A stretch of DNA of 35,270 nucleotides from a virus. The notes under the pieces are model-generated. The model was given only the letters and a program-made list of their open reading frames with translations. It was not told where the DNA came from and did not search any database. The stretch is from positions 1-35,270 of the IMG/VR virus record IMGVR_UViG_3300033998_000262. One strand, given 5' to 3'. The position numbers and the translations under genes are program-made. Below are positions 1 through 35,270 of the stretch, in pieces (position 1 is the first letter of the stretch; the number at the start of each line of letters is the position of its first letter).

Positions 1-54
1 AATGAAAATACTAAATTTAAAGGAGTTTTAAGGCACAAGACAAATGGGGATTAA
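1..54 (+). CDS. C-terminal end of an upstream gene (possibly terminase large subunit)
   Basis: Frame 1 is open from the window edge to a TAA at 52-54 and encodes 17 residues ending HKTNGD. The other two forward frames close within the first 31 bases. The fragment is too short to identify. The gene before the portal in this type of phage is normally the large terminase subunit, so that is a guess from position only. About 140 bases without a gene follow before the portal start. Confidence 0.35.
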   Translation, partial: NENTKFKGVLRHKTNGD

Positions 55-158
55 AGGAAATTTATAATAGGACTTTATTTACTTTTACTATATAACATAG
101 GGCTTTTTTCTGTTTCCAAAATTCATATGATTAATGTATGTTAGGATATAACATTTAC

Positions 159-169
159 TGTCTATTCTA
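159..169 (+). promoter_or_regulatory. Recurrent intergenic motif TGYCTAWTCTA, copy 1
   Basis: TGTCTATTCTA, 25 bases upstream of the portal start. Six more copies or near copies precede other genes in the window. Function unknown: it could be a late promoter element or an RNA signal. Confidence 0.4.
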
Positions 170-194
170 CTCTTGAAAAGGCAGGTGTTTAAGA

Positions 195-1637
195 TTGGAT
201 TTATTTAAAAGAGTTAACAAACTTTTTTCAAATAGAAATAACTCAAGTCAACTTCCGCCACCACCAGAACTAGGTGGAAGCAGAACTTCGATCTCCAAAA
301 ACCAAGTGGGTGGAGGTGTATTTGGATCTCTTCCTAGAAAGACTTTAAGGGATTTAGGTTTAGATGATAGGAAGCTTAAAACTTATAGTGTTTTTGAATT
401 GATAGATGTACTGACAGATGCTCACCCAGATTTGTCTTATGCTTTATGGAATTTTATCCGTCTTGGTAATAGTGGTTATTCTTACACAGTAAAGAAAATA
501 GGTTCCGGTAAAGAATATCCGCAAGGCGTTAAGGAGATTGATGATTTATTTCAACGGTTAAGAATACCTAATATGGTTGGGTTTGAGAAATCTAAAAACA
601 TTGATAAAATAATAGACCAGTTTTTTATTAGTGCGATAACTAGAGGAGCTATAGCTTGTGAACTTGTTTTAACTCCAGATAAGAATGATGTTGCGTTTAT
701 TGCTCCTGTAGATCCTGCAACAATTGAGTTTAAAATTGAGGGTGGGCGGTATATACCTTACCAAGATCAAGGGAAAATAAAGCTGGATATTCCTACGTTT
801 ATATATGAGGGAATTGATGAAAGAATAGATGACCCTTATGGCCGTTCTCCTTTTACAAGTGTATTAACAATTATTTTATTTCAACTTCAGGTTTTAAATG
901 ATATTAAAGCTGTGGTTCATAATCAAGGATATCCTAGGCTTGATATTAAAGTTATCGAAGAAGTGCTTTTAAAAAGGATGCCAATGGCTGTACGCAATAA
1001 TGAAGTTAAAAAAGAACAATGGCTCAGGGACAGGCTAAAAGAAATTATAGCTATGTACAATAGTTTGAATCCTGATGATGTATTTGTACACTACGATAGT
1101 GTTGAAATAGGGGAGGCGGGCGGTAAAGGTGGAGCATTAATTGATCCAGAGAAATTAATGCACGCTATAGATAATCTTATACAGAGTGGTTTAAAGACTT
1201 TATCTACAATTTTAGGTAGACGGAGCACGGGAAACACAGAGTCGTTTGCCAAGATAGAAATAAAACTTTATTTATCAGGGTTAGCGGGGATTCAAAAGTA
1301 TATTGCGACAGTAATGGAAAAAATATTAACCTTGTATTTAAATATAAAAGGTAAACAAGGTATAGTGGAGTTTAGGTTTAAACCTATTGAAATTCGAAGT
1401 CAACTAGAACAAGAGCAATTCCGTGCTACTCAGCTTAATAACATAGCTTTCATGTATGATAGAGGATGGATTTCTCAGGAAGAAGCCGCCCGCATGGCTA
1501 TTGGCCATGATCCCGTTTCTCCAGTACCTCTTGTTCAGGGTGGGGTGATTAGGAATGCGGATGGTTCTCCAGTTGGTCCTACTGTAGATAATAACCCATC
1601 TGCTAGTGGAAATACTGATAATTCTGATTCTAATTAA
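195..1637 (+). CDS. Portal protein
   Basis: The 480-residue product fits the usual length of a siphovirus portal, the dodecameric ring at the capsid vertex through which DNA is packaged and to which the neck attaches. Seen in the sequence: a basic, proline-rich N-terminus, then a mixed alpha/beta body. Around residues 210-255 lies a stretch of the type DPYGRSPF followed by a long hydrophobic helix and HNQGYPRL, which is characteristic of the DUF935/phage portal type. The C-terminal 30 residues are Asn/Ser/Asp-rich and look disordered. It starts with TTG, preceded by an AGGCAGG-like ribosome site. It heads the head gene block and is followed after 18 bases by the capsid protease. Family assignment rests on sequence style and gene order; no search was run. 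Confidence 0.85.
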   Translation: MDLFKRVNKLFSNRNNSSQLPPPPELGGSRTSISKNQVGGGVFGSLPRKTLRDLGLDDRKLKTYSVFELIDVLTDAHPDLSYALWNFIRLGNSGYSYTVKKIGSGKEYPQGVKEIDDLFQRLRIPNMVGFEKSKNIDKIIDQFFISAITRGAIACELVLTPDKNDVAFIAPVDPATIEFKIEGGRYIPYQDQGKIKLDIPTFIYEGIDERIDDPYGRSPFTSVLTIILFQLQVLNDIKAVVHNQGYPRLDIKVIEEVLLKRMPMAVRNNEVKKEQWLRDRLKEIIAMYNSLNPDDVFVHYDSVEIGEAGGKGGALIDPEKLMHAIDNLIQSGLKTLSTILGRRSTGNTESFAKIEIKLYLSGLAGIQKYIATVMEKILTLYLNIKGKQGIVEFRFKPIEIRSQLEQEQFRATQLNNIAFMYDRGWISQEEAARMAIGHDPVSPVPLVQGGVIRNADGSPVGPTVDNNPSASGNTDNSDSN

Positions 1638-1655
1638 CGAAGGGAGTTGGTGCTA

Positions 1656-3458
1656 GTGCCTGCTGAAACTTATCATGATTTTCCTTTGTCAGATGATTAT
1701 AATTGGGATGCCGGTCAAGTTGAGCCTGAATTAAGACGGTGGGCTTCGAGCGATGGAAGTGGTGATAAAGAAAAAATAGATTGGACTAAACTAAAGCAGG
1801 TATATTTTTGGCATGATTCTGGAAAACTTGAGAACTTTGAACAACTTAAGTTTCCATATTGTCGCATTGAAGGTGGCCGCCCGCATGTTGTACACAACGC
1901 TGTACAAAATGCTTTAGCGAGAATAGAAGGTAGTAATATACCAGAATCAGATAAACCTTGTGTTAGACGGGTGGCTGAACGACAAATGAGAAGATTTAAT
2001 CAAAGGAGGAATAGTTCAATGGGGAAACCTACAGAACAGCAGTTACAAATTATTAATAGTAAATTTAGTCAAACGCCACTTACTGCTGATGATTGCTTTG
2101 TATTTTCTAATCTTATGATAGATAACCTTCCAACAAGTTATTATTCTATTATTCAACCTGCGCTTTTAAATACATTTATGGAAGATACAAAACAAGGCAT
2201 AGCTTTATTGCTTGTTCATAACAATAAAAAACTTCCTGTAGGAAGGTCATTTGATGCAAGGATTAAAAATGAATATGTAGCTGATGTTGGAAAAGAAGTT
2301 TTAACACTTTATGGTGATTTTTATATACCTCTTGGAATTGCTCTTGAGGGTGGAATGACAACTGATGATATAGCAAGAGGTATAGATACAGGCATAAATT
2401 TTGCAACATCCATTGGATTTAGCGCAAAAAGATGGGATTGCTCTATTTGCGGTAACGATATAAGAGATTACCGTGCTTGTCCTCATATACCAGGTAAAAA
2501 ATATGCTGTAGAAAAAAATGGGCGGGATGTTGTAGAAACATGTTATGTACTTGTAGGTTCTGATGGAGAAGGGATCCTTGATGAAGACTCTTTTGTATTC
2601 GCAGGAGCATGTAGTAGAGCACGTGTAGTATCAAATTACTCAAAAGGTGTTAATGATTTTGATATGTTGTCTAAACTACACCTGATGGATGATTTTAAAA
2701 ATATTCCATTAAATACAAAAATATACCAGTATTTCACTAAAGATGGTTCGGTGTTGTTTGTGGATACAGATAAACATACCGGCGGAAGTGAATTTTTAAA
2801 GAGAAGGAGTGAAGAGGAAGTGGAACTGGCTAAATTTAAGGAAGTATTGAGCAAAATGGGTATAGAATTTACCGATGAGAATAATCTTGAGTCTGCTATC
2901 AACAAGTTTGTACAAGGCAAAGTTGACGCTTATATTAAGTCTATAGCAGATTCTACCACGACTTTTGATTCGAGTAATTATGTAACAAAAGATGAGTTTG
3001 ATAAGGTTATTAGTGAAAAGGATGCTACTATAACAGAACTGACGAAGAAAAATGAGGAATTGTTGGAAAAGGCAGAGCTTGCTGAGACTTATCGTAAAGA
3101 TCTTATTAATAAAGCTCTGGAGGCGGGCATTAGGGCACAAGGAAATGTGTTCCCTAAGGATATGTTTGAGAAATTCCTTAATACCCTTACTATTGATGAA
3201 ATTAAAAAGGTCATAGATGATTTCAACGCAGAATTTAACAGTAAATTTGAAGGGGCAAGAGTTACTGAATCTAAATCTTCTGAGAAAAGATTTAGTTCTG
3301 AAAAAGAGCCTACATCAAAGGACGATTTTGAATCAGAAGAAGAATTCAGAAATTACATCGCTGATAAGGCTGTAGAGTATGCAAGAGAAAATAAAGTTTC
3401 AATAAAAGAAGCTACAAAAATTCTTTATTCAAAGTTTAATAAGGATGGTGAAAAATAA
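1656..3458 (+). CDS. Capsid maturation protease with N-terminal extension and C-terminal scaffold-like region
   Basis: I place the start at GTG 1656 because AAGGGAG at 1640-1646 is 9 bases upstream; the upstream TTG at 1647 would abut it. That gives 600 residues in three parts. Residues 1-115 form a domain seen at the front of various phage head proteins (a W..LKQVYFW core). Residues 122-345 look like a prohead protease of the HK97/S78 type: LLLVHNNKKLPVGR carries the likely catalytic His188, and DEDSFVF the likely Ser312. Between them is a Cys262-x2-Cys265-x9-Cys275-x-His277 zinc-type cluster. Residues 389-600 are acidic and coiled-coil prone, as in scaffolds. Two internal ribosome sites could give shorter forms. 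The TAA overlaps the next ATG by one base. Confidence 0.75.
   Translation: MPAETYHDFPLSDDYNWDAGQVEPELRRWASSDGSGDKEKIDWTKLKQVYFWHDSGKLENFEQLKFPYCRIEGGRPHVVHNAVQNALARIEGSNIPESDKPCVRRVAERQMRRFNQRRNSSMGKPTEQQLQIINSKFSQTPLTADDCFVFSNLMIDNLPTSYYSIIQPALLNTFMEDTKQGIALLLVHNNKKLPVGRSFDARIKNEYVADVGKEVLTLYGDFYIPLGIALEGGMTTDDIARGIDTGINFATSIGFSAKRWDCSICGNDIRDYRACPHIPGKKYAVEKNGRDVVETCYVLVGSDGEGILDEDSFVFAGACSRARVVSNYSKGVNDFDMLSKLHLMDDFKNIPLNTKIYQYFTKDGSVLFVDTDKHTGGSEFLKRRSEEEVELAKFKEVLSKMGIEFTDENNLESAINKFVQGKVDAYIKSIADSTTTFDSSNYVTKDEFDKVISEKDATITELTKKNEELLEKAELAETYRKDLINKALEAGIRAQGNVFPKDMFEKFLNTLTIDEIKKVIDDFNAEFNSKFEGARVTESKSSEKRFSSEKEPTSKDDFESEEEFRNYIADKAVEYARENKVSIKEATKILYSKFNKDGEK
2002..2021 (+). promoter_or_regulatory. 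Internal in-frame ribosome-binding site and ATG within the protease gene
   Basis: AAAGGAGGA at 2002-2010 is followed 8 bases later by ATG 2019-2021, in frame with the surrounding gene (codon 122 from GTG 1656). This is one of the best Shine-Dalgarno matches in the window. Starting here would give a 479-residue protein beginning just before the protease domain, without the N-terminal domain. Confidence 0.6.
2804..2822 (+). promoter_or_regulatory. Candidate internal start for a scaffold-only product
   Basis: AAGGAG at 2804-2809 is followed 10 bases later by an in-frame GTG at 2820-2822 (codon 389). Initiation here would yield about 212 residues comprising only the acidic, coiled-coil C-terminal part, like the nested scaffold of lambda (Nu3 within C). 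The purine-rich Glu codons here could produce such a match by chance. Confidence 0.35.
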
Positions 3459-3871
3459 TGGCTGGCAAATACACTGGCACTCAAAGGACTTATGTATTAG
3501 AAGATAGTGCAATAAACAGATATACCGGCGTAACTTATGGAACTGTTGAAGGTAGTTGTAAAATACCGACTTCTGATAACGCTGTATTTCTTGGTGTAGT
3601 TGATAATGATGAGAGAATTAACGATCCGCTTAGGGCTGGAGGAGATCAGGCAGGTAGAAATATTGCTGTTCATATTGATGGGTATGGTGAAATAAAACTG
3701 TCTGGTAGCGTTAGTTACGGTGATATGCTTATTCTTGGTAACGGCGGGGCGGCTAAGAAAGTTCCTGCCACAGCAGGTCAGTATAATGTAATAGGTTTTG
3801 CTGAAAAGGCTGGTGCTGATGGAGAAATAATTCCTTTTAGAATTCAGCCATTCACTTACACCGTAGCATAG
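3458..3871 (+). CDS. Capsid decoration (cement) protein, DUF2190-like
   Basis: The 137-residue product is small, Gly-rich and predicted to be all-beta. It has the pattern of the DUF2190 decoration family that sits next to major capsid genes: a central stretch like FLGVVDND, then GRNIAVHIDGYGEIKLSG, then YGDMLILG, then a repeat of the first pattern as NVIGFAEKAGADGEIIPFRI. Such proteins bind the outside of the mature capsid and stabilise it. Its ATG overlaps the stop of the protease gene by one base, suggesting coupled translation. The major capsid gene follows 23 bases later with a strong ribosome site. Confidence 0.75.
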   Translation: MAGKYTGTQRTYVLEDSAINRYTGVTYGTVEGSCKIPTSDNAVFLGVVDNDERINDPLRAGGDQAGRNIAVHIDGYGEIKLSGSVSYGDMLILGNGGAAKKVPATAGQYNVIGFAEKAGADGEIIPFRIQPFTYTVA

Positions 3872-3894
3872 TTTAAGAAAGGAGATGGAATAAC

Positions 3895-4845
3895 ATGCCT
3901 GTAGCACAAAAAGTTCATGTAGATAAAATGCTTACTAACATTTCAGTAGGTTATAAAAATGAAGATTTTATAGCTGATGAAATATTCAAAGTTGTACCTG
4001 TTCAAAAGCAATCGGATAGATACTATGTATATGGCAAAGAAATGTTTAGGGTAACTGATGATAGAAGGGCACCTGGTACTTCTGCTAATGAAGTCGATTG
4101 GTCTCTGTCTGATGACACCTATTTCTGTGAAGGTCATGCACAGAGGCACTTTGTACCGGATGAAGCTATCCAGAACGCTGATGAAGAATTCGACCTTGAA
4201 GCTGAGGCTACAGAATTTGTAACGAACAAAATTCTCTTAAATAAAGAGAACTTTGCAGCACAGAAGCTTCTTGACTCAGATAATTATGATTCTGACCTTG
4301 TAGTTGCTACTGGTGGATCGGGACAGCCTGCAAAATGGTCTGATTATGAAAATTCTGACCCGCTTGCTCTTATTGAAGAAATGAGGGTGGCCGTACATCA
4401 GAAGTCAGGGCTTCCTGTAAATACTTTAATTTTATCACAGCCTGTTTACAGCAAACTCCGTATACACCCTAAGCTTGTTTCAGTGTTTAAGAATACTGAT
4501 ATAAGCATAGTTCCTCTCAATGTTATGGCTGAACTGTTTGAGGTTGATAGAATCCTTGTAGGTAAAGCCCTTAAGTCCACTGCAATTACTGAAGATGGTA
4601 ATGATCCTCTTGGTTATATTTGGGGTAAGTCAGCTATTCTTGCATACATTCCGCCCAGACCTGCAAGGAAAACCCCTGCACTTGGTTACCAGTTCCAGTG
4701 GGTAAGGGGCGGACAGGGAGCCGTACAGGTAACTAAGTGGTATGACCAGGATAGAAAAGCTACTATAATTGAAGCTGAGCAGTATTACGATCTAAAAGTA
4801 GTGTCAAATGTAGCTGGAGTATTATTCCCTGATGTTGTTGCTTAA
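3895..4845 (+). CDS. Major capsid protein
   Basis: The 316-residue protein follows protease and decoration genes and precedes the neck genes, the standard place for the shell protein. The N-terminal part (IADEIFKVVPVQKQSDRYY, then RRAPGTSANEVDW) is typical of HK97-fold capsid proteins of Gram-positive phages. A long charged helix near residues 95-125 (EEFDLEAEATEFV) matches the spine helix, and a conserved-looking C-terminal part (WGKSAILAYIPPRPAR) follows. There is no obvious N-terminal delta domain, consistent with a separate scaffold region in the upstream protease gene. An AAAGGAG site lies 10 bases before the ATG, as expected for a highly expressed gene. A terminator-like hairpin follows immediately. 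Confidence 0.85.
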   Translation: MPVAQKVHVDKMLTNISVGYKNEDFIADEIFKVVPVQKQSDRYYVYGKEMFRVTDDRRAPGTSANEVDWSLSDDTYFCEGHAQRHFVPDEAIQNADEEFDLEAEATEFVTNKILLNKENFAAQKLLDSDNYDSDLVVATGGSGQPAKWSDYENSDPLALIEEMRVAVHQKSGLPVNTLILSQPVYSKLRIHPKLVSVFKNTDISIVPLNVMAELFEVDRILVGKALKSTAITEDGNDPLGYIWGKSAILAYIPPRPARKTPALGYQFQWVRGGQGAVQVTKWYDQDRKATIIEAEQYYDLKVVSNVAGVLFPDVVA

Positions 4846-4869
4846 TATTGAGACCCTCCTTATGATATA

Positions 4870-4907
4870 GCCCCCGCAGATAGGCTTTACCCGCCGAGTG
4901 CGGGGGC
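4870..4907 (+). terminator. Hairpin after the major capsid gene
   Basis: A perfect 9-bp GC-rich stem, GCCCCCGCA at 4870-4878 with TGCGGGGGC at 4899-4907, encloses a 20-base loop. Only a weak T-rich stretch follows, so it may act as an attenuator or mRNA-stabilising end that sets capsid mRNA level against the downstream neck genes. Confidence 0.65.
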
Positions 4908-4947
4908 ATTTGAATAGTTAACATAATTTTAAGAAAGGATTGGTATT

Positions 4948-5289
4948 ATGGCGAGAAAACCTAAAAATATAGATGCAAACATAGATGAGGTTATTAACCA
5001 AGAAGTTAGTGTTGTTAATTCAGATGTTGTGGAAAATGAGTTTGAAGTTGATACGATTATTAGTGCTCAAGGTAATATAAAAAAGGCTTTTAATATTAAA
5101 CTATCTCCTTATGTAAAACAACCTATTAGTTGTGAGAATTCTAAAGTAAAAATTACGAATTTAGGTTTTGGCGATGTGGTAGAGTTAAATTCCAAAAAAG
5201 TGCTTTTTACTGGTGATGCCGAGATTTTTGATTGTGATGTTATTGTTGAAAGTGCAAGTTTTCCTGTAGTACAAATAGAGATTTTTTAA
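4948..5289 (+). CDS. Small protein of unknown function between capsid and neck genes
   Basis: The 113-residue product is not recognised. Residues 1-45 are acidic and likely disordered (Asn, Asp, Val, Glu rich). Residues 48-113 look like a small beta-sandwich (FNIKLSPYV, then ITNLGFGDVVEL, then VVQIEIF). Its position just after the major capsid gene and before the adaptor suggests a head-associated or neck-associated role, perhaps a minor capsid protein. An AAGAAAGGA site lies upstream of the ATG. Its TAA is followed 15 bases later by the next start. Confidence 0.6.
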   Translation: MARKPKNIDANIDEVINQEVSVVNSDVVENEFEVDTIISAQGNIKKAFNIKLSPYVKQPISCENSKVKITNLGFGDVVELNSKKVLFTGDAEIFDCDVIVESASFPVVQIEIF

Positions 5290-5304
5290 TTGGGTGGTGG
5301 GCTT

Positions 5305-5730
5305 ATGGACATTCTTACATCTGGTTTTGAGTCTATTGTTCGCAGTAAATTAGGCGTGGATATATACGATTTACCTGATAGTGAAATTAATAATTCAAGG
5401 TTTCCAGAACAAGCAGAGTTAATTGTAAAAAGAAGGGTTCCTGATTATGCGTCTATCACAGATGATGCAGATAGGTTTTTTCTTGAAAATGCTGTAATTA
5501 ACTATATTTGTTATCTTTTATGCCCCAGTCTTTCAAGAAGGCTTAATATTGAAGTTAAAACACTCGATACTTCATGGAAAAAGGATAAAATAGATTGGAT
5601 AGAGTTTGCAGAGTTGTTCTTAAATAAGTTTGAAGAAGACTTGCTTAATATCCAAACAGTTCAAGTTATTAATATTGAATCTACGCTTGTAGATAAGGTA
5701 TCGTTTGAATATACTCCTATCGGGAGCTGA
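5305..5730 (+). CDS. Head-tail connector (adaptor) protein, probable
   Basis: The frame opens at TTG 5290, but ATG 5305 is preceded by GGTGGTGGG and is the better start, giving 141 residues. The sequence is predicted to be helical, with a pattern seen in gp6/YqbG-type adaptors: an acidic surface helix (SITDDADRFFLENAVINYI), then LCPSLSRRL, then a Lys/Trp stretch and a C-terminal beta segment. Such proteins form the ring bound under the portal. The assignment rests mainly on size, helical character and being the second small gene after the capsid gene. The head-closure candidate begins 5 bases downstream. Confidence 0.55.
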   Translation: MDILTSGFESIVRSKLGVDIYDLPDSEINNSRFPEQAELIVKRRVPDYASITDDADRFFLENAVINYICYLLCPSLSRRLNIEVKTLDTSWKKDKIDWIEFAELFLNKFEEDLLNIQTVQVINIESTLVDKVSFEYTPIGS

Positions 5731-5735
5731 TAAAG

Positions 5736-6347
5736 ATGATAGCTCATGATAAAAGAAAGATTATATTAAAAGAAGGTACGCCTGTTACTTTATACCCACC
5801 CGCAGGTGATCCTATTGAAACAAGAGCACTTATTGGTAGGGCTTCAAAACAATTTATGAATTCACTTTCTTTAGAGGAAAATAGAAGGGGTTATTTTTTA
5901 CCTGATGTTAATTTAGATAATGGATGGATAGTACTCAATAATACTACTGGAGAATACTATATTGCTATAGCTGTGTACCCTGAGATATATAATACTGAAA
6001 TCCTATCAATAGCATCACATATGTTTGTTTGTAACGCAGTAATTGATATTTCAGGATTTAGTGAAGTTTGGGACGATTATGGTAATAAGGAAGTTACACC
6101 TGTTGTAAAAGTAAGCGGTAGTAGATGTTATTTACAGCATGTATCGGCAGAATTAAGACAATTCGATCCTGGGCTTCACCATGACGCTGAATACATTATT
6201 TATACACAACAGTGTGATGTTAATTTATTGGATACTATAAAACTTAAAAATAATTCTCCTGAAATAAATATGAAAATTGTTGATATAAATAATTTTTCAT
6301 TTAATGGTATAACAAAATTACAGGTAAGGACTGATTCACGTGTCTAA
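5736..6347 (+). CDS. Head-closure / stopper-type neck protein, probable
   Basis: The 203-residue product is rich in beta strands and turns, with motifs such as EGTPVTLYPPAGDPIETRAL near the N-terminus and NGWIVLNNTTGEYYIA further on. It resembles the beta-barrel stoppers of siphovirus necks, although it is longer than the usual 100-120 residues. The C-terminal half (YIIYTQQCDVNLLDTIKL, then MKIVDINNF) resembles a second small beta domain. It overlaps the next gene by 8 bases, indicating tight translational coupling. Function is inferred from order: adaptor, this gene, gp10-like, tail completion, tail tube. Confidence 0.5.
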   Translation: MIAHDKRKIILKEGTPVTLYPPAGDPIETRALIGRASKQFMNSLSLEENRRGYFLPDVNLDNGWIVLNNTTGEYYIAIAVYPEIYNTEILSIASHMFVCNAVIDISGFSEVWDDYGNKEVTPVVKVSGSRCYLQHVSAELRQFDPGLHHDAEYIIYTQQCDVNLLDTIKLKNNSPEINMKIVDINNFSFNGITKLQVRTDSRV

Positions 6348-7077
6348 GAGACCTTATAGACCGTTAAAAGCTATAAAATATGATTCTAATACAGCAAGAT
6401 TTGGTGGAAAATATATCATCTTTCGAGCTGATTATTTTATAAGAGATCTAGGAAAAGTTGTTGAAAAGACCATTCAGCGTGTTGGAGAGTTAATAGTACA
6501 ACAATCTAAACGAAATATTGCTGCAATAAGGTTTCACATTTATCCTATTAAACTTGCAGGATCTTCAGTCCCGGTGGCGGGGCTTAGAAAATTTGGTAAG
6601 GGATATGAAGTAACAGATAATTCAAGGAAGAAAGCTTTAATTAATTCTATTGTTCTAGGTGAAATAAAAAGGAGAGCAGATGCTAGAATTGGCGTATTGG
6701 TAAGGACAATGGTTTCAAATTTTAAAGATTCACATATTGGTATTTATTATGAATATGGTACTGGTCAGTATCAATCTGGTGGTTGGGTTGATGTAAAGGG
6801 TCAAAAGTATGAGCACAATCCTTTAAGGTCAGGTAATTATATTTATACAAGACCAGGACAGGTTTGGACTGATTTAGGTGGTAATACGAGAATATCTTCA
6901 GCAGGTAAGTTAAGGAGATTAGATGGATTTGCCGTACCAGCATATTATTGGTTTAGTAATGCTGTTAAAGAAGCTGATAAATCTTTTGTTAAGATATTTG
7001 AAGAAGAGTTTTCTGTATTAGATGTTCGTAAATATTTGCAAATTAAGTCTAAAATTATTCTCGGAGGGGGTAGATAA
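6340..7077 (+). CDS. HK97 gp10-like neck protein
   Basis: The 245-residue basic protein starts at GTG 6340 inside the end of the previous gene. It has an N-terminal helix (KVVEKTIQRVGELIVQQSK) and a segment GIYYEYGTG that matches the conserved ExGT region of HK97 gp10-like proteins. The C-terminal part contains VPAYYWFSNAVKEADKSF, a pattern usual near the end of that family. These proteins sit at the head-tail junction. At 245 residues it is longer than typical gp10 (about 130-150). The extra part lies around residues 145-205 and is Gly/Tyr rich. Confidence 0.65.
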   Translation: MSKRPYRPLKAIKYDSNTARFGGKYIIFRADYFIRDLGKVVEKTIQRVGELIVQQSKRNIAAIRFHIYPIKLAGSSVPVAGLRKFGKGYEVTDNSRKKALINSIVLGEIKRRADARIGVLVRTMVSNFKDSHIGIYYEYGTGQYQSGGWVDVKGQKYEHNPLRSGNYIYTRPGQVWTDLGGNTRISSAGKLRRLDGFAVPAYYWFSNAVKEADKSFVKIFEEEFSVLDVRKYLQIKSKIILGGGR

Positions 7078-7078
7078 A

Positions 7079-7522
7079 ATGGGTAATGGTTTATCAACAA
7101 TAGCTGTATATAATGGTATATATAAATTATTATCAAACGATGTTGTTATTCTTCAGAAATTAGGACTTCCGCCCACACCAACAAATGAACAAAAGGGGCG
7201 GAAAATCCAAAAAAGAAGCAAACCTCAAGAACTTTCAGACAATCTTCCAATAATTACTTATTATACTCCTGGCGGCAATATGGATATTATAAATCAGAAT
7301 GTATACAAACCATTATTTTATTTTGATATTTATACTAAGGATAATGTCAATCTGTCACATGAAATTGCTGAAAGAATATTTGAGTTGTTTGATGGGGTTG
7401 TTAATTGCTTCCCTAATCTCGAAAATGCAGAAGCTTCATTTATTGATGCACACGAGAGTGATCCTGGTCAACCTAATGTTTATTGCTTTACCTTAGAGAT
7501 TCTTTTTTCAATAGCTGTGTAG
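7079..7522 (+). CDS. Tail completion / tail terminator protein, probable
   Basis: The frame is open from 7022, but the credible start is ATG 7079, with GGAGGGGG at 7063-7070 and only one base after the previous stop. The 147-residue product begins with a helix (VYNGIYKLLSNDVVILQKL), followed by a beta-rich part with PIITYYTPGG, FYFDIYTKDN, an amphipathic helix AERIFELFDGVV and a final strand CFTLEILFSIAV. This strand-helix order is that of DUF3168/minor-tail-type terminators that cap the tail tube. Assignment also relies on its place directly before the tail tube gene. Confidence 0.6.
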   Translation: MGNGLSTIAVYNGIYKLLSNDVVILQKLGLPPTPTNEQKGRKIQKRSKPQELSDNLPIITYYTPGGNMDIINQNVYKPLFYFDIYTKDNVNLSHEIAERIFELFDGVVNCFPNLENAEASFIDAHESDPGQPNVYCFTLEILFSIAV

Positions 7523-7542
7523 TGTTACAAATTTTTGAAAAG

Positions 7543-7553
7543 TGCCTAATCTA
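7543..7553 (+). promoter_or_regulatory. Recurrent intergenic motif, copy 2
   Basis: TGCCTAATCTA lies 49 bases upstream of the major tail gene. The similarity with copy 3 continues downstream (TCCAGAAA in both), so copies 2 and 3 share about 20 bases. Confidence 0.45.
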
Positions 7554-7602
7554 TCTCCAGAAACCGGTGTTGGATTTAATTTACGAAAGGAGATAGATTG
7601 GC

Positions 7603-8430
7603 ATGGCAAGGAAAAATAAGAGTATAATTATTAATGGCGTAGGAACCTTCTTTGCTAAGGATAAAAATAATAATAAATTAATGCCACTAGGTTCGTTGCA
7701 AAGTTTGAGATTTGATTTTTCTGTAACAGAAGACCCTGTTTATGGTGGGGACGGGCTGTTTCCAATTGATTATGTAACTAGGGAGAAAAATGTAGGTGTG
7801 ACAGCGACTAACGCTAAATTTGATTTGAACGTTCTAAGAATTGTAACTGGTGCTACTTTGTCTACTGCTTCTGGGTCTGATGCTTATAGATGGGTGCTGA
7901 ACAAGATGGCTACTGTTAGAAAGACTGGTACAGATCCTAATTTTGTATATGAAGTAGATATATCAATAGACGGTTCTGTATTTACATTAGATCCAGCATT
8001 TTCAGTGATGGTTGCTGAGACAGGTGAAGCACTTACTGAAATTACTAGTGGAAATCCTGCTTCCGGTGAGTTTAAATATGACGGCGTGAATAAAAAGCTG
8101 TTGTTTAATTCTGATCTGGAAAATAAAATGGTTATGTACAGCTTTAAAGTGGCTGCTACCGATGTTGCATTTGCTGAGGGTAAAAAGATAGACCTCCCGA
8201 TTCCTGTTACAGTTATTCATCAAGGTATGTTTAAGCAGAAAGATGATACGTGGCAGGGTATTGAAACTGAAATCAAGCTTGCAAAAGCAAGTGGTACATT
8301 TACACTTGATTTCGCAAGAGCTACTGCCAGCGCATCAACCATTACATTGAATATGCTTGATCCTGAAGATGGAACTTGCAGACTGTGGACAATGAAGAGA
8401 TTTGAAACCTCCGCACCACCTTGTGTGTAA
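7603..8430 (+). CDS. Major tail (tube) protein
   Basis: The 275-residue protein lies directly before the tail chaperone and tape measure genes, the invariant place of the tube protein. It is beta-rich with small residues (many Gly, Ala, Thr, Ser), as expected for a tube subunit. Residues about 130-190 contain what looks like an additional beta-sandwich (FSVMVAETGEALTEI, then KYDGVNKKLLFNSDLENKMV), a common insertion in tube proteins. No sheath gene adjoins it, which supports a non-contractile tail. GAAAGGAGATAG upstream of the ATG is a strong ribosome site. A strong terminator follows, which should isolate this highly expressed gene. Confidence 0.8.
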   Translation: MARKNKSIIINGVGTFFAKDKNNNKLMPLGSLQSLRFDFSVTEDPVYGGDGLFPIDYVTREKNVGVTATNAKFDLNVLRIVTGATLSTASGSDAYRWVLNKMATVRKTGTDPNFVYEVDISIDGSVFTLDPAFSVMVAETGEALTEITSGNPASGEFKYDGVNKKLLFNSDLENKMVMYSFKVAATDVAFAEGKKIDLPIPVTVIHQGMFKQKDDTWQGIETEIKLAKASGTFTLDFARATASASTITLNMLDPEDGTCRLWTMKRFETSAPPCV

Positions 8431-8456
8431 TATAAATACCCCCTACCTTTTGCCAG

Positions 8457-8492
8457 AAGCCTTATCTTAGCGATAAGGCTTTTTGCTTTTTG
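8457..8492 (+). terminator. Intrinsic terminator after the major tail gene
   Basis: AAGCCTTATC at 8457-8466 pairs perfectly with GATAAGGCTT at 8472-8481 across a 5-base loop, and the stem runs into a T-rich tail (TTTTGCTTTTTG). This is a classic rho-independent structure. Confidence 0.85.
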
Positions 8493-8501
8493 TCTAATCT
8501 A
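8491..8501 (+). promoter_or_regulatory. Recurrent intergenic motif, copy 3
   Basis: TGTCTAATCTA begins in the T tail of the preceding terminator, 36 bases before the next start codon. Confidence 0.45.
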
Positions 8502-8537
8502 TATCCAGAAAACTAATAGAAAGGTAGGATTTGTAGT

Positions 8538-8942
8538 ATGTCAGAGGAACTTAAGAGCGAAGTGTTAACGGAAGCAGAGAGTAAAAGAGTTGAAAGCGTA
8601 TTTTTTGAGGATGATGCAGAGGTTAAATTAAGGGACGGTAAAATTTATAAAATCCCGCCCGCAAGCCTTAAAAATGCCAGAAGATTAATGCAGTTATTGA
8701 AAACTGTAAATACGGACATTGTTTTACTTAATTTTGCTCCTACAGGAGATACTGAAACTGATTCGAAAAGAGAAAATGATTTGTTTGAAATTTTATCTAT
8801 TGCATTTATTAACTATCCAGAAGTAACGAGAGAATATTTAGAAGAATATGTTGATATAAAACTTGCCTCTGAAATAATTGACATTCTTATTGGATTAAAC
8901 GGGATAAAAAAGTCGAAGCCTCAGCCAGCGAATCAGGAATAG
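8538..8942 (+). CDS. Tail assembly chaperone, short form (G-like)
   Basis: The 134-residue acidic protein lies between the tail tube and tape measure genes. It matches the G-type chaperone in size and in its mix of charged N-terminus and helical core (LKNARRLMQLLKTVNTDI, then FEILSIAFINYPEV). Such chaperones coat the tape measure protein and recruit tube subunits and are absent from the virion. Near the 3' end the in-frame codons ATA AAA AAG form an A AAA AAG slippery heptamer at 8906-8912. Ribosomes that do not shift end 13 codons later. AAAGGTAGG upstream supports the ATG start. Confidence 0.8.
   Translation: MSEELKSEVLTEAESKRVESVFFEDDAEVKLRDGKIYKIPPASLKNARRLMQLLKTVNTDIVLLNFAPTGDTETDSKRENDLFEILSIAFINYPEVTREYLEEYVDIKLASEIIDILIGLNGIKKSKPQPANQE
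8906..8912 (+). promoter_or_regulatory. Slippery heptamer for programmed -1 frameshift (A AAA AAG)
   Basis: The heptamer is phased exactly as X XXY YYZ relative to the upstream frame (AAA at 8907-8909, AAG at 8910-8912). After slipping one base back, the ribosome continues with GTC at 8912-8914 and reads an open frame to 9211. No strong stimulatory hairpin is obvious nearby; a weak CCAG/CTGG pairing exists downstream. Confidence 0.85.
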
Positions 8943-9211
8943 TTGACGAAGAAACAAACCAGCCCGTTGACTGGGGCGAAATATTCTTTATGCTCCACAA
9001 ACACTGTAATTTAAACAAATGGGAAATATATGATTATACTTTACCACAGATAACGGAGTTATTAAAAAATGCTCAAAAATATATCAGGTTTGAAATAGAA
9101 ACTACAATGGCTCCATTTAAAGCTTTTGTTGGTGGGGGCGGTGATGATAATGAAGCAAAAGAATTAACAGAAGAAGATTTAGATTTTATGGAACAGATGA
9201 GCTTTAGTTAA
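8912..9211 (+). CDS. Frameshift extension of the tail assembly chaperone (T part of GT)
   Basis: This frame is reached by -1 shifting from the upstream gene and adds 99 residues, giving a 224-residue GT fusion. It has no convincing start of its own: the first ATG (8990) lies well inside it and lacks a ribosome site, while the sequence before that ATG is already open and protein-like (PVDWGEIFFM). The content fits T domains: an aromatic helical segment (WEIYDYTLPQITELLKNAQ), then a Gly-rich linker and an acidic tail ending EEDLDFMEQMSFS. The T part is thought to bring tube subunits to the tape measure-chaperone complex. A terminator follows 9 bases after the stop. Confidence 0.85.
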   Translation, partial: VEASASESGIVDEETNQPVDWGEIFFMLHKHCNLNKWEIYDYTLPQITELLKNAQKYIRFEIETTMAPFKAFVGGGGDDNEAKELTEEDLDFMEQMSFS

Positions 9212-9220
9212 CGAAAATAA

Positions 9221-9260
9221 TCTCTTGTCTATTCTAAAGTAGACAAGAGATTTTATTTTA
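9221..9260 (+). terminator. Intrinsic terminator between chaperone and tape measure genes
   Basis: TCTCTTGTCTA at 9221-9231 pairs perfectly with TAGACAAGAGA at 9240-9250 over an 8-base loop, followed by TTTTATTTTA. The left arm overlaps recurrent motif copy 4. Confidence 0.85.
9226..9236 (+). promoter_or_regulatory. Recurrent intergenic motif, copy 4
   Basis: TGTCTATTCTA, 41 bases upstream of the tape measure ATG. Its first six bases form part of the terminator stem and the rest lies in the loop. Confidence 0.35.
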
Positions 9261-9277
9261 ATGGAGGGCGGTTCGTA

Positions 9278-12200
9278 ATGTCTGAAGAATTAAGTAATGT
9301 ACAGCATAATCTTAATGCTGATGTTGATATAAGTTTTGAGAGTGGAATAGAGAGTATACTTAGATTTGCAGAACAAGTTGAATCTGTAAATAGTGTTTTT
9401 TCACAGCTATCTTTTACAGCAGAAAATTTGGAAGATAAAATAGTGCGTAAATTTAATGAATTAGGCAATTTGCTTAATGATTCTAAATCTATAGCCGATG
9501 TAAATGAAGCTGTTGCTAAAAAAATTCAGCATAAAATAAATCGTTATATTTCTCAATATGTAGAAAATCTTGATTTTTCACCTGAGAGTGTTCGTTTAAA
9601 TAAACAGCTTCTAAGTAAGTTTAATAAAGATTTTAGCGATAATATAGATAAATTTATTAGAGAGCTTGAAAAAGGTTCAGTAAAACTTGATAATAAAGAC
9701 ATTATTTTTAAGCTTAACAATTACCTTAATAATTTAAAAAATAGTGTTCGTGATCTATACTCAAAAATTTTTAATGATGAGCCTAACGAAAAATATATAG
9801 CGCAGTTAGAAGATGTTCGGAAGGAAACACTTAAAAAACTTGCCCTTCCTAAAGTTGCAGATAAATTAGGGGATACGCTTAAACAATTTACGCAGCAAGT
9901 AGAAAAACTGTTTGATGATGTTATTGCTAATTATAAGGAGAATTTACAAAGTCATACAAAAAATATTGATGCTGGTGGTGGGACTGTAATTTCAAAAACA
10001 ACCTTAGAGAAGTTACAGCGTAGAGTAAAACAAGCTATTTTAGATAGCTTAGATATAAAATTCGGTACTAAAGCTTTAAATATTACCATTGATAAAAGTT
10101 CTTTTGAAAATATACAAAAAACAATCGCAGAACATTTTAACGAGTTAATAAAAAATAGTAAGGTTCAGTTTGAATTAGATAATAAAGATGGAGTTACTGT
10201 TAATACCGATCCAGCTAAAAAAATAAGTAAAAAAGTTAATGCTAAACTTAAAAATTTAGAAAAACAACTAGATGAGCTATTGGAAAAAATTCTAGTAGAA
10301 ACTGATGAAGCACAAAGAATAGAATTAGGTGTTAAATTTGTTGAATTAAATAAAGAAATAGAAAGGCTTACTGCATCTACTGGAGAAGAAGTTTTACGGC
10401 AAGCAGATAAGGCAAAGAAAACACCACTAGCTTCTGGAAATATAATGCAGAAGTTTATTGAGAAATTTTCACGAGAGTTAGAATCGTTGATAGATGTTTC
10501 TAAAATTGAGGGTTTAAATACTATAAAGGTAAAGATATCGGCTTTAGATAAAAATTTTAAAGGATTGGATCAAAATCTTCAGTCGATACTTGCAGACAAG
10601 GAAACCGGTATTGATAAAGAAATTATTGTCTTTAAATCTAATATCGAGGAATTGGGTAAGAATTTTGAAAACATCAATGCTTTATTAAAATCTGCTAATG
10701 TGGTTGGGTTAAGGTCTAGTATTGAGTCTTTAATAAACGGCTTAAACAGCCTAGCAAATGATATTAATTCTGTATCAACACAATTTTATACAGATAATAA
10801 CAATGATGATCGTGTGGTAGGAAATATAAAGAAATATAAGTATGCTTATGATAATGTAGAACAAAGTTCAGATAAAGATTCAACTGAAAAATTAAAATAT
10901 ATTGAAAAGACTTATGATGAGTTATTTAAAACATATATAGGTTTAAGTAGCACTAAAATTAAAAAGCTTAATCAAGAGGATACTGATACATTACATGCAT
11001 TAAAAGAAACTACCTTGTTTAATTATTTTAATGGTGTGTTTGAAGGTTCTACTTATGATTTAATAGAAGAATTTAAAAAAATCGGTAAAAAAGTAAATCC
11101 TGCTTTATATAGCAAACCTCTAAAAATAGATGTATCTGTTGAAGCTTTATATAAAACTATAATAGATCAGATTAATGAAATTATAGTAAAACTTACAGAT
11201 ATATTAAAAAATGATATTGGAAAACTTTTTAACGATATTTCTGAAGTTGTTAATGAGAATAGGGATATTAATTCAGAGTTAGTAAGTAAATTAAATGCAT
11301 TGAATGATATAGTATGGGATAAATTCATTCCTAATATAAATACGTTATCTGTTCAGTTTAATGAATTATCAGATTTACTTGGTTCATCTAATTTAAATGG
11401 ATTAAAACAATCTGTGGAAAATTTTGTTACTAATTTAAACAGATTAAATGGTGATTTATCTATTAATTTACCTGATGTAAAATCAAAAGATTTGGTTGAA
11501 ATTAGTACTAATAATAATGAGTACAAAGATTTAAGAAGAGTACCTACAATAAAAAATCTAATAAGTAAAAGAAGGTCTAGGTTAGAACTTTTAGAATTTA
11601 TGCATAATTTTTATCATGATGATATTGATTCTGTTAAACAAACATTGAAATCTCTTTTTAATTCACGAAAAGAATTAAAAAAAGCTATTGCTACTTTTAA
11701 AGAAGATCGTTTTGATGATGATCTTTTTGGAGAAAATGAAAATAATTTTTCTGAAGAAGATTTAAATATATTAGATAATTATTCTAATCTTTTAGAAAGA
11801 ACAGAAGAAAAAATTCGTGAACAGTATAAAACATTAAACAATATGAGAAAGGTACAAAATATTTACGGCAAAAAAGTTTTTAATAAAATGCTTACAGATC
11901 CTGATTATCTAAAGTACCTTATAACTAAAGAAAAATCTAAATTAGATAAAATTGAAAGTAAATATAAGCTTATACAAAATAGATATAAAGATATAATAGC
12001 AGAATTTTTTGATGCTGACATATTAAAAATGACAGAAAAAGAGTTTTTAGAAAAAAGACCTTTTGTTACAGGGTATCTTTTCCATGGCGGGGCAGATCTT
12101 GATGATGTTAATACTTATGCTGGTTTTAGACATATTGAAGGTAAAGGATTTTATACTACTAATAGTTATAATATAGCTAAAAAATATGCACTTAATGCAG

Positions 12201-15200
12201 ACGGTGTTGTAAATTATATAAAAGATTTGAGTAAAAATAAATTTCATTTTCAAGAATTTGCAGATAAAAAATTCTGGGAAACTGTTTTTAGTGAAATAAA
12301 TTATAGTTTTCCTGAGTTATCTTTTGAAGATTATTTATCTTTTATTAAAAAGAAAGCATATTTATTTAACAAATCTTATCACAATAATGAGTTAGTAAAA
12401 ACATTTAAAGGAAAACGGGTTGCTACAAATGAGTTTATGTATAAAACTTTGGCTGAATATTTAAAGTCAAAAGGTGTAGTCTCTTCATCTGAACAGGGTG
12501 AAGGAGAATCTATAATAGAAGCTGTTTTAAGCAAATTAGGTGTAGATACTCAGGTACATTTTGAAAATGGTGAATATGTTGTAAATACTTTTAGAAATAA
12601 AGAATCATTAAAAGTAGTACGCCCAGAAGATGTTTACAAAGAGAAAATTATAGAGGGTATAAAAGCAGGTAAAGTAATTCCAAAGCATGTATTAGATCAA
12701 AATAAGGAATTTCAAGAATTATATGAAAAATATGCTTATTTGAGAGAGCTTGTAGATAATAATTTAAAAAGAGTTTACTCTGTGGCTCCAAAATATCAAA
12801 CAGGTTTAGGAGAAAAACAGGAGTTTTTCAGTGATTTTAGTAAGGCTTTAGATTACTTAGCAGAAGTAAAACTGCACCATAAATTACCTTATACTATTAA
12901 ATATGCGGATTTGCCTATTGAATCTTTAATGCAAGGGTTTTACTCTTCTGAGAGAGGGGAATTTATACTTTCAGATTATGTAGATTTAATAAAATTTAAG
13001 CCTTTAGACCTTAATCTGTTTGACGTAAATTTACCTAAATCACTTGATAATATTATAGATGTAACATCAAGATTTAATTACAGTAAGTGGATTCCTGTTT
13101 TAGAAAAAGTGCTTGAAAAAAGAAAAAAATTGGCGGATCAGCATTTCACAAACTTTCTAAAATCTTATAAAGATAAATTTGTTGATTCGGATTTTAAAGA
13201 AAAAGTAAATGCTTTTTTACAAGGAAAAAGTAGTATTGAAGATATTAAAATGGATTTAAGTCATTATATACTTTTTAGAGATGATGGACATATACTTAAG
13301 GATTTTGAGTATAATAAATATATTGAACAGGGTAATAAAGCAGATCTAACCCAAGAGCGTTTAGATTACTTTAAACATTTAGAAAAAGAGTTAGGGGCTT
13401 ATATACCTAGTAGTAAGGGAAATAAGCCAACTCAATTAATAAAAGGCATTGAAATAGATTCAGCAGCATTAAATAAGATTAATGTACTTATAGAAATAAC
13501 TAAAAATATACCTAATTTAATAGAATTATTAGGAAATAATTTTAAAATTGTTGAAGCTAACTTGCAAAATGCGCTAGATACAAAAGCTAAAGGATTAGAT
13601 GTCCACATAGGCAATCTTCCTGCAATTATATTAGAACTGGGAAAGAATTTTGGGGGAATAACCACCTCCTTACAAAAATTGGATGTGGGCGTGGTTCAGA
13701 CTGCTATTGATGCTTTTGAAAATACTTTGAAAAAATTAAATGAAATAAAAGTTAAAAACCAAATAAATGTAAATATAGATAATATTATTGAAAATTTAAA
13801 TAAGAATCTTAAGGAATTACAGCAACAACTACGTAATTCTGATAATGGTATTACTGCGGCAAGGCTTATTGTTGATGGTATTAATCAAAAAATCGAACAA
13901 TTTGTTAAATCACTTATAGCTCTTTCAGCTAAAATTGTTAATGTAGATACAGCCACCCTCAGTATAAAACTGACACCTGAACAGTTACAATCACTTGAAG
14001 CTCAACTTGAAGGTGTGAATATTGTAAATGTTAATGAGATTAGTGGACCAATAAACACTGCACTTAAAAATTTGTTAGGTAATGCCGGGAAAATTATAGA
14101 AAGCCAGTTATCTAATATAATGAATCAAGAAGATATAAAAATACCAAAGTTACAGACGAAAAAGATAGTATCTCAGCTTACTACCTTGGTTAATACTTTT
14201 ATGACAGGGTATGTAAATGCTGTAGCTGAAAATTCTTTAATTTACAAACCATTAGAAATTAAAACTAAAGATTTACCGCAAAGCATTAAAAATGCTCTTG
14301 CTAAGAAAGCAGGGGTGTCTTTAGAAGATTATTTAAAGAGGACGCCTACTATTGGAGGGGCGACTGTTTTAGCTGAAACTTTGGAGCAAAATATGGGCGC
14401 TTTATCTGCTAAGTTGCACGAAGCAGCTATGAATAACGAGAACCGTTTGTTTAGTGAGTATAAAAATGCAATAAAGGGTATAAAAGTTAAGGTAGATACA
14501 TCTCCAGTAGAGTATTTCACTAATAATATTACAAGCATACAACAAGAGATAATTGCTAAAATAAAAGAAATAATGCGTGTTCAATTTTCGGAAATTAATA
14601 AACAGATAAAAGAATTAAAAGCTGTACCTGTTGGATTTAATTATGTTCCAAAGAATATTCCCTCCACTATACCTGTAAAAACTGCAACAGTACAATCATA
14701 CGGAGCAAAAGTAAATATACCTCGTGGTACTGTTAATATTCCTGTTCCATATCGTGTGGGAGACGATCTTGATTTTACAACGATATATCAAAAGGCTGGC
14801 GGGCTTGGAAGTCATGTTAATAATAGAACATTGTTAAATTCTATATTGAATACTATGCGTTATATACTTGCAGGTTCGTTATTAAAAGGTCCTTATGCTT
14901 ACTTATATCAAGGGTGGGAGTCTGCTAAAGATTTTGAAGCATCATTAGTGAAGGCACAGATTAACTTATCTGGGTCTAATGAAGAATTGTTCAGAGATTT
15001 CGCCAGAACTAGAATTGAAAAGGCAGTTGAACTTGGTGTTACCAACGCACTAAGTCACCTAAAAGGTATAACTGATACAGAAGCAATGGTAGATGCAGAA
15101 GTAGCTTTCCTTAAAAAATATGTAACAGAAGATGTAAGAAAAGATTTGCAGAATATATCATTAAGATATATAATATCACAGGCACAATTAGGTCAGATGT

Positions 15201-18200
15201 TTGAAATTGCTTCAAGGAGTACTACTGATCCTTTTGAAGCAAGAGCTATTACAGAAACCGCCGCCCGTTTGTTTGCGGCAGAGCCTGGGGTAGGGTCTCC
15301 TGAAGAAATTGCGGATGCTTTACAGGCTTCTATAGTACAGATGGGTATGACTGGTTTTGATACAAAGAGACTTTCTGAGATATTCTTTAATATATCAACA
15401 AACTTCAGGGTAAGCACTAAAGACTTGCTTAAATTTACTGCAACTGCTGGTGCTGTGATGTCAGACGAGTTAAAAAATTATCAGACTGAAGAATTAGCAA
15501 AATTAAAGCAAGAAATAGAATCAGCTACAGGCAGCAGGAGAAAAGAGCTAGAAGAAAGATATAAGCAAGTTAAACTTGATACTGATATAGCCTTAACTGG
15601 TCTCATAGGCGCACTAATTACAGAAGGATCAAATAAAACTGGAACAGAAGCTGCTAGAATGATGATACAATTTTTTAACTCACTTAATACGCCGGAGACA
15701 AGAAAACTATTGGAGGATATTGCTGGCAGTAATCCTAAATATGCTAGTATACTACCATATAAATACACTCCAAACCAAGAAGGGCTACCGTTTACTGAAA
15801 AAACGAGTGGAATAGAATCGTTTTTTACAATACTCAAACTAGCAAATGAGATGGAATCACAGGGTGATGCAAGACTAGCGGGTGAAATGCTTAGAAAAGT
15901 ATTCGGTAGGTATACTGGTGCTGGTAAAGCTGTTGATAAAATGATTGAAATTATAATGCAAAGATTTCCAGAATATAGGAAAGAAGGCAAGGACCCGGTA
16001 CAAGGTATTATAGAGGACTTTAAAAAGAACTCAGATCTGTTTATGGAAGAAGCCATTGCAAAAAATAATATGACTTTAGCAAAAAGAACAGAACGTGCAG
16101 CAGTAACATGGGAAGCTGCAATGAGTAATGTTTTTATGGAATTTAAAGATGATATAAGTTTTGCAATGGATGCTATTACAAATATACTGAGAATTATAAG
16201 AGACAATGCAGACTTTGTGGCAGGATTGATAAAAAATCTTATTAATATTTTAATAGGCGCAGGGGTAAGGCATTATGGTGGTAAATTGTTTGATAAAATC
16301 AATGCTAATGTTCTTGCTAGTGAAAGGGATTTATTAGTTGAGCCGTGGAAACAAAAAATAAAAGAAGATATTAAACAGAGAGCTGAGATGCAAAAAGATC
16401 TATTGAATTATGATGAAAAATTATCAAAAGCTGTTAATGTATATGAATCAGCAAGACAAGCTTATTTTAATTTAACGGGTGTAAACTTAGGGGATGTCGA
16501 TGAAAAGAATCAACCTCAATTTACTAATAAATCTGTAAGAGAAATTTTAAATACTAGTGATGATGCTGTTGAAAGGGCTTTACTTGCATTATACAGTAGT
16601 CAAATTGATTCTGAAAAAGCGTCGAGATATACTATTGAAGGTAATAATATTGGGTTTAATATGTATGATGCTAAAATTTTATCTAAATTTGCCGAGAAAT
16701 TGAAGTCTGGAAATAAACTATCTCCAGATGAAATCCGTAAAGCTAGACAGCGTTTGTTAAAATATAGTGGACAATTATCAGAGTTTGGTCCAGAATTATT
16801 CGATTCGGATACTGATATAGCACTTGTTACAGGTCAGAGTACTGGTGATGGCGGCATTATTGGAAGATTGAAAGCTAAAGCTTCTATGTTAGAAGAGAAT
16901 TTACAAATGTTTAAAAATGACAACATCTTATTAAATGTTGTTGGTGGAAGTATTTCAGGCATTTTACCTAGATCAAAAGAAGAATTATTAACTAGAGCAA
17001 ATAAATATATACAAAGTTTAGAGTCTTTAGTAGATGAAGATGATGACATAGCAATGTTAAAACAATTATTAGACAATGAACAAGAAGATTCTAAAGAATA
17101 TGCAAAGCTAGTAGAAGATATTAATAAAAGACGGTCGCAGGTAGAAACATCTTTAGGTATACCAAGATTGAAAGAAGCTTTAGAAGCATATAAATCTAGT
17201 GAGATTGATTTTGAGAGTGTCGCCAATACGATAAAGGAATTTGAGGATAATCTTCAAAAAATAAAATCTGGTATTCCAGTGAATAGGGTTGAAGCAGAGA
17301 GTGAAGAGCAGGAAAACCTTTTAAGGTTAAAGGCTTTAAGGGAAGCTTATGTAACTTTATATGGAGAAGATGCTATTAAGGATAAGAAATTAGATAATAT
17401 TAATCAAAGAATATCTATGTCACAGAGAAGACTAGAAAAAATAAAACGCGGTCAATTTACCAATAGTGAAATAGAGCAGCTTATGAGTCAGTTGAGTGGT
17501 ATGAAGCAGTTTAATGTTACTCCTGAAAATTATGGTGACATGGTAGAAACTCTAAACCAAATAAAAGCAGCTGTAGCCGTATATGAAGATGAGGCTGAAA
17601 AAATACTGAATAAAGCTACTAGAGCAGCTTCTACTATTTCAGAATTATCTTTAGGTAAAGGTAAACATGTAAATAAGCTTGCTGAACTTGATACTGCCAT
17701 AGCTGAATCTCATAATGTAGTTAAAAATATTATTGAAGCTTATTCAAATATGGGAGCCGCCCCCCGTATTGAAAAAGGTAAAAGCACTATAGGCGGATTA
17801 AAAGATACTAAATTATTGAAAACCATTGATAATTTAAAACAGGGATATATTAAAACCATAGCTGAAATGGTACCAGTATCAACCAATGCTTTTATAGATG
17901 CTGTAAACAGCTTAACAGATAGAATGTTTAACAAGAAAATACTAGGTAAGTTGGATGAGGAGCAGGTTGAAAAAGCCATACTCAAAGCTATGGGCGGGGA
18001 TTATACTGAAGCAGACAAGTTATTTGGAGAAAAATCAAAAGATATTGTATCAGGGTATGAAGAAATAAATACAGGAATTAGTAATGCTAAAAAACTTGTT
18101 GATAATTTAAGTAAGCAAAAACAAATAATACAGGAAATAAGTAAGTTGCGCGAAAGCGATGAACTTAAAAACTATAAAGATTATATTACTGATAAGGGTG

Positions 18201-20260
18201 AAATATATGAAGAAAAATTTTATAGTGATAAAATACCTGGATATTCTTTAGACAAATCTGATGATGAAAATATCAAAAAGCAAACACAAATTTTAAAATC
18301 TGAACTTGATTCTATAGGTAAGACTCAAGCAGGCCAAAAACTATTAGAATTAAGAAAACAGCTTAATAACTTAACAGGAGAAGCAGATGCTTTAGCAAAT
18401 GCGTCACGTAGAGCTGCGCAAGGACAAGCACAACTTTCCGATGCGACAAAACGACTTGTTACAGAACATGAGTTAGGTGTAACAAAAGATTCCGAATTTA
18501 TAGAGGCGTTGAAAAAAGAACAAGGGAGTAAACAGCAATCTCCTATGCAATTGGCATTAGGTAGTTTAGTAGGTTCTGTAGCAAGTATCGCTGGAAATAT
18601 TGCTCTGAGCTGGGTTATAGGTGCGGTTACTACCTTTTCGGCTGGGCGTTTAGCACAACTATTTGAAAGCAGGGCTACTACTGCACAGTTAAGATATGAA
18701 AGGGCTTCTGACATAGCACAACGAGTAGATGAAATTGAAAGGTTAAAAGGTACATCTGATGGAGGGTGGGATTTAAACTTAAAAAAATCAAGGTTAGGTT
18801 GGGATATGATTTTAAACAATATACCTTTTGTTAGTGATTTAATTCTCGGTAAAAGAAAAATATCTGAAGAACAAATGTCAAAAATTATAGGAGGTAAACA
18901 AAGTAGAGTTGAGGCTTTAGCAGAACTTAAAAAACAGGCGTTAGAGGAAGAATATTTAAGCGAGAAAACTTTTGACGCAGTTAATACTGAAATTTTTAAA
19001 AAGTTAAATGAGGCTATAAGGGGTAGTAATAACGCGGCCATGACAAGTGAAGCAAGATTATATAGTGTAGAAACTTGGATAGACTTTGCCATGAATAAGC
19101 TTGTAGGGCCTGAGGAAAGAGATATAAATTATGAATCTTTAATAAAAAAGCTTGAATTAAGGTCTAAAGGGATTAGAGATACTTCACAAGAAATGATTGA
19201 TATTGAAGTTCAAACAGCTAAAAAATTGGCTGACTTATATGAGAAAGGTGCTGCATTTATAAAGGCAAAAATGGAGATAATGGAAAAAGAGGCAGGAGAA
19301 TTAGGTATCGATGTTAACACAGAAGCTTATTTAAAGTTAAAAGAAAATTATTTAATACTAAAAGAGAAAGCTGCTCAAGCTCAAAGTATTGTTTCAGATG
19401 TTTTTTCACAAATTAATAGATTGTTTGCTGATATAGAGGCAGATCTCAGTAATGCTTTAATTGGTATTGATATAGCTGATATTAGCGGTAAAATACAACG
19501 GTGGCGGTCTGGTATACCGGAATACTCAGGAGTGGCTATTAATCAGCAAATATCTGTTTTACAATCTCGTGTCAGTGAGTATAAAAAGGCTGAGGAAGAA
19601 GAAAGGCAAAAACTTGCTAGACTTAAAGATGATGAAAAAAATAGTGGTATGTATAAAGATTTAGAAACTAAATATAAGAGTACTGTAGAAAAACGGAAGC
19701 AGGCAGAGTATGATTTAGTTGTAGCTATGCAGCAACTTCCAATATCTTCTGCTGAGACTTTAATGAATATGGCTGCTGCTACTGCTGATGTTGAAGCCAG
19801 AATTGCATTGGCTAAAGCACAATTAAAAGGATTGGGAGAAGATTCATTATATGCGAGGCTTATGCAAAAACAAAGGCTTGAAAAAATAAATGAGGCTTAT
19901 GGTAGTATGATAGCCGCATTAAACGAACAGTACAATAAAAAACAGGGTGACTACCAGAAGATATGGATTGAGATGAAAGAGCTTGAAGCTAAGCAGCTTG
20001 AAAATTTAGTAGCTATAAAGAAACTTAATGAGAATAAAATATCCTTTAACTTACCGGATGGGTTGCGAGTTATGACATATAACGATTATCTGCAATCTAC
20101 AGGAAACGAAAGGAGTTTTACATCGCAATTTAAAGCATTTAATTTGAATATAAATTTTGGTGATGTGACTGTAAGAAGTGATAATGATATAAGAAATATT
20201 GTGCGTAATATAACTAATCAAGTACCTATAGTTTATAAAAATGGGCTTAGAATACGATAA
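9278..20260 (+). CDS. Tape measure protein, exceptionally long (3,660 residues)
   Basis: Length, position after the GT chaperone, and long helical, Lys/Glu/Asn/Leu-rich segments identify the tape measure, which sets tail length and is ejected with the DNA. The conserved TP901/PhageMin_Tail-type core lies at about residues 1860-2200 (YILAGSLLKGPYAYLYQGW, then segments such as ARLFAAEPGVGSPEEIADAL and FTATAGAVMS), so about 1,850 residues precede it. The N-terminal half has diverged repeats near residues 440-500, 670-725 and 1420-1485, and an ART-like segment at about 925-1110. Hydrophobic stretches near residues 1870, 2320 and 3090-3130 could insert into the membrane. GGAGGG precedes the ATG. 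The region around the ART-like segment is visibly more AT-rich than the C-terminal third. Confidence 0.93.
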   Translation: MSEELSNVQHNLNADVDISFESGIESILRFAEQVESVNSVFSQLSFTAENLEDKIVRKFNELGNLLNDSKSIADVNEAVAKKIQHKINRYISQYVENLDFSPESVRLNKQLLSKFNKDFSDNIDKFIRELEKGSVKLDNKDIIFKLNNYLNNLKNSVRDLYSKIFNDEPNEKYIAQLEDVRKETLKKLALPKVADKLGDTLKQFTQQVEKLFDDVIANYKENLQSHTKNIDAGGGTVISKTTLEKLQRRVKQAILDSLDIKFGTKALNITIDKSSFENIQKTIAEHFNELIKNSKVQFELDNKDGVTVNTDPAKKISKKVNAKLKNLEKQLDELLEKILVETDEAQRIELGVKFVELNKEIERLTASTGEEVLRQADKAKKTPLASGNIMQKFIEKFSRELESLIDVSKIEGLNTIKVKISALDKNFKGLDQNLQSILADKETGIDKEIIVFKSNIEELGKNFENINALLKSANVVGLRSSIESLINGLNSLANDINSVSTQFYTDNNNDDRVVGNIKKYKYAYDNVEQSSDKDSTEKLKYIEKTYDELFKTYIGLSSTKIKKLNQEDTDTLHALKETTLFNYFNGVFEGSTYDLIEEFKKIGKKVNPALYSKPLKIDVSVEALYKTIIDQINEIIVKLTDILKNDIGKLFNDISEVVNENRDINSELVSKLNALNDIVWDKFIPNINTLSVQFNELSDLLGSSNLNGLKQSVENFVTNLNRLNGDLSINLPDVKSKDLVEISTNNNEYKDLRRVPTIKNLISKRRSRLELLEFMHNFYHDDIDSVKQTLKSLFNSRKELKKAIATFKEDRFDDDLFGENENNFSEEDLNILDNYSNLLERTEEKIREQYKTLNNMRKVQNIYGKKVFNKMLTDPDYLKYLITKEKSKLDKIESKYKLIQNRYKDIIAEFFDADILKMTEKEFLEKRPFVTGYLFHGGADLDDVNTYAGFRHIEGKGFYTTNSYNIAKKYALNADGVVNYIKDLSKNKFHFQEFADKKFWETVFSEINYSFPELSFEDYLSFIKKKAYLFNKSYHNNELVKTFKGKRVATNEFMYKTLAEYLKSKGVVSSSEQGEGESIIEAVLSKLGVDTQVHFENGEYVVNTFRNKESLKVVRPEDVYKEKIIEGIKAGKVIPKHVLDQNKEFQELYEKYAYLRELVDNNLKRVYSVAPKYQTGLGEKQEFFSDFSKALDYLAEVKLHHKLPYTIKYADLPIESLMQGFYSSERGEFILSDYVDLIKFKPLDLNLFDVNLPKSLDNIIDVTSRFNYSKWIPVLEKVLEKRKKLADQHFTNFLKSYKDKFVDSDFKEKVNAFLQGKSSIEDIKMDLSHYILFRDDGHILKDFEYNKYIEQGNKADLTQERLDYFKHLEKELGAYIPSSKGNKPTQLIKGIEIDSAALNKINVLIEITKNIPNLIELLGNNFKIVEANLQNALDTKAKGLDVHIGNLPAIILELGKNFGGITTSLQKLDVGVVQTAIDAFENTLKKLNEIKVKNQINVNIDNIIENLNKNLKELQQQLRNSDNGITAARLIVDGINQKIEQFVKSLIALSAKIVNVDTATLSIKLTPEQLQSLEAQLEGVNIVNVNEISGPINTALKNLLGNAGKIIESQLSNIMNQEDIKIPKLQTKKIVSQLTTLVNTFMTGYVNAVAENSLIYKPLEIKTKDLPQSIKNALAKKAGVSLEDYLKRTPTIGGATVLAETLEQNMGALSAKLHEAAMNNENRLFSEYKNAIKGIKVKVDTSPVEYFTNNITSIQQEIIAKIKEIMRVQFSEINKQIKELKAVPVGFNYVPKNIPSTIPVKTATVQSYGAKVNIPRGTVNIPVPYRVGDDLDFTTIYQKAGGLGSHVNNRTLLNSILNTMRYILAGSLLKGPYAYLYQGWESAKDFEASLVKAQINLSGSNEELFRDFARTRIEKAVELGVTNALSHLKGITDTEAMVDAEVAFLKKYVTEDVRKDLQNISLRYIISQAQLGQMFEIASRSTTDPFEARAITETAARLFAAEPGVGSPEEIADALQASIVQMGMTGFDTKRLSEIFFNISTNFRVSTKDLLKFTATAGAVMSDELKNYQTEELAKLKQEIESATGSRRKELEERYKQVKLDTDIALTGLIGALITEGSNKTGTEAARMMIQFFNSLNTPETRKLLEDIAGSNPKYASILPYKYTPNQEGLPFTEKTSGIESFFTILKLANEMESQGDARLAGEMLRKVFGRYTGAGKAVDKMIEIIMQRFPEYRKEGKDPVQGIIEDFKKNSDLFMEEAIAKNNMTLAKRTERAAVTWEAAMSNVFMEFKDDISFAMDAITNILRIIRDNADFVAGLIKNLINILIGAGVRHYGGKLFDKINANVLASERDLLVEPWKQKIKEDIKQRAEMQKDLLNYDEKLSKAVNVYESARQAYFNLTGVNLGDVDEKNQPQFTNKSVREILNTSDDAVERALLALYSSQIDSEKASRYTIEGNNIGFNMYDAKILSKFAEKLKSGNKLSPDEIRKARQRLLKYSGQLSEFGPELFDSDTDIALVTGQSTGDGGIIGRLKAKASMLEENLQMFKNDNILLNVVGGSISGILPRSKEELLTRANKYIQSLESLVDEDDDIAMLKQLLDNEQEDSKEYAKLVEDINKRRSQVETSLGIPRLKEALEAYKSSEIDFESVANTIKEFEDNLQKIKSGIPVNRVEAESEEQENLLRLKALREAYVTLYGEDAIKDKKLDNINQRISMSQRRLEKIKRGQFTNSEIEQLMSQLSGMKQFNVTPENYGDMVETLNQIKAAVAVYEDEAEKILNKATRAASTISELSLGKGKHVNKLAELDTAIAESHNVVKNIIEAYSNMGAAPRIEKGKSTIGGLKDTKLLKTIDNLKQGYIKTIAEMVPVSTNAFIDAVNSLTDRMFNKKILGKLDEEQVEKAILKAMGGDYTEADKLFGEKSKDIVSGYEEINTGISNAKKLVDNLSKQKQIIQEISKLRESDELKNYKDYITDKGEIYEEKFYSDKIPGYSLDKSDDENIKKQTQILKSELDSIGKTQAGQKLLELRKQLNNLTGEADALANASRRAAQGQAQLSDATKRLVTEHELGVTKDSEFIEALKKEQGSKQQSPMQLALGSLVGSVASIAGNIALSWVIGAVTTFSAGRLAQLFESRATTAQLRYERASDIAQRVDEIERLKGTSDGGWDLNLKKSRLGWDMILNNIPFVSDLILGKRKISEEQMSKIIGGKQSRVEALAELKKQALEEEYLSEKTFDAVNTEIFKKLNEAIRGSNNAAMTSEARLYSVETWIDFAMNKLVGPEERDINYESLIKKLELRSKGIRDTSQEMIDIEVQTAKKLADLYEKGAAFIKAKMEIMEKEAGELGIDVNTEAYLKLKENYLILKEKAAQAQSIVSDVFSQINRLFADIEADLSNALIGIDIADISGKIQRWRSGIPEYSGVAINQQISVLQSRVSEYKKAEEEERQKLARLKDDEKNSGMYKDLETKYKSTVEKRKQAEYDLVVAMQQLPISSAETLMNMAAATADVEARIALAKAQLKGLGEDSLYARLMQKQRLEKINEAYGSMIAALNEQYNKKQGDYQKIWIEMKELEAKQLENLVAIKKLNENKISFNLPDGLRVMTYNDYLQSTGNERSFTSQFKAFNLNINFGDVTVRSDNDIRNIVRNITNQVPIVYKNGLRIR
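12050..12650 (+). other. ADP-ribosyltransferase-like segment inside the tape measure protein
   Basis: Within the tape measure, residues 932-972 read LFHGG (His936), a short spacer, IEGKGFYTTNS (Tyr959), then AKKYA. This matches the His-Gly and G-x-G-F-Y-x-T...A..YA pattern of ADP-ribosyltransferase folds, including those in phage polyvalent proteins and DUF3990. About 115 residues later come SSSEQGEGESIIEAVLSKLG (candidate acidic residues Glu1075/Glu1077), GEYVVNTF and LKVVRPEDVY, resembling the end of such domains. Activity is inference: the catalytic Glu is not certain. Confidence 0.5.
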
Positions 20261-20293
20261 TATGTAATTAACCACACTTTCTCCAAATTTTAA

Positions 20294-20325
20294 CCCAACC
20301 ATTATGGTTGGGGTTTTTCTTTTTT
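20294..20325 (+). terminator. Intrinsic terminator after the tape measure gene
   Basis: CCCAACC (20294-20300) and GGTTGGG (20306-20312) form a stem with an ATTAT loop, followed by a long T-rich run (TTTTTCTTTTTT). Confidence 0.85.
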
Positions 20326-20335
20326 GCCTATTCTA
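20325..20335 (+). promoter_or_regulatory. Recurrent intergenic motif, copy 5
   Basis: TGCCTATTCTA directly follows the terminator T run and ends only 16 bases before the next ATG, overlapping the region just before its ribosome site (GGTGGTGA). Confidence 0.45.
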
Positions 20336-20351
20336 TAGGTGGTGATGAAAA

Positions 20352-21002
20352 ATGGCTCAACAAGATATAAATAAAACAATATATGATAATTTTAAAAGAG
20401 TTTTGTTTGTTAAATCCCACACCGGATTAGTTCCAGTAGCTTCTGGTGGAACACTTTGTGGGGAAACTCCTACAGACATAGGTGGAAGGATTATTGAAGA
20501 ACATACTCCCCCCACACCTGCTTTAAAAACATCTGAAATAAAGATATTAAATGGCTCTTCGGTTTTTCACAGTACAGGGATAGCGTCTTATCGTATTGAA
20601 CTTAAAATACTTTTTAAATCGAAAGTAAAGTACGCTGAATTTATCGCTAATACAAAAAACGAGTTTGTATATTATGATGAAAATGGATATATTTATCAAT
20701 GTGCCGTTATTGGGGAACCAGATATTGAGAGAATCGAGGGCGGACAAAGATATATAGTTAAGCTAACACTGCAAGGTGTTAAGAAAAATAAATACGATAA
20801 TGAATATTTAGTAAACTTTACTGATATAGATAGTTCAGTTTACCGTAGCGACATTGAAGAAATAACGGTGGCGGGGTTGGTTTCAACATTTTCTTCCGTG
20901 GGAAATGTTTATACCTATAGACCAAATAATGCTTTAAGAAGATCAGAAATAGCAGCATTTTTAAATAGATTAAGAAAATATATAAAAAGAGCAGTTCAGT
21001 GA
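20352..21002 (+). CDS. Distal tail (Dit-like) protein with C-terminal SLH domain
   Basis: The 216-residue protein is first after the tape measure, where Dit-type proteins lie. Residues 1-150 are beta-rich with a Dit-like central pattern: a strand ASYRIELKILF, then EFVYYDENGYIYQC, then GGQRYIVKLTLQGV. Residues about 153-212 form a recognisable S-layer homology domain: it opens with NFTDI, has a mid-helix IEEITVAGLV, and closes with YRPNNALRRSEIAAFLNRLR, the F.P...TR.E.A..L.R consensus. SLH domains bind pyruvylated secondary cell-wall polymers in Gram-positive bacteria, so this tail-tip protein may contact the host wall. The SLH call is strong; the Dit role rests on position and shape. Confidence 0.65.
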   Translation: MAQQDINKTIYDNFKRVLFVKSHTGLVPVASGGTLCGETPTDIGGRIIEEHTPPTPALKTSEIKILNGSSVFHSTGIASYRIELKILFKSKVKYAEFIANTKNEFVYYDENGYIYQCAVIGEPDIERIEGGQRYIVKLTLQGVKKNKYDNEYLVNFTDIDSSVYRSDIEEITVAGLVSTFSSVGNVYTYRPNNALRRSEIAAFLNRLRKYIKRAVQ

Positions 21003-21008
21003 CTGCTC
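20989..21008 (+). terminator. Short hairpin spanning the stop codon of the Dit-like gene
   Basis: GAGCAGT at 20989-20995 pairs with ACTGCTC at 21002-21008 around a 6-base loop. Only a scattered T-rich stretch follows, so termination would be weak. Confidence 0.4.
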
Positions 21009-21069
21009 CCTAATTCTCTTCTTAGTTTTTCTATTATATAAACTTGTCCTTTAGGAAGTACTTTTGTTG

Positions 21070-21118
21070 CTTTGGGTGAACTACCCCCACATATAGAGGT
21101 GGGCGACTTCTGTCGTAA
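21070..21118 (-). mobile_element. IS200/IS605 right-end-like sequence, orphan
   Basis: Read on the minus strand, this stretch is GACAGAAGTCGCCCACCTC, then TATAT, then GTGGGGGTAGTTCACCC. The CCCAC/GTGGG hairpin (21086-21090 with 21099-21103) flanked by GACAGAAG and GTAGTTCA resembles right ends of IS200/IS605-family elements as I know them. No tnpA or tnpB is present. Instead, the minus-strand antirepressor ends two bases away. The match is from memory of the family pattern and was not searched. Confidence 0.4.
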
Positions 21119-21119
21119 A

Positions 21120-21836
21120 TTAGGTTAAAATTACTCCATACGGTGTTTCTGTTGGTCTTTCTATTACCTCGAAAAACCCAGCATCTATCTTATCTTGATA
21201 TGGTTCAGTAGAATTTGGCAATATCATTTTCCATTCTCTAAGTTTTTTGTATAATCTGTTTTGTCCAATTTTTATTCCTTGTTTGCTTGCAATTTTAGCT
21301 AGTTCTCTAATAAGGATGCTATCACTAGAAGACAAACATGTTTCCGCAAATTCAACTAAAGGTTTTTGTTTTTCAATTTTAGCTTCTGCTTCCTTGCGTT
21401 TTTGTTGTTCTTCTTTAAATGCAGTCAGTAGCCTGATTCCAAAATCGGGGTCAGCAAGTATTTTGTCAATTGTTTCTGATGTTGCATATAAACCATATTT
21501 ACGGATTGATTCAACAACTTCCCATACCCAGTCCATGAAGGCATCTGCTTTGGGTTGTCTGCTGAAACGGCAAATTTCATATATGCCTTTGTAGCAGTAA
21601 ACCGTCATTTTCCTTGTTACCTCACGGTTTCCTTCAACTTTCCTCAAATTGAGGGTAGTTGAAAATTTGTCTAACCTGTCGTGGTTGCGGTCATGTATGT
21701 TTGCTATTGCTTTGTCAGGGTCAGCATACTCCAAAGCCCTCCCTATCTGTTCCCTTGTCATCCAGATTTGCCCGTTTTCATCCCGCCAAAAATCACACTT
21801 CACAGCACCAAAATTTTCAGATTTAACCAGCTTCAT
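21120..21836 (-). CDS. Phage antirepressor, BRO-N plus ANT/KilAC domains
   Basis: The 238-residue protein has a BRO-N domain at about residues 8-110 (CDFWRDENGQIWMTREQIGRAL, then the nearly invariant CYKGIYEICRFSRQPKA..FMDWVWEVV) and a C-terminal ANT/KilAC-type DNA-binding domain at about 150-235 (SSDSILIRELAKIASKQG, then GQNRLYKKLREWKMI). Such proteins inactivate or bypass lysogeny repressors. The start is supported by AAGGAG 8 bases upstream. It is the only minus-strand gene I accept and it sits between two SLH-bearing tail genes, where regulators are not expected, so it is probably an insertion with its own promoter. Its 3' end abuts an IS200/IS605-like hairpin. Confidence 0.9.
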   Translation of the reverse strand: MKLVKSENFGAVKCDFWRDENGQIWMTREQIGRALEYADPDKAIANIHDRNHDRLDKFSTTLNLRKVEGNREVTRKMTVYCYKGIYEICRFSRQPKADAFMDWVWEVVESIRKYGLYATSETIDKILADPDFGIRLLTAFKEEQQKRKEAEAKIEKQKPLVEFAETCLSSSDSILIRELAKIASKQGIKIGQNRLYKKLREWKMILPNSTEPYQDKIDAGFFEVIERPTETPYGVILT

Positions 21837-21939
21837 TTAACTCACTCCTTATTAAAAATCTATCTTCTACTTACTTTTATTGCTTAAAGCCGTCACCAGT
21901 TAAATTGGAAATTTTATGAAGATATGATTTTTAAGTTGA

Positions 21940-21950
21940 AGCCTATTCTT
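21940..21950 (+). promoter_or_regulatory. Recurrent intergenic motif, copy 6 (variant)
   Basis: AGCCTATTCTT differs from the consensus at the first and last base. It lies 35 bases before the next tail gene and upstream of the divergent antirepressor, so after insertion this gene kept its own upstream signal. Confidence 0.3.
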
Positions 21951-21985
21951 TTAGTGAGAAGAAATTTTTATAAGGAGATGATTTT

Positions 21986-23263
21986 GTGTATTTTTTAGAT
22001 GTACCACCCTCCCATTGGGCGGCGAATGATGTTAATGATCTTGCAGATATAGATTTGCATGGATACGGGAAGTTTATTGAAAGTATTCCTTATAATGTCT
22101 ATGAAGAAAATTATCCTGCATACGATAAAATGTTTTCAGTAGAAACTTGGACAACTGAATTTAATCTAGGCGTATATATAAAACAAAGTGCGGATAATCC
22201 AATATCAGTATTCCATAATGGGGTTGAAGTTGGGTATGCTGAATTAAAATTAGATGAAAATAATAATACTGTAGTTGTATTGAGAAGAGCAGCAAATCCG
22301 GGTTCATTTGTAAGAATTATTTGTCCAGGAAAAGCAAAAATTGATACAAATAATCTGTTACAAGTACCTGTAGGTGTTGGTGGTACTTATAAATTACCTG
22401 AAAAATTATTGGGTTTTAAAAATCCTGAAAAATTCGGTGATAAACATAAAGATTATTATTATATCTATGACCAAGAATATCAATACTTATCTGAATATGC
22501 AACGTGGAAGGGGGCGCAGTTAAAAAGAGTTCCATATTTTAATGTTTTAGATGATCTCCCCGCTACCGGAAAGCCAAATGATTATATTTATATAAGAAAT
22601 GCTAAAAATACAGATGGTGCTTTTTATAAATGGGACACAGAAACAAATTCATGGGTTGTAGATGCAATACCTAAAGAAAATAAAATGTATACAATATCAC
22701 CTGATGGATTATTGATAACCCCATATGGTATGCATAATGAGCTTATAAATATCAGATATATAGTAGGGTTAAAAGATGGATTTGGAAATGTAATGAAAAG
22801 CTCATATCAATTGATAAATGAAGTAACCTATGCCGAATCTAATTATATGGTGTATGTAAATAGGTATTTCCCTGACACGTATGTATCAAGATTACAACTT
22901 ATTGCTTTTTTAGACAGGTTAAGAGTCCATTTATTACTGGAATATGCTAATTATAAAGATTATAGCGAGTTAGTTGTCACTAAAAGTATATCGGAATCAG
23001 TATTCTCCGATGTTAGATCATTAACGGGATATGAATGGTGGTGGAAACATTTAGCTAATTTAGAAAATTTGAAATTAAGTACTGGAGAATATCTTCTTAA
23101 TTTTGATAAAAATGGTAGTCCAATTACTGACGGAAGACCCCGCCCAAAGAACGCTAAAATAGGGATATATGCTTCTGATGGAAAAGAGTACCCTGTAAAT
23201 AGGGGGGAGACGGCTTGGTTTCTTAATAGATTTCGTAAGTATTTTTTAGAAATTTTAGTATAG
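21986..23263 (+). CDS. SLH-containing tail-tip/fibre protein
   Basis: The 425-residue protein starts at GTG 21986, 8 bases after AAGGAG. Residues 3-25 (FLDVPPSHWAANDVNDLADI) are a canonical first half of an SLH domain. A second partial SLH lies near residues 290-312 (YFPDTYVSRLQLIAFLDRLR). A third, more complete one runs from about residue 337 to 423: it opens with SVFSDV, continues through WWKHLANLENLKLS, and ends with KEYPVNRGETAWFLNRFRKY. Between them are a small NG-loop beta domain (SVFHNGVEVGYAEL) and a fibre-type segment (LDDLPATGKPNDYIYIRN). It probably belongs to the tail-tip adhesion apparatus. It has no RGxR-type tube features or peptidase motifs. Confidence 0.65.
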   Translation: MYFLDVPPSHWAANDVNDLADIDLHGYGKFIESIPYNVYEENYPAYDKMFSVETWTTEFNLGVYIKQSADNPISVFHNGVEVGYAELKLDENNNTVVVLRRAANPGSFVRIICPGKAKIDTNNLLQVPVGVGGTYKLPEKLLGFKNPEKFGDKHKDYYYIYDQEYQYLSEYATWKGAQLKRVPYFNVLDDLPATGKPNDYIYIRNAKNTDGAFYKWDTETNSWVVDAIPKENKMYTISPDGLLITPYGMHNELINIRYIVGLKDGFGNVMKSSYQLINEVTYAESNYMVYVNRYFPDTYVSRLQLIAFLDRLRVHLLLEYANYKDYSELVVTKSISESVFSDVRSLTGYEWWWKHLANLENLKLSTGEYLLNFDKNGSPITDGRPRPKNAKIGIYASDGKEYPVNRGETAWFLNRFRKYFLEILV

Positions 23264-23276
23264 GTAGGTAGGTTTT

Positions 23277-25898
23277 ATGCAATATATTGATGAATATACA
23301 ATGTCAATTTTGAGAGATAAATTAAAAGTAGGGAATAAACAAGTTAATGTGCGTATAGAAGTAGATAAATTTGAATATATACCGAATCAAATTACTGAGT
23401 TTTATTCTGTTATGATGGAAACAGATGTAACTACACCAACAATAAATATTCAATCCACTAATATTAGTAACGCTATCATCATGGCTTTTCCGATATTAGG
23501 TAAAACATTTTCTGACTTTGAACCTATAGCAAGTAATCTTGATTTTGGGGCTAAAAGATATGTAGATGGAAAAGTTTCTTATCATGGTGGGATTGATTTT
23601 GGAGTTCCAGAAGGTACTCCTATTATAGCTGTTGCAGATGGTGTTATTACACTTGTAGAAATGAATAATCGTTATTTTGGTCATTATATAAATATTCTTC
23701 ATGATAACGGTATATTGACAAGATATTGCCACCTTAGTAAATTTGCAACTGTTAACGGACAAACTATTCGTCAAGGAATGCAAGTAAAAAAAGGTGATGT
23801 TATAGCATATTCAGGAAATACTGGTTGGTCGACAGGACCGCATTTACATTTTGAAGTGAGAACAGGAGCAAGTAAATCAAGTATCGGTAACAAGACAGAT
23901 CCAAAACCTTATTTAAAAGGAATTTTAAAAATAAGGGATGTTGATATTGTTATACAAACAGAGCCAAAACCAGCTCTTCCTAAAATTAACGGGCCTTTAT
24001 ATTATGACCTTATTAATCAAGTAGTTTTTAAGAGCGATTTTTCTTTAGTAGGGCAAACCCCGCCGGGTTTTATACAAACTAATCCAAAGTACTGGGTGGT
24101 AACAACAAATGATGGGGTAAATGTTTTAGGTTGTCCTAGTTTACTAAGTGGGTTTACGCAAATAGCTAAAAACTTCACGATATATAATTCAGGGCTTGTT
24201 ACGTTTAAAATTAAAGCGTCACTTTCTGCTAGTAGCAAATTAGATGTTGCTTTAGATGATAAAATAATTTTATCAAAAACAACAAGTACTAATGGCTACG
24301 AAGCATTTACTTTTGAGACTACAGAAGGCAATCATGTATTGTTTTTTAAATTTACAAAGACTGCCGGGTCAAATTCTCAAGTTTTTATAAGTAATATTGA
24401 GATTATAAACAGATACCCGAAACTTGATGATGGTACATCTCTTTATATAAAAGGGCCTGATGCTGTTATAATTAATGAGGATATAACAGAACCACAGTAT
24501 GTTAAGTCTGCCGCTTCAGATAATTCAACGAATATTATTCAAGTTAATCCTGGCGATATTTTTCCGTATATTGAGACTGCGTATGAAACGCAAACTGCAT
24601 GGTATAAAGTAGTAGCAAATAATCAAACAGGGTATATAAAGAGTACTATATCAAGATTAAATGTAGATGAAAATATAACCACTAAAGTTTATCAAGTACC
24701 TACTGGTGCATTTATATATTCGAAAACACTTACGGTAGAGAATGTAATATCTCTTGAGCTAGATTATAAGTATGAGATGCGGGCTGCGGATGCAGTATTT
24801 ACAATATATAACAATAAAGGATATTATGCCCCTGACTATAACCCGGCACTTTTTAATGAGTACGGGAGTAAAGATTCAGATTACAGAGATGTTTTTGTAG
24901 AAAATGCTCCCGTAAGGATTTATATAGGGTATGGGGATAGGCTTATTAGAAAATTTACAGGGCTTGTAACATCTGTATCAATAGACGGAAACGGAGAGGT
25001 AATGACTATAAGATGCTCGGATATGATGAAGTTGATGAATGATTATTTTACTTATTTGCCGATAAACTATCCTGAAGAGGGCGGGGTTGATACCGTATGG
25101 TTAGCATCTTCTGTAATACATGATATGGCTATAAAGGCCGGGATGAATAGTTGGAAATACTTATATGAAGATTTATCAAGGCCATCAATAATTATAGAAG
25201 ACTCTTATTTTACGGATGTTAACCCTAAAAACGGTACTTTTATAAAAATAAATGAAAATAACGAACCTGTAGAAGTTAATATAAACAGCATTCCGGAAGG
25301 GACAGGTTATAGGAATCCAGCGATATGGAGTGGACAGGTGCCTGTTGGAACAAATGCTGCTGAATATGTTGAAAATATATGTTTGCAGTTAGGTTATTGG
25401 CAGAGATGTGACTACTATGGTACTTATATCGCGTCAAAAATACCATTTTTCTATGATTCTAATGGTAGTTTTAATAAAACAGCAGTTTATAAGTTTGTTG
25501 ATGGAGAGAACATTATAAGTGTTAGTAAAAGTTATGATTATTCTAAAATTAGAAACCATTTGATTATAGGTGGACCGACAGGTCAAGATCATTTTTTTGA
25601 TATAGAGTTATGGAAACTAGCAGGCGGTATTAGAAAAACTGCATCCGAATATGTAGATTTTGCAAATACTTATGCAAAAAGATCTGCTGTTGCGAGAAAA
25701 ATGTTTTTTGATATAAAGTCAATGATTAGAACACTGCAAGTAGGTGTTGAAGGTAATCCATTCATAGAATTAATGGATGTAGTTGAAATAGAAAATAGAG
25801 ATACTAATACAAAGGGTACTTTTGTTGTTAAGGGCATCAGGGATTCATTTTCCGTAGATCAAGGGTATATTACTGTGTTAGATTTATTCTGGGTATAG
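23277..25898 (+). CDS. Tail hub/lysin (Tal-like) with embedded M23 peptidase and SH3b domain
   Basis: The 873-residue protein starts and ends as a tail hub. Residues 1-65 begin a beta domain (VNVRIEVDKF). Residues about 490-870 carry a gp27/GPD-like hub (EMRAADAVFTIYNNKG, VRIYIGYGDRLIRKFTGLV, then EVMTIRCSDMMKLMND) and end in a late-control-D style strand region. Inserted at residues about 85-205 is a complete M23 zinc endopeptidase: HGGIDFG with His103 and Asp107, RYCHLS with His152, and GPHLHFEV with His189 and His191. Residues about 235-385 look like a carbohydrate-binding jelly roll. Residues about 405-465 look like an SH3b domain (AWYKVVANNQTGYIKS). It should cut peptidoglycan cross-bridges during DNA entry. 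Confidence 0.85.
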   Translation: MQYIDEYTMSILRDKLKVGNKQVNVRIEVDKFEYIPNQITEFYSVMMETDVTTPTINIQSTNISNAIIMAFPILGKTFSDFEPIASNLDFGAKRYVDGKVSYHGGIDFGVPEGTPIIAVADGVITLVEMNNRYFGHYINILHDNGILTRYCHLSKFATVNGQTIRQGMQVKKGDVIAYSGNTGWSTGPHLHFEVRTGASKSSIGNKTDPKPYLKGILKIRDVDIVIQTEPKPALPKINGPLYYDLINQVVFKSDFSLVGQTPPGFIQTNPKYWVVTTNDGVNVLGCPSLLSGFTQIAKNFTIYNSGLVTFKIKASLSASSKLDVALDDKIILSKTTSTNGYEAFTFETTEGNHVLFFKFTKTAGSNSQVFISNIEIINRYPKLDDGTSLYIKGPDAVIINEDITEPQYVKSAASDNSTNIIQVNPGDIFPYIETAYETQTAWYKVVANNQTGYIKSTISRLNVDENITTKVYQVPTGAFIYSKTLTVENVISLELDYKYEMRAADAVFTIYNNKGYYAPDYNPALFNEYGSKDSDYRDVFVENAPVRIYIGYGDRLIRKFTGLVTSVSIDGNGEVMTIRCSDMMKLMNDYFTYLPINYPEEGGVDTVWLASSVIHDMAIKAGMNSWKYLYEDLSRPSIIIEDSYFTDVNPKNGTFIKINENNEPVEVNINSIPEGTGYRNPAIWSGQVPVGTNAAEYVENICLQLGYWQRCDYYGTYIASKIPFFYDSNGSFNKTAVYKFVDGENIISVSKSYDYSKIRNHLIIGGPTGQDHFFDIELWKLAGGIRKTASEYVDFANTYAKRSAVARKMFFDIKSMIRTLQVGVEGNPFIELMDVVEIENRDTNTKGTFVVKGIRDSFSVDQGYITVLDLFWV

Positions 25899-25918
25899 TG
25901 TAGAGGAGTGGTCAGTGA

Positions 25919-27091
25919 GTGAGTTACGGTATAGCTAACGAATATCTAGCTTATGCGATTGCTGAAGTAGCAAGAAATGAAGCACGTAAACTTATTAAGA
26001 ATGAGGGGGCAAAAATTATTTCAGACGCCACAGAAGTTACAGATTTTATTGGCGTGGGTGGAACCAGTACAAACAACGAGAATTTAAAATTCATATCAAA
26101 TATATTAAATGTATTAGAATCTTATAACTATAACATGGAACTTTTAAAGCAAGACCGTGCCAATCCAGATAGGTTAACCTCTGTAATAATTACTTTTGCA
26201 GAAAATGTTAAAGAAATCATTGAGTTGAATAGAACTGACGATAAATTATCATCTGTGATTATTTCCATATATATTAAAGATGATACTATGAAAGATACAG
26301 CAAATCCATTTAATATGCCAACATCTATCTTTATTAAGTATGTATTCAATAAGTATAAGTATAAATATTATCAAGAAGTATTTTCAGACCCAGCAAGCAC
26401 GCAAGAACAAAAAGATGAAGCTCAAATAAAAATGAATGAGGCAAGCCTAGAAAATCAAAACTTAAGAAATGCTTATAATATATCCTCAGATAATTACAGT
26501 TATGATGATTTGGCAATATTTTTACCTAATCCTGTCGGAATGTTAGAGGAAGATTTTATAAAATATATTTTAAATAAAAAAATATATTTACTTTCTGTGT
26601 CTGGTATAGATATTCCTCAAGAAACATTAAATAAAGCAGCAGAAGAAAATGTATATTTAAGAAGCTTCTACTTAATAGAAGAAGATGTTTATTCTTATGA
26701 AGATTTAAAAAAATATCTTCCCAATCCTTTAGGAATGCAAAAAGAAGATTTTTTAGCTTACTATGAGATAAAACAGTCTAATCAAGTAAAGTTAGAAGAA
26801 ATACAAAGATTACAAAGTGAGGGGGCGGATGAGGCAGAAATTATAGCAATAAAAAAACAAATATATGAGTCTGAACAGCCTTTAAGAGATAAATACTATA
26901 TTATTGTAAATGTAGATGAAGAATATAATGTTACATCAGATGAAGATATGTCTTATTACGAGTTAAAAGAGTTTATTGAAACAAATAAAATTGAAGATAA
27001 CGAGAAATTGTTATTTAAAATACAAGTAAGTCTAAACTATGCTATGGGAGTACTTAATTCGGTTGAGTCTAAACTTATTATTGAGGAGTAA
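25919..27091 (+). CDS. Repeat-containing tail protein of unknown function
   Basis: The 390-residue acidic, helical protein is not recognised. It starts at GTG 25919 with GAGGAG upstream. From residue about 125 it contains three diverged repeats of roughly 80 residues, each beginning with an NP.xM..xxFIKY motif: NPFNMPTSIFIKYV, NPVGMLEEDFIKYI and NPLGMQKEDFLAYY. Copies 2 and 3 are preceded by matching YSYDDLAIFL and YSYEDLKKYL segments, and each repeat ends in a helical E.Q.LR..Y stretch of varying length. The architecture suggests a modular helical spacer or fibre stem. It sits between the hub and the next fibre-like gene, so a baseplate or fibre attachment role is plausible. Confidence 0.65.
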   Translation: MSYGIANEYLAYAIAEVARNEARKLIKNEGAKIISDATEVTDFIGVGGTSTNNENLKFISNILNVLESYNYNMELLKQDRANPDRLTSVIITFAENVKEIIELNRTDDKLSSVIISIYIKDDTMKDTANPFNMPTSIFIKYVFNKYKYKYYQEVFSDPASTQEQKDEAQIKMNEASLENQNLRNAYNISSDNYSYDDLAIFLPNPVGMLEEDFIKYILNKKIYLLSVSGIDIPQETLNKAAEENVYLRSFYLIEEDVYSYEDLKKYLPNPLGMQKEDFLAYYEIKQSNQVKLEEIQRLQSEGADEAEIIAIKKQIYESEQPLRDKYYIIVNVDEEYNVTSDEDMSYYELKEFIETNKIEDNEKLLFKIQVSLNYAMGVLNSVESKLIIEE

Positions 27092-27097
27092 GGCGTT

Positions 27098-28006
27098 ATG
27101 GGTGCATTTACAATAGCTTATGTTCCAACAGTCGAAGATGTTCTTAAAGTAGAAAAAGTTAATACGGTTGAAAATGTACTTAAAGTTGAAAAAGTAAATA
27201 CAGTTAAGACAGTCGAAACCGTAAAGACAGTTGAAACTGTAAATGATGTTCGTAAGCTGCCGCATCCATATTTTCCATTAAAGAAGTATAATTACCAAAA
27301 AGGCGGACAAATACACATTACAGCTATTTCAAACATGTATCAAGCTGTTTATGTGCCAGAATATGATATGGAACTTAAAGGTGTTCAACTTTGTTTTACC
27401 TCATATAACATTGAAGATACTTATGACGTAATGATAGGTTCAAGATATATTATAAAAGATTCACATGTTAAAGAGATGACAGAGTATAGAATGTTTGAAG
27501 TTTACGAAGTTGTTAATGCAGGTACTCCTGTTGTTATAAATTTTTACAATAACAGCGGACTTGAAAAATACATGATGTACGAATTTATTACACTTGTCGA
27601 TCAGCAAATTGTTAATGTAAACAGTAGATTTGATTGGTACTTTTATTGGAGGGGGGACAATTATCAATTAGGAAGTAATGATTTATTGACACTTGTAATT
27701 AGTCAGCCTAACTATGTTAATATGGATTCCGAAATAAATACTTTTAGTTTGACTATAACAGATTTAAGGCTACAGACTAATGTTGCAATAGTTAGTTATA
27801 GTAATGGGGTATTAAGCTCTACGTACACAGAAACAGATCCTCAATATGCTTCAGAGAATTTTTTAGCTAGAGTTAATGTAATCGCAGTTGTTTCTGTTAT
27901 TAGATATTCTAAGAGTATAGCTATAATTTTTAAAAATGTTAGTAATGTTGGTGTACACCCTATAGAAATAGGTGTAACTGGCAATGTAAGTAATATTTTG
28001 GTTTAA
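27098..28006 (+). CDS. Fibre-like tail protein with N-terminal Val-x-x triplet repeat
   Basis: The 302-residue product follows the previous gene by 6 bases, with a GGAGTAAGG ribosome site. Residues 9-53 are 15 uninterrupted Val-x-x triplets (VPT VED VLK VEK and so on), including a 12-residue unit repeated twice and a 6-residue unit repeated twice. The remainder (about residues 60-302) is predicted to be beta-rich with many aromatic residues (FDWYFYWRGDNY) and resembles a receptor-binding or baseplate beta-sandwich, but I do not recognise a family. The triplet segment would suit a narrow fibrous trimer stalk joining the globular part to the baseplate. It is followed by another putative baseplate protein 14 bases downstream. 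Confidence 0.65.
   Translation: MGAFTIAYVPTVEDVLKVEKVNTVENVLKVEKVNTVKTVETVKTVETVNDVRKLPHPYFPLKKYNYQKGGQIHITAISNMYQAVYVPEYDMELKGVQLCFTSYNIEDTYDVMIGSRYIIKDSHVKEMTEYRMFEVYEVVNAGTPVVINFYNNSGLEKYMMYEFITLVDQQIVNVNSRFDWYFYWRGDNYQLGSNDLLTLVISQPNYVNMDSEINTFSLTITDLRLQTNVAIVSYSNGVLSSTYTETDPQYASENFLARVNVIAVVSVIRYSKSIAIIFKNVSNVGVHPIEIGVTGNVSNILV
27122..27256 (+). repeat. Coding triplet repeat (Val-x-x)15
   Basis: Fifteen 9-base units encode Val-x-x. Two 36-base copies (27131-27166 and 27167-27202) and two 18-base copies (27203-27220 and 27221-27238) are visible. Most differences between the 36-base copies are at third codon positions, so the protein pattern seems to be conserved more than the DNA. Confidence 0.9.
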
Positions 28007-28020
28007 GGAGTTGATACAGT

Positions 28021-29223
28021 ATGTATGTTCATGGATTTACTACTGCTGAAAATGTGGTAAAGGATTTGGCGACTGTTTTAACAACTGGTGATATAATAAA
28101 TCCCTCGAACAATTGGGAGCTAGTTTACCCAACAGAATTGAGTCTTGTTACCAATGAGGCAGTTTTTAAGGTATCGCCATTTACAGATAAAGTATGGGTT
28201 AAGAAAGAAGTAACAACTGTTAGTTTTGGTAAAATTACGTTAGCTAATGATATAGTTCAGATGGGCGGGACAAGAGTTTTTGTAAAAGATAAAAAATATT
28301 ATCTTTATTTGAAAAAGGATGACGGAGATCTAGATGTAATGGAATATAAGATCACAGGCTCAAAAGAAATAACAGTCCACACGACCCTTGAAGGAAAGAC
28401 TGTAATTGTAGATTATGAAAAACCTACAAACATTACATCTACTTATTATGTGAAAATTAGAAAGCCTGATATTATATCGGGAACCACACCGAACAATCAC
28501 TTTATTGATTGGGTTATAGGGGAAAATTATGACCCGCAAAGCAACAGTTTTCCAGTAGATCATTACAGTGAAACTGGAAAAATTAGTTGGTTTAGAGAGA
28601 CTGAAAACTCTTTCCAGATTGCAAAACCTTGGCTGCCAATAGAGTATTGGATTAGTTTTGATAAAAATGCTGCTGTTGGTGTGCTTATGGGTGATGTTGG
28701 GTTGTCTGTGAGTGATTGGTTATCTTCACCGTTTTATTTCGGCTCTTTAAAACAGATTGACGGTGCTTTAGAGACAGATTTAAGAGGTAATTTTGGCGGA
28801 TTCGGTGGTTCATATACAGAACCGGTTTTATCTAAAAGATATGGTGATTACACAGGAACGGGTATGACCGATGTAATAATGGTTGCAACGAAAACAGGCA
28901 GGCCATATCAGGCACATAAAGTTCAAATATTTACTGGATATGAATTTAGAGAAAAAACATTTAATGGGCAAAGCTTGCACACTGGTAAACACGCTGTTTC
29001 AGAGATTGTTCTAGCGGATGTCCATGAAAATGATAGAGGTATTTTAAGGCACTGTTTAGCTGTACCAAGGGTAGCAAAAGAGCATGGAACAGAATTAATT
29101 TACAATAGATACATTTCAGGGGAAGAAGAAACTTATATATTCTTAAATATTAATGCACCATATACTCCATTTAATACATCTCCTGATGTTTTGATAGGTA
29201 TAGCAATAAGAACAGATATTTAA
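28021..29223 (+). CDS. Baseplate/tail structural protein, unknown family
   Basis: The 400-residue protein starts at ATG 28021 after AAGGAG. The sequence suggests two parts: residues 1-150, beta-rich with MYVHGFTTAENVVKDLATVL at the start and the strand NITSTYYVKI near the end; and residues 150-400, an aromatic and Gly-rich region with WLPIEYWISFDKNAAVGVLM, then LRGNFGGFGGSY, KRYGDYTGTGMTDVIMVAT and TGKHAVSEIVL. I have an impression of similar proteins in structural clusters of large Bacillus and Clostridium phages, but no family can be assigned. No signal peptide or membrane helix is visible. Position among fibre-type genes supports a virion component of the tail tip. Confidence 0.65.
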   Translation: MYVHGFTTAENVVKDLATVLTTGDIINPSNNWELVYPTELSLVTNEAVFKVSPFTDKVWVKKEVTTVSFGKITLANDIVQMGGTRVFVKDKKYYLYLKKDDGDLDVMEYKITGSKEITVHTTLEGKTVIVDYEKPTNITSTYYVKIRKPDIISGTTPNNHFIDWVIGENYDPQSNSFPVDHYSETGKISWFRETENSFQIAKPWLPIEYWISFDKNAAVGVLMGDVGLSVSDWLSSPFYFGSLKQIDGALETDLRGNFGGFGGSYTEPVLSKRYGDYTGTGMTDVIMVATKTGRPYQAHKVQIFTGYEFREKTFNGQSLHTGKHAVSEIVLADVHENDRGILRHCLAVPRVAKEHGTELIYNRYISGEEETYIFLNINAPYTPFNTSPDVLIGIAIRTDI

Positions 29224-29245
29224 CATGCTTTTCAACAAAAATCTA

Positions 29246-29268
29246 CCCACCTATATAAACAAGGTGGG
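29246..29268 (+). terminator. Hairpin between the baseplate gene and the next gene
   Basis: CCCACCT (29246-29252) pairs perfectly with AGGTGGG (29262-29268) over a 9-base loop, followed by CATTTTA. The T tail is weak. It lies inside a possible N-terminal extension of the downstream frame, which argues for the later start there. Confidence 0.55.
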
Positions 29269-29284
29269 CATTTTAGGTGGTTAC

Positions 29285-31621
29285 ATGATTTATAATTTTA
29301 AGTTTAATGTTTATAATAAGCCGAATTATATTCTTTCTTTTAATTCTTTGACCAGTAATATATATACATTATATTTTTTCGGCTTCAATGTGTATGAAAT
29401 AATAAAGTATACGGCTAAATATGTAGAATTAACAAATACAGAGAAAGAAATTTTTTTAAATAAATTGTGTACAATAAACTTAAGCTCCGGTGATTTAGAT
29501 AAAAATGTGCAGTTAATTAGTGATAAAGGATTAATAGATATAAAGAAAATGGTTCAGTATTTAAGTGATAGTATTATTATTAGCAATAAACATAAATTAA
29601 ATACAGGCGTACTCAATAGGGCCGATGTAGTAAGTAAAGTCTATAGTTACGTAGAAAATTTTGTACAAATACATTTAATTAAAGCCCTGTGGGGGGTAAT
29701 TTCTAACCAGTCGTGTAATTTTTATGTTAGTAAGCAGTACTTTAAAGAACAAATAGGCGAGTTTGATATATATAACCCCAAACAAAGTGAAGAATATAAA
29801 ATAAACAGTATTTTAAAAATAAATATTACACACACTAAACCCCATTTTATAGAGAATGTAAATAAACAAGAAGTTAACTATCGTGAAAATATGGTTGTAG
29901 AGAATAATATCAATATAGATAAAGTATTTTTGGTTTGTATCGATCCTTTAGATATTAAGGAGTTTTATACAAACCACATTAAAGAAACTGAAAAGGCATA
30001 CGGTACAGTACAGAATGCACACCAAAATAACTTTAAATATACTGATTATAATGCTAAAGCCGATGCAGGGGTTAGATTAACAAAACTATCAGATAAGCAT
30101 ATACAAAAAACGATAAATAAATCCCCTAAAAGGTTTGTTAGCAGGTTAAAAAACGTGTCTTTTAAAACTAAAAAAAGGATTGAAATGCCTAAACGTGAAA
30201 ACTATAAACGTTCATTTTTAAATATAACTAATAACATAGAAGAAATAAATTCAGGTGTTTCTAAAGAATTAGAAAATTATTTGTCGTTAATCGATAATGC
30301 AAAACTTTTTAAGTTAATAAATAATGTAATCAGTGATATTAATTCTGATAAAATCGAATATATAGAAAAACCGATGGAAAGTGTAAATAGAAGTAATTAC
30401 TTGAATTTAGATGGTATAGTTGGTATAACTAACCAACAAAAACTCAAAAATGTTACTGATGAACCAAAAGGTATTGTTAAAAATAATATGGAACAAGCAC
30501 AAACTTCGTTTGTTTTAATGAAAAAAAATTACAATACTTTAATAAATAAATTAAAAAATGTGAAGACCAATAATAAAAAGCGTGTAAACACTTTAAAGCC
30601 AGTCAGAATGAAACCCTTGAAAACAATAAATCCTGTTATTAAATCACAAAAATATTTATATAAAAAGGTGAATATTTATACTAAAACCTTTAAATTAAAG
30701 TGTAAGCATTTATCTTTTTACAAAAGATGGCGGTTTAAAACAGGAAAAGCACACGATAATATTTGGCTAAATCCAGTAACAACAGAGGAATATAAAATAG
30801 CATTACAAAGAACTAACATTCTAAATGATTTTTATAATGACGTTTCTAATGTGGTAAATTTATACGACGTTACTGAAAACAGCTTAAAAAGGGATCTATT
30901 AGATTATTTACAAAATTTGTTTGATAATAAATACATTCTTAGTGAGAGTGTTAATGAATTCGCTATAATTTCTGATATTTTTAAAGTTAATGTTAATAGT
31001 TTAGAAGAAAGTTCTATAAATAATATTAGAGAAACAATTGAATCATTGCTTATAAATACTGTTAATGAATATAAAAGCAGGTATATTGATGAATTAACAA
31101 AGGCTAAATATGAATTAGCTATAGAAAGTAGAATTTCGTTTAAGGCTTTATTAGATTTTATATTGTTTATAGAACAGATTATTTACATCAATAAATCACA
31201 TTTTGCTGCTAATAGAGCTGTAACTGTAATAGAAAGAATGATAAAAATTTTAGATGAGTGGCTTAATGAAGCCCCACCCACCGAAATTCCGAATGATTAT
31301 TTATATTTGTTAAGGTGGTTTAAATGGTTTGCCGAAGGTGAAAAGAATAGACACTTAAATGATGTTGAATTAAATGGGCTAAATATAATTGAAAAATTAA
31401 AAGATCAAATGGTAAATTATTTTGAAAGCAGGTGGGGGAAGAGAGTTGTAGAATACGGTCCAGATGGCATGTATATTTATTCCAAGGATTATAGTTATAT
31501 AGACAGGATTAGAGGTAAAAAACACGGTACAAATAAGATGCTTGTTGATAAAAATACTATGAAAGAAGATTACGGAATAAGCGAAAAAGATTTGCCTTTT
31601 AATGTTGAAGGGGATGAATAG
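29285..31621 (+). CDS. Large basic protein of unknown function, tail region
   Basis: The frame is open from ATG 29225, but the first 20 codons lie across a hairpin. ATG 29285, preceded by AGGTGG, is preferred, giving 778 residues. The protein is very rich in Lys, Asn and Ile and its gene is strikingly AT-rich. N-terminal residues 1-100 look folded (MIYNFKFNVYNK, then LYFFGFNVYEIIKYTAKY). Residues about 270-480 are strongly basic with little predicted globular structure. Residues about 570-740 are helical with aromatic clusters (YLYLLRWFKWFAEG). No catalytic motif is visible. Such a basic low-complexity centre could be a flexible linker between an attachment domain and a distal domain. It may be recently acquired, given its composition. 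Confidence 0.65.
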   Translation: MIYNFKFNVYNKPNYILSFNSLTSNIYTLYFFGFNVYEIIKYTAKYVELTNTEKEIFLNKLCTINLSSGDLDKNVQLISDKGLIDIKKMVQYLSDSIIISNKHKLNTGVLNRADVVSKVYSYVENFVQIHLIKALWGVISNQSCNFYVSKQYFKEQIGEFDIYNPKQSEEYKINSILKINITHTKPHFIENVNKQEVNYRENMVVENNINIDKVFLVCIDPLDIKEFYTNHIKETEKAYGTVQNAHQNNFKYTDYNAKADAGVRLTKLSDKHIQKTINKSPKRFVSRLKNVSFKTKKRIEMPKRENYKRSFLNITNNIEEINSGVSKELENYLSLIDNAKLFKLINNVISDINSDKIEYIEKPMESVNRSNYLNLDGIVGITNQQKLKNVTDEPKGIVKNNMEQAQTSFVLMKKNYNTLINKLKNVKTNNKKRVNTLKPVRMKPLKTINPVIKSQKYLYKKVNIYTKTFKLKCKHLSFYKRWRFKTGKAHDNIWLNPVTTEEYKIALQRTNILNDFYNDVSNVVNLYDVTENSLKRDLLDYLQNLFDNKYILSESVNEFAIISDIFKVNVNSLEESSINNIRETIESLLINTVNEYKSRYIDELTKAKYELAIESRISFKALLDFILFIEQIIYINKSHFAANRAVTVIERMIKILDEWLNEAPPTEIPNDYLYLLRWFKWFAEGEKNRHLNDVELNGLNIIEKLKDQMVNYFESRWGKRVVEYGPDGMYIYSKDYSYIDRIRGKKHGTNKMLVDKNTMKEDYGISEKDLPFNVEGDE

Positions 31622-31622
31622 T

Positions 31623-31988
31623 GTGGCAGAAACTTTACATCAAGTGTTTTGCATCTTTGTAAGACCAACATACCAAGAAGACAGCACCGGAAATAGAGTA
31701 CCGTATACTGGAGTTATATATAGAATTAAAGGTTATGTGGAAACTGAATACTGTTACTATCCTATACTACAGAGTCTATCCACAGAAAATATAGGTAGTA
31801 CAAATTTATCATCAGAATTTATAAATTCCAGTAATACTTATTATAGGGATGCTTGGTTTTTGCATAGTAGTTATACCAGTTATTGGAAGTGTAGGGATAA
31901 ATTAAAAGAATTAATGAAAAAGTACGGGAAAGAAAATTTAAAGTTATTTATATATATACCTTGGGATTATGAAGTAACCCCAGATTGA
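31623..31988 (+). CDS. Small tail-region protein, first of a tandem paralogous pair
   Basis: Two ATGs upstream are in frame, but GTG 31623 lies 9 bases after AAGGGG and gives an N-terminus that aligns with the next gene, so I prefer it (121 residues). Shared features with the neighbour: QVFCIFVRPTYQED at the start, DAWFLHSSYTSYW in the middle and IYIPWDYEVTPD at the end. It is probably a single small alpha/beta domain. No family is recognised. The start lies two bases after the previous stop codon. The pair probably makes related tail-tip or fibre-accessory subunits, but this is inference from location. Confidence 0.65.
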   Translation: MAETLHQVFCIFVRPTYQEDSTGNRVPYTGVIYRIKGYVETEYCYYPILQSLSTENIGSTNLSSEFINSSNTYYRDAWFLHSSYTSYWKCRDKLKELMKKYGKENLKLFIYIPWDYEVTPD

Positions 31989-32011
31989 ATTTTGAACAAA
32001 GGAGTGTTTTT

Positions 32012-32356
32012 ATGGCTAACTTATTACAAAAAGTATTTTTAATTTTTGTAAGACCGTATTATGAAGATGATGCTGTTGCAGATAGAAAAGTATTTATAAA
32101 AACTGATATACGGTTTTATGATAATGGGACATATCGACTATTAAAAACAATCAACCCTTCTGGACGAACTACTTCTCCAGACGTGTTAAATTCATCAAGT
32201 AAATATGATGCGGATGCTTGGTTTTTGTATGGTTCATACACTAGTTACAATGACATGAGAGAAATGTTAAAAAATGTGATAGCTGTATATGGTACGGCTA
32301 ATGTAAGACCTTGTGTTTATATTCCTATAGACTACGAAGTACTTCCAAACAAATAA
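32012..32356 (+). CDS. Small tail-region protein, second of a tandem paralogous pair
   Basis: The start is ATG 32012 with AAAGGAG upstream; the frame is open 9 codons further back without a ribosome site. The 114-residue product aligns along its length with the preceding gene: KVFLIFVRPYYEDD, then DAWFLYGSYTSYNDMREML, then VYIPIDYEVLPNK. The central region between the motifs has diverged strongly, while the ends are conserved, suggesting a common fold with a variable surface. This looks like a duplication followed by divergence. No function can be given. Confidence 0.65.
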   Translation: MANLLQKVFLIFVRPYYEDDAVADRKVFIKTDIRFYDNGTYRLLKTINPSGRTTSPDVLNSSSKYDADAWFLYGSYTSYNDMREMLKNVIAVYGTANVRPCVYIPIDYEVLPNK

Positions 32357-32374
32357 CAAGGTAGGCGGGGTTAT

Positions 32375-33391
32375 GTGAAAGTATTAAAAAAACACAGCTC
32401 AGGATTAATATTATATGAAAATTTTTCATCACAACTAGACACTAGAATAAAAATAAACGGTGTACTTGACCAACTTAATAAAGTCCTCCGTAATGGAGAA
32501 CTTTATTTTGATATTTTTAATTATGAACAATTTGTTTTTGAAGTAAATAATAATTATATCCCCGTAAATACAACAGATATAGGCGGGGTTTTTATACGAA
32601 AAGACAACAATGAAACCATTAAATTTGTCGAGTACTATGAAAATACACTTGTACCCTACCCTTTTGTTAGGGTAATACGAAAAAACAATAAATTCATCGG
32701 AAAAGGGTCAAATGATGGAGTTACCTGGGAAGATAAAGGTAATGTTTTTTTCGGTCCTGCTACACAGATGGGTATATTTGTTCAAGGTTCAACAACTTAT
32801 AGCCTTAATTCTATCTCTGTTTATAAAGATGAATACATTTATATTTATGGTGTTTTAGATGGGTGGAAGTTGTTTGTTAATGATCAATATTGTGCAACAG
32901 CACAGAACAGTATATTAAAAGTAATGCTTCCTTCTTACCCGTTCAGTGGATTATTAAAAATATATGCTGAAGATTTATTAGTATGTGAGTATGAACTAGT
33001 TAATGTGTGGGGCGGAGATGAGTATGAATGCACATTAGATGTGCAGATAATAGATTACGATACCGATACTGTACTTGCAAAAGAAGAAAATATTCATTTA
33101 GGTAATCTTGAAAACGGATATATTTTAAAAAAGTATTTTATTAAAAATAACAGCAGTGAAGCCATAAACTGCAATGTAAAAATAGAAAAATACTCGCCTT
33201 TTTACGACTGGGTTTGGTTATCTTATGAAGCCGTTGATACAATATCATATGAAAATTATGAAAAGCAACTAGGTTTTAGCTTAGAGCCATGGGAACAAAA
33301 AGAGTTTTATATTTTTATAAAACGCCCTGACACTACAATTAGTTATGATTATCGGAATAAAGAATGTGTCTTTTTTCTTAGTGTTGAGTAG
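32375..33391 (+). CDS. Putative tail fibre/adhesin with concanavalin-like domain
   Basis: The 338-residue protein starts at GTG 32375, preceded by AAGGTAGGCGGGG. Residues about 12-155 have the strand pattern of concanavalin/LamG-like domains of the DUF1349 sort: SGLILYENFSSQ, FDIFNYEQFVFE, then NDGVTWEDKGNVFFGPATQM and a final strand SLNSISVYKD. Residues about 155-215 and 215-338 look like two small Ig-like beta domains (YIYIYGVLDGWKLFVN; CTLDVQIIDYDTDTVL with a charged C-terminal half). A carbohydrate-binding role at the tail tip or fibre is plausible. Confidence in the domain type is moderate and no search was done. Confidence 0.6.
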   Translation: MKVLKKHSSGLILYENFSSQLDTRIKINGVLDQLNKVLRNGELYFDIFNYEQFVFEVNNNYIPVNTTDIGGVFIRKDNNETIKFVEYYENTLVPYPFVRVIRKNNKFIGKGSNDGVTWEDKGNVFFGPATQMGIFVQGSTTYSLNSISVYKDEYIYIYGVLDGWKLFVNDQYCATAQNSILKVMLPSYPFSGLLKIYAEDLLVCEYELVNVWGGDEYECTLDVQIIDYDTDTVLAKEENIHLGNLENGYILKKYFIKNNSSEAINCNVKIEKYSPFYDWVWLSYEAVDTISYENYEKQLGFSLEPWEQKEFYIFIKRPDTTISYDYRNKECVFFLSVE

Positions 33392-33400
33392 GGTTTGGGG

Positions 33401-34300
33401 GTGCAGCGTGTGTCATTAAAGTGGATTACTTCAGGTGTTGTAGGTATTTTAGATAAAGAAGAAATAATAATAGAGCAGAATGGGCAAACATCTATCACAT
33501 TAACAAAAGCTTATACTGTTGGTATAGGTATGATAGATGTTTATAGAAATGGTGTATTACTTCAAAAAAATACTTATAGAGAAATATCATCTACGGAAAT
33601 ATTATATGCAGATAATGAAAATCCTTTAGAAGCAGGAGATATTATTACTGTCCGCCACCACCTCCCACAAAACGGGTTAAGTATAGGAAATTTGCGTGTA
33701 GTCAGTTATTATTCCGATTTATTAAACATCCAAGACCCTAAGTTTAATGATATTGTTATTGTAACAAGTTTAAAGAAATTTTACCATTATGGCGAAAATG
33801 GGTGGGAAGAATGGGTAATTCCTTTTACCACACAAAATATCGGAATGTTGTTTAAATATGAAAAACAGCAAATATTAGATACATTCCAAAAAACCTACAC
33901 TCTTAATACTATTACCTACAATCCTGGAATGGGAGATTTATTAGTATTTATAAACGGGCTGCTTGTAAAAGATTATACTGAAATAGATAGTCAGACAATT
34001 CAATTCGATTTTGATGAGTTACCTGAGGGTGAGATCGAGTTTATTGTTGCTAATACAGATCCGTGGGAGGACTGTAATAATCATGAAGTAGAGTATCAAT
34101 ATGATGATAAAGGTAATATAAACAAAGAAACAGTTGTATATAATAACTCACCGATTAAAACAACAACTTTTGAATATGATGCTAAAGGGAGTATTTCAAA
34201 AGAAATTATTATAAAAAATGGGAAGGTAATAACTAAAACTTATTCCTATGATAGCAATGATAATATTACAGGCATTAGTGTATCTGTAACAACCATCTAA
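33401..34300 (+). CDS. Tail fibre-like protein with two NG-loop beta domains and C-terminal YD-type repeats
   Basis: Possible starts are TTG 33395, GTG 33401 and GTG 33410, all near a G-rich ribosome site; I use 33401 (299 residues). The protein has two copies of a small beta domain marked by a turn: MIDVYRNGVLLQKNTYREIS, and LLVFINGLLVKDYTEIDS further on. Between them is a fibre segment (DPKFNDIVIVTSLKKFYHYG). The last 70 residues hold three YD/Rhs-like units (EYQYDDKGNINKE, FEYDAKGSISKE, TYSYDSNDNITGI). The C-terminal unit is nearly the same as in the next gene. It is probably part of an adhesion fibre. Confidence 0.65.
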   Translation: MQRVSLKWITSGVVGILDKEEIIIEQNGQTSITLTKAYTVGIGMIDVYRNGVLLQKNTYREISSTEILYADNENPLEAGDIITVRHHLPQNGLSIGNLRVVSYYSDLLNIQDPKFNDIVIVTSLKKFYHYGENGWEEWVIPFTTQNIGMLFKYEKQQILDTFQKTYTLNTITYNPGMGDLLVFINGLLVKDYTEIDSQTIQFDFDELPEGEIEFIVANTDPWEDCNNHEVEYQYDDKGNINKETVVYNNSPIKTTTFEYDAKGSISKEIIIKNGKVITKTYSYDSNDNITGISVSVTTI

Positions 34301-34329
34301 TCATCTCAACGTTAGTAATTTTAATATTT

Positions 34330-34342
34330 GGCCTAATATAAT
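34330..34342 (+). promoter_or_regulatory. Recurrent intergenic motif, copy 7 (variant), with TATAAT
   Basis: GGCCTAATATAAT resembles the recurrent motif in its first seven bases and also contains a perfect TATAAT at 34337-34342. No good -35 element is visible at 16-19 bases upstream. It lies in the 74-base gap before the last fibre gene. Confidence 0.4.
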
Positions 34343-34374
34343 AGCGAAAGAAATTTATAAGTGAGGTGTTTTTT

Positions 34375-35055
34375 ATGGCTCAAAAGAAAATAACAGTTGT
34401 ACAGGTAGATGCAGGCAAACAAGGTTTTAGTAATTTAGGCGCTAGACTCGATGACATAGATAGTTCTATTGCAAGCGTTAATTCTAATCTACAAAGCGAA
34501 ATAGATGTAAATGAAGCTGAAATAGCAAAAATTAATGAAGCTCTTATGGCTGCCGCTCAGGCTCCTGTACCAACACCTGTAATGTATGATGTTTCTTCTT
34601 ATACTGTACAAGCCACTGATATTACAGAAGGACAGCCTACTACTATCACTCTTCCTGGTGGAAGGTATTATCTTGTAGGTAAGAATCATCTCCAAGTTTT
34701 AAGAAACGGAGTGCCTCAAGTACTGGAAAACGGTGACTATACTGAAGCTTCTTCAACTACAATTCAGTATGCTGCTGATATACTTGTTGAAGGTGATGTA
34801 TTGACATTTATTATAGGGAAATCCAGTAAGCTTGCTTATAGTGTAAGTGTAACTTATTATGAAAGCGGACCAAATACAGGTCTCGTTCAAACAATGACGT
34901 ATACTGGCGATGTCAATAAGACTGTGACTTATAACTATAATGCTGAGAAAAAAATTTCCAGTGAAGTTATTGTAGAAGATGGTAAAACAACCACAAAAAC
35001 ATACAATTATGACGGTAATGGAAAACTTACTGGAATATCTGTAACTGTAGCTTAA
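34375..35055 (+). CDS. Fibre-like protein sharing the C-terminal module of the preceding gene
   Basis: GTG 34366 is open in frame, but ATG 34375 with GTGAGGTG upstream is the better start, giving 226 residues. Order of parts: an N-terminal coiled-coil-like segment (LDDIDSSIASVNSNLQSEID), an NG-loop beta domain (HLQVLRNGVPQVLENGDYTE, then QYAADILVEGDVLTFII), and a C-terminal YD-type unit (TVTYNYNAEKKISSEVI, then TYNYDGNGKLTGISVTVA). The last part closely matches the end of the previous gene, so the two proteins may share a trimerisation or receptor-binding tip. Base composition is somewhat less AT-rich than in upstream fibre genes. A strong terminator follows 13 bases later. Confidence 0.7.
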   Translation: MAQKKITVVQVDAGKQGFSNLGARLDDIDSSIASVNSNLQSEIDVNEAEIAKINEALMAAAQAPVPTPVMYDVSSYTVQATDITEGQPTTITLPGGRYYLVGKNHLQVLRNGVPQVLENGDYTEASSTTIQYAADILVEGDVLTFIIGKSSKLAYSVSVTYYESGPNTGLVQTMTYTGDVNKTVTYNYNAEKKISSEVIVEDGKTTTKTYNYDGNGKLTGISVTVA

Positions 35056-35068
35056 TTACAAAAATAGT

Positions 35069-35110
35069 AGCCCGCCACCCTACTTTACATACGGGTGGTG
35101 GGCTTTTTTA
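35069..35110 (+). terminator. Strong intrinsic terminator closing the tail gene block
   Basis: AGCCCGCCACCC (35069-35080) pairs with GGGTGGTGGGCT (35093-35104), 12 bp with one G:T pair, followed by TTTTTA. Confidence 0.9.
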
Positions 35111-35125
35111 GAGAGGGGAAATTTT

Positions 35126-35164
35126 ATGCAAGGGAACATTTACATTGACACTCCCCGTGACTAA
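35126..35164 (+). pseudogene. 5' end of a gene interrupted by an IS200/IS605-type end
   Basis: GAGAGGGG at 35111-35118 is followed 7 bases later by ATG 35126. The frame reads MQGNIYID and then enters the TTGACACTCCCC sequence of an insertion element end and stops at TAA 35162-35164. The good ribosome site with so short a frame suggests that a real gene, expected here to be a further tail-tip or lysis gene, was cut. The remainder would lie beyond the element, outside the window. Confidence 0.5.
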
Positions 35165-35270
35165 AGTCAGGGGATTCTTTGGTGGTAGTCGGAAGTCCAT
35201 TTCTGGTATCCGTAGTTCCCCAAAGTTTAGGGTGTATCATCGCCCCTCCTAAGACAGTGCATATAGCATC
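35144..35270 (-). mobile_element. IS200/IS605-type right end (candidate omega-RNA region), element continues beyond window
   Basis: On the minus strand the sequence reads TAGGAGGGGCGATGATACAC, then a segment ending in the hairpin CCCCTGACT/AGTCACGGGG and GAGTGTCAA. The hairpin arms (35153-35162 and 35165-35173, with one bulged G) and the terminal GGGGAGTGTCAA are what I recall for right ends of tnpB-bearing IS200/IS605 elements. In those elements this region is transcribed as the guide RNA scaffold of TnpB. If so, tnpB should lie just right of the window on the minus strand, and the guide would match flanking bases at about 35126-35145. No protein part is visible here. Confidence 0.55.

Follow-up and report, generated by a model that had tools for sequence, protein, structure and literature searches.

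The canonical S-layer homology (SLH) trimer is built from three SLH copies. In bacterial anchors of the type of Sap (Bacillus anthracis) and SpaA (P. alvei), all carrying PF00395 domains, the three copies lie in tandem on one chain. The pyruvylated sugar bound by SpaA is held by all three copies, one giving Arg43, the following one Gly29 and the remaining one Trp13, and the Arg of the TRAE motif contacts the pyruvate in both Sap and SpaA (PMC6081394). At the phage tail tip, saccharide-binding modules are known from evolved distal tail (Dit) proteins, in which CBMs are carried on the Dit chain, as in the lactococcal 936 and P335 phages and in Deep-Purple (PMC6669499, PMC9692632, PMC9128512). 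A phage protein using an SLH domain has also been described, the LysBT1 endolysin of a Brevibacillus thermoruber prophage, but this is a lysis enzyme whose single SLH mediates homotrimers and which is no part of a virion (PMC12285257). Adsorption or infection by the B. anthracis phages AP50c and Thrax1 needs CsaB, a requirement ascribed to the S-layer and not to an SLH on the virion (PMC3545897, PMC9703825). Consistent with the remark in the initial annotation that SLH domains are rarely described on tail-tip proteins, our literature search for SLH on phage tails found no published description. RefSeq labels gp155 of Brevibacillus phage Jenst "S-layer homology domain-containing protein" and its gp154 hypothetical, and the paper on Jenst and related phages does not mention SLH (PMC4909266). 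The nearest precedents are the CBM-bearing evolved Dit proteins and the trimerizing SLH endolysin.

The locus analyzed here lies in a 35,270-nucleotide stretch of DNA (one strand of IMG/VR virus record IMGVR_UViG_3300033998_000262), referred to below as the window. We consider it reasonably probable that its Dit protein and the product of the next tail gene, here called the partner, jointly form a tail-tip SLH adhesion module, a trimer assembled in trans that would most likely bind a pyruvylated polymer. Like Sap and SpaA, this module would have three copies of a homologous domain, a predicted trimeric fold and conserved Trp and TRAE residues, but the copies are spread over two virion proteins and one of them is interrupted. 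It shares with evolved Dit proteins a saccharide-binding module on Dit at the tail tip, with binding here predicted, and differs from them in that the module is an SLH that would be complete only with a second protein. Jenst gp155 and gp154 (phrog_32188 and phrog_29574) are direct homologues of the pair, in the same gene order.

Gene order and SLH identity of the Dit and partner proteins

Directly upstream of the SLH pair, the window encodes a 3660-aa tape measure protein (TMP), followed by the Dit-like gene (20352–21002, plus strand; 216 aa), and the order TMP, Dit-SLH, SLH partner, M23 hub is common to the window and Jenst. The Dit-like protein matches PHROG 33, "distal tail protein Dit" (2.2e-5), and phrog_32188 (3.8e-28), and is 28–33% identical to Jenst gp155 and its counterpart in Bacillus phage EZ-2018a; the Dit profile match and the position after the tape measure gene both place it among Dit proteins. 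In the structure model of a relative (locus L015), the Dit core matches the Dit proteins of SPP1 (2x8k), 80alpha (6v8i) and p2 (2wzp) with Z 7.5–8.2. Beyond this core the protein carries an extra C-terminal module, as evolved Dit proteins do. The partner (21986–23263, plus strand; 425 aa) has a GTG start with an AAGGAG ribosome site and is assigned from its homology to Jenst gp154 (phrog_29574, 0.0026), a tblastn match to locus L047 (2.5e-17) and the family alignment. The tail hub protein that follows (23277–25898, plus strand; phrog_36429, 1.7e-73) contains an inserted M23 peptidase (Pfam M23, 8.3e-29); it is a neighbor in the conserved order without an SLH, and Jenst gp153, a "putative peptidase M23", occupies the same place.

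The extra module of Dit is the first SLH of the pair, module A (residues 155–214; 20814–20993, plus strand). A family profile built from relatives with the window excluded scores it at 44.1 bits, versus 7.1 bits for the best of 4000 shuffles. Its TRAE position reads RRSE, with Arg197, and Val163-Tyr164 replaces the usual Trp. Taken by itself the window gives weak evidence: hmmscan with Pfam called no SLH in either the window Dit or the partner, and a six-frame search of the window with Pfam SLH matched Dit alone, below the cut-off (10.9 bits, E 0.02; cut-off 20.8 bits), an absence that we attribute to divergence. Among relatives, the Pfam domain is found in the Dit proteins of Jenst (gp155, 6.6e-7) and EZ-2018a (2.6e-4), is matched by 14 of 15 Dit family members at E<=0.1, and exceeds the cut-off in the Dit of 13 of 14 related virus records.

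Alignment searches recovered 13 Dit and 21 partner loci in viral contigs, partly from the same records, and 36 loci in bacterial genomes (Paenibacillus, Brevibacillus, Bacillus, Aneurinibacillus, Anaerovirgula, Desulfocucumis and one unclassified Bacillota MAG). At every locus examined the partner gene follows the Dit-SLH gene (the partner frame is truncated at L067). Scans for close relatives in viral and bacterial-genome contigs with the window proteins alone found none, and tblastn of the window partner among phages found none. The Dit profile also detects host SLH proteins, down to 1.3e-12, through its C-terminal part, and when a Dit-partner profile was run against PDB sequences only the Sap SLH entries 6bt4 (E 0.012) and 3pyw (E 0.019) were matched.

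Together these results make the SLH identity of the Dit/partner family very likely. A chance resemblance, in which the window motifs would not be SLH domains at all, could appeal to the missing Pfam match of the window proteins, but it is hard to credit given the family profiles and the structural match to Sap described below, and for the family it is refuted by the Pfam matches of the relatives. The reading in the initial annotation that the Dit-like gene ends in a full SLH holds on this evidence. The PF00395 search that it proposed stayed below the cut-off for the window itself, and the identity is carried by the relatives' Pfam scores and the window-free profiles. Among the homologues that it proposed to check, some 60 related loci from viral contigs and bacterial genomes have a Dit-SLH gene followed each time by a two-SLH partner.

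Arrangement of the three modules and the predicted trimer

The initial annotation read the partner as carrying an SLH first half, a C-terminal copy and a partial copy. All of these positions stand, but the "first half" and the "partial copy" belong together as a single split SLH, here module B. Its first half (residues 2–22, YFLDVPPSHWAANDVNDLADI, with Trp11; 21989–22051, plus strand) aligns with the W-IDV-x-P-x-DW motif of all relatives. By themselves these 21 residues give no significant score (7.5 bits against the module-A profile, 7.1 for the best shuffle), and the assignment is made from the whole-protein family alignment and not from their own score. The second half (residues 290–320; 22853–22945, plus strand) has SRLQ at the TRAE position, with Arg302, and scores 20.3 bits with a window-free profile versus 5.9 for the best shuffle; the model places a helix at 302–320. 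Between the halves, AlphaFold2 predicts a mostly beta domain (residues 23–289; 22052–22852, plus strand). The protein closes with a complete SLH, module C (residues 349–425; 23030–23260, plus strand), which has Trp351, Gly367 and an NRGE motif with Arg406, and a model helix at 406–424. With the window-free module C profile the partner scores 21.3 bits and the Dit copy 19.5 bits, compared with 7.0 for the best shuffle. The loop of about 20 residues preceding the NRGE motif is longer in the window than in relatives.

This layout recurs in every partner examined: the first SLH half (WIDV-x-P-x-DW) is N-terminal, the second half (RFFP...RRAEF) follows the inserted beta domain, and a complete SLH ends the protein. 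The insert measures more than 200 residues in relatives and about 270 in the window, and one lineage has an extra beta domain between B and C. Since the first half and the partial copy form one interrupted SLH, Dit gives one SLH and the partner two. Read from the sequence, then, the pair carries 1+2 SLH copies, a count that the initial annotation overlooked along with the split domain.

In most relatives the Dit and partner genes overlap or nearly touch, suggesting coupled translation. At loci L012–L015 the two lie in one frame, with TAA and one codon ahead of the partner start; natural read-through of this stop was considered and rejected, as the genes overlap or differ in frame in most relatives. 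For modeling, the L015 pair was written as a read-through chain with TAA read as Gln, using an alignment of 31 rows. The resulting AlphaFold model (mean pLDDT 78.5, pTM 0.67) folds A, B and C into one trimer. Its best VIA-align match is 6bt4, the structure of B. anthracis Sap SLH bound to a pyruvylated SCWP unit, with 150 of 165 residues aligned at Z 15.1 and rmsd 2.9 across model range 145–552, the insert being skipped. The top eight rows are all Sap or SpaA SLH structures, and the first unrelated structure follows at Z 9.3. The three copies are therefore able to form one canonical trimer. Being a single covalent chain, the model is no proof of assembly between separate proteins; its fold may also reflect tandem SLH structures that AlphaFold learned in training, and in Foldseek by itself the top rank did not go to an SLH structure. 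The trimer modeling proposed in the initial annotation gave a trimer for the L015 read-through chain. The window partner on its own modeled poorly (pLDDT 69), and VIA-align returned no SLH row for it; because of this low confidence, and because it contains only two of the three SLHs, we count that model neither for nor against.

A 1+2 trimer in trans is likely. Each Dit subunit would contribute its C-terminal SLH and the partner its full module C and its split module B, within which the adaptor-like beta domain is set, and the three would join across chains into one canonical pseudo-threefold trimer docking the partner onto the Dit ring. The SLHs of three Dit subunits might instead trimerize among themselves, giving two trimers per hexamer, with the partner SLHs used separately, a wall-binding device that would not be composite. 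Single SLH domains are indeed capable of homotrimers, as in SlpA and the LysBT1 endolysin (PMC12285257). Against this arrangement, the one-SLH gene is invariably paired with a two-SLH gene, the 1+2 model matches the canonical trimer over 150 residues, and a two-SLH partner could not close a trimer by itself, and we regard it as improbable.

Putative ligand pocket and host CsaB

If the SLHs served purely as a structural joint, the trimer in trans would clamp the partner and its fiber-adaptor-like insert onto the Dit ring, polysaccharide binding would be lost or unused, and other proteins would bind the host. The insert itself fits such a role: residues 44–115 of the window partner model resemble the tailspike anchor of phage TSP4 (VIA-align 7rfv, Z 6.2, rmsd 1.7, 62 aligned), the L015 insert is similar to tail domains of TSP4 and LME-1 (for 7rfv, Z 6.5 and rmsd 1.7 over 62), and a BFVD search gave fiber- and adaptor-like matches and no named SLH protein.

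The pocket residues point partly the other way. Across 61 aligned rows, Arg43 is conserved in 61 of 61 A modules, 56 of 60 B modules and 56 of 60 C modules, and Trp13 in 60 of 61 A and 59 of 61 B modules; in the other family members these residues, both with ligand roles, are among the best conserved columns of every module, which argues against a joint alone. Gly29, however, is conserved only in C (49 of 61); module A usually has Val or Thr at this position, and in B the insert takes its place, so that at most one canonical pocket can be complete. By analogy with SpaA, the sole pocket with the full set would combine the Trp of Dit module A, the Arg of partner module B and the Gly of partner module C. 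In the window, the TRAE-type Arg is retained in all three modules (RRSE, SRLQ and NRGE; Dit 197, partner 302 and 406), as are partner Trp11, Trp351 and Gly367; the Dit Trp has become Val-Tyr, and ligand binding is therefore less certain for the window.

Host genomes were examined for CsaB as a marker of the ligand. With the TIGR03609 cut-off, CsaB was found in 25 of 28 lysogenized host genomes, the exceptions being one MAG, B. tequilensis and B. pumilus. In a separate set of 399 evenly drawn Bacilli, 157 genomes had CsaB at 1e-50, and these included every one of the 21 that carry a full Dit-SLH. One of the 21 was the center of the draw, and the link is inflated by shared taxonomy. In the B. 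pumilus and B. tequilensis lysogen genomes we found no SLH proteins and no CsaB over the cut-off; their phages nonetheless keep all three SLH modules, with Arg changed to Lys. SLH modules can thus persist without CsaB, and the dependence of receptor choice on CsaB-type pyruvylation, suggested in the initial annotation, is not universal.

The substitutions are confined. Lys in module C together with Gln in the A motif is limited to the B. pumilus and B. tequilensis phages, EZ-2018a and locus L016; in the pumilus type, module B has Lys as well. These phages form one clade, and Arg is retained in its sister, which comes from B. chungangensis, a host with CsaB. Independent Arg to Lys evolution in CsaB-less hosts was considered and rejected: the four cases lie in one clade and therefore represent one event, not a statistical association. 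A ligand change or loss after a single host shift fits this pattern.

Retention of the modules in hosts lacking CsaB and SLH proteins, the Lys forms of B and C and the missing Gly29 of A and B all lend some weight to the structural joint, but nearly all family members occur in CsaB hosts, and we judge the joint unlikely as a full account, if clearly less so than a Dit homotrimer. On balance, wall-polymer binding by the family is favored, and adsorption to pyruvylated polymer is plausible from the conserved motifs. Through the composite trimer the virion would most likely attach to pyruvylated secondary wall polymer, with the best conserved pocket shared between the two proteins, and the M23 hub would open the wall after binding. 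More tentatively, the pocket might be absent until the two virion proteins meet, tip assembly thereby switching on wall binding and host CsaB controlling adsorption.

If the composite trimer is correct, a domain that bacteria themselves use for anchoring has been adopted by phages and shared out over two tail proteins, and the ligand of the host's S-layer anchor would be the virion's grip. One could then ask directly, and in many phages of Paenibacillus and Brevibacillus at once, whether a phage receptor can be the pyruvylated polymer and not an S-layer protein. The replacement of Arg by Lys in phages whose Bacillus hosts lack CsaB would be a natural experiment on how SLH domains choose their ligand.

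Insertions at the Dit/partner junction and other genes

The Dit/partner junction, tight in most relatives, is occupied in the window by an antirepressor-like gene (21120–21836, minus strand; Pfam ANT 3e-15, Bro-N 1.9e-10) with Bro-N and KilAC parts, which lies exactly within it and has a GC content of 0.38 versus 0.32–0.33 in the adjoining genes. This gene is no part of the SLH device. A different antirepressor-like gene, on the plus strand, is found in the same junction in Anaerovirgula multivorans (L041, 10680–11370); it has AntA-like and KilAC-like parts, named by eye and not by profile, and is apparently broken. It is a second insertion of an antirepressor-type gene at the Dit/partner junction.

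The virus record behind locus L018 also encodes, at 757–1554 (L094), a protein of 265 aa that has a signal-like stretch at its N-terminus and carries SLH copies of the host type, either a host gene or a surface protein carried for lysogeny. An Rfam search of the window gave no matches. Elsewhere in the window, a 798-aa Lys/Asn-rich protein (29225–31621) has no family over the cut-off and no relative among the loci compared. Two adjacent small genes at 31602–32356 (128 and 123 aa) resemble tandem duplicates (FVRP..., DAWFL...SYTSY) and have no Pfam match. Finally, two consecutive genes at 33395–34300 and 34366–35055 both end in similar RHS-repeat-like stretches, with a Pfam RHS_repeat match of 2.3e-6 in the first.
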